From: an uncultured Psychroserpens sp.
GTDB taxonomy: Bacteria; Bacteroidota; Bacteroidia; Flavobacteriales; Flavobacteriaceae
NCBI RefSeq assembly: GCF_947492715.1
Contig: NZ_CANLNS010000001.1
Coordinates: forward strand, 496,001 to 560,000
Direction: 5' to 3'
DNA length: 64,000 nt
Shown: in pieces, positions 1-64,000 of the stretch
Layout of the letters: each line of letters opens with the position of its first letter
How positions within the stretch are numbered: position 1 is the first letter of the stretch
Notes under the pieces: model-generated
The model's input: only the letters and a program-made list of their open reading frames with translations
Told to the model about the DNA's origin: nothing
Database searches by the model: none
Position numbers and translations under genes: made by a program

Positions 1-911
1 AAGTTTCCCATGGTCCCTTTAATGTCTTTCCCAAACCAATATAAATCAAGAATAATAGCATCTACAGGAATATTATCAGCTTTAAATTTATCGATGGTTT
101 CAATAACTTCATTTTGAGAATGATACCCAAATCTGCTTGAGAAATTACCTAAAGCCCAACGAGGTAACATTGGTTGTTTCCCTGTTAAATCTGTATAATT
201 ATCGACGATATCATACCAGGTTTCACCAACAACAACTTGATAGGTTTTACGACCAGAAATGGTTTCATAGGTCAGGGTATTGTCACTTTTACTATCTAAG
301 TCTAAAAACCCAATTGGAGCATTATCAAAATGGATTAAATACTTGTTGGACGATATCACAATTGGCAATGTATAATTCATTAATTCTGAATGTGTCTCAT
401 ATCCATAATGAGCGCGATTGTACAATTGCAATCGGTTACCACGGCGATTCATACCAAGAGCACGTGCGCCTCCACCATATAAGACCTCATCTTTAGTTAG
501 TTCAAATTGTATGGTTTCTAGACTGTCATTTTTAATATAGCCTGCCTTTTCAGAAATAATATGTTTGTCCTTGAAATAGTATGCAATCTGAAATGGTGAT
601 TTTTTAACAACGACATAGAGTCCATTAGTTTTAAGCAAAACATCGGCACCTCGTTCAGTAATTTGAACATTGGAGGTTTCAGGTTTTAATACTACAGCAT
701 GTGAATTTTCATTTAAAGACTCCTCAAGAGGAACAAATGTGGTTTCTATAATTTCAGAAGAAAAAGGCTTAATCATATAGTACCCATCACTCACATTAAC
801 TTTTAAACTTGTTCCTTGTGTTTCGGCACTTTTAAATAGACGATTAGGGTTTTGGCTAAACCCTATAGCAACACAGAAAATGGTAATTAATGTAAGTAAA
901 AATGTCTTCAT
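1..911 (-). CDS. GH31 alpha-glucosidase, N-terminal part (cut by window edge)
   Basis: I translated this by hand from the ATG at 909-911 down to base 3; it stays open to the window edge, so about the first 303 residues are present and the C-terminal catalytic residues are missing. It starts with a signal peptide (MKTFLLTLITIFCVAIGFSQ), then a beta-rich galactose-mutarotase-like domain containing LYGGGARALGMNRRGNRL, then the opening of a TIM barrel (LPRWALGNFSSRFGYHSQ, PVDAIILDLYWFGKD). These are typical of glycoside hydrolase family 31, exo-acting alpha-glucosidases. It is the last gene of the six-gene alpha-glucan operon and follows the esterase stop with no gap. The likely role is periplasmic or surface removal of terminal glucose from maltodextrins. 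The family is clear; the exact linkage is inferred from the neighbours. Confidence 0.88.
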   Translation of the reverse strand, partial: MKTFLLTLITIFCVAIGFSQNPNRLFKSAETQGTSLKVNVSDGYYMIKPFSSEIIETTFVPLEESLNENSHAVVLKPETSNVQITERGADVLLKTNGLYVVVKKSPFQIAYYFKDKHIISEKAGYIKNDSLETIQFELTKDEVLYGGGARALGMNRRGNRLQLYNRAHYGYETHSELMNYTLPIVISSNKYLIHFDNAPIGFLDLDSKSDNTLTYETISGRKTYQVVVGETWYDIVDNYTDLTGKQPMLPRWALGNFSSRFGYHSQNEVIETIDKFKADNIPVDAIILDLYWFGKDIKGTMGN

Positions 912-1874
912 TTAGTGTCCTAATAAAAATAGTAATGGTTGATCAAATCGTTTGTTCCATGAATTTTCTGAGTGGTCTGTACCATCAAAAAATAGGTTAA
1001 CAGCATTCGTTTTGGTATATCCTTTTTGTTTTAAAATCTTGTCTACTCTTGGCGCATATTGCGGATAAAACTGGTCTAAAGTCTTGTTTCCATAATCAAA
1101 ATATAACTTGTGATTTTTAGACGAAGGTAAATTTGCCTCCATATATTGGAATATAGCTTCAGGTAAGGGGTTAAACTCTGCTGGTGCACCTCCAACCCAA
1201 TGCGTTGAGATACAAGCAGCACCTCCAAAAATATCTGGATATTCCGAAATAGCGTACATAGACATTAGACCGCCCATACTGGAACCCGCTACAAACGTAT
1301 GCTCTTGTGTAGGTATAGTTGCGTAAGTTTTATCAATAATAGGTTTTAATTCTTCTACAATAAATTTGAGATAGTTATCTCCACTGAGTTTAGTATCCTT
1401 ATTTGCATTAGCTGCTCTTTCAAACAATTTTTGAATGGTTTCTTTATCTAAACTTTCAAAAGCCTTTTGTGGAAATAAATCCATCCATCTTATTTGTGGA
1501 ATATTATGAACGCCAACCACGATAAAATCTCTAGTCTTTTTACTATTCATTAATTTAGATGCCCAATCGTCTACTTTCCATTCTTGCTTATTCCAAGTGG
1601 TTGTAGAATCAAATAAATTTTGACCATCGTGCATATAAAGCACTGCATATTTTTTCTTGGGTGAGTAATCTTTTGGTAGCCAAACATCAACAGGTCTTGC
1701 CTTAATATATTGAGAAGGAAAAGCCTCAGCCCTGTATAAACTACCTTCATAAAGTACAGCGTCTTTAAGTTGTTCAAACGAGACGTCCTTTGTTTTGGAT
1801 GGGCTCTTACTTTGAGATTGGCAGCTTAAGTTGCACATTACTACCGATAAAAATGCTAAAACAAATGTTTTCAT
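912..1874 (-). CDS. Exported alpha/beta-hydrolase, esterase D (PF00756-like) family
   Basis: A 320-residue enzyme with an N-terminal export signal; a Cys at residue 18 (NLSC) could be a lipidation site, but the lipobox is poor. The motif VWLPKDYSPKKKYAVLYMHD with DGQNLFD is typical of the putative-esterase family related to enterochelin esterase. The nucleophile elbow is GSSMGG with Ser199, and a GTDHSENSW segment near the C-terminus probably supplies the catalytic His. It sits between the GH13 and GH31 genes (2 nt and 0 nt gaps), so it is co-transcribed with the alpha-glucan enzymes. Such hydrolases are common in Bacteroidota polysaccharide loci. Here it may remove acyl groups from substituted glucans, or may resemble the esterase domains fused to some amylases; the substrate is unknown. 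Confidence 0.8.
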   Translation of the reverse strand: MKTFVLAFLSVVMCNLSCQSQSKSPSKTKDVSFEQLKDAVLYEGSLYRAEAFPSQYIKARPVDVWLPKDYSPKKKYAVLYMHDGQNLFDSTTTWNKQEWKVDDWASKLMNSKKTRDFIVVGVHNIPQIRWMDLFPQKAFESLDKETIQKLFERAANANKDTKLSGDNYLKFIVEELKPIIDKTYATIPTQEHTFVAGSSMGGLMSMYAISEYPDIFGGAACISTHWVGGAPAEFNPLPEAIFQYMEANLPSSKNHKLYFDYGNKTLDQFYPQYAPRVDKILKQKGYTKTNAVNLFFDGTDHSENSWNKRFDQPLLFLLGH

Positions 1875-1876
1875 AT

Positions 1877-3847
1877 CTATTTTAATTTAGTAGTTAATAA
1901 AAGTGGACCCTTGGATCTTAATTCGATATTATCTCCCCAAACAAAAGTATCTCCAGATATGATATTTTTTAGTGTTTTCCCTTGAAGCCCTATTTCAGCA
2001 TAACGCTTTAAATCTATAGTTATAGGCTCTTCATTTTTGTTGATAATCAAGACAACCGTTTCATCTCCTAAAGTTCGAAATAAAAAGTACGTGCCCATAA
2101 ATGGTGAAAAATGAACTGTTTTTCCATCGTGAATAGCCTTGCTGTTTTTTCTATAATGCAGTAGGTTTTTAACGAAGGCCTGCATGTCTTTTTGCTGTGA
2201 AGACAAGCCTTCTCCTGTGAACGCATTCACAGAATCACCTTGCCATCCTCCAGGATAATCTGTTCGTATTAATCCATGATCTCCTGGCTTCTCAAAATCA
2301 TCCATAAGAATTTCGGTACCGTAATACATTTGTAAAATTCTAGGCATCATGGCATAGGTTGCAACAGCCATTTTTGTATTGTTAACATCACCTTTCAGTT
2401 GTGTAAAAATACGACTCATATCATGGTTTCCTGGGAATATCATGATACTCTTTGGATTGGCATAATGAAAATCGTTTGCTAAGCCTTCATAGATTTTCAC
2501 CAAACCTTTATCCCAAGATTCATCCTCATTTAAGGCTTCAACAACTTTGGCTTGCATAGCAAAATCCATTGTAGATTTTAAATTAGAATCATAGCCATCT
2601 CTGTTATTCGCACCTTCTTGCCAATAACCAATAAGTAACGGGTTATAACTCCACTCTTCTCCAACAATATTAAAATTTGGGTACTCGGTCATAATGGCTC
2701 CAGCCCAATCACTCATAAAGTCCTTATCGGGATACGGATATGTATCTTGGCGAATACCATCTAATTGAGCCGTTTCTATCCACCAAATACTATTTTGAAT
2801 GATATACTTTGCCATAAATGGATTACGCTGATTTAAATCTGGCATTGCCGACACAAACCATCCTTTAGAATTTCCATCTTTGTCATGCTGAGCCGCATAG
2901 ATATCTTGATTAGATGTGCGTCTATGATTAGAATGTGTTGTTGTTCTCCAATCCCAATTATCTTTGTTTTTTTCGTAATTTTCTTGAAGATTTATCCAAT
3001 CCTTAAATGGTAAGTCTTTCATCCACCAATGTTCTAATCCGCAATGATTGGCAATTTGATCCATAATAAGTTTCATGCCTTTATCTTTGAGCTTTTTAGA
3101 TAGCTCTTGATAGTCATCTAAGGTTCCAAATCTAGGGTCTATTTTGTACAAATCTGTAATGGCATAACCATGGTATGAGCCTTCTTTCATATCATTGATT
3201 AACATTGGCTGTGGCCAAATAGCGGTAAAGCCCAAATCTGAAATATAGTCTAAGTTCGTTATTATACCTTCAATATCACCTCCATGACGTGCATAACTAT
3301 CACTTCTATCAATGGTATTTTCTAACAAAGCAACTTGCCCTTCCTTGGCTATTGGTGTATCATTATTTGGGTTCGCATTAGCAAAACGGTCTGGTGTTAT
3401 GAGATAAATAGCGTCACTGCTATCAAAACCAATAAAATCTTCGGCAGGTTTTAAACGTGTTTTCAGTTGATATGTGTGTATAAGCTCATTGCCTTTATCG
3501 TCGTTAAATCTAATATTAAAGGTTCCTGCTTTAGTATCTTCTGAAATGAGCAAATCAATAAACAAATAATTGTTACTAATATCTCCTTTAGTTACTTTTT
3601 CAATCGTCACACCTTCATAAGAAATGCTAGGTGTATATCCTCCAATATTGTCATGTTTCACCAATAATTGAAGTTGCTCATTCTCAAAACCTACCCACCA
3701 GTTTGGTGGCTCGATCCGATCAATATCATTTTGATTAATAAGCTCTGATTTGGTACCGCTTTCAACACTATTTGATTTGGTTGAATCTTTACAAGACACA
3801 CTTAAAACAATGATACCTAAGAAAAATAAATAGATGTGTTTTTTCAT
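1877..3847 (-). CDS. GH13 alpha-amylase/neopullulanase, periplasmic lipoprotein (SusA-like)
   Basis: A 656-residue lipoprotein with signal MKKHIYLFFLGIIVLSVSC. An N-terminal beta domain (about 35-130) fits the cyclomaltodextrinase N domain of Bacteroidota GH13 enzymes. The (beta/alpha)8 barrel has all four GH13 regions: region I MDQIANHCG, region II GIRQDTYPYPD with nucleophile Asp368, region III IVGEEW with acid/base Glu397, and region IV FPGNHDM with Asp476. The C-terminal beta domain follows (about 570-656). Organisation and length match SusA-type neopullulanases, which cut maltodextrins, cyclodextrins or pullulan in the periplasm. It lies 29 nt downstream of the GH65 gene and 2 nt upstream of the esterase. 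Catalytic residues are intact; exact specificity is inferred. Confidence 0.93.
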   Translation of the reverse strand: MKKHIYLFFLGIIVLSVSCKDSTKSNSVESGTKSELINQNDIDRIEPPNWWVGFENEQLQLLVKHDNIGGYTPSISYEGVTIEKVTKGDISNNYLFIDLLISEDTKAGTFNIRFNDDKGNELIHTYQLKTRLKPAEDFIGFDSSDAIYLITPDRFANANPNNDTPIAKEGQVALLENTIDRSDSYARHGGDIEGIITNLDYISDLGFTAIWPQPMLINDMKEGSYHGYAITDLYKIDPRFGTLDDYQELSKKLKDKGMKLIMDQIANHCGLEHWWMKDLPFKDWINLQENYEKNKDNWDWRTTTHSNHRRTSNQDIYAAQHDKDGNSKGWFVSAMPDLNQRNPFMAKYIIQNSIWWIETAQLDGIRQDTYPYPDKDFMSDWAGAIMTEYPNFNIVGEEWSYNPLLIGYWQEGANNRDGYDSNLKSTMDFAMQAKVVEALNEDESWDKGLVKIYEGLANDFHYANPKSIMIFPGNHDMSRIFTQLKGDVNNTKMAVATYAMMPRILQMYYGTEILMDDFEKPGDHGLIRTDYPGGWQGDSVNAFTGEGLSSQQKDMQAFVKNLLHYRKNSKAIHDGKTVHFSPFMGTYFLFRTLGDETVVLIINKNEEPITIDLKRYAEIGLQGKTLKNIISGDTFVWGDNIELRSKGPLLLTTKLK

Positions 3848-3876
3848 AATTAAAAAGTTTAAGTGTTACGTTTTGT

Positions 3877-6183
3877 TTACACAGTAACCATATTATTTGG
3901 ACTTATCGTTACCAATTCACCATTAACAAGAATATTTAAGTCATTATAACCTTCAAGTTCAAAGTAGGTATGACCTTTACAAACATTGACTTTTATAATC
4001 TGGTTTCTAAAGTTCACTTTAAAAGAATACGCATCCCATTGTTCAGGTATTTTAGGTTCGAAAGACAAGGTGTTATCTACAATACGCATCCCGCCAAAAC
4101 CTTCAACAATACTCATCCACGTTCCTGCCATAGATGTAATATGAAGTCCTTCTTCTACTTCTTTATTATAGTCGTCTAAATCCAATCTTGAAGTTCGTAA
4201 ATAAAATTCATATGCTTGTTCCATACGACCTAATTTTGCTGCTTGAATACTGTGCACACATGGTGACAATGAACTTTCATGTACTGTAAAAGGTTCATAA
4301 AAATCAAAATGACGTTCTAACTCTTCTATCGAAAAATGATCTTCAAAAAAGTAGAATCCTTGCAAAATATCAGCTTGTTTGATGTATGGTGAACGTAAAA
4401 TTCTATCCCAAGACCATTTCTGATTAATAGGACGTTGTGAGCGATCTAAATCGGCGACCGTAATTAATTCTTTATCTAAGAATCCATCTTGCTGCAGATA
4501 GACGTTTTTATCTTCGGAAAACGGAAAGTACATGTTACTTGCTACTTTTCCCCATTGAGATATTTCGGCTTTAGACAGCTTAGTTTTATTCATAATTCTG
4601 GTAAAATCAGAATTATAATCGGCTTCAATTTTATCAATGTTTTCAATAGCATAATCTATACACCATTTTGCGATATAATTTGTGTACCAGTTATTATTGA
4701 CATTATTTTCATATTCATTTGGACCAGTAACACCTAGAATAACATGGCTTTGTTTTGCCTCAGAAAAAGTTGCGCGCTGGTGCCAAAATCTGGCTATACC
4801 TATCAAAACTTCCAACCCTTTTTGAGGAATGTAACTATAGTCGTCTGTAAAACGATGATAATTATAAATTGCAAAGGCAATTGCTCCATTTCTATGAATT
4901 TCCTCGAACGTAATTTCCCACTCATTGTGACATTCTTCGCCATTCATGGTTACCATTGGATACAAAGCAGCACCATTAACAAAGCCTAATTTTTCGGCAT
5001 TCTCAACTGCTTTTCCTAAATGATTGTAACGATATTCTAATAAACTTTTGGCAACATTTTGATCTTTGGTTGCCATGTAAAAAGGAATGCAATAGGCCTC
5101 GGTATCCCAATAGGTACTTCCACCATATTTTTCTCCGGTAAAACCTTTAGGACCAATATTTAATCGAGCATCTTTTCCAAGATAAGTTTGATTTAATTGA
5201 AAGATATTAAATCTAATACCCTGTTGTGCTGCTACATCGCCTTCAATGGTAATATCTGCCATATCCCAAATTTTAGCCCAAGCTAATTTTTGTTGTTCTA
5301 GGAGAGCATCAAATCCCATTTCAGAAACTTTATTAAGCGTGTTTTTAGCTATTGAAATTAGCTCATTTTTATCATGATTTCTATCGGTAGTATAACCTCC
5401 AAATTTTGTAAGTGTTATGGTATCTCCTTTCGTAACTTGATTTTGGTAGGTAAACTCTATTCTATCAATGGTATCGCTAATGGTTTTATTTTGTTTTAGC
5501 ACATTACCATTCAATGCCACTTGTGTTTTCATTGCAGTACACACATAAAAATGTGTTTTCATTGTTTTAGATACAATAAACGCCTGCTCATTGTCATGGT
5601 TCACGCTTAATACATCCCAAAATGTATCATCCCAATTAGAGTCTTCATTAGTAATTCCGTTATCTAGATAGGGAGAAAAATCAATTTGAGCGTCATTATT
5701 TAAAGGAGTTACATGATACTCAATCGCTCCTACCTCATCAATATCTAAGCTCAAAAACCGTTTGGTTTCAACTTTTATTTCAACAAAATTTTGCAGTGTT
5801 GCTCTAAAGCTCCGCGACAACCATCCTTCTTTCATATTAAGCTCTCTACGGAAATCATCAATTTTATTGCAATTGGCCAAATCTAAAATCTCACCATTAA
5901 TGGTTACATTAATACCAATCCAGTTTGGGGCATTCAATACTTTTGCAAAGTATTCTGGATACCCATTTTTCCACCAGCCTACTCTCGTTTTATCAGGATA
6001 GTAAACACCTGCAACATAACTCCCTTGAAATGTAGCGCCAGAGTAGTGCTCTTCAAAATTAGCACGTTGTCCCATGGCTCCATTCCCTAAACTCATTAAG
6101 CTCTCAGAAGATTTTACGCGCTCGGTATCAAAACCTTCTTCTATAATTGACCAGTTATCTGGTTGTATATAATTATTATTCAT
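3877..6183 (-). CDS. GH65 maltose phosphorylase (or related disaccharide phosphorylase)
   Basis: A 768-residue cytoplasmic enzyme with no signal peptide. The order is N-terminal beta-sandwich, (alpha/alpha)6 barrel, C-terminal beta domain, as in GH65. The general acid is Glu490 in VTGPNEYENNVNNNW, equivalent to the conserved GPDEYH..V.NN.YTN motif. KQADILQGFYFFEDHFS and the later HESSLSPCVHS segment, which probably binds phosphate, are also family signatures. The enzyme converts a glucosyl disaccharide plus phosphate to glucose and beta-glucose 1-phosphate. The next gene upstream is beta-phosphoglucomutase and the one before it an MFS sugar transporter, so this is the classic maltose phosphorolysis cassette. 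Kojibiose, nigerose or trehalose phosphorylase activity cannot be excluded from motifs alone, but the starch context favours maltose. Confidence 0.92.
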   Translation of the reverse strand: MNNNYIQPDNWSIIEEGFDTERVKSSESLMSLGNGAMGQRANFEEHYSGATFQGSYVAGVYYPDKTRVGWWKNGYPEYFAKVLNAPNWIGINVTINGEILDLANCNKIDDFRRELNMKEGWLSRSFRATLQNFVEIKVETKRFLSLDIDEVGAIEYHVTPLNNDAQIDFSPYLDNGITNEDSNWDDTFWDVLSVNHDNEQAFIVSKTMKTHFYVCTAMKTQVALNGNVLKQNKTISDTIDRIEFTYQNQVTKGDTITLTKFGGYTTDRNHDKNELISIAKNTLNKVSEMGFDALLEQQKLAWAKIWDMADITIEGDVAAQQGIRFNIFQLNQTYLGKDARLNIGPKGFTGEKYGGSTYWDTEAYCIPFYMATKDQNVAKSLLEYRYNHLGKAVENAEKLGFVNGAALYPMVTMNGEECHNEWEITFEEIHRNGAIAFAIYNYHRFTDDYSYIPQKGLEVLIGIARFWHQRATFSEAKQSHVILGVTGPNEYENNVNNNWYTNYIAKWCIDYAIENIDKIEADYNSDFTRIMNKTKLSKAEISQWGKVASNMYFPFSEDKNVYLQQDGFLDKELITVADLDRSQRPINQKWSWDRILRSPYIKQADILQGFYFFEDHFSIEELERHFDFYEPFTVHESSLSPCVHSIQAAKLGRMEQAYEFYLRTSRLDLDDYNKEVEEGLHITSMAGTWMSIVEGFGGMRIVDNTLSFEPKIPEQWDAYSFKVNFRNQIIKVNVCKGHTYFELEGYNDLNILVNGELVTISPNNMVTV

Positions 6184-6196
6184 TTTAGTTTATAAA

Positions 6197-6892
6197 TCAG
6201 TTGTCAATTGATAAATTTTTTGGTTCTTTTTTAATCTTACCTGAAATGATATCCTCAATAAACGTTATCGATATTTCGGTAAAATTTTTAAATACAAAAT
6301 CTGCCTCATGAAGCACATCATTTTCTCCAATTCCTATGGCAATCATATGAGCAGCATTTGCCGCTTGAATGCCTGCAACAGAATCTTCAAACACAATACA
6401 ATCTTCTGGTTTAATTTGTAATAATTGTGCTCCTATTAAAAATACCTCGGGATCTGGTTTTGCCTTAGACACATCATTTCCATCAACAATAGATTGAAAT
6501 TTTTCAAGCAGATTTACCTTGGTTAATATCGATCTGGCATTTTTACTTGCCGAACCTAAAGCAATGCCTTGCTCCTTTTCAATAAGCGTATTTAATATTT
6601 TTGTCACATCTGGTAAGATTTCAGACTCATCCATACCATTGATATAATTCAAATAATTATCATTTTTTAAACCCATGAGTCTCATGAATTCATCTTCTGA
6701 AAGGGATGTATTTCCCCATTCTAATATTTTTTCTAATGAACGTACTCGGCTTACACCTTTAAGTTGTTCATTTTGTGCTTCGGAAAAATCAATACCAATA
6801 CTATTGGCTAATTGTTTCCAAGCTAAGAAGTGATACTTTGCGGTATCAACGATAACCCCATCGAGGTCAAATATGAATCCTTTTTTATGCAT
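6197..6892 (-). CDS. pgmB: Beta-phosphoglucomutase (HAD superfamily)
   Basis: A 231-residue HAD phosphatase-fold enzyme. Motif I FIFDLDGVIVD supplies the nucleophile Asp9 and acid/base Asp11; a GSASKN-type motif II, KPDPEVF motif III and VFEDSVAGIQAA motif IV follow. A cap domain with GVSRVRSLEKIL fits the substrate-recognition helix of beta-PGM. It converts the beta-glucose 1-phosphate released by the adjacent GH65 phosphorylase into glucose 6-phosphate. Its start overlaps the end of the MFS transporter gene by 8 nt, which suggests translational coupling, and it lies 13 nt upstream of the GH65 gene. Length and gene order are typical of maltose phosphorylase operons. Confidence 0.95.
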   Translation of the reverse strand: MHKKGFIFDLDGVIVDTAKYHFLAWKQLANSIGIDFSEAQNEQLKGVSRVRSLEKILEWGNTSLSEDEFMRLMGLKNDNYLNYINGMDESEILPDVTKILNTLIEKEQGIALGSASKNARSILTKVNLLEKFQSIVDGNDVSKAKPDPEVFLIGAQLLQIKPEDCIVFEDSVAGIQAANAAHMIAIGIGENDVLHEADFVFKNFTEISITFIEDIISGKIKKEPKNLSIDN

Positions 6893-8246
6893 TTGTTACA
6901 ATGTCTTTTTTATCTTTTATTTTAAAGGATAGTAATCCAGCTAGAATAAAACTTATTCCACTAACCATTAATGCAAAAATTGCTTGATTATCATAAGCAT
7001 ACTTTACAAGTGGCCCTCCAATTATTCCATTTATAATTTGTGGAACCACAATGAAAAAATTGAAAATACCCATGTAAACACCCATCTTTTTTGCTGAAAT
7101 AGATCCTGCCAGCATAGCATAAGGCATAGATAGAATACTAGCCCATGCAATACCAATGCATACCATTGGTAAAATCAACCAATTCTCGTTAGGCATAAAA
7201 TAAATTAATATCAACCCTAAACCACCTACAAATAATGAGTATGCATGTGTTTTTTTTCTGCTAATTTTCTTAGCGATAACAGGTAAAAGAAATGCAAATA
7301 TTGCTGAAATACCATTGTAGATTCCAAATAAAATACCAACCCAATTTCCTGCTTGTTGATACGTTTCACTGCTTGAGTCTTCAGGAGGCAAACCATAAAT
7401 ATGCTGAGCTATTGCTGGTACAGCAAAAACCCACATCCCAAATAAAGCGAACCAAGAAAAAAACTGCACCCAACTCAATTGTCTCATAGTTTCAGGCATT
7501 TTTCTAAAATCCTCAAAAATATCAACGAGCTTAGCCTTTCGTTCTTTCCTATTGTCATCAATTGCTTCTGGATTTTTAGCCGCTTCAAACTGAGCTAATT
7601 CTTCTGGCGAATATTCTTTTGTAGTAAAAATGGTAATTAAAATAGACACAACTAATACTATTGCTCCAATAACAAATGACCACAACAAATTAGCTGGCAC
7701 AGTACCTTCATCTGATATTTCAGGAACTCCAAACCAATTAGCCAACATCCAAGGGAGCCAAGACCCTATAACTGCTCCTATACCAATCAAAGCTGTTTGT
7801 ATACTAAACCCCTTTGTCGTTTGCTCATCAGATAAATTATCTGCTACTAAAGCACGAAAAGGCTCCATGGCTATATTAAAAGAAGCATCCATAATCATCA
7901 GCATTCCTGCTCCAACCCATAGTGCTGGAAGAATGGCAATCATAAAATCTGCTTGAGGAATTAATATCATTCCAATTGAAGCTAATACAGCACCAAGGAG
8001 AAAAAATGGTTTTCTACGTCCAAATTTCGTCCAAGTGTTGTCGCTGTAATGACCAATTATTGGTTGAACAATAAGCCCCATAAAAGGTGCTATTAGCCAA
8101 AACCATGATAACTCATGAACATCAGCTCCAAAAATTTGTAAAATTCTACTTGCGTTGGCATTTTGGAGGGCAAAACCCATTTGTATCCCTAAGAAACCGA
8201 AACTCATGTTCCAGATTTCCCAGAAACCTAGCGTGCGCTTTTTCAT
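6885..8246 (-). CDS. MFS sugar transporter (SLC45/sucrose-maltose type)
   Basis: A 453-residue integral membrane protein with about 12 predicted hydrophobic segments. The N-terminal stretch with SFGFLGIQMGFALQNANASR and the cytoplasmic motif DNTWTKFGRRKPFF (about 69-82) are typical of bacterial SLC45-like sugar/proton symporters found with maltose phosphorylase genes. It likely brings maltose and short maltodextrins across the inner membrane. It is the first gene of the six-gene minus-strand operon; upstream lies a 130-nt spacer with a dyad element (8290-8329), then lacI, co-oriented. The TAA/TGA end overlaps pgmB by 8 nt. The substrate is inferred from context. Confidence 0.9.
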   Translation of the reverse strand: MKKRTLGFWEIWNMSFGFLGIQMGFALQNANASRILQIFGADVHELSWFWLIAPFMGLIVQPIIGHYSDNTWTKFGRRKPFFLLGAVLASIGMILIPQADFMIAILPALWVGAGMLMIMDASFNIAMEPFRALVADNLSDEQTTKGFSIQTALIGIGAVIGSWLPWMLANWFGVPEISDEGTVPANLLWSFVIGAIVLVVSILITIFTTKEYSPEELAQFEAAKNPEAIDDNRKERKAKLVDIFEDFRKMPETMRQLSWVQFFSWFALFGMWVFAVPAIAQHIYGLPPEDSSSETYQQAGNWVGILFGIYNGISAIFAFLLPVIAKKISRKKTHAYSLFVGGLGLILIYFMPNENWLILPMVCIGIAWASILSMPYAMLAGSISAKKMGVYMGIFNFFIVVPQIINGIIGGPLVKYAYDNQAIFALMVSGISFILAGLLSFKIKDKKDIVTNA

Positions 8247-8289
8247 AATAGTATGTTTAAATTAATACTATTGACAAGCGATAAAACTT

Positions 8290-8329
8290 ATCAAAACTTA
8301 AATGTAGAAGTGAAAATATAAGTTTTGAT
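8290..8329. promoter_or_regulatory. Dyad element upstream of the MFS-led operon
   Basis: ATCAAAACTTA (8290-8300) and TAAGTTTTGAT (8319-8329) form perfect 11-bp inverted arms around an 18-nt centre. The centre and right arm include TAGAAGTGAAAATATAA (8305-8321), which occurs again letter for letter at 9692-9708 before susC, also inside a dyad with an 18-nt centre. A second AAAACTTA lies at 8283-8290. It sits 44-83 nt upstream of the transporter ATG. It may be an operator for the adjacent LacI protein or another regulator; the minus strand also reads TATATTTT here, close to the Bacteroidota -7 box. The function is inference. Confidence 0.45.
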
Positions 8330-8376
8330 TAGGGTGTAAATATAATAAAGTTTTTATTTAATCCATGATAAATCTC

Positions 8377-9429
8377 TCATTTGGTCGATTCTCTTTCAAT
8401 AAGATTCGTCTCAATAACGACAGTTTCGTAGATCTCTTCGGCCTCTTCATCTTCCTCTTCGATCTCTAATCTATTAATCAACAAATCGGCTGCTTTCTCG
8501 CCAATTTCTTGTCCGTGCTGACTCACAGTTGTCAAACTTGGTGTTGAATGTTTTGAGAGCACACCATCAGTAAAACTAACAACTTGAAGCGATTTTGGAA
8601 TTTCCAAACCCAGTTTTCTTGCTACTTTAATTGCGGTAACGGCATAAAGCTCGTTGACTGCAAAAATGCCATCTATAGATTTGTTGGATTTAAATAATTG
8701 CTCTATTTCTGACTCCAATTCATCTAAATGATGATTAGACAATAATTTATCTTCAATTTTTAAAATTAGAGATGCTTTCGCCTCCATTTTATAATCCTCT
8801 AAGGCTTCAAGATATCCTTGCGTTCTTAACTTACCAACACTAACATAATCTTTAGTAGTAATAATCGCAATGTTTTTACAACCGCCAGACACCAATTTCT
8901 CAACAGCCTTCTTGGCGCCTTTTATATCATCTACAATAACCTTGTCGCAGGGAATTTCATTTACAACACGATCAAACATGACAATAGGCATTCCTTGGTT
9001 TATAGTTTCAGTGAAATGATGATAATCTTGTTGTTGCAATGTTTCTTTGGCAATAGATAAGATAAAACCATCTATGCTTCCATTGGCGAGCATTTGCATA
9101 TTAATCACTTCCTTATCAAAAGATTCATTAGACAATCCAACAATAACGTTATAACCTCTCTTGTTGGCAACCAACTCAATTCCTGTAATTACGGTTGAGA
9201 AAAAATAATGGACAATTTCAGGAATAATAATGCCAATCGTTTTTGTTTTTCTATTCTTTAAACTTAACGCAATATTATTGGGTCTATAATTATAGAGTTT
9301 AGCAAATGCCTGAACTTTTTGTCGTGTATCTTCGCTTATTTCTATACTATTTCTTAGTGCTTTTGAAACCGTTGAAATAGATACATCCAATTCTTTTGCT
9401 ATTTGTTTTAGGGTTATTTTTCGTTTCAT
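8377..9429 (-). CDS. LacI-family transcriptional regulator of the alpha-glucan locus
   Basis: A 350-residue regulator. The N-terminal helix-turn-helix (TLKQIAKELDVSISTVSKAL, residues 6-25) and hinge region (YRPNNIALSLKNRKT) are standard LacI/GalR. The C-terminal periplasmic-binding-protein-like domain begins at TIGIIIPEIVHYFFS. An acidic stretch, EIEEEDEEAEE, lies near the C-terminus. It is transcribed from the 316-nt region shared with susC and in the same direction as the transporter operon 130 nt downstream. A LacI-type near-palindrome at 9620-9633 is a likely operator. By location it probably represses or activates the flanking glucan genes in response to a maltodextrin-derived ligand; ligand identity is not visible. 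Confidence 0.92.
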   Translation of the reverse strand: MKRKITLKQIAKELDVSISTVSKALRNSIEISEDTRQKVQAFAKLYNYRPNNIALSLKNRKTKTIGIIIPEIVHYFFSTVITGIELVANKRGYNVIVGLSNESFDKEVINMQMLANGSIDGFILSIAKETLQQQDYHHFTETINQGMPIVMFDRVVNEIPCDKVIVDDIKGAKKAVEKLVSGGCKNIAIITTKDYVSVGKLRTQGYLEALEDYKMEAKASLILKIEDKLLSNHHLDELESEIEQLFKSNKSIDGIFAVNELYAVTAIKVARKLGLEIPKSLQVVSFTDGVLSKHSTPSLTTVSQHGQEIGEKAADLLINRLEIEEEDEEAEEIYETVVIETNLIERESTK

Positions 9430-9619
9430 TAGAGCTGTTTACAACTAATCTATTTTGTTTAATAAATTAGTTTTAAAATTAAACAAATATTTGTGTTTCT
9501 TATTAAAATTGTCTATTTTAAATTCCGAAGTTGACAATAAAGATATTATTTTATTACAAATTCAATAATTTTTAGCCATTTTAAGTTAGTTACTGTTAAA
9601 ATCTGAAAAGTTTTCAACA

Positions 9620-9633
9620 CGAAAACGTTTGCG
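9620..9633. promoter_or_regulatory. Candidate LacI-type operator before susC
   Basis: CGAAAACGTTTGCG is a near-perfect palindrome around a central CG, with the fully symmetric core AAACGTTT at 9623-9630. This matches the general shape of LacI/GalR operators (inverted half-sites around CG). It lies 113 nt upstream of the susC ATG and about 190 nt from the lacI start, so it could control both. The binding partner is inferred to be the adjacent LacI protein. Confidence 0.5.
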
Positions 9634-9681
9634 TACCCCAAAAACAAAGGCGTAACAAAAAAAACACCCAAATTTTACATA

Positions 9682-9711
9682 GATTTAACCCTAGAAGTGA
9701 AAATATAAATC
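9682..9711. promoter_or_regulatory. Second copy of the dyad element, upstream of susC
   Basis: GATTTA (9682-9687) and TAAATC (9706-9711) form 6-bp inverted arms around an 18-nt centre. TAGAAGTGAAAATATAA at 9692-9708 is identical to 8305-8321. The arms differ from the other copy but stay self-complementary, and the centre length is the same. It ends 35 nt before the susC start codon. Confidence 0.45.
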
Positions 9712-9745
9712 AATTAACTAAAGCAACTAACTTTAAAAATATTTT

Positions 9746-12634
9746 ATGAAGACATTTTTAAATAGCTTATTAGTACTGTTTTTTATACTACCTATAATTG
9801 GCTTTGGCCAAACCAAGGTAACAGGTACAGTAACGGATGAAGCTAACGCATTACCGCTTCCAGGGGTTAACATTCTTGTTAAAGGAACAACCACTGGAGC
9901 ATCGACTGATTTTGATGGAAATTATTCAATAACAGTCAGTCAAGGAGATATCTTAGTATTTTCATACTTGGGATACACGACAAAAGAAATCACTTATACA
10001 GGACAATCACCACTTAATGCAACCTTAGTTCAAGACGCAGGTCAATTAGATGAAGTCGTGCTTATTGGTTATGGTTCTACAACGAAGCAAGATGCTACTG
10101 GAGCTGTAGAAAAAGTAGGTGATGAAGAATTTAACAAAGGAGCAATCGTTGCACCAGAACAATTACTTGCAGGTAAATCTGCGGGTGTAAGAGTCACTTC
10201 TAATAGTGGAGCTCCTGGTGAAGGTGCTGATATTAGAATTCGTGGAGGAGCTTCTCTTTCTGCGACAAATGCGCCCTTAATTGTTGTAGATGGTCTTCCT
10301 TTAGACCAAAGAGGTGTTCAAGGTGTTAGAGGGCAATTAAATGCCATCAACCCTAACGATATTGAAGATTTTGTTATCTTAAAAGATGCATCAGCAACGG
10401 CTATTTATGGATCTAGAGCTTCAAATGGTGTGATTTTAATTACGACCAAAAAAGGAAGAACTAATAGTCCACTAACATTTGAATATGATCTTAAAGCATC
10501 CATTCAAGATGTTAGCGATTTTGTAGATGTACTAAATGCAGATCAATTTACGGCAATTGCTCAAACCGCTAACGGATTTGACCCTAACCTCATTGGAAAC
10601 TCTAACACTAATTGGCAAGATGAAATCTATTCCACTGCTGTTGGAGCCATTCATAATTTAACTGTATCTAAAGGATATGAAACGTTCAATTTCAGAGTTA
10701 ACTTTAATCACGCTTCTCAAGAAGGTGTATTAACTGGAGGCTTATATGAACGTAATGCACTTAACACCTCATTCGTTAAGCGTTTCTTAGATAACGATTT
10801 AAAATTAACCTTAACCGCTAAAGGTGTTATTGATGAATATGATTTTGCGGATGGTGGTGCGATAGGTTCTGCAATTGCATTTGATCCTACGCAACCTGTT
10901 TACAATCCTGACGGAAGTTTCTTTCAATACTTTGGTGAAACACTTGCGCCTACTAACCCATTATTTTTATTAGAGAATAATGATAACAGATCACAGAATA
11001 AAAGATTCATTTCTAATTTCAATGTAGATTACAAACTCTGGTTTTTAGAAGGTTTAAGATTTAACTTAAACGCTGGTCTTGATTATTCTGAAAATGATGG
11101 TCGACAATTTAGCGCTGCAAGTCCAACAAATCCAAATGCCTTTCCGTTTAGGAACCTCTATAATGGTTTAGATAGAAATACAGCATTAGATTTCTATTTC
11201 AACTACAAAAAAGATGTAGAATCAATAGATACAAACTTAGATTTAACCGTTGGACATGCTTACCAAGAATTTTACAGACGATCTGGAGGTAGAGATACTG
11301 GAAACACTGGAATATTTGTAGAGCGCATGGAAAGTATCAATAGAAATTCTTTAGAATCATATTTTGCAAGAGCAAGTTTTGATGTTTCGGATAAATACTT
11401 ATTATCATTAAGTTATAGACGAGATGGTTCTTCAAGGTTTAGCGAAGATAACCGTTGGAGTAGTTTCCCAGGAGCTTCGGTAGGATGGAAAATTTCTAAC
11501 GAAGATTTTATGGAAAATTCCTTCTTTTCAAACTTAAAACTTAGAGCTGGTTGGGGAGTTACGGGTCAGCAAGAAATTGGTCTTAACTACGCATTTTTAG
11601 GACTCTATACTCCTGGAACCGGTGATGCTGCTGTTCAAATTGGAGATGAATTCTTAGCGACCTTACGTCCAGAAGAATTTGACGAAAACTTGAAATGGGA
11701 AGAAACAACACAATATAATGTCGCTTTAGACTTTGGATTCTTTGACGATAGATTAACAGGTACTGTTGATGCTTATTACAAAGAAACTGAAGATTTATTA
11801 GCAACCATCCCTACAGCCGCAGGTTCTAACCTTTCAGATTTGTTACTTACTAATGTTGGTAATACAACCAGTAGAGGTATTGAATTTAGTTTAAACGGTA
11901 AAGTTGCACAATCTGATAACTTTAACTGGGATTTAGGTTTCAATATCACCTTCCAAGATTATGAAATTACAAATCTTAACCTTAGTGGAGACCCAGATTT
12001 CTTTATTCCTCAAGGAGGTATCTCAGGTGGTGTTGGTAACAACATTCAGTTATGGAGACCTGGTTTTGATCCTACAACGTTCTTCGTATTTAGACAAGTA
12101 TACGACAACCAAGGGAACCCAATTGAAGGCGCTTATGTAGATGTGAATGGTGACAATCAAATTACAGAATCTGATAGACAAGCATACAAAAAGGCAACTC
12201 CAGATGCCTATGCTGGTTTTACAAGTAATATGAGTTATAAAAACTTTGATTTCAGCTTTACATTTAGAGGAAGTTTTGGAAACTACATGTACAATAATGT
12301 TGCTTCAGATAGAGGTAATACATCAACGGTTACAAATGCACCAGGTAATTACTACCCTAATGCTCATATAAGTGTATTGGACACCAACTTCCAAAACCAA
12401 AACTTATTCTCTGATCTATATATCCAGAGAGCAGATTTCGTAAAATTAGACAACATATCAATTGGATATTTAATTCCTTTTGAAAAGATAAAACTAAGAG
12501 CTTCATTCACTGCAACAAACGTGTTGACAATTACAGAGTATGATGGGCTTGATCCTGAAATTGGTAATGGTATCGATAATAATTTTTATCCAAGACCACA
12601 ACAATATGTATTAGGACTTAATTTAACATTTTAA
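9746..12634 (+). CDS. susC: SusC-family TonB-dependent outer-membrane transporter
   Basis: A 962-residue outer-membrane receptor. Signal peptide MKTFLNSLLVLFFILPIIGFG is followed by a carboxypeptidase-D-regulatory-like beta domain (about 24-100, with GVNILVKGTTTGASTDFDGN), the SusC segment LDEVVLIGYGS, a plug domain containing IRIRGGASLSATNAPLIVVD and ILKDASATAIYGSRASNGVI, then a 22-strand-type barrel. The C-terminal RADFVKLDNISIGYLIP is the SusC/RagA signature. It works with SusD as a lidded importer of maltodextrins, energised by TonB. It starts the plus-strand operon with susD 5 nt downstream, under the lacI/susC control region. The length is slightly short for the family but the protein looks complete. 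Confidence 0.96.
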   Translation: MKTFLNSLLVLFFILPIIGFGQTKVTGTVTDEANALPLPGVNILVKGTTTGASTDFDGNYSITVSQGDILVFSYLGYTTKEITYTGQSPLNATLVQDAGQLDEVVLIGYGSTTKQDATGAVEKVGDEEFNKGAIVAPEQLLAGKSAGVRVTSNSGAPGEGADIRIRGGASLSATNAPLIVVDGLPLDQRGVQGVRGQLNAINPNDIEDFVILKDASATAIYGSRASNGVILITTKKGRTNSPLTFEYDLKASIQDVSDFVDVLNADQFTAIAQTANGFDPNLIGNSNTNWQDEIYSTAVGAIHNLTVSKGYETFNFRVNFNHASQEGVLTGGLYERNALNTSFVKRFLDNDLKLTLTAKGVIDEYDFADGGAIGSAIAFDPTQPVYNPDGSFFQYFGETLAPTNPLFLLENNDNRSQNKRFISNFNVDYKLWFLEGLRFNLNAGLDYSENDGRQFSAASPTNPNAFPFRNLYNGLDRNTALDFYFNYKKDVESIDTNLDLTVGHAYQEFYRRSGGRDTGNTGIFVERMESINRNSLESYFARASFDVSDKYLLSLSYRRDGSSRFSEDNRWSSFPGASVGWKISNEDFMENSFFSNLKLRAGWGVTGQQEIGLNYAFLGLYTPGTGDAAVQIGDEFLATLRPEEFDENLKWEETTQYNVALDFGFFDDRLTGTVDAYYKETEDLLATIPTAAGSNLSDLLLTNVGNTTSRGIEFSLNGKVAQSDNFNWDLGFNITFQDYEITNLNLSGDPDFFIPQGGISGGVGNNIQLWRPGFDPTTFFVFRQVYDNQGNPIEGAYVDVNGDNQITESDRQAYKKATPDAYAGFTSNMSYKNFDFSFTFRGSFGNYMYNNVASDRGNTSTVTNAPGNYYPNAHISVLDTNFQNQNLFSDLYIQRADFVKLDNISIGYLIPFEKIKLRASFTATNVLTITEYDGLDPEIGNGIDNNFYPRPQQYVLGLNLTF

Positions 12635-12639
12635 GAAAG

Positions 12640-14265
12640 ATGAACACTAATAAATATATCAAAGCTATGATGAGAACATTAAAATTTGTCTTTGCAGCTT
12701 TTACAATTGTACTCTTTATGCAATCTTGTGAAAGTGACTTAGACTTACAACCAGAAGATGGTCGTCTTACTGGAGATGCCGCTTTCGAAAATCCAGAAGC
12801 TTACAAACAATTTTTAGCGAAATTGTATGCTGGAATTTCATTGAGTGGACAGGATGGACCTGCCGGAAATCCCGACTTAGCTGGTTTGGATGAAGGTTTT
12901 TCCAATTACTTAAGACTCTATTGGAAAATGCAAGAGCTTACAACTGATGAAGCCATTATTGGTTGGAATGACGGAACAATTAAAGATTTACATGCTCAAA
13001 CTTGGACTTCTGGTAACGAATTTATCAGAACTATGTATAGCAGAATTTTTTATCAGGTAGCCTTGACTAACGAGTTTTTACGTCAAACTACTAATGATAA
13101 ATTAGATGCTAGAGGTGTTGATGCCGAACTAAGAGCAGACATCCAAGAGTTTAGAGCGGAAGCTCGTTTTATGAGAGCATTAAGTTATTGGCATGCCATG
13201 GACTTATTTGCTAACGTACCTTTTGTTACAGAACAAGATCCTATTGGTGCGTTCTTGCCAGAACAAATTCAACGTGCAGATTTATTTGATTATATCGAAT
13301 CGGAACTACTAGACATTGAAGGTGCTATTGTAGGTGCTAGACAAAACGAATATGGTCGTGCCGATCAAGCTGCAGTTTGGATGCTTTTAGCTAAAATATA
13401 TCTTAACTCAGAAGTATACACAGGAACACCAAGATATACAGATGTAATCACGTATACAAACAACATCATTGGAGCTGGTTATTCAATTCCTGGTAATGAA
13501 TACTATCAGTTGTTTTTAGCCGATAATAATACAAATGGAGCTCAAGAAGAAGTTATATTCCCTATTACTTTTGATGGATTGAACACACAATCGTTTGGTG
13601 GAATGACGTTCTTAGTGCATGCTCCTGTTGGCGGATCTATGAATCCTGCAGATTTCGGAATTAATGGTGGATGGTTCGGTATTAGAACAACGCCTACTTT
13701 TGTAGAGCAGTTTCCAGGAGAAGAAAATTCTGCCGATGGTAGAGCTTTATTCTATACAGATGGTCAAGAAAAAGACATTTTAGATACCTCTCCTTTCAAT
13801 AATGGTTTTGCCGTAGAAAAATTCAGAAATGTAGATGTAAACGGTGTTGCTGGTTCAGATTCAACTGGTGATCACCCAGACACTGATTTTCCAATGTTTA
13901 GATTAGCAGATGCCTACTTAATGTATGCCGAAGCAGCTCTAAGAGGTGGAGGTGGTAGTATGTCTACTGCAACAGGTTATATTAACCAATTAAGAGAAAG
14001 AGCTTACGGAGATACTAGTGGTAATATTTCAGAAGGAGACCTATCGTTAGACTTTATTCTTGACGAAAGATCTCGCGAGTTATTCTGGGAAGCACATAGA
14101 AGAACAGACTTAATCCGTTTCGGACAATTCTCTGATCAAGGTATCTGGCAATGGAAAGGTAATGTACAACAAGGCGTTACAACAGAAGCCTTTAGAGATA
14201 TTATGCCTCTTCCTGCATCAGACTTAGGAGTTAACACTAATTTACAACAAAACGAAGGATACTAA
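12640..14265 (+). CDS. susD: SusD/RagB-family surface glycan-binding lipoprotein
   Basis: A 541-residue lipoprotein with the signal and lipobox FTIVLFMQSC. The protein has the alpha-helical TPR-like SusD fold: EFRAEARFMRALSYWHAMDLFANVPF in the middle (family hallmark, given here as segments EFRAEARFMRALSYW and LFANVPF), and a C-terminal LDERSRELFWEAHRRTDLIRF helix pair whose core ERSRELFWE is diagnostic. It caps SusC and delivers maltodextrin. The ATG at 12640 gives a long n-region; an internal ATG at 12667 or 12670 (MMRTLKF) would give a more usual signal peptide. It lies between susC (5 nt) and the susE-like gene (12 nt). Confidence 0.95.
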   Translation: MNTNKYIKAMMRTLKFVFAAFTIVLFMQSCESDLDLQPEDGRLTGDAAFENPEAYKQFLAKLYAGISLSGQDGPAGNPDLAGLDEGFSNYLRLYWKMQELTTDEAIIGWNDGTIKDLHAQTWTSGNEFIRTMYSRIFYQVALTNEFLRQTTNDKLDARGVDAELRADIQEFRAEARFMRALSYWHAMDLFANVPFVTEQDPIGAFLPEQIQRADLFDYIESELLDIEGAIVGARQNEYGRADQAAVWMLLAKIYLNSEVYTGTPRYTDVITYTNNIIGAGYSIPGNEYYQLFLADNNTNGAQEEVIFPITFDGLNTQSFGGMTFLVHAPVGGSMNPADFGINGGWFGIRTTPTFVEQFPGEENSADGRALFYTDGQEKDILDTSPFNNGFAVEKFRNVDVNGVAGSDSTGDHPDTDFPMFRLADAYLMYAEAALRGGGGSMSTATGYINQLRERAYGDTSGNISEGDLSLDFILDERSRELFWEAHRRTDLIRFGQFSDQGIWQWKGNVQQGVTTEAFRDIMPLPASDLGVNTNLQQNEGY

Positions 14266-14277
14266 AACATAACTAAA

Positions 14278-15456
14278 ATGAAAAATATTAAATTTTTAAC
14301 CTTATTATTTATTGCCTTACTAGGCTTTAACTCTTGTGAAACTGAAGATGATGTTGTCTTCATTGCAGAAGAATCTGAACTTGCGTTCTCAAATACATTT
14401 CAAGCAGAATATGTATTAACACCAGCTACAGCAGGTAACTTAGCAGAACGTTTTACTTGGGAATCTGCAGATGCAGGTGTACCAACAAATTTTACATACG
14501 AATTACAGAGATCAATTACAGGTGATTTTACAGATGCTTCTGCGGTTGGATCTACTACATCAAACGAAATTGGAATTACTGTTGGTGATATGTTAGGATA
14601 TGCAGCTCAGGCTGGTCTTGATAATGATCCAGACACAGAAGCTCCAAACACAGGGCAAGTGGCTTTTAGATTAAGAGCATTTGCTGGTACAGGTGGTTTA
14701 GAAACATTCTCAGCAGTACAATCTTTAACAATGGTACTTCCAGAAGGAGAAGCAGCGGCTGCAGTTTGCGAATTTGAACAATTATATCTTGTAGGAGCTG
14801 GTGTTGTAGATGCTGGTTGGTCTTGGGATACTCCTGTAGTATTACCATGTGTTGAAAATGGTGTTTACGGCGGAAATGTTGCTTTCCAGAGTACAATGGA
14901 TAATAACAATTTTAGATTCTTTACTGTAAATACAGATTGGGGATCTGGTCGTAACTATCCATTCTACGAAGATGATGGATATACAATTGACTCGGACTTT
15001 GAAAACGCTATGGATGGTGATTCTAATTTCGGATTTATTGGAACTACAGGTTTATATTACCTAGAAGTTGATACTAATGCTAAAACTATTACTTTAGGTG
15101 CTCCTCAGGCAACTGGAACATGTGAATTTGATGTATTATACGGTGTTGGTGCTGGTTTAGTTGACGCAGGCTGGTCTTGGGACACTCCTGTTCAACTTTT
15201 ATGCTCAAGTGATGGCGTATACTCTGGTAATGTAGCATTGCAAAATACTGCAGACAATAACAACTTTAGATTCTTTACTGTGAATACAGATTGGGGATCT
15301 GGTCGTAACTATCCATTCTACGAAGACGATGGATATACAATTGATTCTAACTTGGTTAATGCTATGGACGGTGATTCTAACTTTGCTTTTATTGGAACCA
15401 CAGGGACATATCTATTAACTATAGATACTAATCTTAAGACTATAACTTTAGAATAA
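14278..15456 (+). CDS. SusE/SusF-like starch-binding outer-membrane lipoprotein
   Basis: A 392-residue surface lipoprotein; signal and lipobox LLFIALLGFNSC. The N-terminal beta domain (about 22-150, with FTYELQRSITGDF) matches the SusE N-terminal domain. Two tandem carbohydrate-binding-like modules follow, each 118 residues from Cys164 and Cys282; both contain AGWSWDTP and DWGSGRNYPFYEDDGYTID, whose aromatic residues may stack on glucan. Position right after susD and the modular layout point to SusE/F-type starch binding at the cell surface. The two modules are nearly identical, also at DNA level, so one arose by recent duplication or was homogenised. A terminator follows at 15484-15519. Confidence 0.87.
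   Translation: MKNIKFLTLLFIALLGFNSCETEDDVVFIAEESELAFSNTFQAEYVLTPATAGNLAERFTWESADAGVPTNFTYELQRSITGDFTDASAVGSTTSNEIGITVGDMLGYAAQAGLDNDPDTEAPNTGQVAFRLRAFAGTGGLETFSAVQSLTMVLPEGEAAAAVCEFEQLYLVGAGVVDAGWSWDTPVVLPCVENGVYGGNVAFQSTMDNNNFRFFTVNTDWGSGRNYPFYEDDGYTIDSDFENAMDGDSNFGFIGTTGLYYLEVDTNAKTITLGAPQATGTCEFDVLYGVGAGLVDAGWSWDTPVQLLCSSDGVYSGNVALQNTADNNNFRFFTVNTDWGSGRNYPFYEDDGYTIDSNLVNAMDGDSNFAFIGTTGTYLLTIDTNLKTITLE
14767..15456 (+). repeat. In-frame tandem duplication of a 354-bp binding module
   Basis: Copy 1 begins at 14767 and copy 2 at 15121, an exact 354-bp offset (118 codons). The most conserved tract, 14911-14993 against 15265-15347, differs at only three or so bases, while the flanks differ more. 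The copies are in frame within the susE-like gene and encode its two binding modules. Confidence 0.85.
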
Positions 15457-15483
15457 TATATCTATCTTAGATAGGTGTTAATT

Positions 15484-15519
15484 AAAAAAGGCTGTGTCGT
15501 TATAACATGGCCTTTTTTT
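15484..15519 (+). terminator. Intrinsic terminator after the susCDE genes
   Basis: AAAAAAGGC (15484-15492) pairs with GCCTTTTTT (15510-15518), followed by a T run. It lies 28 nt after the susE-like stop and 17 nt before the amylase ATG. It may be partial, so the amylase could be reached by read-through or by its own promoter. Confidence 0.75.
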
Positions 15520-15535
15520 AAAAAAATCATTTGCT

Positions 15536-18397
15536 ATGAAAAAAATTACATGTGCATTTTTAGTGTTATTCTCATTGACTATTAATGCTCAAATAACCCT
15601 AAACCCAGGAGCTTTTGAAGTCAATCAAGAAATAACAATCACAGTTGATATTAATAGTACAGATAGCGACTGTAACGGTTTTAGCAATCCTACCAAAGTT
15701 TATATGCATTCTGGTATTGGAGATGATACAAATGCCTTCGGCTTTAGTGTTATCGGAAACTGGGGTCAAGATGATGGGGTTGGACAAATGACAAATAACG
15801 GTGACGGCACATACAGTATTACAATAACACCCGAAACATATTATGGCTTAGATGCTACACAAGCGGCCAATGCCACACAGCTGGGTATTGTTTTTAGAAA
15901 TGAAGATGGTTCTCAGGAATTAAAAGATAATGGCTGTAACGACTTTATTTTAAGAGTTGGAATTGTAAACATCAATATTATTCAGCCAACAAGCTCAATA
16001 GTTGTTGTAAATTCTGGCGACAACTTAACCGTAAGAAGCAGTTTAAACTTTCAAGGAAATTTAACACCTGGCGCTTTCGAATTATACTATAACAATGTAT
16101 TTCAAACAGGAGGAAATGGGTTCACAACCTACCAAGGAGTTATCAATAATATAACCACAAGTGGCACAGTTAGAATTGAAGGATCTCCTTTATCTTCTTC
16201 AGAATCAAGTTCGGCTGAGTTTGATGTTATTGTTGTTCCTACAGTTGTTGAACAAGCACTCCCTGCCAATGTTGAAGATGGTATAAATTATGGAGCAGAT
16301 GCAACAAAAGCCACACTGGTTTTAACAGCACCAGGCAAAGAATTCATACAAGTTGCGGGTAGCTTTAATAACTACACACCAACCAACGCTCATGTTATGA
16401 AACGTGATCCAGGAACTGGAAAGTACTGGTTAGAGCTTACAGGCTTAACTCCTGGCCAAATTGAAACCTATCAATATTGGGTTTTTGATACAAACCCTAT
16501 CGCAGATTCTCCCGCTTTAGTGAAAACTGCCGATCCATACTCTACTTTGGTGCTTTCGCCTTTTGACGATCCTTTTATTCCAGCATCAACGTATCCCAAC
16601 CTACCAACATATCCTGTTGGACAGGAACGAGAGGTTACTGTACTACAAACTGGCCAAACACCTTATAACTGGCAAATAACAAACTTCAACAAACCGAAAG
16701 AGGAAGATCTAATAGTGTATGAGGTTTTAGTTAGAGATTTTGATATCGACAGAAATTACCAAGATTTAATAGACAGAATAGACTATTTTGATAATTTAAA
16801 TATCAATGCCATTCAGCTAATGCCAGTTATGGAATTTGAAGGTAATGAAAGTTGGGGATACAACACCTCATTTCATATGGCCTTAGATAAATATTATGGT
16901 ACAGAAAACAAACTCAAAGAATTTATCGATCTATGTCATCAAAGAGGAATTGCTGTGATTTTAGATGTTGCTTTAAATCACGCCTTCGGAAGAAATCCAA
17001 TGGTTCGTATGTGGATGGATGATCCAGATGATGATGGTTGGGGAGAACCAAGTAGTGAAAACCCTTATTTTAATGAAGTTCCTAAACACAGTTATAATGT
17101 TGGTTCAGATTTTAATCACCAAAGCGATCTTACGAGAGACTATACGAAACGCGTCGTTAAACATTGGATTGAAGAATTTAAAATTGATGGTTTACGATGG
17201 GATTTAACCAAAGGGTTCACTCAAAACTGCGAAAACAGCGAAGGTTGTACTAACAGTTACCAGCAAGACCGTGTTGATGTGTTAAAAGAATACGCAGATT
17301 ATTCGTGGGCATTAGACGCTGATCATTATGTTATTTTTGAGCACTTAGGGCAAGAAAATGAAGAAAAAGAATGGGCTAATTATCGCTTAGGTGAAGGCAA
17401 AGGGGTTATGATGTGGGGAAAAATGACCGACCCATATAATCAATTAACTATGGGCTTTAACTCTAATAATAATATCGCTGGTATTGGTCATAAATCTCGT
17501 TCGCAATTTAATGGACCTCGTGTTATGGGATATCCTGAAAGTCATGATGAAGAACGATTGATGTATAAAAACTTGACCTTTGGAAATAACTCTACAGGGT
17601 CACATAACGTTAGAGATTTAAATACGGCCTTGTCTAGGATGTCTGCATTGGGTGCTATGAGTTTAACTGTTCCTGGTCCTAAAATGATTTGGCATTTTGG
17701 AGCATTAGGTATGGACAATTCTATATTTACTTGTCCAGATGGTAGTGTTAATAATCCTAACTGTAAACTAGATACAAAACCGCAACCTCAATGGGCAGAA
17801 AACTGGTTGAGCAATACCAATAGAAATCAAATTTATAATGATTGGGCAAGACTCATCGATCTAAAAATTAATGAACCTGTCTTTGAAGGTGATTATACTA
17901 TAACATCTGGTAATTTAACTCCTAGAATAGACATTTTTGATACAACCATTCCAACCATTAACTTAAGAAATGTGGTGATACTCGCCAATTTCGATGTGGT
18001 CCCTCAGACCGTAAATACAAGTTTCCCTACGGCTGGAGCTTGGTATGATTTAATGGATGTTAACGGGACAACGACCTATAGTGCTTCAACAGTAACCATA
18101 GCGCCTGGGCAATTTAGAATTTTTGGAAACAATCCTCCCGTTACTTTAGGTACAAATGATTTTAACATCAATACATTTAGCATTTATCCTAACCCAGTAA
18201 ATACATCATTTAAAACGAATAAAACGCTAAGTCGTTTACAAATATTTGATATCACTGGAAAATTGGTTAAATCATTTAATGGTGATTTCACCGAAAATGA
18301 TACCTATGATATTTCAGATTTAACACAGAGTATTTATCTTGTTAAAATTGAAAATAATAATGGTGAAACGTTAACATCTAAACTTATTAAACTTTAA
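15536..18397 (+). CDS. Secreted multidomain GH13 alpha-amylase with T9SS sorting domain
   Basis: A 953-residue extracellular amylase. Order: signal peptide (1-18, ends TINAQ), a SusE-like/CBM beta domain (about 20-150), a beta-sandwich (about 150-245), a CBM48-like module (about 255-365, IQVAGSFNNYTPTNAHVM), GH13 barrel (about 385-800), and a C-terminal T9SS type-A sorting domain (about 875-953, FSIYPNPVNTSF and GKLVKSF). GH13 regions are intact: LDVALNHAFG, DGLRWDLTKGF with nucleophile Asp556, VIFEHLG with Glu602, and PESHDEERL with Asp671. It is probably attached to or released from the cell surface and starts starch breakdown for SusCDE. A strong terminator follows at 18429-18459. Confidence 0.94.
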   Translation: MKKITCAFLVLFSLTINAQITLNPGAFEVNQEITITVDINSTDSDCNGFSNPTKVYMHSGIGDDTNAFGFSVIGNWGQDDGVGQMTNNGDGTYSITITPETYYGLDATQAANATQLGIVFRNEDGSQELKDNGCNDFILRVGIVNINIIQPTSSIVVVNSGDNLTVRSSLNFQGNLTPGAFELYYNNVFQTGGNGFTTYQGVINNITTSGTVRIEGSPLSSSESSSAEFDVIVVPTVVEQALPANVEDGINYGADATKATLVLTAPGKEFIQVAGSFNNYTPTNAHVMKRDPGTGKYWLELTGLTPGQIETYQYWVFDTNPIADSPALVKTADPYSTLVLSPFDDPFIPASTYPNLPTYPVGQEREVTVLQTGQTPYNWQITNFNKPKEEDLIVYEVLVRDFDIDRNYQDLIDRIDYFDNLNINAIQLMPVMEFEGNESWGYNTSFHMALDKYYGTENKLKEFIDLCHQRGIAVILDVALNHAFGRNPMVRMWMDDPDDDGWGEPSSENPYFNEVPKHSYNVGSDFNHQSDLTRDYTKRVVKHWIEEFKIDGLRWDLTKGFTQNCENSEGCTNSYQQDRVDVLKEYADYSWALDADHYVIFEHLGQENEEKEWANYRLGEGKGVMMWGKMTDPYNQLTMGFNSNNNIAGIGHKSRSQFNGPRVMGYPESHDEERLMYKNLTFGNNSTGSHNVRDLNTALSRMSALGAMSLTVPGPKMIWHFGALGMDNSIFTCPDGSVNNPNCKLDTKPQPQWAENWLSNTNRNQIYNDWARLIDLKINEPVFEGDYTITSGNLTPRIDIFDTTIPTINLRNVVILANFDVVPQTVNTSFPTAGAWYDLMDVNGTTTYSASTVTIAPGQFRIFGNNPPVTLGTNDFNINTFSIYPNPVNTSFKTNKTLSRLQIFDITGKLVKSFNGDFTENDTYDISDLTQSIYLVKIENNNGETLTSKLIKL

Positions 18398-18428
18398 TAC
18401 AGATTAGTAGCAATTTGAATTAGACTAG

Positions 18429-18459
18429 AAAACCTCCGATTAAGTTTGGAGGTTTTTTT
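18429..18459 (+). terminator. Intrinsic terminator after the amylase gene
   Basis: AAAACCTCC (18429-18437) pairs with GGAGGTTTT (18448-18456) around a 10-nt loop, followed by T residues. It lies 32 nt after the amylase stop. Confidence 0.9.
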
Positions 18460-18549
18460 ATTTCATTAATGAGAAAAAGGGTAGCTGATTTTTACTATAT
18501 TTATTGATAAGTATTTCATTATTAGCTATTTAAATTAAATTCAAACAAC

Positions 18550-18732
18550 ATGACAACATTTAAATATGAGATTATCGAAGGCACATATCAGTATAGCTCT
18601 CAACTTGATAGCTACCTCAATCGATTAGGTAAAAACGGATGGGAATTGGTAAACTGTCAAATTATAAAGGAAAAGTCTGGTTACAGCGAGTTCATTAAAA
18701 TTGTTGGAGTTATGAAAAAACTTGATGTTTAG
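18550..18732 (+). CDS. Small DUF4177-like protein
   Basis: A 60-residue soluble protein. The segment LNRLGKNGWELVNCQI matches the recurring L..LG..GWEL pattern of DUF4177-type small proteins, which have no assigned function. It has no signal peptide. It stands alone: a terminator lies upstream (18429-18459) and another directly downstream (18755-18786), so it is a single-gene unit. The ORF is short, but the family-like motif and the tightly placed terminator support it as real. Confidence 0.75.
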   Translation: MTTFKYEIIEGTYQYSSQLDSYLNRLGKNGWELVNCQIIKEKSGYSEFIKIVGVMKKLDV

Positions 18733-18754
18733 AGTAATGTTTTTTACCTTAATA

Positions 18755-18786
18755 AAAAAAGCCAACTCAAATGAGTTGGCTTTTTT
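18755..18786. terminator. Strong, probably bidirectional terminator
   Basis: AAAAAAGCCAACTC (18755-18768) pairs with GAGTTGGCTTTTTT (18773-18786) around the loop AAAT. It ends the DUF4177-like gene on the plus strand, and its A and T tracts would also stop transcription coming out of the minus-strand tRNA gene. Confidence 0.92.
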
Positions 18787-18792
18787 ACTATG

Positions 18793-18874
18793 TACAGGCG
18801 GTGAGACTCGAACTCACACACCTCGCGGCACTAGATCCTAAGTCTAGCGTGTCTACCAATTCCACCACGCCTGC
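18793..18874 (-). tRNA. tRNA-Leu (anticodon UAG)
   Basis: On the minus strand an 82-nt cloverleaf folds by eye. The acceptor 5' strand GCAGGCG (from 18874) pairs with CGCCTGT (G-U at the end) and the discriminator is A. The anticodon stem GCTAGA/TCTAGT encloses the loop CTTAGGA, giving anticodon UAG, leucine. It has a long variable arm, as expected for class II tRNA-Leu, and the T arm GTGAG-TTCGAGT-CTCAC. CCA is not encoded. Confidence 0.96.
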
Positions 18875-18963
18875 AACTTTCCAATAAATATTGGGATGCA
18901 AATATAAACAATACTTTCAATATTCAAATAACTTTAATTAGGAAAAAATAGTCTTCATTTTTG

Positions 18964-18971
18964 TACTTTTG
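18964..18971 (+). promoter_or_regulatory. Bacteroidota -7 box before the M20 peptidase
   Basis: TACTTTTG matches TAnnTTTG exactly. Its last three bases are the TTG that would otherwise be read as an upstream start codon, so transcription probably begins after that codon and translation starts at ATG 18996. No clear -33 TTTG was seen at the usual distance. Confidence 0.55.
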
Positions 18972-18995
18972 GATGAATTTAAAAAACAGACACAA

Positions 18996-20384
18996 ATGCA
19001 ACATATTCAATCTTACATTGAAGAACACAAAGATCGGTTTTTAAATGAACTAATTGATCTACTAAAAATCCCATCTGTAAGTGCAGATTCTGCCTATGCA
19101 GATGATGTTATAAAAACAGCAGAAGCCGTAAAAACAAGTCTAGAGAAGGCTGGTTGTGATCATGTTGAAATTTGTGAAACTGAAGGGTTTCCTATTGTAT
19201 ATGGTGAAAAAATAATAGATAAAAATTTACCTACGGTTTTAGTATATGGTCACTACGATGTGCAGCCTGCCGACCCTTTAGAATTATGGCACTCTCCACC
19301 TTACGAACCTGTTATCAAAAAAACAGATATTCATCCCGATGGTGCTATTTTTGCTCGTGGCGCTTGTGATGACAAAGGCCAAATGTATATGCATGTTAAA
19401 GCTATGGAATTCATGACGACAACAAACCAGTTGCCGTGTAATGTGAAATTCATGATAGAAGGTGAGGAAGAAGTTGGTAGTGTTAATCTTTCAAAATTTG
19501 TAAAAAACAATCAAGAGAAATTAAAAAATGATGTCATTTTGATTTCCGATACAGGAATGATTGCTCAAGATGTACCATCAATTACAACTGGACTACGTGG
19601 TTTGAGTTATGTAGAAGTTGAAGTTACAGGTCCTAATAGAGATTTACATTCTGGTTTATATGGAGGAGCAGTTGCCAATCCAATAAATATGTTAACCAAA
19701 ATGATTGCCTCCTTGCATGATGAAAATAATCATATTACCATTCCTGGCTTCTATGATAATGTAGAAGAACTTTCAGAAGAAGAAAGAGCAGAAATGGCCA
19801 AAGCGCCTTTCTCATTGGAAGCCTATAAAAAGGCCTTAGATATAGATGCTGTTTATGGTGAAAAGGGATATTCTACAAATGAACGCAACTCTATTAGACC
19901 AACCTTAGATGTAAATGGTATTTGGGGAGGTTATATTGGAGAAGGTGCAAAAACGGTTATTGCCAGTCAGGCTTTCGCTAAAATATCCATGCGATTAGTA
20001 CCAAATCAAGACTGGGAAAACATCACGAATCTCTTTAAAGCTCATTTTGAAAATATTGCACCTCATGGCGTAAAGGTAAAGGTAACACCTCATCATGGCG
20101 GACAAGGCTATGTAACACCAATTGACAGTATTGGATATCAAGCGGCTTCAAAGGCTTATAACGATACTTTCGGAAAAACGCCTATCCCACAACGTAGTGG
20201 CGGAAGCATTCCTATTGTTTCTCTATTTGAACAAGAACTAAAAAGTAAAACCATATTAATGGGCTTTGGTTTAAACAGTGATGCTATTCATTCTCCTAAC
20301 GAGCATTTTGGTGTTTGGAATTATTTTAAGGGTATTGAAACTATTCCTCTATTTTATAAATATTTTACAGAGTTAAGTCAGTAA
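18996..20384 (+). CDS. M20-family metallodipeptidase
   Basis: A cytosolic zinc peptidase of 462 residues from ATG 18996. An in-frame TTG at 18969 would add nine residues but lies inside the promoter box, so I reject it. The M20 metal motifs are present: VYGHYDVQPAD (His86, Asp88), GACDDKGQ (Asp125), EGEEEVGS (about Glu157-Glu158), and a C-terminal SDAIHSPNEHF with the last metal His. A dimerisation domain is inserted between. The sequence resembles carnosinase/CNDP-type dipeptidases. The downstream DoxX-like gene starts 1 nt after its stop, suggesting coupling. It probably finishes hydrolysis of imported dipeptides; substrate unknown. Confidence 0.92.
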   Translation: MQHIQSYIEEHKDRFLNELIDLLKIPSVSADSAYADDVIKTAEAVKTSLEKAGCDHVEICETEGFPIVYGEKIIDKNLPTVLVYGHYDVQPADPLELWHSPPYEPVIKKTDIHPDGAIFARGACDDKGQMYMHVKAMEFMTTTNQLPCNVKFMIEGEEEVGSVNLSKFVKNNQEKLKNDVILISDTGMIAQDVPSITTGLRGLSYVEVEVTGPNRDLHSGLYGGAVANPINMLTKMIASLHDENNHITIPGFYDNVEELSEEERAEMAKAPFSLEAYKKALDIDAVYGEKGYSTNERNSIRPTLDVNGIWGGYIGEGAKTVIASQAFAKISMRLVPNQDWENITNLFKAHFENIAPHGVKVKVTPHHGGQGYVTPIDSIGYQAASKAYNDTFGKTPIPQRSGGSIPIVSLFEQELKSKTILMGFGLNSDAIHSPNEHFGVWNYFKGIETIPLFYKYFTELSQ

Positions 20385-20385
20385 A

Positions 20386-21636
20386 ATGCTGTTAACCCAA
20401 GAATATAAAGAATATTGGAGTCTTTCGAGTAAACTTGTCTTCAGGCTTATTTTTACTTACTTCTCTCTTTATCTTTTCTTTAGGTTTACGGGTTCTTTTT
20501 TTGAGACTCCCTTTAAATATATTGGGAAATCAATACTCGATATCACTTACAATTATCACGTAAATGGTGAAGGTAGTGGTGATAATACTTACGCGTATAT
20601 CACGCTTTTTATGAATGCTATATTAACTGTATTCATTGTTGTTTTCTGGACTTTTATGGACAGAAAACGAAAAAGCTATAATACTTTGCTCTATTGGTTT
20701 CTGGCGCTTTTGAGAATCATACTTATACTTTCAATGTTTCTGTATGGGTCGGTAAAAATTTTTCAGCTTCAGTTTCCGCAACCCAGTTTAATTAGGTTAT
20801 TAGAACCATTAGGTAATTTTTCTCCAATGGGACTGGCATGGACCTATATGGGATATTCTGAAGGATTTAATATGTTTACGGGATTCATGGAAGTATTAGG
20901 AGCTCTTCTCCTTATTCCGCGACGAACACAAACGCTTGGTGCATTCATAATTATGGGAGTCATGACCCATGTTGCCATGATGAACTTTATGTTTGACATT
21001 CCTGTTAAACTTCTTTCTTCCCATTTATTAGCTATGGCTACAGTTATTTTCATGACTGATAGCCAACGTTTTGTTAATGTGTTTTTTAAGAATAGAGGTA
21101 CGACAGTCTTAAATTATTACCATCCAGTTAAGGATAAAACCTACCATAAAGCTATCTTTTGGATAAAGACTATTGTCCTTAGCATCATTATCATAGGTGT
21201 AGGTATTTATGGACATGAAGCCGAACAAAAACAAGGTCCTAACCGAGAAAAACCATTTTTATATGGAATTTGGGAAACATCACACTTTATAAAAAACGGA
21301 GATACCATTGCTCCATTAATTACAGATCGTAACCGCTGGAAATATATAATTGTAGAGTATAAGGATAAAGTGACCGTTAAAGCCATGAATGACAAAAAGT
21401 ATCATTATGATTTTGTCGTAGACTCCACATCTCAGCAGATAAAATTATACAGAGGACTTTCAGAGTATGACGACTTTAACTTCACCTATGAGCATTCAAA
21501 TCCTGATGACCTTAAATTAAAAGGGATCTTTTTAAGAGATACTCTTAAAATCATTTTAAAGCGAAAAGACTTAAATGATTTCAACCTAAAATCTAGAGGG
21601 TTTAGATGGATAAATGAAACCCCTTATAATAAATAA
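20386..21636 (+). CDS. DoxX-like integral membrane protein with C-terminal soluble domain
   Basis: A 416-residue protein of unknown function. It has several hydrophobic segments in residues 15-225; the segment GSVKIFQLQFPQPS through MEVLGALLLIPRRTQTLG resembles the four-helix DoxX/quinol-oxidase-subunit-like family. One more transmembrane segment lies near 255-275, followed by a hydrophilic C-terminal domain of about 130 residues rich in charged beta-type sequence (WETSHFIKNGDTIAPLI). The ATG starts 1 nt after the dipeptidase stop. It converges with the M28 gene, 2 nt away. Family membership is moderate; no function is proposed. Confidence 0.7.
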   Translation: MLLTQEYKEYWSLSSKLVFRLIFTYFSLYLFFRFTGSFFETPFKYIGKSILDITYNYHVNGEGSGDNTYAYITLFMNAILTVFIVVFWTFMDRKRKSYNTLLYWFLALLRIILILSMFLYGSVKIFQLQFPQPSLIRLLEPLGNFSPMGLAWTYMGYSEGFNMFTGFMEVLGALLLIPRRTQTLGAFIIMGVMTHVAMMNFMFDIPVKLLSSHLLAMATVIFMTDSQRFVNVFFKNRGTTVLNYYHPVKDKTYHKAIFWIKTIVLSIIIIGVGIYGHEAEQKQGPNREKPFLYGIWETSHFIKNGDTIAPLITDRNRWKYIIVEYKDKVTVKAMNDKKYHYDFVVDSTSQQIKLYRGLSEYDDFNFTYEHSNPDDLKLKGIFLRDTLKIILKRKDLNDFNLKSRGFRWINETPYNK

Positions 21637-21638
21637 AA

Positions 21639-23033
21639 TTACTCTTTTACAATTTTATAAGTTCCTGTTTTATCAGAAGACGACACATTCAAGAAATAAA
21701 TACCTTGTGGCAGATCTTTAACATTTAACGTGGTTAACGCTTCCGAAGACACTGTATTTAAAACTAGTTTCCCTGACAAATCATATAACTTAATGTTTAA
21801 ATCTTGAACTCCAAGAGTAGCATCAATATTAAGGTTAGATTTTACTGGGTTGGGAAACACATTAATTTCATCTTCCGAGAAAGCGTCTAATCCAAGTGTA
21901 TTAAAAGAAAGACATTCACTGCGCTCAGTACAAGCGCCTGAGATCACTTCAACGGCATAATTTCCATTTGATGATGGCGTAAATGATTGATTAGTTTCTC
22001 CCGAAATAGGCATATCAGTATCACAGTCATACCATTGATAAGATGCAGATGACTGATTAGATGTTAACATTGTCATTGATTGTGTTACGGTATTGTCTAC
22101 AGCAACAAGATTGGCTTTAGTTACCATATAACCCGTTACCAATTTCACCATTTCGTGATAATAAGGTATGTCTAGAGTAGCAAGTCTATCTCCAGATGTG
22201 TGATAAAAAGGTGTTTCGTCATTTGTTTCCCAAGACTCACCAACCAAAACAGCCGAAAATGCATCATCTGGAAACGTTCCTGCAAACCAAAAACTAGCAT
22301 GATCACTTGCTGTTGTCCCTGGATTAACCTCAACAACACTAAGATCAAAAGTATAAGTATTCAAAACCGCAACGATATCGTCTTTCATGGCCTCAGAACC
22401 TGCTATGTTTCTATAATCAATATCAAATTGATTATCACCTGGTTGTCCAGGGTCATCACCATCATATCCCATCATATCCATGTTTAAAACACCTAAAATA
22501 TTATCTCCATTGGCAGCCGCCTGATTAGCATAAAATGCAGAACCGCGTAATCCAATTTCTTCCTCATCCCAGAGTGCATAAACAATTGTATTATCAAGGC
22601 ATTGTTTCGATAAAATTCTTGCTATTTCCAGTACCGCAGCAGTACCAGAAGCATTATCATCTGCACAATAATCATCTACTGTATCATAATGCGCACAAAC
22701 GATATAGATATTATTTGGATTGGTTTTTCCCAATTGTGTAGCAATAATATTGCGTCCATTAGTATTAAATGATTGATCTGTAATGGTTATATTATCTAAG
22801 GCTTCAAATTGTTCTACCAAATAATCGCCTGCAAGACCATTGTTAGCTTGTTGTCTATTTAAAATGGTTACTGTATTACCGTCAACAGTAGTAGTTTGTT
22901 CTCCAGTAAACTCACTAAGTGTTTGTGTTAGTCTGGCGATATCAACCTGATTTATAATGTCTTGTATGTTTTGTCCATAAGATAACATGGAACAACAAAA
23001 CAGGCAGATTAAGGTGGTGTTAATTGCTTTCAT
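21639..23033 (-). CDS. Secreted M28 zinc aminopeptidase with T9SS sorting domain
   Basis: A 464-residue exported enzyme starting at ATG 23033 with signal MKAINTTLICLFCCSMLSYG; an upstream in-frame TTG at 23114 would put 27 unlikely residues before the signal. The M28 zinc ligands are visible: VCAHYDTVDDY (His115), a CADDNASG motif, the WDEEEIGLRGS Glu pair, NMDMMGYDGD and ASDHASFWF. An Ig-like segment (ASYQWYDCDTDMPISGETNQ) follows, then a C-terminal T9SS type-A sorting domain (INVFPNPVKSNLNID and GIYFLNV). The product is probably surface-bound or released and acts on extracellular peptides. A minus-strand promoter fits at 23063-23096. Confidence 0.93.
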   Translation of the reverse strand: MKAINTTLICLFCCSMLSYGQNIQDIINQVDIARLTQTLSEFTGEQTTTVDGNTVTILNRQQANNGLAGDYLVEQFEALDNITITDQSFNTNGRNIIATQLGKTNPNNIYIVCAHYDTVDDYCADDNASGTAAVLEIARILSKQCLDNTIVYALWDEEEIGLRGSAFYANQAAANGDNILGVLNMDMMGYDGDDPGQPGDNQFDIDYRNIAGSEAMKDDIVAVLNTYTFDLSVVEVNPGTTASDHASFWFAGTFPDDAFSAVLVGESWETNDETPFYHTSGDRLATLDIPYYHEMVKLVTGYMVTKANLVAVDNTVTQSMTMLTSNQSSASYQWYDCDTDMPISGETNQSFTPSSNGNYAVEVISGACTERSECLSFNTLGLDAFSEDEINVFPNPVKSNLNIDATLGVQDLNIKLYDLSGKLVLNTVSSEALTTLNVKDLPQGIYFLNVSSSDKTGTYKIVKE

Positions 23034-23062
23034 TGTGGGCTCTTTTTCTTCTAATTTTTTAC

Positions 23063-23096
23063 CAAATATAGTGGATTTTAACAAAATAAGACCAAA
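23063..23096 (-). promoter_or_regulatory. Predicted promoter of the M28 peptidase gene
   Basis: Read on the minus strand, TATATTTG (23070-23063) matches the -7 box TAnnTTTG. A TTTG (23096-23093) lies 22 nt upstream, inside the loose range for the -33 element. The ATG is at 23033, leaving a short leader. Confidence 0.5.
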
Positions 23097-23097
23097 A

Positions 23098-23135
23098 CAC
23101 ATTTGTAAAATCAAATTTTTATTCTACATTTGTAG
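23098..23135 (+). promoter_or_regulatory. Promoter with two BlaI-type operators for the blaI-M56 operon
   Basis: TTTG (23102-23105), a 19-nt spacer and TACATTTG (23125-23132) match the Bacteroidota promoter consensus. The perfect dyad CTACA-TT-TGTAG (23124-23135) has the TACAnnTGTA shape known for BlaI/MecI/CopY operators and covers the -7 box. A similar CACATTTGTA (23098-23107) covers the -33 element. A bound repressor would hide both promoter elements, so autorepression by the downstream BlaI is likely. Confidence 0.7.
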
Positions 23136-23159
23136 AGTTAATTCTAAAAATGTAGAGCA

Positions 23160-23525
23160 ATGCAATTATCCAAAACAGAAGAACAACTTATGCAATATCT
23201 CTGGAAACTAGAGACCGCTTTTATGAAAGATTTGTTAGAAGCCTATCCTGATCCAAAACCTGCTACCACAACTGTTGCCACTCTTTTAAAACGAATGATT
23301 GGTAAAGGTTTTGTCGCTTATAAGCTTTATGGAAAATCGCGGGAATATTACCCTTTAGTTAAAAAGAAAGATTATTTCTCAAAACACGTAAACACTTTAA
23401 TTAAAACATTTTTTAATGACAGTGCATCCCAGTTCGCTTCGTTTTTCACAAAGGAGACCGATTTAACAAAAGAAGAGCTCGAAGATTTAAAAGCATTAAT
23501 AGATAATGAAATAAAAAACAAATAG
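23160..23525 (+). CDS. BlaI/MecI/CopY-family repressor
   Basis: A 121-residue winged-helix repressor: LSKTEEQLMQYLWKLETAFM, then KPATTTVATLLKRMIGKGFV (recognition helix and wing) and SREYYPLVKKKDY, followed by a helical dimerisation region (FNDSASQFASFFT) where BlaI proteins are normally cleaved. It represses until a partner M56 protease cleaves it; the partner is encoded 2 nt downstream. It probably binds the two operators on its own promoter. The ATG at 23160 lies about 25 nt after the -7 box. Confidence 0.94.
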   Translation: MQLSKTEEQLMQYLWKLETAFMKDLLEAYPDPKPATTTVATLLKRMIGKGFVAYKLYGKSREYYPLVKKKDYFSKHVNTLIKTFFNDSASQFASFFTKETDLTKEELEDLKALIDNEIKNK

Positions 23526-23527
23526 TC

Positions 23528-26500
23528 ATGCTCATTTATCTTTTAAAATTTAGCGTCTGTCTAGCCATTTTTATGGTATTTTATAAGTTGTTTCTAGAAC
23601 AATTAAGCATTCATGTTTTTAAACGTATCTACCTAATAGGTATCATAATTTGTGCATTAATTATTCCATCGATAACAATTACAGAATATATAGAACCAGT
23701 GATTTCAAATGTAGAAATATTTGAATCTACAGTTTCTTTTGATTCTTTGGAAATGCTACCTGTAGAACCAACTATCAACTATACCCCATATATTCTTTGG
23801 AGTATTTATATTCTTGGAGTTGTTGTTTTCTTTCTTAAATTTTGTCTTAACCTGCGTAGCATTTTTTCAAGAATTAAAAACAATCCTAAATACAAATCTG
23901 AAAACTTCATCAATGTTCTTGTGACTAATTTAATGGTTCCTCATACGTTCTTCAGTTATATCTTCTTGAACAAATACAAATTTGAACATGAAGAAATACC
24001 AAATGAAGTTATACTCCATGAGCAAACACATGCAAAACAAAAACATAGCATAGACATCCTCTTTCTTGAATGTTTGCAAATTGTGTTTTGGTTTAATCCA
24101 CTTATTTATTTTCTAAAGCGTGATGTAAAAATGAATCACGAATTTTTAGCAGATCATGCTGTTTTAAGCAATGGAGTTCAACCATCAACATACCAAAATA
24201 TCATCCTAGCTTTCTCATCAAAAGCATCAGATCAACACTTGGCAAATGCCATCAATTACTCATCAATTAAAAAACGATTTACAGTTATGAAAACAAAAAC
24301 ATCAAAAACATCCATTTGGTTCAAGAGTCTATTACTTATACCATTATTGGCCCTTTCCTTGTATAGTTTCACTAACAAAGAACAAGTGGTGAGAGCTATT
24401 TCTGACGATAGTGGTATCATTTCTGAAGGTGTTACAGATGCTCAAATGAAAGAATATAATGATTTCATTATTCAGTTTAACACAACACATATCATAGACT
24501 ATTCTAAATACGAAAGAATTGTATCTATTTACAACTTAATGTCTGAAAAGCAACGTAATTCGGTCGAACCATATCCTAAGATTCCTAATGTTGATTTATC
24601 AAAAACTAAAGCAAAAACACCAACCAAAACTCAGTTCGAATCGTGGAAAAACAGTAAGGAATTCGCCATTTGGATTGATGGTGTTCACGTTCCAAATGCT
24701 AGACTAAATTCATACAATGTACATGACATAGCGCACTATACTGGTAGCTTCGTTCATAAAAATGCAAGAAGCAAAAAATTCCCGCAACCTCATCAATTTA
24801 GTTTATATACCAAAAAAGGATTCAAAAACACCTATCAGGAATCTAAAATTAAAGAATACAGAGTACTAACAAAAAAGTATAAGGTGGCCATTGAGACGTT
24901 TTTAAAAGGTGATCGTAAGGACATCTCCGAATTAGTACTTTTAAACGAACGTTGCTATAGGCTTTACAAATCATTTACTGACGAAGAGTTAAAGAAACAT
25001 AAGATTTTACCGCCACCGCCACCGCCTGCGCCAATTAAATTATCGGTTGGTGCTACGCCAGAGCAAGTAGCTGAATATAATAAAATGGCGAAGTTCCTAA
25101 ATGATAAGAGCATAGAAAACAGGCTTATAAAACTTAAGGATTATAAAAGGTTAGAACGCATTTATAAACTCATGAGTAAAACACAAAGAGCAAATGCAGA
25201 ACCATTTCCAAAGTTACCACCACCTCCGCCTCGGCCTTCAAAGCCCAAAAACATGGCTAGCTCCTCATTACCATCTTCATTTACTCATAAATTAAATGAT
25301 TCTTTATCGTACAATTTTACAAGTGTAAATATGACTCAGCAAAACACACCAAAAGGTTTGCCTGAGCAAAGTGAGGCTATAAAAAGGGAGTTAGATTATA
25401 GAAAGATGATCATACATGTCGCTGAAAAAACGAACAAAAAATCAATTTATAAAATCGACGGAAAGCCAGTATCTCTTAATAAAATTAATAAATACCTAAG
25501 CAATTTCCCAAGAGCTTCCGTTAAGGCTAGAGAAAATTCAAATGGAAGTTTAACTTTGTCCTTCTCTAATTCAGATAGTAAAAAAATGAGTCCGATCGAA
25601 TTACAATCTGTTTATTCCATCGTATTTAGCAAATATGATTCTAGCAACGAGAACTTGTCAAGACTAACTTCGTATCCAGTAAAATCTAAAACAAATAATG
25701 GGCCTAATGCAAATGAATATGATGAGACTCTAAATGAAACTGTAAAAACAGGGTTCAAAAAAATCAATGGAATCCCTCATTATTTTGTATCCATAGATGG
25801 GCAAACTAAATATTACAACAGACAAGGGTTTCAAGTTTCAAAAGAAGGTAAAATTCTAAGTTCATCTCAAGTCAATGCTTCTGATGTTATTCCAAATCAA
25901 TATGTGACCAAAGTATATACTAACGACATTGTTGTTGCAGAATTTAAAGATGACAAACCTAATTTAAAAGGAGAGTTAAATATTCCTCCTCCTCCACCTA
26001 AATCACCTCTTGATAATATAATTGACATGGCTAAAAAAGATGCTACCTTTTATCTTGATGATAAAATCATAACTTCTGATAAAGCCATAGAAATTGTTAA
26101 ACACGGAAACTACAAACATATCCAAACAATAAATGAACGTGATGAAAAGCCTATTCTAAGAATAGAGCAACAACCAATAGTTAATAATAAAGTAGGCCTT
26201 CCAAAACCAACAGCTTCGAATATTGTTAATCATATCAAGGTAATGAATAGGCATGGCGCTCGTTTTTATCTCGGTAATAAAGAATTAACCTATAAGGATG
26301 CTTTAAGTTATATAAGAAAACATAAAGATGCTATTGTTGACACATCTATGGAGGCAAATGTTGTTAAGATTTCTCCAAAAGATCAAACATTAGAATCGCC
26401 GTTAGTATTTGTAATTGCCATGTCTAAAAGAAACGCCAAGTTCTTTTTTGAAGGCGAAGAAATAACATCAAACAAAGCCATTTCTCTTGTTAAAAGAAAA

Positions 26501-26884
26501 GGTGGTCTTTTAGAAATTAAAAGTAAAAATGTCGATAGCAAACAACCATCTATATATCTTTCTAAAAAAGGAGCCTTGGTTGGGACGCTCGCTACAAATG
26601 AATTAGTTGTGTTTGTTAATGGCAAAACTCCAGTAAATGGGCAAATCTCATTATCAAAAGACGAATTCAATAACTTAAAACTAACAATGGAAAAACTTGA
26701 AATAAAAAGTTTCAAATTTAAAGTTCCTGGAAAACGAACAGAATCAATTTCTGGAAATACGTTAAATAAAACGTCTAAATCTTATATAAAACCACTACAA
26801 AAAGGTAGTGCTGTTCAATTTTTTGATATTAAAAGCAAAAATGGTTTAAAGCTCAAACCAATAGTTGTTACTATTATCGACTGA
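23528..26884 (+). CDS. BlaR1-like M56 membrane peptidase with very long repeat-bearing sensor region
   Basis: 1118 residues, much longer than a normal BlaR1/MecR1 (about 600). The N-terminal four-helix M56 part (1-280) has the zinc motif HEQTH (His164, Glu165, His168) and NHEFLADHAVL; a transmembrane segment near 265-282 (WFKSLLLIPLLALSLYSFTN) leads to a large periplasmic region. That region has two EYN...IYxLMSxxQRxxxEPxPK units (about 302-357 and 510-570), a DGVHVPNARLNSY module (near 378), PPPPP linkers, and three related units near 833, 904 and 964 with the pattern xFY(L)-x-x-K/E-x-(I/L)-T. No penicillin-binding domain is recognisable. It likely senses an envelope signal and inactivates the BlaI encoded 2 nt upstream. 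A terminator follows. Confidence 0.88.
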   Translation: MLIYLLKFSVCLAIFMVFYKLFLEQLSIHVFKRIYLIGIIICALIIPSITITEYIEPVISNVEIFESTVSFDSLEMLPVEPTINYTPYILWSIYILGVVVFFLKFCLNLRSIFSRIKNNPKYKSENFINVLVTNLMVPHTFFSYIFLNKYKFEHEEIPNEVILHEQTHAKQKHSIDILFLECLQIVFWFNPLIYFLKRDVKMNHEFLADHAVLSNGVQPSTYQNIILAFSSKASDQHLANAINYSSIKKRFTVMKTKTSKTSIWFKSLLLIPLLALSLYSFTNKEQVVRAISDDSGIISEGVTDAQMKEYNDFIIQFNTTHIIDYSKYERIVSIYNLMSEKQRNSVEPYPKIPNVDLSKTKAKTPTKTQFESWKNSKEFAIWIDGVHVPNARLNSYNVHDIAHYTGSFVHKNARSKKFPQPHQFSLYTKKGFKNTYQESKIKEYRVLTKKYKVAIETFLKGDRKDISELVLLNERCYRLYKSFTDEELKKHKILPPPPPPAPIKLSVGATPEQVAEYNKMAKFLNDKSIENRLIKLKDYKRLERIYKLMSKTQRANAEPFPKLPPPPPRPSKPKNMASSSLPSSFTHKLNDSLSYNFTSVNMTQQNTPKGLPEQSEAIKRELDYRKMIIHVAEKTNKKSIYKIDGKPVSLNKINKYLSNFPRASVKARENSNGSLTLSFSNSDSKKMSPIELQSVYSIVFSKYDSSNENLSRLTSYPVKSKTNNGPNANEYDETLNETVKTGFKKINGIPHYFVSIDGQTKYYNRQGFQVSKEGKILSSSQVNASDVIPNQYVTKVYTNDIVVAEFKDDKPNLKGELNIPPPPPKSPLDNIIDMAKKDATFYLDDKIITSDKAIEIVKHGNYKHIQTINERDEKPILRIEQQPIVNNKVGLPKPTASNIVNHIKVMNRHGARFYLGNKELTYKDALSYIRKHKDAIVDTSMEANVVKISPKDQTLESPLVFVIAMSKRNAKFFFEGEEITSNKAISLVKRKGGLLEIKSKNVDSKQPSIYLSKKGALVGTLATNELVVFVNGKTPVNGQISLSKDEFNNLKLTMEKLEIKSFKFKVPGKRTESISGNTLNKTSKSYIKPLQKGSAVQFFDIKSKNGLKLKPIVVTIID

Positions 26885-26897
26885 TAAAATCACCCTT

Positions 26898-26923
26898 AAA
26901 AGCCCCATTAATGGGGTTTTTTT
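26898..26923 (+). terminator. Intrinsic terminator after the M56 gene
   Basis: CCCC (26903-26906) pairs with GGGG (26913-26916) within the palindrome CCCCATTAATGGGG, flanked by AAAA upstream and followed by seven T residues. It starts 14 nt after the stop codon. Confidence 0.88.
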
Positions 26924-27028
26924 CTTATAGGTGTTTTTACGCGGTTTGGATTTCGGGTAAATAGAATCACAAAAATTCATTAGAGAATAGCTAGTTTTCA
27001 AAATATAGAAATAGAAAACTCATTCGTT

Positions 27029-27892
27029 ATGAAATCGTCTTATAACCCCAAAGTGAATATCTGTTTATCCTTATTGTTTTTTACATGTTTAACCTTAAAT
27101 CTTACAATGTGTAAAAAAGCGGACAACTCCGACCAATTTCAAGAAAAAAAAGCTAGTACAAAAACTCAAGATTCAACACAAAAGGAAGAAAAAATATCGG
27201 GAATTGTTCCAATTACCTCAATACCAATTAAAGAATTAGATTCCCTTTTTACACTGGCTATGCTGGACGCTCAAAATCCTGAACCAAGCGAAATAAGTCA
27301 TAACCTCATTAATCTAGAAACAAATAAAAACCTTATAGACTCTATAATTAATGGAGAGCGCTATATTAAAATGGTATCCTGGAAATTAAATCCAGACTGG
27401 TATCCAAAAACAGGAAAATTCAACAACGGAAATAGAGTTATTTGGGTTACAGCAGCACCAATTATACAAGACAGCTGCAAAAGTTTTTATAAAAACCACA
27501 AAGATCCTAATATGCGCTTAAGACAATTGTTAGGACTACAACCATTCACGCCAGAAACCTTCTTTCTAGAACTATGGGTAAAACCTTCTGACATGTTTAG
27601 ACCAGGTCCAGACAATGAAATTAATGATAACACTTGTGGTTTAAATCTTCCAAACAATGTAAGTCCAGAATATAGAAAATGGTTTAATACTACAAGAGCC
27701 ACACAATATAATGACTGCAAGGACACCTTATTTAATCAATATGGTTATCCATGGACACAATTAGGATATACCTACGATTGGAGTCCAGATAATCCAACAC
27801 ATATAGGTTTGTCAGAATTTGTTATTAGAGAACATACCGATATGTTTGTACATGGTGAATATCCCAATCGTGTATATTGTGCTTCCAAATAA
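27029..27892 (+). CDS. Hypothetical exported protein, possible lipoprotein
   Basis: A 287-residue protein I do not recognise. It has a hydrophobic N-terminal signal (ICLSLLFFTCLTLNLTMC); the Cys at the end could be lipidated, but Met at -1 is unusual. A low-complexity Lys/Thr-rich linker follows (about 34-60), then a soluble domain with several aromatic and proline-rich stretches (WKLNPDWYPKTGKF, LELWVKPSDMFRPGPDNE, YPWTQLGYTYDWSPDNPTH) and Cys residues near 155, 197, 228 and 284. It stands alone between terminators (26898-26923 and 27903-27934). No function is proposed; codon use looks like that of its neighbours. Confidence 0.65.
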   Translation: MKSSYNPKVNICLSLLFFTCLTLNLTMCKKADNSDQFQEKKASTKTQDSTQKEEKISGIVPITSIPIKELDSLFTLAMLDAQNPEPSEISHNLINLETNKNLIDSIINGERYIKMVSWKLNPDWYPKTGKFNNGNRVIWVTAAPIIQDSCKSFYKNHKDPNMRLRQLLGLQPFTPETFFLELWVKPSDMFRPGPDNEINDNTCGLNLPNNVSPEYRKWFNTTRATQYNDCKDTLFNQYGYPWTQLGYTYDWSPDNPTHIGLSEFVIREHTDMFVHGEYPNRVYCASK

Positions 27893-27902
27893 ATTAAAAT
27901 TT

Positions 27903-27934
27903 AAGCAGGGCTATTTATGAAAAACCCTGCTTTT
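27903..27934. terminator. Terminator between convergent genes
   Basis: AAGCAGGG (27903-27910) pairs with CCCTGCTT (27925-27932), followed by TT on the plus strand. It lies between the stop of the hypothetical lipoprotein (27892) and the stop of the minus-strand GG-leader peptide gene (27941), so it may serve both. Confidence 0.8.
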
Positions 27935-27940
27935 AATGAG

Positions 27941-28138
27941 TTAATATGAAGCAGATACTGGGATTAATCCTAAATTTAAACATTCAGAAAAGTGCGCATA
28001 ATTTCCTTCCGTTTCCATACCACATGAATGCACATATTCCAATTCAAAGGTTGGACCAACAGATCCTCCTTCAATAGCTAATAAGTCAGACTTCTGAAGA
28101 GGCTTAACACCTTCAAGTTTTAAGATATTCTTTAACAT
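27941..28138 (-). CDS. Double-glycine leader peptide (bacteriocin/natural-product precursor-like)
   Basis: A 65-residue peptide from ATG 28138; a longer reading frame from 28186 would add 16 residues before the leader and is unlikely. The N-terminal 25 residues MLKNILKLEGVKPLQKSDLL-AIEGG fit the GG-type leader pattern (amphipathic helix, L at -12/-7, I at -4, GG at -2/-1) seen in Flavobacteriaceae bacteriocin-like peptides. Cleavage would release a 40-residue core with two cysteines (VHSCGME and FSECLNL), several Glu/His and C-terminal SASY. No C39-peptidase ABC transporter or modification enzyme is in the window, so export must rely on genes elsewhere. Mature activity is unknown. Confidence 0.75.
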   Translation of the reverse strand: MLKNILKLEGVKPLQKSDLLAIEGGSVGPTFELEYVHSCGMETEGNYAHFSECLNLGLIPVSASY

Positions 28139-28308
28139 AATTAAAAATTTATGGTTAATAATAATAGTGTTCAGAAAAACATCCAAATGTTACCCAATAC
28201 ACAGCATTAAATACAAAAACTCACCTTAGAATCGTCTTTTCTGTTAAATTATGTAACAAAGCCACAGGTTTTGCGTTCTAATAGACAATCAATCAAAAAA
28301 CAATCATC

Positions 28309-29409
28309 ATGTTAAAAAAATTCTTCATCATTTGTTCTGGTGCTGATACAGATATTCTAGATAGCTGTGCTATAGGTGAACAAAATAAATATGCTGGCAT
28401 TGGAGCCACAGTTTTCTTTACCGCAGTAATGGCATTTATTGCTTGTAGTTATGCACTCTATACCGTTTTTGATAATCTAATCACAGCTATTGGTTTTGGT
28501 TTTGTATGGGGATTATTAATTTTTAATTTGGATCGTTTTATTGTATCAACCATAAAAAAACGAAACAATATAATGGACGAGATTATCCAAGCGTCTCCTA
28601 GATTAATACTAGCCGTTATTATTGCTGTTGTTATTTCTAAACCTTTGGAACTTAAAATTTTTGAAAAAGAAATTAATCAAGTTCTACTGGAACAAAAGAA
28701 TGAACTTACATTAGCTAATCAGACACAAATTGCTGAGCAGTTTACGCCAAATATCAATGCTCTAGAAAATAATATTACTACACTTCAATCTCAAATAGAA
28801 ACAAAAGAAGCCGAAGTTAATGCTTTATACGACACTTATATTTCTGAAGCCGAAGGAACTGCAGGAACTCAACTTTTAGGTAAAGGCCCAGTTTATAAAG
28901 AAAAACGTGAAAAGCATGATGCGGCACTTGCCGAATTACAGCAGTTAAAAGCAGACAATAAGGCTAAAATTGCCACAACCGAAGCCCAAATTGCACAACT
29001 CAAAACAGATTATGACACGCAAGTTACCACAACCCAACCTATCATTGATGGTTTTGATGGTCTAATGGCGCGTGTGAGCGCTCTTGGCGAATTACCTTGG
29101 CTGCCATCTCTTTTCATTTTACTTCTGTTTTTAGCAGTTGAAACATCTCCCATATTTGCAAAGCTATTATCGCCTAAAGGTGAGTATGACTATAAGTTAG
29201 AAGATGCAGAAACAGCAGTAAAAACATGGGTTGAGCAAAAGGTAGGTGAACGAAAAATTTTATTACAAACAGATCAAACCCTGAATAATAGAATTTACAA
29301 TGACATTGCAGAAGAAGACGAATTATATACGTATAAGCGTAAAAAAGCTCGTGAGTTAATGCAATTACAAGCCGATGCCTTTTTTAAACATCAGAAAAAT
29401 GCATTATAA
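28309..29409 (+). CDS. DUF4407 family membrane/coiled-coil protein
   Basis: A 366-residue protein matching DUF4407, function unknown. Membrane segments: about 30-75 (ATVFFTAVMAFIACSYALY, IGFGFVWGLLIFNLDRFIV), about 95-115 (ILAVIIAVVISKPLELK) and about 255-275 (LPSLFILLLFLAVETSP). A long Gln/Glu/Lys-rich coiled coil (about 118-245, TLQSQIETKEAEVNALYD) sits between the second and third membrane regions. The C-terminal tail is charged and helical. It is divergent from the GG-peptide gene with a 170-nt spacer in which I saw no clear promoter. Such proteins are often found next to secretion or mobile genes, but nothing here supports a role. Confidence 0.85.
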   Translation: MLKKFFIICSGADTDILDSCAIGEQNKYAGIGATVFFTAVMAFIACSYALYTVFDNLITAIGFGFVWGLLIFNLDRFIVSTIKKRNNIMDEIIQASPRLILAVIIAVVISKPLELKIFEKEINQVLLEQKNELTLANQTQIAEQFTPNINALENNITTLQSQIETKEAEVNALYDTYISEAEGTAGTQLLGKGPVYKEKREKHDAALAELQQLKADNKAKIATTEAQIAQLKTDYDTQVTTTQPIIDGFDGLMARVSALGELPWLPSLFILLLFLAVETSPIFAKLLSPKGEYDYKLEDAETAVKTWVEQKVGERKILLQTDQTLNNRIYNDIAEEDELYTYKRKKARELMQLQADAFFKHQKNAL

Positions 29410-29443
29410 TTTTAAGTATATTTAGTTTCTAAATGTACTTACT

Positions 29444-29908
29444 ATGCGAAAATTTATATATGCGTTTCTAACCATTCTCCTATTGTCTTGTCAAACTGAA
29501 ACAAAACAAGTTGACGTTGCAACACATTCTGAAGATACAAATCAAGCAGATAAAGCTGCTATCAAAGCGGTAATGTCTGCACAAGAAATTGCATGGAACA
29601 ACCATGATCTTGAAGGTTTTATGGATGGGTACTGGAAAAGTAGTTCTTTAAAATTTTATGGCAGTAGTGGTCTCACCAAAGGCTGGGATAACACGCTTGC
29701 AAATTATAAAAAAGGCTACCCTACACCTGCTGAAAGCGGTACATTAAGATTTGTTATTAATGATATATCAAAAATTGAAAATGGCAACTATTGGGTTATG
29801 GGAGAATACCACTTAACACGACCTGTCGGAGATGCTAACGGTGTCTTTATGATCATCTTTAAAAAGATAGACGGTCACTGGAAAATTATCGCAGATATGT
29901 CTTGCTAA
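29444..29908 (+). CDS. DUF4440/SnoaL-like lipoprotein
   Basis: A 154-residue lipoprotein; signal ends LLLSC (Cys16). The rest fits the NTF2-like DUF4440 fold: AAIKAVMSAQEIAWNNHDLE, DGYWKSSSLKFYGSSGLTKG, and the ending FMIIFKKIDGHWKIIADMS typical of this family. These small cone-shaped domains bind diverse ligands or act as enzymes; no catalytic residues can be named. It is 34 nt downstream of the DUF4407 gene, and its stop abuts the stop of the convergent STAS gene with no space. Confidence 0.85.
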   Translation: MRKFIYAFLTILLLSCQTETKQVDVATHSEDTNQADKAAIKAVMSAQEIAWNNHDLEGFMDGYWKSSSLKFYGSSGLTKGWDNTLANYKKGYPTPAESGTLRFVINDISKIENGNYWVMGEYHLTRPVGDANGVFMIIFKKIDGHWKIIADMSC

Positions 29909-30187
29909 TTATGCTGCCTCTTCAGACTTAAAATGATTATATAAGTTGCTGTGTCCTAATCCAATAATTGATAAACGTTTGTTTTTGACCAAAGCTTCAT
30001 TATGTAATTGGGCGATAGCACTTACCCCATAACGATCTATACTTGTCAAATTTTCTATGCTTACCGTAATGGCATTAGCACGTTCAAAAACGTTTCTGAA
30101 TTGCTTCTTAAATACATGAATATTGTGTCTATCTAAGGCTCCTTTAACTTTAAAAAAGTTATTCGCGTTTGTAATTTCTAAGTTCAT
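29909..30187 (-). CDS. STAS-domain protein (anti-sigma-antagonist-like)
   Basis: A 92-residue single-domain STAS protein: ALDRHNIHVFKKQFRNVF, ITVSIENLTSIDRYGVSAIA, LHNEALVKNKRLSIIGLG. In SpoIIAA-type antagonists the loop reads D-S-x-G with a phosphorylatable Ser; here it reads DRYG, so that Ser is missing, although Ser67 lies three residues later. It may work as a phosphorylation-independent partner. No anti-sigma kinase lies nearby. It is preceded by the 318-nt gap and converges with the DUF4440 gene. Confidence 0.8.
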   Translation of the reverse strand: MNLEITNANNFFKVKGALDRHNIHVFKKQFRNVFERANAITVSIENLTSIDRYGVSAIAQLHNEALVKNKRLSIIGLGHSNLYNHFKSEEAA

Positions 30188-30505
30188 AATAATACGATTT
30201 AAGGTTGTTACTCTTATTTGCTATCAATCAATATTATTATGATATAAATATCTAAAATTAAATACGCGTATAACTATATTTTCGATTAAATGTATAATTG
30301 GTTGGTTTTAGATTATAAACGGACTTGTTTATTCGATAAACAACACATTATAAATGAATTACATAATACATTCTGAAGGTTTTTGTAGTGTTTTTCCTGA
30401 TTTATAGCTGTTAAAAACGTCTATAGATGTATTAAATTAGAAAATAATATCAATCAAATAGTCTGTAATATTGGTTACATTTACTTTCTATTTAGAACCA
30501 CATAA
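30188..30505. promoter_or_regulatory. Divergent control region with a 19-bp palindrome
   Basis: This 318-nt gene-free region separates the STAS gene (minus) from the GH63-led operon (plus). TTGTTTAT-TCG-ATAAACAA at 30325-30343 is a perfect dyad with 8-bp arms. Weak -7-like boxes TAATATTG (one mismatch to TAnnTTTG) occur at 30466-30473 on plus and 30236-30229 on minus. No ORF or RNA gene was recognised. Confidence 0.5.
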
Positions 30506-32560
30506 ATGAGTCGAAAGATTTTTACATCTCTTCTAATTTTAAAACAAAGAACACTTGTCTTGAGTCTAGTATCTTGCGTCTCTATTTTAAGTTGTACGCA
30601 AAAAAAGGAATCCATAAAAAAAGATCCGCTCGAGTTTAGCCATAATATCCTGGATTATCATATTTCACCTAAAGACTCTCTAGATAAATCTGGTCTAATG
30701 TTTTCAGACCAAGGCGCTTGGTTCGCATATAGTTTACCTAAAAAAGAATCCCATAAAATTGGCTTTTCTGGGCCATTTTTAATGACACAACAAAATGGTA
30801 TCTGGAGTAGCCCAAATCTATCAGTTTTTAATTTTACTATTGATAATCATGAGCAACCTCTATTAGATTTTAACGAAGATCTCAAATCACAAAATAGCTA
30901 TGCCAGTCATTTAGAACAACTCTTCGAAAATAAGAATGTCGTAGTTAAGCAAGACCTCGTCTTTATGTCCGGTCACACGGCATTACAACGCGTCAAAATA
31001 ACCAACATATCAAATACTCAAATAGTAATAAACACTAATATCAAAGGAAGTCTTTCTGACATCGGAATTAGATTATCCAAAAAGAACAATACTGTTTCTC
31101 TACATTCTGAAAAATCTAAAGCTATAGGTCATATTCTGGTTAAAAACAATATTGAGCATATTGATATTCTCGATGAAAATTCTCTTTACAGCATACAACT
31201 AAAAACAATAAACCTTCAGCCTAACACCTCAAACGAAATTATTATTTCTCACTCTTTTATATTTCCAGAGTATTCATGGAATAATGAGAAAAACAAAATT
31301 CTAAACACCAATTTTGATACGGTCCTAAATTCAAAAAAAGTCGAAAAGAAAGCTCAAATAAAATCTCTCCTTACGAATAGAAGACCACAATTTAAAAAAG
31401 AAAAATACGCTAGAGTTTTAGCAAAAGCTCATCTTACATTACAAAATAATTGGAGAATTCCAGCAGGAGCAATTAAACATGAAGGGTTATTCCCGAGTTA
31501 CCACTACAAATGGTTTAACGGCTTTTGGTCTTGGGATTCATGGAAGCATGCTGTTGGCTTGTCTTATTTCAATCCCGATTTAGCAAAAAAACAAATAAGA
31601 CTCATGTTTGAGTTTCAAGATGATGATGGTTTTGTTGCCGATTGTGTGTTTAGAGATACCCTCATTGAGAAACACAATTATCGCGACACCAAACCACCTC
31701 TTTCGGCCTGGGCAGTTTCTAAAATATTCGAAAAAGATAAGGATCTCTCTTTTATAAAAGTATTATATCCTAAACTGAAAAAGTATCATTATTGGTGGTA
31801 TCAAAAACGAGATCATGACAATGATGGCTTATGCGAATATGGCTCAACAGATGGAAGTTTAATAGCTGCCAAATGGGAAAGCGGGATGGATAATGCTATA
31901 CGATTTGATCATTCTGAAATTTTAAAAAATTCAGAAAACGCGTATTCCCTTAACCAAGAAAGCGTCGATTTAAATGCTTATCTCTATGCTGAAAAACATT
32001 ATTTGGCTCAATTAGCTTCAGCATTAAAGATGCCAGAAGACGCTACACAATTTCAATTAGAAGCCAAACAATTAAGAGGTAAAATTCAGAGCCAATTCTA
32101 TGATGAGAAAGATGGCTGGTTCTACGATACTAATTTAGAAGGAACTGCATTCATAAAAGGTGAAGGAAGCGAAGGATGGACGATGCTCTGGGCAAATGCA
32201 GCCACAAACAAACAAGCCAGTGCTGTAAAAAACAAAATGATGAATCCTAAAAAATTCTTCACTAAAGTTCCATTCCAAACCATGAGTGCCGATCATCAAA
32301 AATTTGACCCCCTAAATGGGTATTGGAGAGGTCCTAATTGGTTAGACCAAGCCTATTTTGGCGTTAAAGCTTTGCGAAATTATGGTTTTAATGAGGAAGC
32401 CAATAACGCTACCATTCAAATCCTAGAAGGTGCAGAGGGCTTGTTAGATCAAGGACCATCTATAAGAGAAAATTACCATCCATTAACTGGAAAAGGACTG
32501 CACGCTCAAAATTTTAGCTGGAGCGCGGCACATATTATTATGTTATTACTTAAAAATTAA
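30506..32560 (+). CDS. GH63-type exo-alpha-glucosidase, exported (YgjK-like)
   Basis: A 684-residue exported enzyme; signal ends SCVSILSC, a likely lipobox. The N-terminal beta-sandwich (about 40-285) precedes an (alpha/alpha)6 barrel. Clan GH-G hallmarks are visible: WKWESGMDNA-type motif (here AKWESGMDNAIRFD, general acid Asp462), YWRGPNWLDQAY, and RENYHP with general base Glu655. These fit family GH63, whose bacterial members cut terminal alpha-glucose from short oligosaccharides. It starts the plus operon that continues with an S37-type peptidase (6 nt) and two hydroxyproline genes, which is unusual company for a glucosidase. One reading is that it trims alpha-glucose from glycosylated collagen or hydroxyproline-rich peptides. 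Confidence 0.85.
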   Translation: MSRKIFTSLLILKQRTLVLSLVSCVSILSCTQKKESIKKDPLEFSHNILDYHISPKDSLDKSGLMFSDQGAWFAYSLPKKESHKIGFSGPFLMTQQNGIWSSPNLSVFNFTIDNHEQPLLDFNEDLKSQNSYASHLEQLFENKNVVVKQDLVFMSGHTALQRVKITNISNTQIVINTNIKGSLSDIGIRLSKKNNTVSLHSEKSKAIGHILVKNNIEHIDILDENSLYSIQLKTINLQPNTSNEIIISHSFIFPEYSWNNEKNKILNTNFDTVLNSKKVEKKAQIKSLLTNRRPQFKKEKYARVLAKAHLTLQNNWRIPAGAIKHEGLFPSYHYKWFNGFWSWDSWKHAVGLSYFNPDLAKKQIRLMFEFQDDDGFVADCVFRDTLIEKHNYRDTKPPLSAWAVSKIFEKDKDLSFIKVLYPKLKKYHYWWYQKRDHDNDGLCEYGSTDGSLIAAKWESGMDNAIRFDHSEILKNSENAYSLNQESVDLNAYLYAEKHYLAQLASALKMPEDATQFQLEAKQLRGKIQSQFYDEKDGWFYDTNLEGTAFIKGEGSEGWTMLWANAATNKQASAVKNKMMNPKKFFTKVPFQTMSADHQKFDPLNGYWRGPNWLDQAYFGVKALRNYGFNEEANNATIQILEGAEGLLDQGPSIRENYHPLTGKGLHAQNFSWSAAHIIMLLLKN

Positions 32561-32566
32561 ATACCT

Positions 32567-33886
32567 ATGAAATTATCTCATGTTTTTTACGCTATTCTTT
32601 TTTCAATAACTGTTTTAAGCTGTAAAACCACACAAAATGTGGTTGCTCCAACAGTTGAAAAAGAGCTTTCTAATTTCGAAAAACTGGCAGGAATACCAAA
32701 TATTGTTAGTATTGAAAAAAAGCAAACTACAAGTCACTTTGATGAAAACTATGAACTTTGGTTTGAGCAACCAATAGATCATAACGATGCTACTAAGGGC
32801 ACATTCAAACAACGTGTATTTCTCGGCTTTGAAAACGGTAATTTACCTGTCATTGTCGAACTAAGGGGTTATGGCATTGGATCAGAGAGGGCTGGAGAAC
32901 TCGCAGCTCATTATAAAGCTAACCAACTCACTATAGAACATCGTTATTTTAATAACTCACGCCCTAGTACAATCGATTGGAATACTTTAACTGTTGAAAA
33001 TGCCGCTAAAGATCAGGCTCGTATTATTAATGCGATTAGAAACGCCCTATATCCTAATTCAAAATTCATCTCCACTGGTATTTCAAAAGGGTGTCAAACT
33101 ACAATGGCACATCGTAGGTTTTTCCCAAATAATGTTGATGCTAGCGTGTGTTATGTTGGCCCTCTTAATTACAAACGTGAAGACCCTAGAGTATATCAGT
33201 TTTTAAAAACGGTAGCAACCAAAGAAGATCGAGACAAAGTGAAAGCATTTCAGAACTTATGTTTTGAAAACCGAGATGCGCTTTTACAACTTATGAAAAA
33301 TGAAGCACAAAGTAAAAACATGAATTGGGAGTTTGGCGTCGAAAAGGCTTTAGATTATACCATTCTCGAATATTCTTTTGCCTTCTGGCAATGGGGCGTT
33401 CCTGTAAGTAGTATTCCTCCTAAAGGGGTTTCCACAGCACAAATATATAAGCATCTCATTGATGTTGTTGGTTATGGCTTTTTTGAAGAAAAAGCTGTTG
33501 ACGATCTCCAACCCTATTTTTGGGCTGCCTTGACCGAGCAAGGTATCTATGGCTATGAAACAGCACCTTTTAAGGAGTATCTAAATACGGAGGCTATTTA
33601 TAAATTTGATTGGGCATTTCCAGATGGAGTTTCAAAGCCATATAATTTAAAACCAATGCAAGACATAAAATCTTATTTGGATGAGTCTGCCGAAAAAATA
33701 CTTTTTATTTATGGAGAATATGATGCATGGAGTGCTACAGCTGTAGAGTTAAGTGATTCGGCAGCAGAAAGAGAACTCTATAAGTTTGTTAAGCCTAAAG
33801 GAGATCACAGAACACGAATAAGAAATTTTTCTTCGGAAACAAAACAATCTATTTACGATATTATAGATGCATGGCTACAGCAATAG
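32567..33886 (+). CDS. S37/S28-type prolyl tripeptidyl aminopeptidase-like lipoprotein
   Basis: A 439-residue lipoprotein (signal ends FSITVLSC). Alpha/beta-hydrolase serine peptidase: nucleophile Ser173 in STGISKGCQ, acid in FIYGEYDAWSA, and His in KPKGDHRTRI. IEHRYFNNSRP and VDASVCYVGPLNYKREDPR are typical of the PS-10/S37 family, which removes tripeptides or dipeptides from N-termini, often at proline. It is the second gene of the GH63-led operon, followed 18 nt later by the reductase gene. With the S9 DPP-IV-like peptidase on the other strand it could break collagen-type peptides into units that release proline and hydroxyproline. Confidence 0.85.
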   Translation: MKLSHVFYAILFSITVLSCKTTQNVVAPTVEKELSNFEKLAGIPNIVSIEKKQTTSHFDENYELWFEQPIDHNDATKGTFKQRVFLGFENGNLPVIVELRGYGIGSERAGELAAHYKANQLTIEHRYFNNSRPSTIDWNTLTVENAAKDQARIINAIRNALYPNSKFISTGISKGCQTTMAHRRFFPNNVDASVCYVGPLNYKREDPRVYQFLKTVATKEDRDKVKAFQNLCFENRDALLQLMKNEAQSKNMNWEFGVEKALDYTILEYSFAFWQWGVPVSSIPPKGVSTAQIYKHLIDVVGYGFFEEKAVDDLQPYFWAALTEQGIYGYETAPFKEYLNTEAIYKFDWAFPDGVSKPYNLKPMQDIKSYLDESAEKILFIYGEYDAWSATAVELSDSAAERELYKFVKPKGDHRTRIRNFSSETKQSIYDIIDAWLQQ

Positions 33887-33904
33887 TCTTGTAATTTTTT
33901 CGCT

Positions 33905-34864
33905 ATGGAAAACATTAAACTCATTGATGGTAAGTTTATTGAAAACAATACGGATTTCGTAAATCTAATTGCTGCACTAAAGCATGGATTCTTATCTAAA
34001 GATATTATTGTGCCTTTACGTCATCATCATGATTTCCCCAACCCAAAAACGAATTCAGATTCTACAATGTTATTAATGCCTTCTTGGAATCCTAATAAAA
34101 ACGCTGGTGTTAAAATTGTCACAGTAAGTCCAAAAAACGGACAATATAATTTACCTTCTATCAACGGGGCTTATATTTACCTCGATGCTACGACTGGTGT
34201 ATTAAAAGCTATACTAAATGCCAAAAGTTTAACGGTAAAACGCACTGCCGCAGCCTCGGCTTTAGCATCTTCATTTTTGTCAAATAAAGACGCGTCTTCT
34301 TTACTAATGATTGGAACTGGAGCCCTTTCTACTAATTTAATAAAAGCGCATGCCTCCGTTAGACCTATTTCAGATGTATACGTTTGGGGCCGAAGTTTAA
34401 AAAAAGCTCAAGCCGTATGCGATCAGCTAAACAACGAAAAATTCAAAAGCACTCCTATTGAGACTATAGAGGAAAAAATATCTGAAGTCTCAATTATTTC
34501 TTGCGCTACGTTATCTAAAACACCTTTAGTTTTTGGAAAATACCTGCGCCCAGGTCAACATATAGATTTGGTTGGTGCTTATAAAAAGGATATGAGGGAA
34601 GCAGACAACGAAACAATATCTAAAGCGTCTATTTTTGTTGACACTTTTCAAGGTGGACTCAAAGAAAGCGGAGATATTGTTATCCCAATAAAAGAAGGGG
34701 TTATTAACACGTCAGATATTAAAGCCGATCTCTTCCATCTTTGTTCTCAAGCACATTACGGGCGTGAACATTCCAACGACATAACCGTATTTAAATCTGT
34801 AGGTCATGCCTTAGAAGACTTAATCGCCGCAAACTATTACTACAATACATATACCAATGCCTAA
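33905..34864 (+). CDS. Ornithine cyclodeaminase/mu-crystallin family, probable pyrroline-2-carboxylate reductase
   Basis: A 319-residue cytosolic NAD(P)-binding protein: LTVKRTAAASALASSFLS, the Rossmann start LLMIGTGALSTNLIKAHASV, VYVWGRSLKKAQ and GQHIDLVGAYKKDMREAD are typical of the family. Members paired with trans-3-hydroxy-L-proline dehydratase reduce delta1-pyrroline-2-carboxylate to L-proline; the dehydratase gene here overlaps its end by 8 nt, so that role is strongly suggested. Ornithine cyclodeaminase activity itself is less likely in this context. It is the third gene of the operon beginning at 30506. Confidence 0.87.
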   Translation: MENIKLIDGKFIENNTDFVNLIAALKHGFLSKDIIVPLRHHHDFPNPKTNSDSTMLLMPSWNPNKNAGVKIVTVSPKNGQYNLPSINGAYIYLDATTGVLKAILNAKSLTVKRTAAASALASSFLSNKDASSLLMIGTGALSTNLIKAHASVRPISDVYVWGRSLKKAQAVCDQLNNEKFKSTPIETIEEKISEVSIISCATLSKTPLVFGKYLRPGQHIDLVGAYKKDMREADNETISKASIFVDTFQGGLKESGDIVIPIKEGVINTSDIKADLFHLCSQAHYGREHSNDITVFKSVGHALEDLIAANYYYNTYTNA

Positions 34865-35927
34865 TTCGACTTATCAAAAGATACTAAACAACACACAATT
34901 TACGCCACCAGAACATTGGCTAAAAATAAAAACCATCGATATGCATACTGGAGGAGAACCTCTTCGTGTTATTATTGATGGTTTTCCCGAATTAAAAGGG
35001 AATTCTGTTTTAGAATACAGGAGGTACTGTCAAGAACATTTCGATTTTTTAAGAACAGCACTCATGTTCGAGCCCAGAGGGCACGCCGATATGTATGGTT
35101 GCATATTACTTCCGCCTAATGATAGTGATGGTGATTTTGGTGTCATTTTTTTACATAATGAAGGATATTCTACAATGTGTGGTCATGCCATCATTGCCAT
35201 CTCAACCTTAGCTATAGAAATGAATTGGATCGATATGAAAGAAGGTGACAATATCTTAAAAATAGATGCGCCATGTGGTAGAATTACCTCGTATGCACAT
35301 GTAAAAAACGGAAAGGTTGCTGGTGTTCGTTTTCATTGTGTTCCAAGTTTTGTTGTTGGTCTAGACAGAACAGTGAACGTAAAAGGGTTGGGCACCATAA
35401 CTTACGATCTAGCATATGGTGGTGCGTTCTATGCTTATGTTGATTTAGCAAAAAACACTTTTAATTTTGATTTAAATCCTAGTTCCTATCGTCAACTCAT
35501 TTCAACAGGAATGGAAATCAAACAGGCTGTTATGACAAACGACAAACACATTGTTCATCCTTTTGAACAGGATCTCAGCTTTTTATATGGTACCATTTTT
35601 ATTGATAACACTAAACAGAGTTCTGGGAGTGACAGTAAAAATGTTTGCATTTTTGCAGAAGGAGAAGTAGATCGTTGCCCAACAGGATCAGGTGTTTCTG
35701 GTCGAATGGCGATTCATTGGGCTCGGAAAGAAATAAATTTCGAAGAACAAATGACAATTGAAAGCATTACAGGCTCAATGTTTAATGGATCCATAGTGTC
35801 TGAAGAAAATTATGGCGCTTTTAAAGCCATTATTCCTGAAGTAGAAGGAACAGCGCATATTACCGGAATGCAAACGTTTGTGATTGACCCAAACGACCCA
35901 ATGAAAGATGGATTCATTCTAAGATAA
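34857..35927 (+). CDS. Trans-3-hydroxy-L-proline dehydratase (proline racemase family)
   Basis: A 356-residue proline-racemase-fold enzyme. The first catalytic Cys is kept (Cys108 in STMCGHA), but the second active-site position reads DRCPTGSG, that is Thr276 instead of Cys. That Cys-to-Thr change is the known hallmark of trans-3-hydroxy-L-proline dehydratases in this family, as in human L3HYPDH. The enzyme removes water to give delta1-pyrroline-2-carboxylate, substrate of the upstream reductase, whose gene it overlaps by 8 nt. A second family member with both Cys residues lies at 39461-40471, so the two paralogues have separate jobs. The operon ends here and converges with the FAD dehydrogenase gene 15 nt away. 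Confidence 0.9.
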   Translation: MPNSTYQKILNNTQFTPPEHWLKIKTIDMHTGGEPLRVIIDGFPELKGNSVLEYRRYCQEHFDFLRTALMFEPRGHADMYGCILLPPNDSDGDFGVIFLHNEGYSTMCGHAIIAISTLAIEMNWIDMKEGDNILKIDAPCGRITSYAHVKNGKVAGVRFHCVPSFVVGLDRTVNVKGLGTITYDLAYGGAFYAYVDLAKNTFNFDLNPSSYRQLISTGMEIKQAVMTNDKHIVHPFEQDLSFLYGTIFIDNTKQSSGSDSKNVCIFAEGEVDRCPTGSGVSGRMAIHWARKEINFEEQMTIESITGSMFNGSIVSEENYGAFKAIIPEVEGTAHITGMQTFVIDPNDPMKDGFILR

Positions 35928-35942
35928 CAGACTTAGGAGTGG

Positions 35943-37190
35943 TTAAAAAGTTCTGTCAGGACTAAATACATCTATCGGAAGTGATGTTTTCTTGCTATTA
36001 ATTATTTCTTGAACCAGTTTTCCCGTGGCTGTTGCCATACTCCACCCCATCATGGCATGGCCAGTTGCAATTGTAATATTTTTACACTTGGAAGATTTTC
36101 CAATATAAGGTAACCCATCTGGAGATACAGGTCGTAATCCAGACGCGGCCTTACGTTTCTCTTCTGAACTCAAAATAATTTCAGGATAATATTGTGTGGC
36201 AGCTTTAGCAATAGCCTCTACTCTTGCTGTATTAATATCATGATTAATTCCTGCGATTTCCATAGTACCCGCAAATCGTGTAAATCCATTCATTGGAGTC
36301 ACAGCAACTTTAGCTTCTGCCAAAATAGCGGGAACAGATATATTGGTAACTCTAGTTGTATTAATCCTATAGCCTTTACCTGCCTGCAATAATAATTTCA
36401 AGCCTAGTTTCTTGCTTAATAGATATGACCATGAACCTGCTGCCAATACAAATTCATCGGCTTTCAAATTTTGTTTATCTGTGATAATTGATACAATTTC
36501 ACCATCTAAAATTTCTAAATCTTTAACGGTTTCATTTTTATAAAATTGAACTCCCACAGCGCGTAAATGTGCTTTCATTTCTTCCATAAATTCGGAAGGC
36601 GTTGTATGAGAATCACATTGGTAATATGTTGCTCCCTTAACACTCATAGTAGCATTAGGCTCTATCCTACTTAATTCGTCCAAGCCGATGGCTCTAGCCT
36701 CTAAACCTTCCTGCCTAGCAAGGTCTGCCATTTTAATTTCTTCATCTAACATTTTTTCAGTTTGACACAGCATTAAAAGACCTTTCTTTTCATAATGAAA
36801 TGAAAACCCTTCCTCTTGCTTAATATCATCATACAAATCTTGACTCAACAATGTAATCGACTTAATTGCAGGAATCGCTTTAGAAACATGATTGGCATTA
36901 CATGATTTATTAAAAGCCCATGTCCATTTTAAAAAATCACGCTCTAATCTAGGTTTAATATATAATGGACTCGAAGAATCGAACATCCACTTCAACCCTT
37001 TTTTCATAACACCTGGCGCAGATAAAGGGACAATATGACTTGGTGATAAATAACCAGCATTAACATAGGACGCTCCAGCATCTAGGTTTGATTGATCTAC
37101 AATCGAAACTTGATGCCCTTCCTTTTGAAGGTAATATGCCGAACATAACCCAATAATTCCGCCACCTATAATAACAACCTGTTTACTCAT
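35943..37190 (-). CDS. FAD-dependent D-amino-acid dehydrogenase, probable cis-4-hydroxy-D-proline dehydrogenase
   Basis: A 415-residue DadA-like flavoenzyme. The N-terminal dinucleotide-binding motif is VIIGGGIIGLCSAYYLQKEG; later LAAGSWSYLL and GLRPVSPDGLPYIG and ATGHAMMGWSMATATGKLV are the usual FAD-contact segments of the DAO family. In hydroxyproline loci this enzyme oxidises cis-4-hydroxy-D-proline to delta1-pyrroline-4-hydroxy-2-carboxylate and passes electrons to the respiratory chain. It is the last gene of the minus operon, abutting the S9 peptidase gene with no gap. It supplies the step between the epimerase and the DapA-family deaminase. General D-amino-acid activity is the alternative. 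Confidence 0.88.
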   Translation of the reverse strand: MSKQVVIIGGGIIGLCSAYYLQKEGHQVSIVDQSNLDAGASYVNAGYLSPSHIVPLSAPGVMKKGLKWMFDSSSPLYIKPRLERDFLKWTWAFNKSCNANHVSKAIPAIKSITLLSQDLYDDIKQEEGFSFHYEKKGLLMLCQTEKMLDEEIKMADLARQEGLEARAIGLDELSRIEPNATMSVKGATYYQCDSHTTPSEFMEEMKAHLRAVGVQFYKNETVKDLEILDGEIVSIITDKQNLKADEFVLAAGSWSYLLSKKLGLKLLLQAGKGYRINTTRVTNISVPAILAEAKVAVTPMNGFTRFAGTMEIAGINHDINTARVEAIAKAATQYYPEIILSSEEKRKAASGLRPVSPDGLPYIGKSSKCKNITIATGHAMMGWSMATATGKLVQEIINSKKTSLPIDVFSPDRTF

Positions 37191-39449
37191 TTACTCCCAT
37201 TTAAAATCCCACAGTGGCGTATCTCCTCTCAAATGCTCTATAAAATAATTCCACCTTTTTTTTATAAAATACAAACGTTGTTTTCCTCTATAGCCATGAC
37301 GTTGACTAGGTAAAATCAATAAATCAAATTCTTTATCGGCTTTAACTAAGGCGTCTGCCAATTTAAATGTCGCCGAAGGATTTACGTTATCATCTAAGCC
37401 ACCATGAACTAATAACAATTTTCCTTTTAAGTTAGAAGCATTAGTAATATTTGACACCTCTTGGTAAGATTCATCTACTGGCCAACCCTGATACATTTCG
37501 GGCCACCATGCTTTTTCCATTCGGAAATCGTGATCGGCAGAACTGGCAACACCAACTTTATAGACTTCTGGAAAGGCCAGCATTGCTCTTCCCGTGTCAA
37601 ATCCTCCTGCCGAATGACCAAAAACACCAACACGATTTGTATCAATCCAAGGGTGCTTTTTACCTAAAAATTCAATAGCTAAGACATGGTCTTCTAAATT
37701 ATTCCCCATATTCTTATACGAATAGTTATGAAATGATTTAGAGCGCTTAGACGTTCCTAGACCATCCACCATGATAACAATAAAGCCAAGTTCGGCTAAA
37801 GATTGATTCATAAAACCTCGAGAAAAAGATTCAGGAAACATTTTTGTATGCGGACCTGTATACGTATGATCTATTATTGGATATTTTTTTGACGGATCGA
37901 AAGTCGTTGGTTTCCATAATGCGCCATAGATTGTCGTTTTACCGTCCTTAGCCGTTAATTCAAAAACTTCGGGTGACTGCCAACCCATTGCTAAAGCCTC
38001 ACTGACATCTGCCTTTGTTAGCTCTGTTAAAATTTCCCCAGATTCTGAATCTCTCAAAACTGTTGTGGTAGGCAAATTTATAGTAGAATAATTGTCTGTA
38101 AAATAGGTGCCATCTTCTGAAAATGTAATTTGATGGTTTACCAGTTTTGGGGTTAGGCAAGTAATATTACCTTTAAAATCGACTTTATATAATTGATGAT
38201 GATATGGATTATTACCTGTTTCTTTTCCATTAATTAGAAGATAGACGAGTCCTTTTTTTTCATCTACATATTCTATGTTAGCAACATAATATTCTCCTTG
38301 GGTTAATGCCTTAGTTTCATTTGTTTTTAAATCGTATAGGTAGAGTTGCCTCCAACCACTTCGTTCTGAAAGAAACAGGACTTTTTGTTGTTGTTCTAAA
38401 AAGCGATATTCAAAGTTATCAATATTAGTTTCGCTAGTTTCTTCAATTATGGTTTTTATTGTATTTGAATTTAAATCAACCAACTTTACATATTCTTTTT
38501 GATAACCTCGTTCAGGATATCTTGCTAATAACACACCAGATTTGTCTGTCCATTGTGTAGATACAGAATTAATATGTGTTCCTTTAGGAAGGTCTGTCTT
38601 TATTTCAGTCTTTGTCTCTACATTAAAAAACACAGGTTCTACATAAACCATTGTTGTATCACCTGGAGATCCTCGATAATAGGATAAAAGTTTAGGTTTA
38701 TATAGTGAGTCTATACTATAATCTAATAGATACATCTTTTCAGCAGTTCTCAAATCAACCAATGACGTTGCAATCCACTTTGAGTCTTGAGACCAATCTA
38801 CATAAAATCGTTTTGGACGTTCTCCATTTTCACCTTCCATCTTGTCATACCAACCATACCATGATCCATATTCATAATTTCTTTGACCACTTACACTTAG
38901 CTGATATTCTTTTTCAGAAGCTACAGATTTTACATACACATTATAATCTCTCACGTAAGCCGTCCATTTACCATCTGGAGATTTAGTTTCGAACAAATTT
39001 CTGACTTCTTCTAACTCTTTTGTTTTCAGGCTTAGTTTGTCGTTTTTTAGATGATATGTATAGTCCTTACCTTCAAAGGAAAACGAAAGTTCTTTTTTCG
39101 ATAGTCTTGCTATATCCCTTATAGGTAATTGGCTAGCATCTACTGGGTTTTTCGATACTCCGCTTAGGGCTTTTGCCAAAGCCATATGATCAAACAATGG
39201 CGTGACTTTATAGTCTTCAAAATTCACTGTTTTATATGATTTTCCTTTTTCGCTATAATCAATAAACCAAAGCCCGTTACCATCTTCAAACCAGTTAACT
39301 GGTGTATAAAGGTTAAAAGCTGTTTTGTTATTGTAATTATCAAACATAAAACTAACGGCTCTTTTATAATCTTCTTGGGAGATATTTTGCGCCTGAACGC
39401 TACCTAATGAAATACCAATTCCAATTAGAAAACAATACAATAATTTCAT
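37191..39449 (-). CDS. S9 family prolyl peptidase (dipeptidyl peptidase IV-like), exported
   Basis: A 752-residue exported peptidase (signal ends LGSVQAQN). The N-terminal beta-propeller (about 60-480) shows the DPP-IV-type segments YEYGSWYGWYDK and KRFYVDWSQDSKWIATSL; the C-terminal hydrolase domain has Ser613 in FGHSAGGFD, Asp686/Asp687 in GGLDDNVNP and His718 in SQRHGYRG. Such enzymes release X-Pro or X-Hyp dipeptides in the periplasm. It is inside the hydroxyproline operon between the epimerase (11 nt) and the dehydrogenase (0 nt), which ties proline-specific peptide breakdown to hydroxyproline use. Confidence 0.92.
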   Translation of the reverse strand: MKLLYCFLIGIGISLGSVQAQNISQEDYKRAVSFMFDNYNNKTAFNLYTPVNWFEDGNGLWFIDYSEKGKSYKTVNFEDYKVTPLFDHMALAKALSGVSKNPVDASQLPIRDIARLSKKELSFSFEGKDYTYHLKNDKLSLKTKELEEVRNLFETKSPDGKWTAYVRDYNVYVKSVASEKEYQLSVSGQRNYEYGSWYGWYDKMEGENGERPKRFYVDWSQDSKWIATSLVDLRTAEKMYLLDYSIDSLYKPKLLSYYRGSPGDTTMVYVEPVFFNVETKTEIKTDLPKGTHINSVSTQWTDKSGVLLARYPERGYQKEYVKLVDLNSNTIKTIIEETSETNIDNFEYRFLEQQQKVLFLSERSGWRQLYLYDLKTNETKALTQGEYYVANIEYVDEKKGLVYLLINGKETGNNPYHHQLYKVDFKGNITCLTPKLVNHQITFSEDGTYFTDNYSTINLPTTTVLRDSESGEILTELTKADVSEALAMGWQSPEVFELTAKDGKTTIYGALWKPTTFDPSKKYPIIDHTYTGPHTKMFPESFSRGFMNQSLAELGFIVIMVDGLGTSKRSKSFHNYSYKNMGNNLEDHVLAIEFLGKKHPWIDTNRVGVFGHSAGGFDTGRAMLAFPEVYKVGVASSADHDFRMEKAWWPEMYQGWPVDESYQEVSNITNASNLKGKLLLVHGGLDDNVNPSATFKLADALVKADKEFDLLILPSQRHGYRGKQRLYFIKKRWNYFIEHLRGDTPLWDFKWE

Positions 39450-39460
39450 CTGTTTTTATT

Positions 39461-40471
39461 TTATATTACCTGAAAACCATAAGCATACGGGTCATCATCA
39501 GGATCAATTGTTATTGTGTTATGTCCAAATACTTTTGCCCATCCCTGAATACTTGGGATAATAGCTTTATGTCCATTTAATTCTGTTTCTTCTTCAATAC
39601 GACCAATAAATGTGGAGCCTATATAACTTTCATGAATAAAAGGCTCGTCTTTTTTCAGTAATCCCTTCGCATGTAGTTGTGCTAAACGTGCAGAAGTCCC
39701 TGTACCGCATGGACTTCTGTCAATGGCTTTATCTCCATAAAACACGGCATTTCTTCCCGATGACGATGTATGAATTGGATCTCCTGTCCAAAGCATGTGC
39801 GATACATCTCGAATAGTATCATTTTCAGGATGCACAAACATGTTTGGATATTTTGCATTAATGCGATCTCTAACAATTTGAGAATACTGAATTATCTGGC
39901 TTGCTGTAAAATTATGTACTCCAGAAAAATTCTGTTGTGGATCAACAATGGCATAAAAATTTCCGCCATATGCAACATCAAAAGAGATGTCACCTAACTC
40001 TGGACATTCAATAGATAAACCTTCGGCTGCCAAGTAGCTTTTCACATTGGTAAGTTTCACCCAATCTACTTTAGATCCCGTTTGTTGATATTCAATATCT
40101 ACAAGTCCGGCTGGAGCTTCCATTCTAATTTTGCCTGGTGTTTTTGGTATCACTAATCCTTCTTCTATTGCAATTGTAATAGTACCAATAGTGCCATGAC
40201 CACACATTGGTAAACATCCGGAAGTTTCAATAAATAAAATTGCAAAATCATTATCTGGGTCATGTGGAGGATATAAAATACTTCCACTCATCATGTCATG
40301 TCCTCGAGGTTCAAACATGAGTCCTTTTCTAATCCAATCGTATTGTTGTAAAAAATGCTGGCGCTTTTCACTCATAGAGTCTCCCACCAAATTGGGACCT
40401 CCTTCTTTGATGACTCGAACCGGGTTGCCACATGTATGAGCATCTATACAAACAAACGTTGATTTACTCAT
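39461..40471 (-). CDS. 4-hydroxyproline 2-epimerase (proline racemase family)
   Basis: A 336-residue enzyme with both catalytic cysteines of the family: Cys90 in CLPMCGHG and Cys255 in DRSPCGTGTSA. With two Cys residues the family does racemisation or epimerisation, and members beside hydroxyproline genes turn trans-4-hydroxy-L-proline into cis-4-hydroxy-D-proline. It overlaps the upstream DUF885 gene by 8 nt. It is the entry step to the pathway whose other steps are encoded at 35943, 44039 and 42191. Proline racemase activity is the alternative, but the operon makes it unlikely. Confidence 0.92.
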   Translation of the reverse strand: MSKSTFVCIDAHTCGNPVRVIKEGGPNLVGDSMSEKRQHFLQQYDWIRKGLMFEPRGHDMMSGSILYPPHDPDNDFAILFIETSGCLPMCGHGTIGTITIAIEEGLVIPKTPGKIRMEAPAGLVDIEYQQTGSKVDWVKLTNVKSYLAAEGLSIECPELGDISFDVAYGGNFYAIVDPQQNFSGVHNFTASQIIQYSQIVRDRINAKYPNMFVHPENDTIRDVSHMLWTGDPIHTSSSGRNAVFYGDKAIDRSPCGTGTSARLAQLHAKGLLKKDEPFIHESYIGSTFIGRIEEETELNGHKAIIPSIQGWAKVFGHNTITIDPDDDPYAYGFQVI

Positions 40472-42194
40472 TTTTTTGTTTTTCGATATAATCGTTGACT
40501 CTTTTTTCGAGAATGGCTAGGGTCACAGTTCCCTGCTCTAAAATCACCTCATGAAATGCTCTAATATCAAATTTGGCACCCAGTTCTTTTTTAGCTTTTT
40601 TTCTTAGCTCTCTTATTTTGAGTTCTCCAATTTTATACGATAACGCTTGTCCAGGCCATGAAATATAGCGATCTGTTTCTGTATTAATTTCGTGAAGCGA
40701 TAGTGCGGTATTAGATGACATATAATCTACTACTTGATCTCTTGTCCAACCTTTGGCATGTATTCCTGTATCTACTACCAATCTGCAAGCTCGCCACATT
40801 TCATAAGTAAGCTGACCAAACTGTTCGTAAGGTGTTGTATACATACCCATTTCATCTGCGAGAAACTCAGAATACAAGCCCCAACCTTCGCCATATGCTG
40901 AGAGGTAAAGATCTTTTCGAAATTGTGGAATACTATCTCCTAATTCGTTATTTAAACTACCTTGCAAATGATGACCAGGAACCGCTTCATGAACAGTAAG
41001 TGCTGGCAATGTATATAATGTTCTACTCGGCAAATCATAGGTGTTTACCCAATAATACCCAGGATCTGTACTCTCTTTAGATGTTCCAACATAGCGTCCG
41101 CCAGTATATTTAGGCGCAATAGCATCTGGTACAGGAGCTACGCCATACGGTTTTCTAGGTAATGTTCTAAAAAATCTAGATAATTGCTCATCTGCCCTTT
41201 TAGACATATCGCGAGCAATCATTAATAATTCTTCTGGAGTTTTAGCGTAAAATTGTTCATCGGTTCTTAAAAAATTAAGGAAGTCTGCAAAGCTACCTTC
41301 AAAGTTTAAATCTGAAATAATCTGTTCCATTTCAGCCTTTATTCGTGCCACTTCCTTTAATCCAATTTGATGAATATCGTCTGCAGTGTATTGGGTGCTG
41401 GTCGTATAAAAATTTATACGATCTTGATAGTATCCATTACCATTTGGAGTTTCTGAAACACCGATAGTTGTTCTAGTTTTAGGGAGGTATTCTGTTTCAA
41501 AAAAGGATTTAATACGTTTAAATTGTGGTGTTACTTTGGATTCTATCACAGTCTTGGCCGCTATGAGCACAGAATCCTTTTGTGCTTGGGTTAAATCGGC
41601 TGGCAAGTTTTTAAAAGGGGAATAATAATAACTGTCTTCTACATTGTCAACAATATGATCGTCATAAGTAGATTCGTAACCTTTAAAAATGATTAATGGT
41701 TGAGAAACTCCCTTTTCAAGACCTTCTCTTAGGTTTACAAGGTGTTGATCTACATAAGTAGGAATAGCATTCAATTTATTGAGATATGTTCTAACTTGAG
41801 CATAGTCATTTAAGGGTCTAACTTCATAGGTTAGACTACTATGAAACCCAGCATCAGAAAGAATTGGATTCAAATATTGTTCGAATTCAAAATAGTTAAT
41901 CTTATCTTCAAGGATAAACTTTAGAAGTGCCACTGAAATTTGATCTGTTTCGCTTAAATCAGACAAATTAATATGTGATAACTCGTCTAATTTTGTCTTT
42001 GCGAACTCGGCTTCAGATTCGAAATATTCTTTAGTAAAAAGACCCAAAGGATATGCGTTTTCATCATATCCTTTATTGTCTTGATAGCTATCAATTATTT
42101 GGGTCAAATCTTTTGAATTAGTCGTCGATTTTTCTTTTTCACACCCAAAAGTTAATAGTAAAATTAGTATCGAAATGCCTTTAAAATAGTTCAT
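40464..42194 (-). CDS. DUF885 zinc-peptidase-like lipoprotein
   Basis: A 576-residue lipoprotein (signal ends LLLLTFGC). It belongs to DUF885: the motif LTVHEAVPGHHLQ (His402, Glu403, His408/His409) resembles a gluzincin-type HExxxxHH metal site and is the family hallmark; GEGWGLYSEFLADE and YKIGELKIRELR are other conserved parts. Members are thought to be metallocarboxypeptidase-like, and experimental data are sparse. Its position in the hydroxyproline operon, overlapping ALDH by 4 nt and the epimerase by 8 nt, suggests a role in peptide breakdown there. Confidence 0.85.
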   Translation of the reverse strand: MNYFKGISILILLLTFGCEKEKSTTNSKDLTQIIDSYQDNKGYDENAYPLGLFTKEYFESEAEFAKTKLDELSHINLSDLSETDQISVALLKFILEDKINYFEFEQYLNPILSDAGFHSSLTYEVRPLNDYAQVRTYLNKLNAIPTYVDQHLVNLREGLEKGVSQPLIIFKGYESTYDDHIVDNVEDSYYYSPFKNLPADLTQAQKDSVLIAAKTVIESKVTPQFKRIKSFFETEYLPKTRTTIGVSETPNGNGYYQDRINFYTTSTQYTADDIHQIGLKEVARIKAEMEQIISDLNFEGSFADFLNFLRTDEQFYAKTPEELLMIARDMSKRADEQLSRFFRTLPRKPYGVAPVPDAIAPKYTGGRYVGTSKESTDPGYYWVNTYDLPSRTLYTLPALTVHEAVPGHHLQGSLNNELGDSIPQFRKDLYLSAYGEGWGLYSEFLADEMGMYTTPYEQFGQLTYEMWRACRLVVDTGIHAKGWTRDQVVDYMSSNTALSLHEINTETDRYISWPGQALSYKIGELKIRELRKKAKKELGAKFDIRAFHEVILEQGTVTLAILEKRVNDYIEKQKNE

Positions 42195-43774
42195 ATCGTT
42201 GATGTTGTTTGCTTATTATTTATAAGTCTGGAAATACCCAAAGGGTTTTCATTTTTAAGTTCATCTGGAAGCAAGTGGTTTGGCCAGTCTTGATAACTAA
42301 AAGGTCTAACCCAACGCTTTATTGAATGAATCCCTACAGCAGTAAACCTACTATCTGTTGATGACGGATATGGCCCACCATGAACCATAGAAGGGCATAC
42401 TTCAACACCTGTTGGAACCCCATTATAAATAATCCGTCCTACTCTATTTTGCAATGCTGAAATTACACCTGTATAGTTGTTCGCTTCTTTATCATTTGCT
42501 ATAACTGTTCCTGTGAGTTGTCCTTCTAGATTTGAAATTACCTCCTCTAACTCGGTAACATTTTCACATTGCACCACCATTGAAAATGGGCCAAATACTT
42601 CTTGATGTAGCGTTGGATTCTCGATGAAAGTTACTCCAGAAACTGTAGTAATAGCTTGTTTCGCATAATTTGGAAGTACCTCAGATGTATAGTCAGCGCT
42701 AACATTCAAGTTTGGTTGTGATAGCGTTTTTTCCTTATTAGCTTCATACGCTCCAAGGATATTTGGATGCAACATACAAGACGGTTCTATAGCTACAATT
42801 TCTTCAGAAAGTTTTGTAATAAAATTGGACAAGTCCTCACTTTTTAACCCTAAAATCAAACCAGGATTTGTACAAAATTGTCCTGTTCCTAGGGTTATAG
42901 AATTGGCATAAGTTTTAGCCAATGTATTGCCTCTATTACTTAAGGCTTCTGGAAGAATCACAACAGGATTTATACTTCCCATTTCAGCAAATACTGGAAT
43001 AGGTTCTTTGCGTTGTGCCGCTAAATCGTACAAAGCACGTCCACCTTTAATACTTCCTGTAAAACCCACTGCTTTAACTTCTGGACGTTTCACCAACTGT
43101 GCGCCAACTTCTATACCGCTACTATTTAAATTAGAAAACACACCATTTGGCATTCCTGTTTTTTCTGCTGCTTTTATAATGGCCGAAGCTACTAATTCTC
43201 CTGTTCCAGCATGCATAGGATGTGATTTGACAATTACTGGGCAGCCAGCAGCAAATGCTGCGGCCGTATCTCCGCCAGCGGTAGAATATGCCAACGGAAA
43301 GTTACTCGCCCCAAAAACAACAACGGTTCCTAAAGGTGTCATCATTTTACGAATATCAGATTTTGGCATTGGCTCTCTTTCAGGTTGTGCTGTGTCTATT
43401 GTAGCCTCTACCCAAGATCCCTCGGCAACCAATTCTGCAAAAGATCGCAATTGACCAACCGTTCTTCCGCGTTCCCCTTTTGCTCTACCTTCAGGTAGTC
43501 CGGTTTCAGAACAATACGTCTTTATGAGTTCATCATCTAAAGCTAGAATTTCATCAGCAATAGCATTTAAAAACTCAGCTTTATCCTTCCCTGAATAGGT
43601 TTTGAATCTTTGAAATGCTCTTTCTGCAAGTGTGCAAGCCATTTCAATTTCGGAAGACGTAGCCTCTATAAACGTGTTTTGGTTTTCAATATTTAATCTT
43701 GGATTAAAGGTTTTATATTCAATATTACCTTTAGCCGATAGGGCGTTTCCTATATAGTTTTTTCCTGTAATCAT
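42191..43774 (-). CDS. 2-oxoglutarate semialdehyde dehydrogenase (ALDH superfamily)
   Basis: A 527-residue ALDH. Catalytic Cys301 in GTGQFCTNPG, Glu264 in FAEMGSINPV, and cofactor contacts VVVFGASNFPLAYSTAGGD and FTGSIKGGRAL are present. The length and the segment SETGLPEGRAKGERGRTVGQ fit the 2,5-dioxovalerate/alpha-ketoglutarate semialdehyde dehydrogenases. It oxidises the semialdehyde made by the DapA-like deaminase to 2-oxoglutarate, the last step before the TCA cycle. It overlaps DUF1272 (43771) and DUF885 (42194) genes by 4 nt each, which suggests tight coupling. Confidence 0.92.
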   Translation of the reverse strand: MITGKNYIGNALSAKGNIEYKTFNPRLNIENQNTFIEATSSEIEMACTLAERAFQRFKTYSGKDKAEFLNAIADEILALDDELIKTYCSETGLPEGRAKGERGRTVGQLRSFAELVAEGSWVEATIDTAQPEREPMPKSDIRKMMTPLGTVVVFGASNFPLAYSTAGGDTAAAFAAGCPVIVKSHPMHAGTGELVASAIIKAAEKTGMPNGVFSNLNSSGIEVGAQLVKRPEVKAVGFTGSIKGGRALYDLAAQRKEPIPVFAEMGSINPVVILPEALSNRGNTLAKTYANSITLGTGQFCTNPGLILGLKSEDLSNFITKLSEEIVAIEPSCMLHPNILGAYEANKEKTLSQPNLNVSADYTSEVLPNYAKQAITTVSGVTFIENPTLHQEVFGPFSMVVQCENVTELEEVISNLEGQLTGTVIANDKEANNYTGVISALQNRVGRIIYNGVPTGVEVCPSMVHGGPYPSSTDSRFTAVGIHSIKRWVRPFSYQDWPNHLLPDELKNENPLGISRLINNKQTTSTI

Positions 43775-44037
43775 CTTTTTTTAATTCGTTTTAAATGGGC
43801 CACAATATCCACTGGTTTATGAATTACCACATTAGACACTGGATATTTTTCCAATAATGCTTTAGGTCGTATAGGTCGTTTTTCAAAACCACCGCTACAG
43901 TTAGGACACTCATGTTCTAATATATCCTCTACACATTGCTTACAGAATGTACACTCAAAAGTGCAAATCATAGCATCCTTTGCATCATAAGCGAGTGGCT
44001 TATTACAATGTTCACATGTAGGCCTAATCTCTAGCAT
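43771..44037 (-). CDS. DUF1272 small cysteine-rich protein
   Basis: An 88-residue protein with eight Cys residues arranged as zinc-ribbon pairs (CEHC, CTFECTFCKQC, CPNC) that match DUF1272: MLEIRPTCEHCNKPL and ICTFECTFCKQCVED are typical. Function unknown; zinc binding is likely. It lies between the DapA-family gene (1 nt) and ALDH (overlap 4 nt), so it is co-translated with hydroxyproline genes. The basic C-terminus (KRIKKR) could contact nucleic acid, but that is inference. Confidence 0.85.
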   Translation of the reverse strand: MLEIRPTCEHCNKPLAYDAKDAMICTFECTFCKQCVEDILEHECPNCSGGFEKRPIRPKALLEKYPVSNVVIHKPVDIVAHLKRIKKR

Positions 44038-44038
44038 A

Positions 44039-44953
44039 TTATAAGTTCTTATAGTCTGGAAGTGTTGGTCTATTTTTTAAACCTTCTTCAATAACTTTTA
44101 AAACATGTTGTCGCTCTTCTCCATGCAGCGGTAAACGCGGAGCTCTTACATTTTCTGTTCCAATGCCAGTTGCAACTTCAGCCAATTTTATATTTTGTAC
44201 TAATTTAGGGTTTATATCCAACTCTAACAATGGCAAAAACCATCTATATATTTCGATAGCTTCTTGAATCCTCCCTGCTTTCTGAAGTTCATAAATAGCA
44301 ACGGTTTCTTTCGGAAATGCGCAAACCAATCCTGCAACCCATCCATCTGCTCCCATAAGCAAGCTCTCTAGAGCTAAGGTATCAACACCTGTCAAGATTT
44401 TTAGTCGGTCACCAAATCTATTTTTTATTCTAGTCACATTAGAAATATCTCTTGTAGATTCTTTTACGGCTTCAATATTGTCACATTTCAGTAATTCATC
44501 GAACATATCTAAGGAGACTTCAACTTTGTAATCAACTGGATTGTTATATACCATTATTGGCAATGACGTGCTATTGGCTACAGCTTTAAAATACTCTACC
44601 GTTTCTCTATCACCAGATTTGTAGCGCATAGGAGGTAACATCATAAGCCCTTTAGCTCCATCTTCTTCCGCTTTCTGCGCTGCTGTAATAGCCCCTTTCG
44701 TGGTTTGCTCTGCGATATTAATTAAAACCGGGACTTTCTCGTTAACAATGTCGACCGTTGTTCGTGTTAAAATTCTTTTTTCATCATCGCTTAGAGTACT
44801 GGCTTCACCCAGTGTTCCTCCTAAAACAATGCCGTGAACGCCAGCTTCTAATTGAGCATCAATGTTGTGCTCAAACATATGTAAATCTAAGGTATCGGAA
44901 TCTGTAAATTTTGTGGTTACAGCTGGCATAACGCCATTCCATTGTATGCTCAT
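44039..44953 (-). CDS. DapA-family deaminase, probable delta1-pyrroline-4-hydroxy-2-carboxylate deaminase
   Basis: A 304-residue class I aldolase of the DHDPS/NAL family. The Schiff-base Lys164 lies in EAVKESTRD, Tyr136 in MVYNNP and the GGTLGEASTL loop near residue 46 are conserved. In hydroxyproline loci the family member deaminates and dehydrates delta1-pyrroline-4-hydroxy-2-carboxylate to 2-oxoglutarate semialdehyde; the next enzyme is in the same operon. It is the first gene of the minus operon, behind the region shared with the AraC regulator. Other DapA-type activities are possible but the context is consistent. Confidence 0.9.
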   Translation of the reverse strand: MSIQWNGVMPAVTTKFTDSDTLDLHMFEHNIDAQLEAGVHGIVLGGTLGEASTLSDDEKRILTRTTVDIVNEKVPVLINIAEQTTKGAITAAQKAEEDGAKGLMMLPPMRYKSGDRETVEYFKAVANSTSLPIMVYNNPVDYKVEVSLDMFDELLKCDNIEAVKESTRDISNVTRIKNRFGDRLKILTGVDTLALESLLMGADGWVAGLVCAFPKETVAIYELQKAGRIQEAIEIYRWFLPLLELDINPKLVQNIKLAEVATGIGTENVRAPRLPLHGEERQHVLKVIEEGLKNRPTLPDYKNL

Positions 44954-45113
44954 AACTTGTGTTTTTTTTGTAGTGTAAAACTAGTATACAAGTTCTAAAC
45001 TCAATAATGTCTATTTATCCAATACTAATACTATATTATCTTAAAAAGGACATAATGTCAACATATAAGAATAGTATTTGCGTATCTTAGCCATAGAATT
45101 ATGTACTATATTA
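44954..45113. promoter_or_regulatory. Divergent control region, hydroxyproline operon/AraC regulator
   Basis: Contains the 11-bp palindrome GACATAATGTC at 45049-45059 and a second ATAATGTC at 45004-45011. Downstream of the palindrome, TAGTATTTG (45072-45080) is a -7-like box with one extra base, so the palindrome would fall near the -33 position of the AraC promoter. These are candidate AraC-type binding sites; the partner is inferred. Confidence 0.45.
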
Positions 45114-45971
45114 ATGAAAGTCCTACCATTTAAAATCCCAAAACCAGATTTTGATGCTCTTGTTTTTCAGGAGGATAAAGACATTGTGTTTTTTGACAAG
45201 TTACACCAGCATAAAGAAATTCAGGTAAGCTTAATTGTTGAAGGAGAAGGTACTTTAATCGTTGGAGACACCATAAATTATTATAAAACTGGAGATATTT
45301 TAGTTATAGGGAGTGATATCCCACATGTTTTTAAAAGTGACCAAACTTCACATTTAAAATCACACATGCTTACTTTATTTTTTACTGAAATATCTTTTGG
45401 ATCACAATTTTTTAATTTGGAAGAATTGAAAGAGTTAAAACCCTTCTTTAAACGTTCGAGACATGGATTTAAAGTGGCCTCTCATAAAAAAATGATTTCA
45501 GGTCTATTTGATCAATTAGCAATAGCATCTAAATTCCAACGGTTTATGATATTGCTAGAGTTACTTCAGTTATTATCTAAATCCAGTTATACAAGTTTAT
45601 CCTCTTTCATCTACGATAAAGCATTTACAGATATTGAAGGCAATCGTATGCGTAATGTATTTGAGTATACGATGAATAATTACAGTGATAGTATCTCTTT
45701 AGGTACGATTTCAGAAGTGGCCAATATGACCAAAAATGCGTTTTGTAAATATTTTAAAAAAAGAACAAATAAAACCTATATTACTTTTCTCAATGAATTA
45801 CGAATAGAACATGCCTGTAAGTTGTTATTGACGAACAAAGATTTAGCAATCGTTGAAATTGCGGAAATGACTGGTTTTCACAATATCTCTAATTTCAACA
45901 GACAATTTAAAACTGTAAAACAAATGAGCCCTACGGCATTTAAAATATTAAAAGCACCTAAAGTTTTTTAA
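45114..45971 (+). CDS. AraC-family transcriptional regulator
   Basis: A 285-residue regulator from ATG 45114; the in-frame TTG at 45078 lies in the promoter-like box and is unlikely to be the start. The N-terminal cupin-like ligand domain (HQHKEIQVSLIVEGEGTLIV, GDILVIGSDIPHVFK) precedes two C-terminal helix-turn-helix units (ISLGTISEVANMTKNAFCKY and LAIVEIAEMTGFHNISNFNR). It is divergent from the hydroxyproline operon 160 nt away and probably controls it, with a hydroxyproline or proline derivative as ligand. Its end overlaps the convergent PhnA gene by 14 nt. Confidence 0.9.
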   Translation: MKVLPFKIPKPDFDALVFQEDKDIVFFDKLHQHKEIQVSLIVEGEGTLIVGDTINYYKTGDILVIGSDIPHVFKSDQTSHLKSHMLTLFFTEISFGSQFFNLEELKELKPFFKRSRHGFKVASHKKMISGLFDQLAIASKFQRFMILLELLQLLSKSSYTSLSSFIYDKAFTDIEGNRMRNVFEYTMNNYSDSISLGTISEVANMTKNAFCKYFKKRTNKTYITFLNELRIEHACKLLLTNKDLAIVEIAEMTGFHNISNFNRQFKTVKQMSPTAFKILKAPKVF

Positions 45972-46536
45972 CGTATTGTGTTATAATAACAATCTGTTGT
46001 CCATCTACTTTGCCCTCGATATACTCGGCATTTTCATGATCCAAACGAATATTCCTAACAGCAGTTCCTTGCTTTGCAACCATACTTGACCCTTTTACTT
46101 TTAAATCTTTGATTAAAACAACCGAATCTCCAGACGCTAAAATAACACCATTTGAATCTCTATGAATAATTTTGCTTTCTTCATCTTCATGTTCGCCAGT
46201 TGCTCGTGCCAGAGCCAGAGCATCATCATCGAGATACATCATATCTAATAAATCTTGAGGCCAACCTTCTTGGCGTAATCGCTGTAACATTCTCCAAGCC
46301 ATAATTTGCACAGCAACGTGCTCACTCCACATGCTATCATTAAGGCACCTCCAGTGGTTAGGGTCCATATCTGTTGTACCTTCAATTTGATTCAAGCATG
46401 TGCTACAAACCAATATATCATTAGCAACATTTTCGTTTAGGGAAGGCGGAATTGTATATTGCTTTAAATCTTGGGTTGAGGCACATAGTTCGCAAGTATT
46501 ATTGCTGCGTTCTTTTAATTCTTTTTCTAAACTCAT
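45958..46536 (-). CDS. PhnA-domain protein
   Basis: About 192 residues from ATG 46536; an upstream GTG at 46560 would add eight residues. The N-terminal zinc-ribbon has two CxxC pairs (CELC, CSTC), and the C-terminal PhnA domain has IIHRDSNGVILASGDSVVLI and DLKVKGSSMVAKQGT-VVRNIRL-like sequence. The name comes from a phosphonate operon, but family members are widespread and their function is unproven. It overlaps the AraC gene tail-to-tail by 14 nt and is divergent from the GNAT gene at 46599. Confidence 0.88.
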   Translation of the reverse strand: MSLEKELKERSNNTCELCASTQDLKQYTIPPSLNENVANDILVCSTCLNQIEGTTDMDPNHWRCLNDSMWSEHVAVQIMAWRMLQRLRQEGWPQDLLDMMYLDDDALALARATGEHEDEESKIIHRDSNGVILASGDSVVLIKDLKVKGSSMVAKQGTAVRNIRLDHENAEYIEGKVDGQQIVIITQYVKKL

Positions 46537-46598
46537 AACCTTCAAATTTTTTGTAGTCACAAATGTATTGTTTTAATTTTATCTACTTATTTTTAAGT

Positions 46599-47075
46599 AT
46601 GCAAACACCGAAAGTTAGAAAGGCCACTTTGGCAGATTTACAAACCTTAAAACAGTTTAAACTTGGATTAATACAGGCAGAACTTCCTATGGATGAAACC
46701 ATTAAGGAAGATACGACTAGTTATTATGATTTAGAGGCATTAATTACTGACGATAATTCTGAATTACTAGTTGTAGAAATTGATGGAGAACTTATTGCTT
46801 CTGGCTATGCACAAATCATTCCAGACAGGCCTTACTTAAAACATGATTTCCAAGGGTATTTAGGTTTTATGTATGTCCCAGAAAAGCATCGTGGAAATGG
46901 GTATAACAAACTAATTTTGAATGCTCTGTTGAAGTGGTGCAAATCTAGACACATATATGAGATTAGGCTAGATGTTTATGACACTAATCTACCAGCCATA
47001 AGAGCTTATGAAAAGGCTGGCTTTAAAAAACATTTAATTAATATGCGCTTGGATATTAAGGACATTCAACTCTAA
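46599..47075 (+). CDS. GNAT family N-acetyltransferase
   Basis: A 158-residue acetyltransferase from ATG 46599; an upstream in-frame ATG at 46563 would add 12 hydrophobic residues. GNAT motif A is visible as LGFMYVPEKHRGNGYNKLIL (acetyl-CoA pyrophosphate loop RGNGYN), followed by LDVYDTNLPAIRAYEKAGFK. The substrate is unknown. It stands alone on the plus strand between the PhnA gene and the YjbR gene. Confidence 0.88.
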   Translation: MQTPKVRKATLADLQTLKQFKLGLIQAELPMDETIKEDTTSYYDLEALITDDNSELLVVEIDGELIASGYAQIIPDRPYLKHDFQGYLGFMYVPEKHRGNGYNKLILNALLKWCKSRHIYEIRLDVYDTNLPAIRAYEKAGFKKHLINMRLDIKDIQL

Positions 47076-47163
47076 AAATTAGGATTCTAGACATTGACTT
47101 TTAGAATTTAGCTGGGTTAAATAGTGTAATGCTGAGAAAAGGTCTTGAGATAACTGAAAATGT

Positions 47164-47526
47164 CTATTCTAGCTCTTGACGTTGCTTTTTTGTCATTCCT
47201 TTAACTACCATGTCATAGGAATGATCTATCAATTCTATAAGGAGTTTTGGTGAAAGTTCACCAGTATGAATATAAACACTATTCCATTGTTGTTTATGCA
47301 TGTGATATCCTGGTTTAATCCAGCTATGCGTTTCTCGTAATTGTATTGCATATTCTGGATCGCATTTAAGGTTGATAAACCCTTCTCCGTTTTCCCACCT
47401 TTTTAACGATGCCAAAGCAAACATTTTACCAAGCACTTTAAATACAAGCGTGTCATTATCAAATGGAAAATGCTCGGTCACTGCCTTTTTATTCATGCAA
47501 TAATTTCTGTAGTCTTCTATATTCAT
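47164..47526 (-). CDS. MmcQ/YjbR family protein
   Basis: A 120-residue CyaY-like-fold protein: EHFPFDNDTLVFKVLGKMFA, INLKCDPEYAIQLRE and MHKQQWNSVYI match the family. The function is unknown; some members were proposed to bind DNA. It overlaps the GNAT gene (47523) by 4 nt, and together with DUF4230 forms a three-gene unit. Confidence 0.88.
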   Translation of the reverse strand: MNIEDYRNYCMNKKAVTEHFPFDNDTLVFKVLGKMFALASLKRWENGEGFINLKCDPEYAIQLRETHSWIKPGYHMHKQQWNSVYIHTGELSPKLLIELIDHSYDMVVKGMTKKQRQELE

Positions 47527-47924
47527 TTTAATAAGCGTTCCATAACCTTTTCTGGATGTTTCAGTTCAGTATAACCAAATTGATTATAGAGTTTATGAGC
47601 GTCTGATGTTTTAAGCATCCATGTACGGCAAGGTTTTAATTTTGGTTCATTATGTATGGCTAACATAAGTTCTTTAGCGTATCCATTGCCTCTATATTCA
47701 GGAAGAATAAACACATCCATAAGATAAGCAAAAACTGTATAATCTGTAGCGATTCGAGCAAAGCCAATTTGTTTGTTTTCACTATAAACTCCGAAACACA
47801 AACAATGTTCTATAGATGATTTTACCTGTTCGATCGAACGTCCTTTAGCCCAATAACTTTTGGTTAAAAATTCATGAATCATATGAATATCAAGACGTTC
47901 TTTATCTGTTGATATAACAATCAC
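47523..47924 (-). CDS. GNAT family N-acetyltransferase (short)
   Basis: A 133-residue acetyltransferase: FGVYSENKQIGFARIATD, MDVFILPEYRGNGYAKELML (acetyl-CoA loop RGNGYA) and TSDAHKLYNQFGYTELKHPE are family motifs. It overlaps DUF4230 (47921) and YjbR (47526) genes by 4 nt each, indicating translational coupling. Substrate unknown. Confidence 0.9.
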   Translation of the reverse strand: MIVISTDKERLDIHMIHEFLTKSYWAKGRSIEQVKSSIEHCLCFGVYSENKQIGFARIATDYTVFAYLMDVFILPEYRGNGYAKELMLAIHNEPKLKPCRTWMLKTSDAHKLYNQFGYTELKHPEKVMERLLK

Positions 47925-48532
47925 TCTTTTAATTTTTTAGGCGTATTATCTTCAATTTTTAATGCAGAAAAATCTAAGGTCCAACCAATAGTCTCTACGA
48001 TACTTTCTATAAGTAAAACAGAATCTAAGGCCTCTTTTTTAGCAATCTCATAAAGACCGCTTTCTGGAACTTTATTCATGATATGTAGTTTGGCTTCATT
48101 ATGAAGTTCGGTTAAGTCTGAAGCTTCAAATTTATTAAACATACCGTCTGATTTGTCGTAGTAATTTAAATCGGTTTCGATACTCAATACTTCTGGTTGT
48201 GGGAAATGAAACAATCTGACTGTTTTTGTTTTTACGTCGGAATCCATTTGAATTTTAGACAAATCAAAACCGACATGAGCCTTTGCATTAATGACCACGA
48301 GTGCCTTTTTTTTACTTGTAATTAATTTTAAGAAACGTTCTTTAACATCTTCATAATGATAAATTTCAGCAAAATCTCCTTCTACTGTAATGAACTTACA
48401 TACTTTCTTAATCTTATCTAATAAAATTACCGACTGGGAGTTGGTTTGTTGTCGTTGTCTAAATTGTTTTACAATAGTCACAATCCCTAAAGTGACCAAA
48501 ATACTTAAGATGATTATAAAAAATGTTTCCAT
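47921..48532 (-). CDS. DUF4230 membrane-anchored protein
   Basis: A 203-residue protein with one N-terminal transmembrane helix (FFIIILSILVTLGIVTIV) and a soluble domain matching DUF4230 (KALVVINAKAHVGFDLSKIQ, GLYEIAKKEALDSVLLIESI). Function unknown; the family is widespread. It starts the unit DUF4230-GNAT-YjbR, 65 nt downstream of the cyclase gene. Confidence 0.85.
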   Translation of the reverse strand: METFFIIILSILVTLGIVTIVKQFRQRQQTNSQSVILLDKIKKVCKFITVEGDFAEIYHYEDVKERFLKLITSKKKALVVINAKAHVGFDLSKIQMDSDVKTKTVRLFHFPQPEVLSIETDLNYYDKSDGMFNKFEASDLTELHNEAKLHIMNKVPESGLYEIAKKEALDSVLLIESIVETIGWTLDFSALKIEDNTPKKLKE

Positions 48533-48597
48533 AGTTAGTTTTTAATAACTGCTTTCAAATGTCGCGCCAAAATTAACATGATACTAGTTTCTGCATC

Positions 48598-49353
48598 TCA
48601 AATTTTATCTAAAACCTTATATAAAATAGGTTTGCTTGGTGTTGCGTCATTTTCAAAAGGTGCAATTTGCAAATTCAAGAAATACTCGCCATCGCTTACC
48701 GTATTAGGCACAAAAATAAATTCTGTAATCGTACAATCTTTACGCAGTTTTCCGTTGAAATTCCAAAATGCTTTGTGTGCTCTTAATTCACCTCCATCTT
48801 CTTCCCTATCTACACTTGGCAAATCTATTAGTAAATGTTTTATACCTTTTTTTACTAAGAAGGCAACGGCGTCTTCTTTAAGGTAGGTCCAATTTGTATG
48901 CGAATAATGTTGTGATAATTTTTCGTTGGTATTTGGAATCGTACGAATTACTATCGCATCTCTTTTTTTATTACCCAAAGCAAACTGTAATTGGGATTTT
49001 GATATAATGGTATCTTCTCCAAGTTCTTCGGGTGCTACAGTGATGACTTCTGCTAAAAAGAAAAATTGTTTTAAGTTTTGATTTATTGAATGTACTTTTT
49101 TTGTGATATGACCCACGCACTCTGTATGCGTGCCATGTGCATGCGGATTAAACTGAATTGTATTAAAATTTACAGCAGCACCTTCTTCGACACTTATAAT
49201 GTCATCATCAAATTTTACGGCTTCCACAGTTGGCTCATCAATATACCACGCATTAACATTAGATTTTGAAGCACGCATTGGAATTGAAATATCTAAAGGT
49301 TGAGATAAATCTACTTGAAGTTTTCTAGAATTGTATTGAATGGTTGCAATCAC
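48598..49353 (-). CDS. Cyclase-family (kynurenine formamidase-like) metal hydrolase
   Basis: A 251-residue enzyme of the cyclase (PF04199) family. The metal-binding signature HGTHTECVGH (a variant of HxGTHxDxPxH) is near residue 75. Known members include arylformamidases and isatin hydrolases. It overlaps hemW by 4 nt, but no tryptophan-degradation gene is nearby, so the substrate is open. Confidence 0.87.
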   Translation of the reverse strand: MIATIQYNSRKLQVDLSQPLDISIPMRASKSNVNAWYIDEPTVEAVKFDDDIISVEEGAAVNFNTIQFNPHAHGTHTECVGHITKKVHSINQNLKQFFFLAEVITVAPEELGEDTIISKSQLQFALGNKKRDAIVIRTIPNTNEKLSQHYSHTNWTYLKEDAVAFLVKKGIKHLLIDLPSVDREEDGGELRAHKAFWNFNGKLRKDCTITEFIFVPNTVSDGEYFLNLQIAPFENDATPSKPILYKVLDKI

Positions 49354-50483
49354 GATACATTAATTTTAAACAAGTCTGAAGCTATTCCATCACTTAAAAA
49401 TTTACCTTTTTTTGTAACCAATAACTTTTCATCATCAATATACAATAATTGTTGATTTATAAAAGGCTGTGATTGTAGTAAAAGATAGTCTCTAAAATTT
49501 TCGCCAAAGTTTTCGGCTACTTTATTCAACGAAACACCCCAAATGGTTCGTAAACCAGTCATAACATATTCATTGTATTTATCGGTTACACTAAGTGTTT
49601 CGGTTTCCATTGGTAATAAGCCTTTCTCAATAGATTTAACATACTTCGTGTTATTTGACACATTCCAGCTACGATTATCTCCATCAAACGAATGTGCCGA
49701 AGGCCCAATACCTATATAGGCTTTTCCTTGCCAGTACGCCGAATTATTTTTACTGAAATAATCGAGTTTTCCAAAGTTAGAGAGTTCATAATGTTGAAAA
49801 TCATGAGCTTCTAATCTCTCAATTAATAGGTGAAATTGCTCTTGGGCTTGATCGTCATTTACATTTTTAATAAGACCTTTTTTTATCAAACTCTCTAAAG
49901 CTGTTCTAGGTTCTACTGTTAGTGCATAACTCGAAATATGCGGGACACCATAACTTAAAGCAATATCAATATTTTCTTTCCAGCGTTCATTACTTAAACC
50001 TGGAATTCCGTAGATAAGGTCAATAGAGACATTATCAAAATAACGTACAGTTTCTTCTATACATTGTCTAGCTTCTTTGGCATTGTGAGCACGATTCATG
50101 AGTTTTAAATCGTCCTCAAAAAAAGATTGTATACCAATACTTAATCTGTTTATAGGACTTTTAGACAATTTCAAAACCTGTTGCTCTGATAAATCATCTG
50201 GATTAGCCTCTAAGGTGATCTCTGGTGTTTTAGATACTTTATAATATTTATATACTGTATTTATAAGGCTTTGTAATTCTTCTATTGTTAGTAGTGATGG
50301 TGTTCCTCCTCCGAAATAAATGGTTTCTACTGTTGTTCCTTTAAACTCTCCTTTTCTTAACTCTAGTTCTTTTTCTAAAGCATTGATAAGGTTATCTTTC
50401 TTTTTCAACGAAGTCGAAAAATGAAAATCACAATAATGGCAGGCTTGTTTACAAAATGGGATATGAATGTAAATGCCGCTCAT
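49350..50483 (-). CDS. hemW: HemW, radical SAM heme chaperone
   Basis: A 377-residue radical SAM protein. The cluster motif is CKQACHYCDF (Cys11, Cys15, Cys18). IYFGGGTPSLLTIEELQSL, TLEANPDDL and RLSIGIQSFFEDDLKLMNRAH are typical of HemW (formerly called HemN-like). It inserts heme into respiratory proteins and is not a coproporphyrinogen oxidase. The start codon shares a base with the stop of the LRR gene (TAATG). It lies in the same operon as ruvC. Confidence 0.94.
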   Translation of the reverse strand: MSGIYIHIPFCKQACHYCDFHFSTSLKKKDNLINALEKELELRKGEFKGTTVETIYFGGGTPSLLTIEELQSLINTVYKYYKVSKTPEITLEANPDDLSEQQVLKLSKSPINRLSIGIQSFFEDDLKLMNRAHNAKEARQCIEETVRYFDNVSIDLIYGIPGLSNERWKENIDIALSYGVPHISSYALTVEPRTALESLIKKGLIKNVNDDQAQEQFHLLIERLEAHDFQHYELSNFGKLDYFSKNNSAYWQGKAYIGIGPSAHSFDGDNRSWNVSNNTKYVKSIEKGLLPMETETLSVTDKYNEYVMTGLRTIWGVSLNKVAENFGENFRDYLLLQSQPFINQQLLYIDDEKLLVTKKGKFLSDGIASDLFKINVS

Positions 50484-52240
50484 TAGTTTTTTCTTTTTTG
50501 TGTTTTGACATACTTCTGATTGTCTTCGCGAATAACGCGTAACGCTGGATTCACAGTCTTTATAGCTTCAATATTTTCGTTTGATATCACTTGATGATCA
50601 ACAAGCAAATGTGTTAAGGATTCCATTTTACCAACTTCAGATGGAATAATTTTAAAACTGCTATTATGAACCCAAAGGTTATACACATTATTTAAGCCTA
50701 GAACTTCTTTTGGGAATTCATCAAATCGATTGTAAGCCAAACTTAAGAACCCAAGATTCTCTAAATTAGAGAATTCTTTAGGTAGCTTTCTAATGTCATT
50801 AGAACCTAAACCCAAATGTTCTAAATCTGATAGTTTCCCAATTGATTCTGGAATAGATTCAATCTTGTTATGCCCTAGATTAATATGCTTTAGATTAATT
50901 AAATTACCTATTTGTTCTGGGATGGTTTTAATTTTACTTGCATTAGCAACGATGCTAACTAACTCACTGCAATTTGACAGTTCATCCCTTAGTCTAGTCA
51001 TACCACTTCCGGAGACATTTAAGAACTGTAAACACCTTAAGTTTTCAATAGATTTTGGTAAATCTTTTAAATAACTATTACTTCTTACACTTAAATATTT
51101 AAGTTTAGTGAGTGCCCCAATATTCTCATTGAGCTCTCTTAATCCATTGGTGCCAATATCAAGCATTTCAACATTTTGAAGCAGTTTAATATTGTCTGGT
51201 AATTTTCTTAAATTACATCTATATGCGATTAGAATTCTTAGGTTTGGGAGTTTACTTAAATCTTCAAAAAGTTGTTCCTTATCTTTAAATCTAGTTCCAG
51301 AAATATTTAAATACTGAAGGTTGATAAACTGAGTAAGCGTCTTAGGTAATTCTGAAAAATCTGAATAACTTAAATTTAAAGCATAGACCTCTTCTTTCTG
51401 GTCTAACAATGCATTTAAATCTTCTGTTTTTTCAAGTCGGGCAAAACGATTTAAAAGTCCTGACCTAAAGTAGCTCTCCCCTTCAAAAATATCGAACGAA
51501 GCGCAGTAGTTATTCAAAACCTCCTCGAGCTGCTCTAATGACATCTGTGTTAATTCAAATTGAGCGAGTTCTTCAAAGACTAATTTATCTTCTTCAATAA
51601 GCCGCATTAAATCGTGATCTGCTTTCAGCCCTCTATCTTCCAAAAAAGCAACATCCCAAAGTGCACTTTCTTTGTTTCCTCCAAAATATTTTGAAAAAAC
51701 CCAATAATAATAAGTGTTTTTAAGATCTTCTATACCTCCTGGAAGTCGTAATCGTTCTTCATAAGTTTTCTCGGCAACATCAAATTTCTTCGCAGCAAAA
51801 GCACAATTACCTTTCCATGCCAATAAAAAGGCTGTCTTGCCTTTAAGTTTTATAATCTTATCAATGTCTTCTAGAGCTTTATCATACTCCCCCAATACAG
51901 AATAGGCTTGAAATCTAACATATAAGCCTTGATAAGAGTTGGGGTCAAAAGACAAATACGTTGTTAAATCTTCGGCAACACCTTTTGGATCTGGTATCTC
52001 TAAGTTAGACTTAGCCAGTGCTCTTGTATAATACGTATTTTTATCATTAGGTTCGCGTTCAATAATTTCGTCAAGTAACTCGATAACCGCTTTCCAATTT
52101 TTAGCTTCTAACGCCTTATCATAACGCTCTTTTAGTTCTTCATCACTTAAGCTCGAAGAACATCCTATAACTATAAAAGTCAAAAAAAAGACTGCAATAC
52201 ATTTAAGTGTGCGCGCTAAATGCTTAGATTTTAAATTCAT
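50483..52240 (-). CDS. TPR and leucine-rich-repeat lipoprotein
   Basis: About 585 residues from ATG 52240, one nt after the ruvC stop; an upstream ATG at 52264 would overlap ruvC by 23 nt. The signal ends FLTFIVIGC. TPR units fill about 30-170 (ALEAKNWKAVIELLDEII, ALEDIDKIIKLKGKTAFLLA); about twelve leucine-rich repeats fill 270-560, with the pattern LxxLxLxxNxIxxLPxxIxx (for example IEDI-like INLKHINLGHNKIESIPESI). This suggests protein binding at the cell envelope. An LRR protein in a ruvC-hemW operon is uncommon. Partner unknown. Confidence 0.85.
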   Translation of the reverse strand: MNLKSKHLARTLKCIAVFFLTFIVIGCSSSLSDEELKERYDKALEAKNWKAVIELLDEIIEREPNDKNTYYTRALAKSNLEIPDPKGVAEDLTTYLSFDPNSYQGLYVRFQAYSVLGEYDKALEDIDKIIKLKGKTAFLLAWKGNCAFAAKKFDVAEKTYEERLRLPGGIEDLKNTYYYWVFSKYFGGNKESALWDVAFLEDRGLKADHDLMRLIEEDKLVFEELAQFELTQMSLEQLEEVLNNYCASFDIFEGESYFRSGLLNRFARLEKTEDLNALLDQKEEVYALNLSYSDFSELPKTLTQFINLQYLNISGTRFKDKEQLFEDLSKLPNLRILIAYRCNLRKLPDNIKLLQNVEMLDIGTNGLRELNENIGALTKLKYLSVRSNSYLKDLPKSIENLRCLQFLNVSGSGMTRLRDELSNCSELVSIVANASKIKTIPEQIGNLINLKHINLGHNKIESIPESIGKLSDLEHLGLGSNDIRKLPKEFSNLENLGFLSLAYNRFDEFPKEVLGLNNVYNLWVHNSSFKIIPSEVGKMESLTHLLVDHQVISNENIEAIKTVNPALRVIREDNQKYVKTQKRKN

Positions 52241-52241
52241 T

Positions 52242-52796
52242 TTACTTCTTAACTCTATCTTCATTTTGTTTCACGAAACTTGCCCAACCAGAATAACTTT
52301 TACCTATCTGAACACGACCTTGATTATAAAAATGACAAACAGCAGCTGCCAAACCATCAGTTGCATCTAAATTTTTAGGCAAAGTTTTGAGGTCTAATAG
52401 ACTTTGAAGCATTTTGGCTACTTGCTCTTTACTAGCATTACCATTGCCTGTAATAGCCATTTTTATTTTTTTTGGTGAATACTCTGTAATTGGGACTTCT
52501 CGAGATAAACCAGCTGCCATAGCTACTCCTTGTGCGCGACCAAGTTTGAGCATACTCTGTACATTTTTACCAAAAAATGGTGCTTCAATAGCGATTTCAT
52601 CTGGATGATGCGTATCAATTAATTCTATTGTGCGCTCAAAAATAAGTTTGAGTTTGAGGTAGTGATCACTATACTTTTTTAAGTCTAACTCATTGAGTTG
52701 AAGAAAAGACATCTTTTTGCCTACCACTTTTATGAGTCCGAAACCCATAATTGTAGTTCCTGGATCAATCCCTAATATGATTTTTTCGTTGTTCAT
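52242..52796 (-). CDS. ruvC: Holliday junction endonuclease RuvC
   Basis: 184 residues from ATG 52796, which shares the base of the TAATG with the upstream stop; an in-frame ATG at 52814 would overlap the upstream gene. RNase H-fold acidic residues are in ILGIDPGTT, AIEAPFFG and LDATDGLAAAVCH. It resolves Holliday junctions with RuvAB. It is co-transcribed with the barrel protein upstream and the LRR gene downstream. Confidence 0.95.
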   Translation of the reverse strand: MNNEKIILGIDPGTTIMGFGLIKVVGKKMSFLQLNELDLKKYSDHYLKLKLIFERTIELIDTHHPDEIAIEAPFFGKNVQSMLKLGRAQGVAMAAGLSREVPITEYSPKKIKMAITGNGNASKEQVAKMLQSLLDLKTLPKNLDATDGLAAAVCHFYNQGRVQIGKSYSGWASFVKQNEDRVKK

Positions 52797-53431
52797 TAAT
52801 CGCAATATTGGCATCCACTAATTGAAAATGTCATTCCAAAAGTAACCGTAAAAAGATTACCATTAAATGATCCAAAGCCATCGGTTACTGGGTCAAAGTC
52901 TTTTCCGAAGCCTAAGATATAAGACGTGTCAGCATAAAGCGACATGCGCTTTGTTAATCCATAATGAAATTCTAAACCAGCCATAACATTAAAAAATGAG
53001 GTTTTATTTCCTCCAAAATTCCCTAGGGGTTTTACAAATGAATAGCCAGGTCCTGCATGGGCAACAAGCCCCATCCTTTGGGGTAAAAACGACATTGACT
53101 CTGTAGGATCATACACAGCCTGTACATTTAATCTTGTATAATTAGTTTTGAATTCAATAGAATTATCATCATTAGAAAACCGATTAAATCCAAAATCTAA
53201 CTTAGCTCCTAATTGTGGTTTAAACATACGTTGAATCCCTAAATTTACGGTTGGAAAATTTACCGATTTTGCCTGAAAACCATCTACAAAACCAGATTGG
53301 GATGGGCTATTTAAACCTATAGCAATTTGTGCTTTCCATTTATTAGTATCCCTTTGAGCATTTAGGTTTGCACACCACATAAGGATCACAATAAAAATAC
53401 TTAACTTTTGAAGTCTATAATTTGAGGTCAT
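52796..53431 (-). CDS. Outer-membrane beta-barrel protein
   Basis: 211 residues from ATG 53431 (MTSNYRLQKLSIFIVILMWC...ending NAQ, a signal peptide); a longer start at 53458 shares CATG with the divergent gene. The mature part alternates hydrophobic and polar residues, with glycines and terminal aromatic-rich strands (LTKRMSLYADTSYILGFG, GNLFTVTFGMTFSIS). It resembles the OmpA/OmpW-like barrel family with no further detail. It starts the ruvC operon. The start is only 25 bp from the divergent flippase gene. Confidence 0.75.
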   Translation of the reverse strand: MTSNYRLQKLSIFIVILMWCANLNAQRDTNKWKAQIAIGLNSPSQSGFVDGFQAKSVNFPTVNLGIQRMFKPQLGAKLDFGFNRFSNDDNSIEFKTNYTRLNVQAVYDPTESMSFLPQRMGLVAHAGPGYSFVKPLGNFGGNKTSFFNVMAGLEFHYGLTKRMSLYADTSYILGFGKDFDPVTDGFGSFNGNLFTVTFGMTFSISGCQYCD

Positions 53432-53456
53432 ATTAATATATTGGTTATTTTCGGAC

Positions 53457-54431
53457 ATGCATTTTAGCAGCCTTCCTTACAAAACTAAACAATTCTTTTT
53501 TGTACTTATTAAATTAAGTATTGTAGTTGGTGCTTTTTATTTTATCTATCAGAAATTACTCAAGAATGAAGATTTAGATTTTTATCAATTTTTAGAGGTT
53601 TTATCTAAAAACGATGCTTTTTCGCCAAAAAACGTCACTTTTTTGTTGTTTTTGACGTTTTTAAATTGGTTTTTTGAAATTCTTAAATGGAAAACCTTAG
53701 TCGCCTATATTAGAAAAATATCATTTAAAAATGCCTTAGAACAAAGTTTAGGCGCTTTAACAGCTTCGCTATTCACTCCAAACCGTATCGGAGAATATGG
53801 CGCTAAAGCCATTTACTTTAAGAGTTCAAAACGTAAACAGGTGATGCTTCTCAATTTAATAAGTAATATGATGCAAATGTCGGTTACTGTAATCTTAGGT
53901 TTAATTGGGTTAGGGTTTATGCGTATAGTATACGATCTAAATATTAATTATTTTAAAGCCTCAAGATTTCTCGTACTCGTTCTACTTATAGGTTTGTTTG
54001 CATTGATTGGACTAAAACAAAACAAATATAAAATCAAAGGTTTTGCCATTGATCGGCTCAAGACATTCCTCAAAAAACTGCCAAAGCGCATTCACTTTAT
54101 TGCCTTTGGGCTTTCATTTTTAAGGTACGCTGTTTTTTCGTTTCAGTTTTACTTTTTACTGCTACTATTTGGAATAGAATTGAGTTATTATAATGCGATG
54201 ATTGTCATTACCAGTATGTACTTACTATCATCTGTCATTCCATCAATTTTTATTTTTGATGTCATTATAAAAGGTAGCGTCGCCGTATATTTGTTTTCCA
54301 TTATTGGCGTAAACGAATTCACATCACTTAGTGTAGTTACGATTATGTGGTTACTAAATTTTGTACTCCCAAGTGTATTTGGAAGTTACTATGTGCTTAA
54401 TTTTAACTTCCCAAAAGACGACGACTCATGA
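53457..54431 (+). CDS. Lysylphosphatidylglycerol synthase TM-like flippase-domain protein
   Basis: A 324-residue polytopic protein (about eight transmembrane helices) of the UPF0104/LPG-synthase transmembrane family: GALTASLFTPNRIGEYGAKA is the conserved loop. Such proteins are thought to move lipid intermediates across membranes. A GT2 glycosyltransferase gene overlaps its end by 4 nt, so they may act together on a lipid-linked sugar. Its 5' end is almost back to back with the barrel gene. Confidence 0.85.
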   Translation: MHFSSLPYKTKQFFFVLIKLSIVVGAFYFIYQKLLKNEDLDFYQFLEVLSKNDAFSPKNVTFLLFLTFLNWFFEILKWKTLVAYIRKISFKNALEQSLGALTASLFTPNRIGEYGAKAIYFKSSKRKQVMLLNLISNMMQMSVTVILGLIGLGFMRIVYDLNINYFKASRFLVLVLLIGLFALIGLKQNKYKIKGFAIDRLKTFLKKLPKRIHFIAFGLSFLRYAVFSFQFYFLLLLFGIELSYYNAMIVITSMYLLSSVIPSIFIFDVIIKGSVAVYLFSIIGVNEFTSLSVVTIMWLLNFVLPSVFGSYYVLNFNFPKDDDS

Positions 54432-55555
54432 TAATCATTATCTTTTCAATTACAGTCCTTTACCTTTTATTAATTGGGAGTTTTATCTACGGCTTTGACA
54501 AGGTTAACGATTTCAAGTTAGAAGAATCTCAACCTCAAACTAAGTTTTCAGTTATCATTCCTTTTAGAAATGAAGCGAAGAATTTACAAGCGTTAATCCA
54601 ATCAATATCGCATTTAAATTACCCTAAATCTATGTTTGAAATCCTATTAATAAATGACGATTCAACAGATGATTCGGTAGAAAGGATTAAGCAAGAACTT
54701 ACGCTTAACACCTCCTTAGATACTGCTATACTAATTAATGAGAGACTTACAAAAGCACCTAAAAAGGACGCCATCTCTAAAGGGATACTTCATGCCAAAT
54801 ATGACTGGATAGTGACGACAGATGCCGATTGCCAATTACCAACATACTGGTTAGATTGCTATGATCATTTTATTAAAAATACAAGCTCAAAAGTACTAGC
54901 AGCACCAGTGACGTTTAAAAAAGCAACCTCCTTTTTAGAACGTTTTCAGCTTTTAGATATGATGAGTTTACAAGGAGCCACGATTGGTGGCTTTGGTATC
55001 AAAAAACCATTTCTTTGCAATGGCGCTAATTTCGCTTACAGAAAGAGTTTTTTTAACGAAGTTAAAGGGTTTGAAGGCAACACTAACATTGCTAGTGGTG
55101 ATGATATATTCTTACTAGAAAAAGCGTTCAAACACGACAAAAACAACATTCGTTATATTAAAAGCAATCAAATTACAGTAACTACAACTCCTCAGTCATC
55201 GTTTAAATCTCTAAAGTCTCAGCGTGTACGTTGGGCAGCAAAAACATCTCGTTATAAAAATGCATTTGGTAAACTAACTGGGTTTTTAGTATTAGTTATG
55301 AATGCACTTTTAGTATGCCTCCCGCTATTATTCTTCGTGGAAATCGTAAGTTTAAAAACCTTAGTTTATACGATTGCTATTAAGTTAATGATTGATTTTC
55401 TATTACTGTTTAAAACAGCACGTTTTTTAGAACAAGAACAGTATTTAGTTTCTTATTTTCTTTCAAGTATTTTGTATCCATTCTTTAGTGTTTATGTTGC
55501 ATTTCTTTCTGTATTTAAAGGTTATAAATGGAAAGATAGAGCTTATACTAAATAG
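54428..55555 (+). CDS. Family 2 glycosyltransferase
   Basis: A 375-residue GT2 enzyme with an N-terminal membrane helix (IIIIFSITVLYLLLIGSFIY) and two or three C-terminal ones (about 285-365). GT-A motifs: FSVIIPFRNEAKNLQALI, EILLINDDSTDDS, WIVTTDADCQLP (the metal DxD), and SQRVRWAAKTSRY (QxxRW type). It adds a sugar to a membrane-linked acceptor; donor unknown. It overlaps the flippase gene by 4 nt. Confidence 0.9.
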   Translation: MIIIIFSITVLYLLLIGSFIYGFDKVNDFKLEESQPQTKFSVIIPFRNEAKNLQALIQSISHLNYPKSMFEILLINDDSTDDSVERIKQELTLNTSLDTAILINERLTKAPKKDAISKGILHAKYDWIVTTDADCQLPTYWLDCYDHFIKNTSSKVLAAPVTFKKATSFLERFQLLDMMSLQGATIGGFGIKKPFLCNGANFAYRKSFFNEVKGFEGNTNIASGDDIFLLEKAFKHDKNNIRYIKSNQITVTTTPQSSFKSLKSQRVRWAAKTSRYKNAFGKLTGFLVLVMNALLVCLPLLFFVEIVSLKTLVYTIAIKLMIDFLLLFKTARFLEQEQYLVSYFLSSILYPFFSVYVAFLSVFKGYKWKDRAYTK

Positions 55556-55609
55556 TGATACTATCATTTATTTTTGTTAGATTTACCTAAATCGTAACCC
55601 ATAATCGAA

Positions 55610-56482
55610 ATGAAAAAATTTGTTTGTTTAGTATGTCTCTTGTTTAGCTTCTCTTTTGCCGAAGCGCAAGAAACCTTTATCGTTAATGATGAACAATTAG
55701 TATTAAAAAACGAAGTTGATGGTAAACTTGATTTACTCTGGAATATTATAGATGGTAAATACCGTTATTTTGTTAGAACCGAAGGCAATAAAATTATTGA
55801 GCTAAAAAACACGAAAAAAGACGGCAAATTTCAGCAAGAATACAAAGCGCTTCTTAATGAATTAACCGACGCTTCCATGGATACGAAGCGTTTAAATTTA
55901 ACGCTTTTTAGTCTTAAAGAATTCATAGACAAGTATAACGGTTCTGTAGATTCTTCCTATCAATCTACAGTAGTACGGAACAAATTGCTTTTTCGGTTAG
56001 GTCTCTTTGGAGGTATAACCAACAGCCCTTTTGTGACTAATCCAGATAATTTGACCACACCTTTTTTTGGAGGTGAATTAGAAGTATTAGATGTAAATCA
56101 AATTTCTAGGCATGCGGTTTTTTTACAATTAAAACATGTTTTAGAGCAAGATGAATTACAATATTCTACCACAGAATTAGCGTTAGGTTATCGTTTTAGA
56201 TTTATTAATAAGGCAAAGTTTAGCCTCTATGGAAATGTGAAATTTGCGACTTTAAACTTCTCAAAAGCTGTTGTTGTTACAGACAATAATGGCACAATAA
56301 CTACCGAAGAGTTTAATGAAACCGCCTTTGACGTGCCATTTATTTTTGGTGTAGGAGCAGATATTAGAATTACTGAAAACAGTTTTATTACCCTCGCATA
56401 CAACGAGTTATTTGCCATACTTTTAGATAATCAAGGTAATTTTTCTCAAGACTTTTCAATCGGTTATAAGTTCAATCTCTAA
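55610..56482 (+). CDS. Outer-membrane beta-barrel protein
   Basis: A 290-residue exported protein; signal ends FSFSFAEAQE. A helical stretch (about 60-125) is followed by a beta-barrel-like C-terminus (about 128-290) with FRLGLFGGITNSPFV, LALGYRFRFINKAKFSLYGN and ending SIGYKFNL, a terminal aromatic as in outer-membrane proteins. I cannot name a family. The next gene starts at its stop (TAATG at 56482). Confidence 0.7.
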   Translation: MKKFVCLVCLLFSFSFAEAQETFIVNDEQLVLKNEVDGKLDLLWNIIDGKYRYFVRTEGNKIIELKNTKKDGKFQQEYKALLNELTDASMDTKRLNLTLFSLKEFIDKYNGSVDSSYQSTVVRNKLLFRLGLFGGITNSPFVTNPDNLTTPFFGGELEVLDVNQISRHAVFLQLKHVLEQDELQYSTTELALGYRFRFINKAKFSLYGNVKFATLNFSKAVVVTDNNGTITTEEFNETAFDVPFIFGVGADIRITENSFITLAYNELFAILLDNQGNFSQDFSIGYKFNL

Positions 56483-57219
56483 TGCGATTATCAAATTACA
56501 AAACGAACAACCCCGTATTTTCAGGATTTTTTTGGGATGACCAAAAGAAGTCTACAAAAAAAATGACGGTTTTGGGTATTTTCTTTAAATCACTGTTTTG
56601 TATTCTTGTAATTGCAGGTATCACCGCTTATATCTGGAAACTCAATGAACAAGGAATGTCTGTAAAGTGGTTTACCTTGGGTGGAATGTTAGGTGCCATA
56701 GTTATAAGTATAATGATTTCAGTTAGACGCCATTGGGCACCATCTTTAGTGCCTTTATATACAATTGCTAAAGGGTTCTTTTTGGGCGGTTTTTCAGCAT
56801 TTGCTCACAAAAACTTTCCAGAATTACCATATCAAGCTATTGGCGTTACAATCATCACTTTTTTTGTTATGCTCTTACTTTATCAGACTCGAATTATTGT
56901 GGTCACAAAAAAACTGCGTAGTGTTATTATTACGTCGGTAGTGAGTATAATGGTTGTCTATTTAATATCATGGATTTTGAGCTTTTTTAAAATTGAAACT
57001 TATCTTTGGGGAACATCTTGGTTTGCCATAGTATTTAACTGCATTGCGGCTATTGTGGCATCGTTTTCATTATTGCTCGATTTTGATTACATAGAGCGCT
57101 ATAAAAATCGTGCTCCTAAATGGAAAGAATGGCTGGCCACATGGGGACTTCTGGCGACGCTCATTTGGCTTTATGTAGAGACTTTACGTCTCATGCAAAA
57201 GCTAGCGATACGTTTTTAA
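56482..57219 (+). CDS. Bax inhibitor-1/YccA-like membrane protein
   Basis: A 245-residue protein with seven transmembrane segments. The C-terminal SLLLDFDYIE and GGFSAFAHKNF-type segments match the YccA/YbhL/Bax inhibitor-1 family, in which paired Asp residues form a pH-sensing latch of a calcium leak channel in the best-studied members. It overlaps the barrel gene by one base, so they are co-translated. It converges with the minus-strand lipoprotein gene; I saw no clear terminator in the 12-nt gap. Confidence 0.87.
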   Translation: MRLSNYKTNNPVFSGFFWDDQKKSTKKMTVLGIFFKSLFCILVIAGITAYIWKLNEQGMSVKWFTLGGMLGAIVISIMISVRRHWAPSLVPLYTIAKGFFLGGFSAFAHKNFPELPYQAIGVTIITFFVMLLLYQTRIIVVTKKLRSVIITSVVSIMVVYLISWILSFFKIETYLWGTSWFAIVFNCIAAIVASFSLLLDFDYIERYKNRAPKWKEWLATWGLLATLIWLYVETLRLMQKLAIRF

Positions 57220-57231
57220 CTTCAAGAAATT

Positions 57232-57708
57232 CTATTCAAGTTTAATGATTACAGGTAAAACAAATTGTGTTTTTACTTGTTGACTTCGTTTTATGGCTGG
57301 ATAAATTTTAGGCAGTGTACTCAAGCTGTGTCTTAGTAGACTATCTAATTGCGGAATCTCATTCTTTGTAGTGGGAGCACTTACAATATCGTTAATCATA
57401 AGTTTACCCTCGTTATCAATAGTGATTTGAAGTTGAACTGTATCTGTAATTTCTTCTGAAACAATAATATGTGCTTTAGCCAAATTCTGGTTAAGAATAC
57501 GTCGTAATGTATTTTCAAAACAGGCTTTTTTATTCGCTTTTCCAGACAACGCTTGGCAAGAATCAAACGATGGATACTCGTCAACATCTTTCCAGTTGAA
57601 TGTTTGCCATTCTTCCTCAAGAATATCTTCAGTATATACCTTCTTCTTGTCGAAATAATCACAAGATATTAAGGTAATAATAGCCAAAAAATAAAATAAA
57701 CGTTTCAT
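57232..57708 (-). CDS. Lipoprotein with degenerate TonB-C-like domain
   Basis: 158 residues from ATG 57708 (signal ends LAIITLISC). The rest resembles the C-terminal domains of the M56 protein at 58896 and of TonB at 62641: YPSFDSCQA...KACFENTLRRIL (paired Cys), then QLQITIDNEGKLMINDI and LLRHSLSTLPKIYPA ... LPVIIKLE. The order and spacing match, though the sequence is diverged. It is the last gene of the BlaI/M56 operon, 48 nt after the TPR gene. A role in contacting TonB-dependent receptors or the M56 sensor is inference. Confidence 0.75.
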   Translation of the reverse strand: MKRLFYFLAIITLISCDYFDKKKVYTEDILEEEWQTFNWKDVDEYPSFDSCQALSGKANKKACFENTLRRILNQNLAKAHIIVSEEITDTVQLQITIDNEGKLMINDIVSAPTTKNEIPQLDSLLRHSLSTLPKIYPAIKRSQQVKTQFVLPVIIKLE

Positions 57709-57756
57709 GGTATAAACTGAAACGGAAAAGTACAATTTTTTTGGATATAATATAAT

Positions 57757-58896
57757 TTACTCCTTTTCCTTTAAAAATTTCTCCTCTTTAAGCTGTGAGA
57801 TACGTTGTGAAGCATACTTTGCGTAAAAGCTATCACTATACTTCTCTTTAAAGTCTTTATACAATTTGATTTTAGCATCGATGTCTTCATAATAAGCATC
57901 TTTGGTAGTGATTATAAAGAATTCTGTCCTAACATTCTGAGGGTTTTCTTTAAGTGATTTTTGAAATGCCTCAAGTGCTTCTTTACGTTTGTTTTGCCAA
58001 TTGTAAACCGTACCCAATTTTTGGTATTCTTGGTCGAGCGGAACATCCATTAAAGACAAGGCCTGTTTGATATACTTTTCGGCCTTCTCAAAATCTCGTA
58101 AACGCTCATAATAGGTGCCAATAACAAATATAGCAGTAGAATTATACGGATTGTATTTTAGTGCCTTGTTACGTTGTTCAATGGCCAATTCGTAATCTGA
58201 ATTTTGAGCATGACATAAGCTCAATTTTTCATGTATAAATTCTGAAGACTCTCCTAAATCTATTAGTTTCTGAAAGTTATCGCGCGCCTTGGTATAGTAT
58301 TCTTGCAAATAAAAACTTTGAGCCTTTAAACTAATGAGTTCTACATTGTTGGAGTAAGTCTCTAGACCTTTATCAATATATTTTTCGGCAAGTGTATGTC
58401 GGCGTTTTTTAAGATAATGTCTCGCTATTTTATAAATCGACTTTTGGTGTGTTTGATCCAAATCATAGGCAGATCTAAACCTATTAATTGCTGTAGAATC
58501 TTTCATTTTCTCTAAAGCGAGGCCCATTTCATAATGATAATTAGGATTGCGATAATCGATATTCATTAATCGATTAAACATTTCAATTGACAATTCAAAT
58601 TTTTTCGTTTTTGATAACAACTTTGCATACTCATAAAGAGTTAGCGCTTTTTTAGGATAAGCATCAACACTTAATTTATAATGTTCTAGTGCTAGGTCAT
58701 AGTTACCAATAGCGACATAGGATTTGGCTATTTTGTCATAAACTTCATTAGGGTTGTTATAGGTTTTATAGGCAGCAATAGCTTTGGTATAATTACCATT
58801 TACATATAAGCTATCGGCCAGATTTAAAACCGAAGACTGAGCCTCGGTTTTATTTACATTAATGACTATAAAAAATAGAATAAATAGTATACGCAT
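57757..58896 (-). CDS. TPR-repeat protein, exported
   Basis: A 379-residue protein; signal peptide RILFILFFIVINVNKTEAQ. About nine tetratricopeptide repeats fill the rest (NYTKAIAAYKTYNN, DYELAIEQRNKALKYNPYN, DFEKAEKYIKQALSLMD), suggesting a periplasmic protein-binding scaffold. The start codon shares a base with the stop of the M56 gene (TAATG), so the two are co-translated. It may hold components of the M56/TonB-C system. Confidence 0.87.
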   Translation of the reverse strand: MRILFILFFIVINVNKTEAQSSVLNLADSLYVNGNYTKAIAAYKTYNNPNEVYDKIAKSYVAIGNYDLALEHYKLSVDAYPKKALTLYEYAKLLSKTKKFELSIEMFNRLMNIDYRNPNYHYEMGLALEKMKDSTAINRFRSAYDLDQTHQKSIYKIARHYLKKRRHTLAEKYIDKGLETYSNNVELISLKAQSFYLQEYYTKARDNFQKLIDLGESSEFIHEKLSLCHAQNSDYELAIEQRNKALKYNPYNSTAIFVIGTYYERLRDFEKAEKYIKQALSLMDVPLDQEYQKLGTVYNWQNKRKEALEAFQKSLKENPQNVRTEFFIITTKDAYYEDIDAKIKLYKDFKEKYSDSFYAKYASQRISQLKEEKFLKEKE

Positions 58897-61193
58897 TAAT
58901 TTTTCTTGTCTTTATTAGTTTTTGGAGCTATTTGAAAAATAATTGGTAAACTATAAGGTACGATCACTGGTTTCCCTTTATGTTTACCTGGAGTAAATCG
59001 CGGCAAACTCTTGAGTACTCTTATCGTCTCTTTTTCTAAATCTGGATGGCTCGCTCGAGCCACTACATTGGTTACATAACCCAATTCATCTATTCTAAAC
59101 ATCGCTATAATCTGTTGTCTACCTTTAAGTCCTAAATTTGTTGCCAAATCCATATTGAAATTTCTACTTACATAAGAAGATACTTCTCTACTAACACATT
59201 TTTTTCTCGCTTCATTGTCTGAAAGGCCAACACAAGAATCATACATTGGCACCTCATCAACAACTCCAAAAGGGACCTCTTTTAATTCTTGCTCATTAAC
59301 AGCTTCTTCTAGCGCTTCTTTTAACGGTACCTCTTGATTGTCTGTAGTTGTTTCTTCTTTTGGATCTGCGTTTACTTGAAAAATAATTGGTAAACTATAT
59401 GGCACGATAACAGCTTTCCCTTTATGTTTTCCTGCTATAAATTGAGGCAATTCATTTATCACTCGTATAGCTTCTTCTTCTAATTTAGGATGTGGCGCTC
59501 TTGCCCTAACACCTGTTACAAAACCTTCTTTATTTATTTTAAAGATGACATTAATGCGCTGCCTTCCAACTAAACCGAGCTCTTTGGCTAAATCTGTATT
59601 GAACTTTTTATTAACATGTTTGGCTACATTTTCACTCATGCATTTTTTTCGTTCTTCTTGACTCTCAAAAGAATCACAGAATGAAAACGTTGGTGCTTGG
59701 TCAATAATGGCAAAAGGTACTTCGATATTTGAATCTTTTTCTTCTGCTGAAAGATCTTCCTTAACTTCAATCGACATGTCTGCTACTGCACCTTCATTGA
59801 CCTGCATTTTTGTTTTACCATCTACCGAAACGATGAGTAAGCCTTTAAAAAAATCATCCTGTTGGATCAATTTGAGTTTTTCTTCATATTTCTGCTGTTC
59901 TTCATCTGTCATACTACCAACCTTATCAACAACAAGTCTTAGAATACCATCTTTAATAATACCTTCCCATTCTAATTTGGCTTCGTTCGTTTTTTTATAC
60001 TCTAAATATTGCTTATAAGTTATTGGGGATGCTGTGTTTTGAAATGGAGTTCTAGTTATTTTTCCGTTACTTTGACTATTACCGAGGTCTTTAAGATAGG
60101 TTACAAAAGCCTTATTTTTCATAAACTGATCTCTAGCTGCAATATAATTTTCTCTATTAAGAATATACCTACCGAAATCCTCACCTTTTACTCCTGTAAC
60201 TTCATACAATTTCACTATTTCGTCATAATATTTATTAAATAAATCTTCATCTGATAATTCTTGATTTAATTCAGTAGTATTGGCATCTTGCACTAAATCT
60301 TGTTGTTCTTGGGCATAAGATGATGTATAAATTAACATTGTAAACACCAATGGAATTAACAGTGCGTACTTAATAATATTGATACGTTTAGATTTTGATT
60401 TACTTAACATCAGGATTCGTTTTTTTATTAATGAGTGCTTAAAAAATGGGTTGACAAATGAAAACTGCTGGGTCTCAAAAACCTGAGATAACAAGCTATC
60501 ATAATAATCTGATTTATTATGCTGTTTAACAGCATTGGCATCTGCAATATATTCATGCAGCGTGGCAATTCTATTTTGATACATATAAACCAGCGGATTG
60601 AACCAAAATATGATGCGAAATATTTCAAAAAACATCAAATCTAGCGTATGTCTTTGTTTTACATGTACAATTTCATGTTCTAGAATGCTAGTTCTTTCTT
60701 GAGGATTTAATTTTTCACCTAGAAATATGTAATGAAAAAAAGAAAATGCTCTAGTGCTATTAAGTAAATTGACTATGAGTAAATTTCCGTTCCATCGTTT
60801 TGGATACTTATGAGCTAACCATAATAACTTAGACAACTTAATGAGTAATATCAAGGTAGCTAAACCCATTCCTGCAACTAAAATGATCGTCCATATTGAC
60901 ATGGACTCTTGTTCTAAATTAATGCCTGCTTGCATGGCTATTTGAGGATCTAGAGTACTTACTTTTTTCGTAACATCTCCTATTATAATTTCAGGTAAAT
61001 GAATTACAAAATCATCAGAAACGACGGTTTTTATTTGGTCTATTTTTATAAATGGGATCACTACAGAGAGTAAAGCTGTACCTAATAAATATGCCCTATT
61101 CAAATTAAAAAATGTTTCTTTCCTAAGAAAAATATCATAAATGATTAAAAACAACAATTGGAAGGATACGACCTGTAAAATATAATGTAACAT
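58896..61193 (-). CDS. BlaR1-like M56 peptidase with two C-terminal TonB-C-like domains
   Basis: A 765-residue membrane sensor/protease. Membrane helices at 1-60 and near 85-120; zinc motif HEIVH (His173, Glu174, His177) and LHEYIADANAVKQ; last membrane helix near 270-290. The periplasmic part has a linker (about 300-485), then two TonB-C-like domains, about 492-610 and 640-755, each VPF..(I/V)D..P.F..C....C....N.DLA.(E/N)LGL.G.Q.I...F.I. and ending with VIVPYSLPIIFQ. Its BlaI partner is 1 nt upstream. Normal BlaR1 has a penicillin-binding sensor instead, so the signal here probably concerns TonB or its receptors. Confidence 0.9.
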   Translation of the reverse strand: MLHYILQVVSFQLLFLIIYDIFLRKETFFNLNRAYLLGTALLSVVIPFIKIDQIKTVVSDDFVIHLPEIIIGDVTKKVSTLDPQIAMQAGINLEQESMSIWTIILVAGMGLATLILLIKLSKLLWLAHKYPKRWNGNLLIVNLLNSTRAFSFFHYIFLGEKLNPQERTSILEHEIVHVKQRHTLDLMFFEIFRIIFWFNPLVYMYQNRIATLHEYIADANAVKQHNKSDYYDSLLSQVFETQQFSFVNPFFKHSLIKKRILMLSKSKSKRINIIKYALLIPLVFTMLIYTSSYAQEQQDLVQDANTTELNQELSDEDLFNKYYDEIVKLYEVTGVKGEDFGRYILNRENYIAARDQFMKNKAFVTYLKDLGNSQSNGKITRTPFQNTASPITYKQYLEYKKTNEAKLEWEGIIKDGILRLVVDKVGSMTDEEQQKYEEKLKLIQQDDFFKGLLIVSVDGKTKMQVNEGAVADMSIEVKEDLSAEEKDSNIEVPFAIIDQAPTFSFCDSFESQEERKKCMSENVAKHVNKKFNTDLAKELGLVGRQRINVIFKINKEGFVTGVRARAPHPKLEEEAIRVINELPQFIAGKHKGKAVIVPYSLPIIFQVNADPKEETTTDNQEVPLKEALEEAVNEQELKEVPFGVVDEVPMYDSCVGLSDNEARKKCVSREVSSYVSRNFNMDLATNLGLKGRQQIIAMFRIDELGYVTNVVARASHPDLEKETIRVLKSLPRFTPGKHKGKPVIVPYSLPIIFQIAPKTNKDKKN

Positions 61194-61194
61194 C

Positions 61195-61557
61195 TTATTG
61201 CTTTGTTTTATTAATATCCTTTAATATGGCTTCCATATCTTTTAAATCAACGTCATTTTTCTTAACAAAAAAAGACACCATACTTTTAAAAGAACCCTGA
61301 AAATAATTATCTACAAGGGTATTAATAGATTGATTACTATAATCTTGTTTTTTAACTATAGGAAAGTACAAGTGTCCTTTACCTTGTTTCTCATAATCTA
61401 CAAACCCTTTGTTTTCTAAAATTCTAATAATAGTAGAAACTGTATTATATGCTGGTTTGGGTGTGGGAAGCTCATTAATAACGTCTTTGACATTGGCTTT
61501 TTCTAGTTGCCATAAGATCTGCATAATCTCTTCTTCGGCCTTTGTGAGTTGTTTCAT
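61195..61557 (-). CDS. BlaI/MecI/CopY-family repressor (second copy)
   Basis: A 120-residue winged-helix repressor: LTKAEEEIMQILWQLEKANV, KPAYNTVSTIIRILENKGFV and GHLYFPIVKKQDYS. It lies 1 nt upstream of the M56 gene and 16 nt downstream of the DUF4350-like gene, so it has no room for its own promoter and is part of the same operon. It probably binds the shared operator upstream of that operon and of tonB. Confidence 0.93.
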   Translation of the reverse strand: MKQLTKAEEEIMQILWQLEKANVKDVINELPTPKPAYNTVSTIIRILENKGFVDYEKQGKGHLYFPIVKKQDYSNQSINTLVDNYFQGSFKSMVSFFVKKNDVDLKDMEAILKDINKTKQ

Positions 61558-61573
61558 TTTATCCCTTTTATTT

Positions 61574-62506
61574 TTATTGTTTTATAGTATTGTTGGAACC
61601 TAACCAAAGCATCAGGTTTCGTATAAAATCTATATTATTTGGTGCATTTTTAGAATTAAATCCTACTTTGAATGTTCCAGAGGCGTTTGTAATTGTTTGA
61701 GCGGTAAACTGTGCTGCTTCACCAAATACAGCCAATTTACCCTTCCCAAAATCCATTATGGCTCCTTGGTAATTATCTTCTAGGTCTTTAGTTTTTGTAT
61801 CGTCATTAAATTGCCAAGCAATTTCAGGTTGTAAGCAAGTGTCGCCCTTTTTAAATTTTAAAATACCAATAGCTTTTGAAGGTATTTGAAAAGAAGAACC
61901 TGTAAATGTTGTTATACTATCCAACGATTTTCCATAAGTTCCATCGGTTAGTTTAGATGCAATTAATCTTTGGTTGTTTTTAGAAAAAACATCAGGCTGA
62001 TTTCGAGGTTTCGACAATCGGGCAAATCCATCACAAAAATCAAATCCAAAAGCATTCGCCAACGTATTAGATGCTCCAGAAAAAGGCATATGATCTGCTA
62101 TAAGTAATAAACGCCCACCATTAGATACCCATTGTTTGATCTGTTCTATCTCTTTTGTTTTAAAGGCATCATAAATAGGTTGTTGCCAATTACCAATGTT
62201 TCTAGGTTCTATGGCATTAGAAATTACTAGAATATCTTGTGTTTTAAGGTCGTCATAATTTATTAATGCTTTTACTTGATAGCCATCGCGTTTCAATAAA
62301 TCACTAAATGGTTTAAAACGCCCATTTTTCGTATGAAAATTATTGTGCATTTCATCGATATGAACGGTGGGGCCTTCATTTATTTTATAATAAGGACGTT
62401 CTAGTTTAGGTACCATAGTAGTATCTGCACTCTGTTGAGACACGCATACAAACGAGGTGCACAAAGTACAAACTAGAATTAGTCTTTTTAAGTTAAGTGA
62501 AAGCAT
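61574..62506 (-). CDS. DUF4350-like exported protein
   Basis: About 310 residues from ATG 62506 (an ATG at 62515 is also possible), with a signal peptide ending SFVCVSQQ. The glutamine-amidotransferase-like fold of DUF4350 is suggested by DILVISNAIEPRN, WVSNGGRLLLIADHMPFSGA and KGKLAVFGEAAQFTAQ; no catalytic Cys triad is evident. It is the first gene of the five-gene operon with blaI. The promoter/operator lies at 62527-62568. Function unknown; the company suggests envelope stress or nutrient-transport signalling. Confidence 0.75.
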   Translation of the reverse strand: MLSLNLKRLILVCTLCTSFVCVSQQSADTTMVPKLERPYYKINEGPTVHIDEMHNNFHTKNGRFKPFSDLLKRDGYQVKALINYDDLKTQDILVISNAIEPRNIGNWQQPIYDAFKTKEIEQIKQWVSNGGRLLLIADHMPFSGASNTLANAFGFDFCDGFARLSKPRNQPDVFSKNNQRLIASKLTDGTYGKSLDSITTFTGSSFQIPSKAIGILKFKKGDTCLQPEIAWQFNDDTKTKDLEDNYQGAIMDFGKGKLAVFGEAAQFTAQTITNASGTFKVGFNSKNAPNNIDFIRNLMLWLGSNNTIKQ

Positions 62507-62526
62507 AAACCACATGTTTAACGAAT

Positions 62527-62568
62527 CAAATATAACTAAAAGATTAGTTTAAACTATGGTTTTAGTTT
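62527..62568. promoter_or_regulatory. Operator/promoter of the blaI-M56 operon (second copy of the palindrome)
   Basis: On the minus strand TATATTTG (62534-62527) matches the -7 box. From 62533 to 62568 the sequence matches the 36-bp palindrome at 63397-63432 at 31 of 36 positions, with five changes at positions 11, 25-27 and 36 of the element. Half-sites have the ACTAAA/TTTAGT form. The element lies 27 nt upstream of the ATG at 62506, like its sister (28 nt) before tonB. Confidence 0.7.
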
Positions 62569-62640
62569 AAAAAATTATCAAATGAGCTTAGAGGCATTAA
62601 ATTTCGGGTAAAACGATGTGCCTCATACATGTATTGAATA

Positions 62641-63369
62641 TCAGTTATCGACTTGAAATGTTAGTGGAAAAGCATAAGGTACTCGTACAGCCCTACCACG
62701 CTGCTTACCTGGTTCCATTTTTGGTAACAATCTCAGAACGCGCTTCGCCTCTTTATCAAGCCTGGTATCTGGTCCTCTGGCCTGAATGTTCGTAATATTT
62801 CCTTTTTCATCGACGATAAACATCATGGAAATTCTATACTTTCCAGCTTGTAGTCCAAGTTCATTTGCCAAATCCAAGTTAAATTTTTTCTTAATGAACC
62901 TATTGATTTTATCAGACATGCATTGTCTTTTCTTTTCATTGGTTTTTTTCTTTTCACAACCAGGAAAAACTGGTACGTTTTCAATAATGTGAAAAGGTAC
63001 CTCAATATCCTCCTCTACCTCCTCTACCTCAACTTCTTCCACCTCAACGATTTCTTCTTCCTGATCTGTTTCAGTAGATTCTATAACGGTCTCTTCTATT
63101 TCCTTTTCATCTTCAACGATTTCAATCTCCTCAGGCACTACAGGTGGCGGTGGCGGCGGAGGTGGTGGAATAACATCTTGATTTGTGATTGGAATCTCTT
63201 CATCATCCAAAGCCTCTAAATCCAATCGTCCAATATCTATGACCTCCTTATCGTAAGTTTTAAAATTAAGTGTCATATATGTCAAACTCATTACTAACAA
63301 TAGACCTACGGAAAAATAAAGAGAACTGTTTCTACCTATTTCTGCTTTCGAATTTTTTTTTGGTTCCAT
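62641..63369 (-). CDS. TonB-like energy transducer
   Basis: A 242-residue protein: a cytoplasmic N-terminus and one transmembrane helix (about 15-33, SLYFSVGLLLVMSLTYM), a linker with nine prolines (VIPPPPPPPPPVV) and a very acidic Glu/Val repeat (about 82-118), and a C-terminal TonB-C domain (about 123-242) with VPVFPGCEKKKTNEKKRQC and KYRISMMFIVDEKGNITN. It couples inner-membrane proton-motive energy to TonB-dependent receptors such as SusC. The linker is acidic rather than the usual Lys/Pro mix. It is a single-gene unit controlled by the palindrome at 63397-63432. Confidence 0.93.
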   Translation of the reverse strand: MEPKKNSKAEIGRNSSLYFSVGLLLVMSLTYMTLNFKTYDKEVIDIGRLDLEALDDEEIPITNQDVIPPPPPPPPPVVPEEIEIVEDEKEIEETVIESTETDQEEEIVEVEEVEVEEVEEDIEVPFHIIENVPVFPGCEKKKTNEKKRQCMSDKINRFIKKKFNLDLANELGLQAGKYRISMMFIVDEKGNITNIQARGPDTRLDKEAKRVLRLLPKMEPGKQRGRAVRVPYAFPLTFQVDN

Positions 63370-63390
63370 AATTTTAATCGTTTTGGATTG

Positions 63391-63432
63391 CTAATATAAC
63401 TAAAAGTTTAGTTTAAACTAAACTTTTAGTTA
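63391..63432. promoter_or_regulatory. 36-bp perfect palindrome, operator of tonB
   Basis: 63397-63432 is a perfect inverted repeat (18-bp arms meeting at TTTAAA) starting TAACTAAAAG and ending CTTTTAGTTA. It contains two sites of the form ACTAAA-N2-TTTAGT (63399-63412 and 63417-63430). CTAATATA (63391-63398), read on the minus strand as TATATTAG, is one base from the -7 box. The element is 28 nt upstream of the tonB ATG and between tonB and the DUF456 gene, so it may affect both. Confidence 0.75.
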
Positions 63433-63490
63433 CAAAATGTAACATTTCACAATTTTGTACGTCTTACTAGTAGAATTTTAAACCTATTTA

Positions 63491-63988
63491 ATGGATATAT
63501 TTTTAGTTATTTTGGCTGCTTTTTTTATGATTTTAGGAATCATAGGCAGTTTTCTCCCTGTATTACCAGGGCCTTTAACCAGTTGGCTTGGTTTACTTAT
63601 TTTTCATTTGGCAGATGTAGTACCAATGAATTGGACTTTTTTAATCATCACATTTATTTTTGCTCTGGGCATATGGGTCCTTGATTATATTATACCTGCC
63701 ATGGGCACTAAACGTTTTGGTGGTACCAAAGCCGGAATGATTGGCACATCTGTAGGTTTAATTGTTGGACTACTCTCTCCTATTCCTGGAGGTATTATCC
63801 TAGGTCCTTTTTTTGGAGCTTTAATTGGCGAACTTTTAAATAAAGCTGAATTTGACAAAGCGTTAAAAGCAGCATTTGGTTCCTTTTTAGGATTTATTGC
63901 TTCCACTTTTATCAAGTTTGTGGTGGCTATGGTATTTCTAGGTTTCTTTATTGTGAAGTTTTTCGAATATAAAGACCTATTATTATAA
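63491..63988 (+). CDS. DUF456 membrane protein
   Basis: A 165-residue protein with about four transmembrane segments. GSFLPVLPGPLTSWLGLL, YIIPAMGTKRFGGTKAGMIG and PIPGGIILGPFFGALIGELL are the conserved pieces of DUF456, a glycine-rich membrane family of unknown function. It is divergent from tonB, with the palindrome in between. No other gene is seen to the window end at 64000. Confidence 0.9.
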   Translation: MDIFLVILAAFFMILGIIGSFLPVLPGPLTSWLGLLIFHLADVVPMNWTFLIITFIFALGIWVLDYIIPAMGTKRFGGTKAGMIGTSVGLIVGLLSPIPGGIILGPFFGALIGELLNKAEFDKALKAAFGSFLGFIASTFIKFVVAMVFLGFFIVKFFEYKDLLL

Positions 63989-64000
63989 AAGAAAAACCTA

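Follow-up and report, generated by a model that had tools for sequence, protein, structure and literature searches.

The minus strand of the window, by which we mean the whole 64,000-nucleotide stretch of DNA that was analysed, carries tonB, a weakly DUF4350-like gene, blaI, an M56 protease gene, a TPR gene and a lipoprotein gene (Table 1). Pfam scans of the operon and tonB gave 114 bits for BlaI and 57.6 bits for M56, and placed TonB_C on two stretches of the M56 protein and on one of the tonB product (31.6 bits). The first gene of the operon had been listed as a DUF4350-like member in the earlier note, which was also made from the sequence; the score of its product lies below the cut-off, and the label was dropped.

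Table 1. Features of the locus, with positions numbered along the window.
Feature	Position	Strand	Basis or remark
Double operator before tonB, perfect palindrome	63398..63431	-	Sequence and genome scan
-7-like box TATATTAG before tonB	63391-63398	-	Starts on last base of tonB operator
tonB paralogue, 242 aa	62641..63369	-	N-terminus and linker like housekeeping TonB, C-terminal domain diverged
Double operator before operon	62534..62567	-	Sequence and genome scan
-7 box TATATTTG before operon	62527-62534	-	Box position
Weakly DUF4350-like protein, signal peptide-like start, optional member	61574..62515	-	19.1 bits, below cut-off
BlaI-family repressor, 120 aa	61195..61557	-	Penicillinase_R 114 bits; MecI alignment
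M56 membrane zinc protease with TonB-C sensor domains, 765 aa	58896..61193	-	Pfam, alignment, model
L2-loop motif LPEIIIG, residues 66-72	60978..60998	-	TonB-box likeness judged by eye against the genome's receptors
HExxH zinc motif, residues 173-177	60663..60677	-	H173, E174 and H177 invariant in alignment
TonB-C domain 1, about residues 487-607 of M56 protein	59373..59735	-	Pfam, identity, model
TonB-C domain 2, about residues 635-757 of M56 protein	58923..59291	-	Pfam, identity, model
TPR protein, probably exported, usual but optional member	57757..58896	-	Pfam
Lipoprotein with diverged TonB/TolA-like domain, near-constant member	57232..57708	-	Alignment, model, fold search

The locus has the anatomy of a BlaR1/BlaI-type switch: blaI lies beside an M56 gene, the M56 domain carries HExxH, and a palindromic operator lies at the promoter. 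Residues 3-117 of the repressor align to MecI (E 6.2e-14) in an alignment that covers the cleavage-site region of MecI; the asparagine of what we take to be the exact cleavage site is not kept in this BlaI. With BlaR1/BlaI and MecR1/MecI of Staphylococcus the system shares its repressor family, the M56 membrane plan, the HExxH motif, the placement of the sensor after the last membrane helix and the operator over the promoter, whereas its operator is unlike the staphylococcal one in sequence. It differs from BlaR1 and MecR1 in having a TonB-C-like rather than a beta-lactamase-like sensor, and in its outputs, which are a lipoprotein, a TPR protein and sometimes a TonB. TonB_C stands in the place of the beta-lactam sensor, and the score against the NCBIfam model blaR1_generic is 35.1 bits against a cut-off of 400; lacking that sensor, the M56 protein is therefore not a BlaR1. 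No beta-lactamase or PBP family was found among the operon proteins and the neighbours scanned.

The operator is a 34-bp double palindrome, with AACTA-N6-TAGTT occurring twice in an 18-bp register, and one copy stands before tonB and one before the operon. These are the only exact double sites in the whole genome, nowhere else has fewer than 3 mismatches, and the two further places at 3 mismatches are no more than a reversed control gives. Scanning for a single palindrome at 3 mismatches was uninformative (1190 matches per strand versus 1699 in the reversed control). Within the genus, the operator occurred in 21 of 23 genomes when up to 2 mismatches were permitted, with all listed operators exact, and the reversed control at 2 mismatches had matches in 5 of the 23. 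Across Flavobacteriaceae, 163 of 299 genomes had it at no more than 1 mismatch, mostly once per genome (reversed control, a match in 3 genomes). A sample of the phylum returned it in 12 of 296 genomes, all 12 of them among the 30 members of this same family and none among the 266 sampled genomes from outside Flavobacteriaceae.

In 89 of 99 operators, the final base is also the first base of a TAnnTTTG or TAnnTTAG box, in 64 cases TAnnTTTG; the shuffle control for this box covers the bases after the operator rather than the place of the box itself (3 of 101 observed, 3.85 expected). TAnnTTTG is the sigma-A -7 box in flavobacteria, according to an excerpt of PMC9723704. With this overlap, a repressor on the operator would abut the promoter. 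All 21 of the 23 genus genomes that encode a BlaI at least 77% identical also have the operator, while G006 and G012 (the latter of 88% completeness) have neither the operator nor this blaI nor an orthologous M56 gene. From this co-occurrence of operator, blaI and M56 orthologue across the genus we infer that BlaI is the repressor acting at the double operator.

Exact operators were also found apart from any blaI-M56 operon, at unrelated genes in the loci of five relatives. They lie before a gene for a 773-aa protein with an S41 peptidase domain (L217:7091-7124), next to a TPR gene (L227), in the gap between an M1-peptidase-like gene and one without a Pfam family (L228), and before genes without a Pfam family (L231 and L233). 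In the follow-up set of 13 loci that includes the last four, the other 9 are at blaI-M56 operons. The five exceptions indicate that in some genera the regulon can grow, and that it is not always TonB-related.

We compared 99 loci, 20 from the genus and 79 further, to assess the conservation of the operon. Eight genomes were present twice, leaving 91 loci after deduplication; the counts out of 99, for the promoter box, linkers and HExxH, for domain number and for the L2 motif, still include these eight genomes twice. Among the 91 loci, the operator was found in 88, blaI in 89, the lipoprotein gene in 88, the TPR gene in 74, the DUF4350-like gene in 7 and an adjacent tonB in 2. What the earlier note observed is thus confirmed and extends well past the window, with the operator, blaI and the lipoprotein gene near-constant beside the M56 gene, the TPR gene usual but optional, and the DUF4350-like gene optional. 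The operator is missing from three loci: L200, and L167 and L199, where the gene is close to the end of a contig. Truncation of the contig accounts for the missing lipoprotein gene in L180 and L184. In one further locus (L079, G013:C51:162821-163185), blaI is present as two overlapping pieces in different frames, which represents either a real break or an assembly error. Counting the window, a tonB neighbour occurs in three genomes of one genus, apparently through a single recruitment, and the adjacent tonB was dropped as a general part of the system.

The earlier reading of the M56 protein's periplasmic part as TonB-C-like is supported: the fold obtained by structure prediction and search agrees with the two Pfam stretches. 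The model as a whole has a mean pLDDT of 69.4 and a pTM of 0.32, with block values of about 80-93 pLDDT across both TonB-C domains. In a structure search it matched S. aureus BlaR1 and TonB C-terminal domains, with BlaR1 as the top Foldseek row (E 4.4e-4) though at low TM-scores; a sequence search of solved structures with the M56 profile gave no match. HExxH is present in 98 of 99 M56 proteins. One, two, three and four TonB-C domains are carried by 27, 57, 12 and 2 of the 99, respectively, and one protein, cut by a contig end, has none. The linker from the last membrane helix to the first TonB-C domain ranges from 22 to 245 residues in the 96 proteins measured (L167, L180 and L181 were skipped). 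In 11 of these 96 it is shorter than 60 residues, which is probably too short for the outer membrane and argues against the simplest form of receptor reading.

Two conserved cysteines are invariant in the aligned TonB-C domains of the M56 proteins and in the aligned lipoproteins. The paired-Cys segment noticed at the outset is therefore common to these proteins, but the same pair occurs in housekeeping TonB (described below) and in the further TonB-C proteins compared from this genome, so that it looks structural and was dropped as a special mark of the system. The invariance, together with a thioredoxin-like gene between operator and blaI in one relative (L214), could point to a periplasmic redox switch in which the cysteine pair of each TonB-C domain forms or loses a disulfide and thereby sets the protease; with the pair shared by housekeeping TonB and other TonB-C proteins, we consider such a switch highly improbable.

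The partner lipoprotein was modelled with a mean pLDDT of 86.4, and its closest folds are the TonB and TolA C-terminal domains; the predicted fold is thus of the TonB/TolA C-terminal type. At the level of sequence, the protein matched no Pfam family at E 1, is 17-25% identical to the TonB-C domains of the genome, and in a search of solved structures with its profile returned a sole row at E 0.11. Its proposed likeness to TonB-C is accordingly borne out by the model fold but not by the sequence.

The genome has a second tonB on contig C9, which we call housekeeping because all 23 genus genomes proved to have an equivalent. There (L218:6601-10510), it is followed by a second tonB-like gene and then by a gene for a 703-aa protein with a TonB_C-like stretch. 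The product of the tonB beside the operon has an N-terminal hydrophobic stretch and a proline run, both read from the sequence, and a TonB_C domain. It is 83-85% identical to housekeeping TonB in the N-terminus and linker and 64-68% in the C-terminal domain, and the same contrast is seen in all three species that have an adjacent tonB. Relative to the housekeeping TonB of the window genome, fifteen orthologues have 81-97% identity in the N-terminus and linker and 88-97% in the C-terminal domain; the housekeeping set covers 16 of 21 genomes, the other 5 being without a sequence with the start sought. Codon counts agree: for adjacent against housekeeping TonB they gave a dN of 0.09-0.10 for the N-terminus and linker and of 0.23-0.25 for the C-terminal domain, and silent change was close to saturation or had reached it. 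Compared between species, the C-terminal domains of adjacent TonBs have a dN of only about 0.1, which argues that the gene is under selection and not decaying. Judged by these comparisons, the adjacent TonB is no plain extra copy, and its receptor-contact domain is altered.

The sensor lies closer to the unaltered form. Domain 1 of the M56 protein is 61% identical to the C-terminal domain of housekeeping TonB and 44% identical to that of the adjacent one. We then considered 22 diagnostic positions, each fixed in all 16 housekeeping TonBs but different in the 3 adjacent TonBs. Over these positions, domain 1 agrees with housekeeping TonB in 1298 of 2156 cells and with adjacent TonB in 165; for later TonB-C domains, the figures are 1087 and 150 of 1914 cells, respectively. 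Four of the 22 (positions 141, 143, 146 and 202) depart from this, domain 1 there having for the most part neither residue or tending towards adjacent TonB. The counts show that the sensor kept what the spare TonB changed, though ancestry alone could give this pattern, and the housekeeping-like residues of domain 1 may reflect shared ancestry and nothing more.

Feedback on a tonB under the same operator was the central proposal of the earlier note. Since tonB and the operon each have an operator, and the operator tracks blaI across the genus, tonB is probably in the circuit of this species. As an apparently single recruitment found at so few loci, however, tonB is no general rule; feedback on it cannot be the original role of the system and can hold only for this clade. 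The same evidence bears on whether the sensor could be a gauge of receptor load, counting free TonB boxes of receptors so that the output matches TonB capacity to receptor number. Such a gauge would fit a TonB-C sensor, a tonB with its own operator, and a genome in which receptors are numerous, as indicated by 32 Plug-domain matches, one of them inside an M56 protein. It is made doubtful by the rarity of the adjacent tonB, by the altered contact domain of its product and by the linkers of fewer than 60 residues.

In BlaR1, the L2 loop binds the sensor domain, as stated in an excerpt of PMC6925264. The L2 motif [LIMV]PE[VILM]xxG was found in 87 of the 99 M56 proteins from the loci and window and in 106 of 120 database proteins, and in none of 20 genus M56 paralogues with other sensors; these paralogues appear to represent few independent families, and for one (L298) only 84 residues were read, so that its loop is partly unread. 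Ahead of the plug, the genome's TonB-dependent receptors carry boxes, LDEVVVTGY and LNEVVVIGY among them. Of 30 Plug loci, one of the 30 being the M56-Plug protein itself, 6 fit a strict box pattern, and the likeness of the others was judged by eye. The L2 region of the M56 model has a pLDDT of about 44-52, and the two TonB rows of the structure comparison span model residues 61 or 64 to 610 or 609; on this model, L2 may pack on domain 1. That the L2 loop (LPEVIIG) acts as an internal pseudo-ligand silencing the sensor is a fair hypothesis and no more.

Receptor-type TonB boxes, for example LDEVAVVGY, were also found between or after the TonB-C domains in 8 of 90 deduplicated M56 proteins (L144, L149, L161, L188, L191, L192, L196 and L202); the M56 protein of the window is not one of these. 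In the redundant set of 219 M56 proteins (the 99 from the loci and window plus the 120 from databases), 24 have boxes, with 33 motifs versus 0.08 expected from shuffles. Exact boxes of this kind, and the 61% identity that domain 1 still has to the housekeeping TonB domain, count against a general envelope-stress sensor, in which the TonB-C domains would serve only for dimerisation or for binding to peptidoglycan or to the partner lipoprotein, unconnected with TonB function, and the recruitment of tonB would be incidental. A sensor of that type would suit a system whose constant partner is the lipoprotein and not tonB, whose linker length and domain number vary, and whose operators occur at other genes in some relatives, and we regard it as possible but open to considerable doubt.

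In our preferred reading, this BlaR1/BlaI-type switch has had its penicillin sensor replaced by copies of the TonB C-terminal domain and senses a binder of that domain; we give this reading a probability of about 0.5. The switch itself is well supported by anatomy and conservation, and as far as anatomy tells it would work like BlaR1/MecR1. BlaI would sit on the double operator and block transcription until the usual binder of the housekeeping TonB C-terminal domain engaged the sensor domains. Candidate triggers are the TonB boxes of outer-membrane receptors or an agent occupying TonB, and it is plausible that the sensor would read receptors through their TonB boxes. An engaged sensor would activate the protease, and cleavage of BlaI would release the lipoprotein, the TPR protein and the sensor from repression and, in this clade, also a spare TonB whose C-terminal domain is altered. 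Before that, the sensor may be kept silent by the conserved LPEVIIG loop, acting as an internal stand-in ligand.

A narrower version of this switch, which we think unlikely, would be a mec-like guard. The sensor domains would be decoys of the contact domain of housekeeping TonB, silenced by L2; TonB partners or an occupier of TonB would cause BlaI to be destroyed and, here, a substitute TonB to be made. If true, this would be one case of M56 proteases wearing copies of envelope machines (TonB, plug, amidase and perhaps GldM). The pairing of a sensor that mimics the standard component with an output that is a changed spare is reminiscent of MecR1 and mecA. The output of mec is likewise a paralogue of the target, PBP2a (PMC10525618).

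Proteins with this domain order are catalogued under names such as 'BlaR1 peptidase M56/Gram-negative bacterial TonB protein C-terminal'. A database search found 1143 M56 plus TonB_C proteins, and nearly all of the 120 listed carry both Pfam labels, P0112 being without the M56 label. The catalogue gives architecture only; the operator, the regulon, the partner lipoprotein and the TonB comparison come from this work, and searches of an open-access library found no literature on this switch. What is new here, by sequence comparison, is that domain 1 is nearer to housekeeping TonB and that the adjacent TonB is altered mainly in that domain. A widespread, self-contained switch with a TonB domain as sensor would make the way in which bacteria balance dozens of TonB-dependent receptors against TonB testable through one operator, one repressor and one protease, and the logic of BlaR1, with a sensor modelled on its target, would extend beyond antibiotics. 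Cell-surface signalling also couples TonB-receptor machinery to transcription through proteolysis (excerpt of PMC7593790), but the operon described here encodes neither a sigma nor an anti-sigma factor and has a repressor and an M56 protease instead.

In the position that the TonB-C domains occupy in the operon's protease, three further M56 proteins of the genome have, respectively, a receptor plug (41.9 bits), an amidase domain (144.3 bits) and a marginal GldM C-terminal match. By these matches, each alternative sensor looks like part of an envelope machine, as the BlaR1 sensor resembles beta-lactamase. The GldM-like match (25.1 bits, cut-off 24.6) ends a 1118-aa M56 protein in a second blaI-M56 pair, which lies at 23160-26884 of the window. 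A third pair, on contig C6 (L219:5334-7993), has a TonB-receptor Plug domain and a SusC-like signature in its sensor part. Upstream of it are AACTA-N6-TAGTT palindromes in a 20-bp rather than an 18-bp register, and cross-talk between its repressor and that of the operon is possible. The M56 protein of the fourth pair, on contig C5 (L220:5076-6868), ends in Amidase_3 and is perhaps a cell-wall sensor. On contig C1 (L221:2355-5074), a sigma-70-like gene is followed by one for a TonB_C-containing protein of 721 aa; the two may form a sigma/anti-sigma pair that uses a sensor domain of this type.
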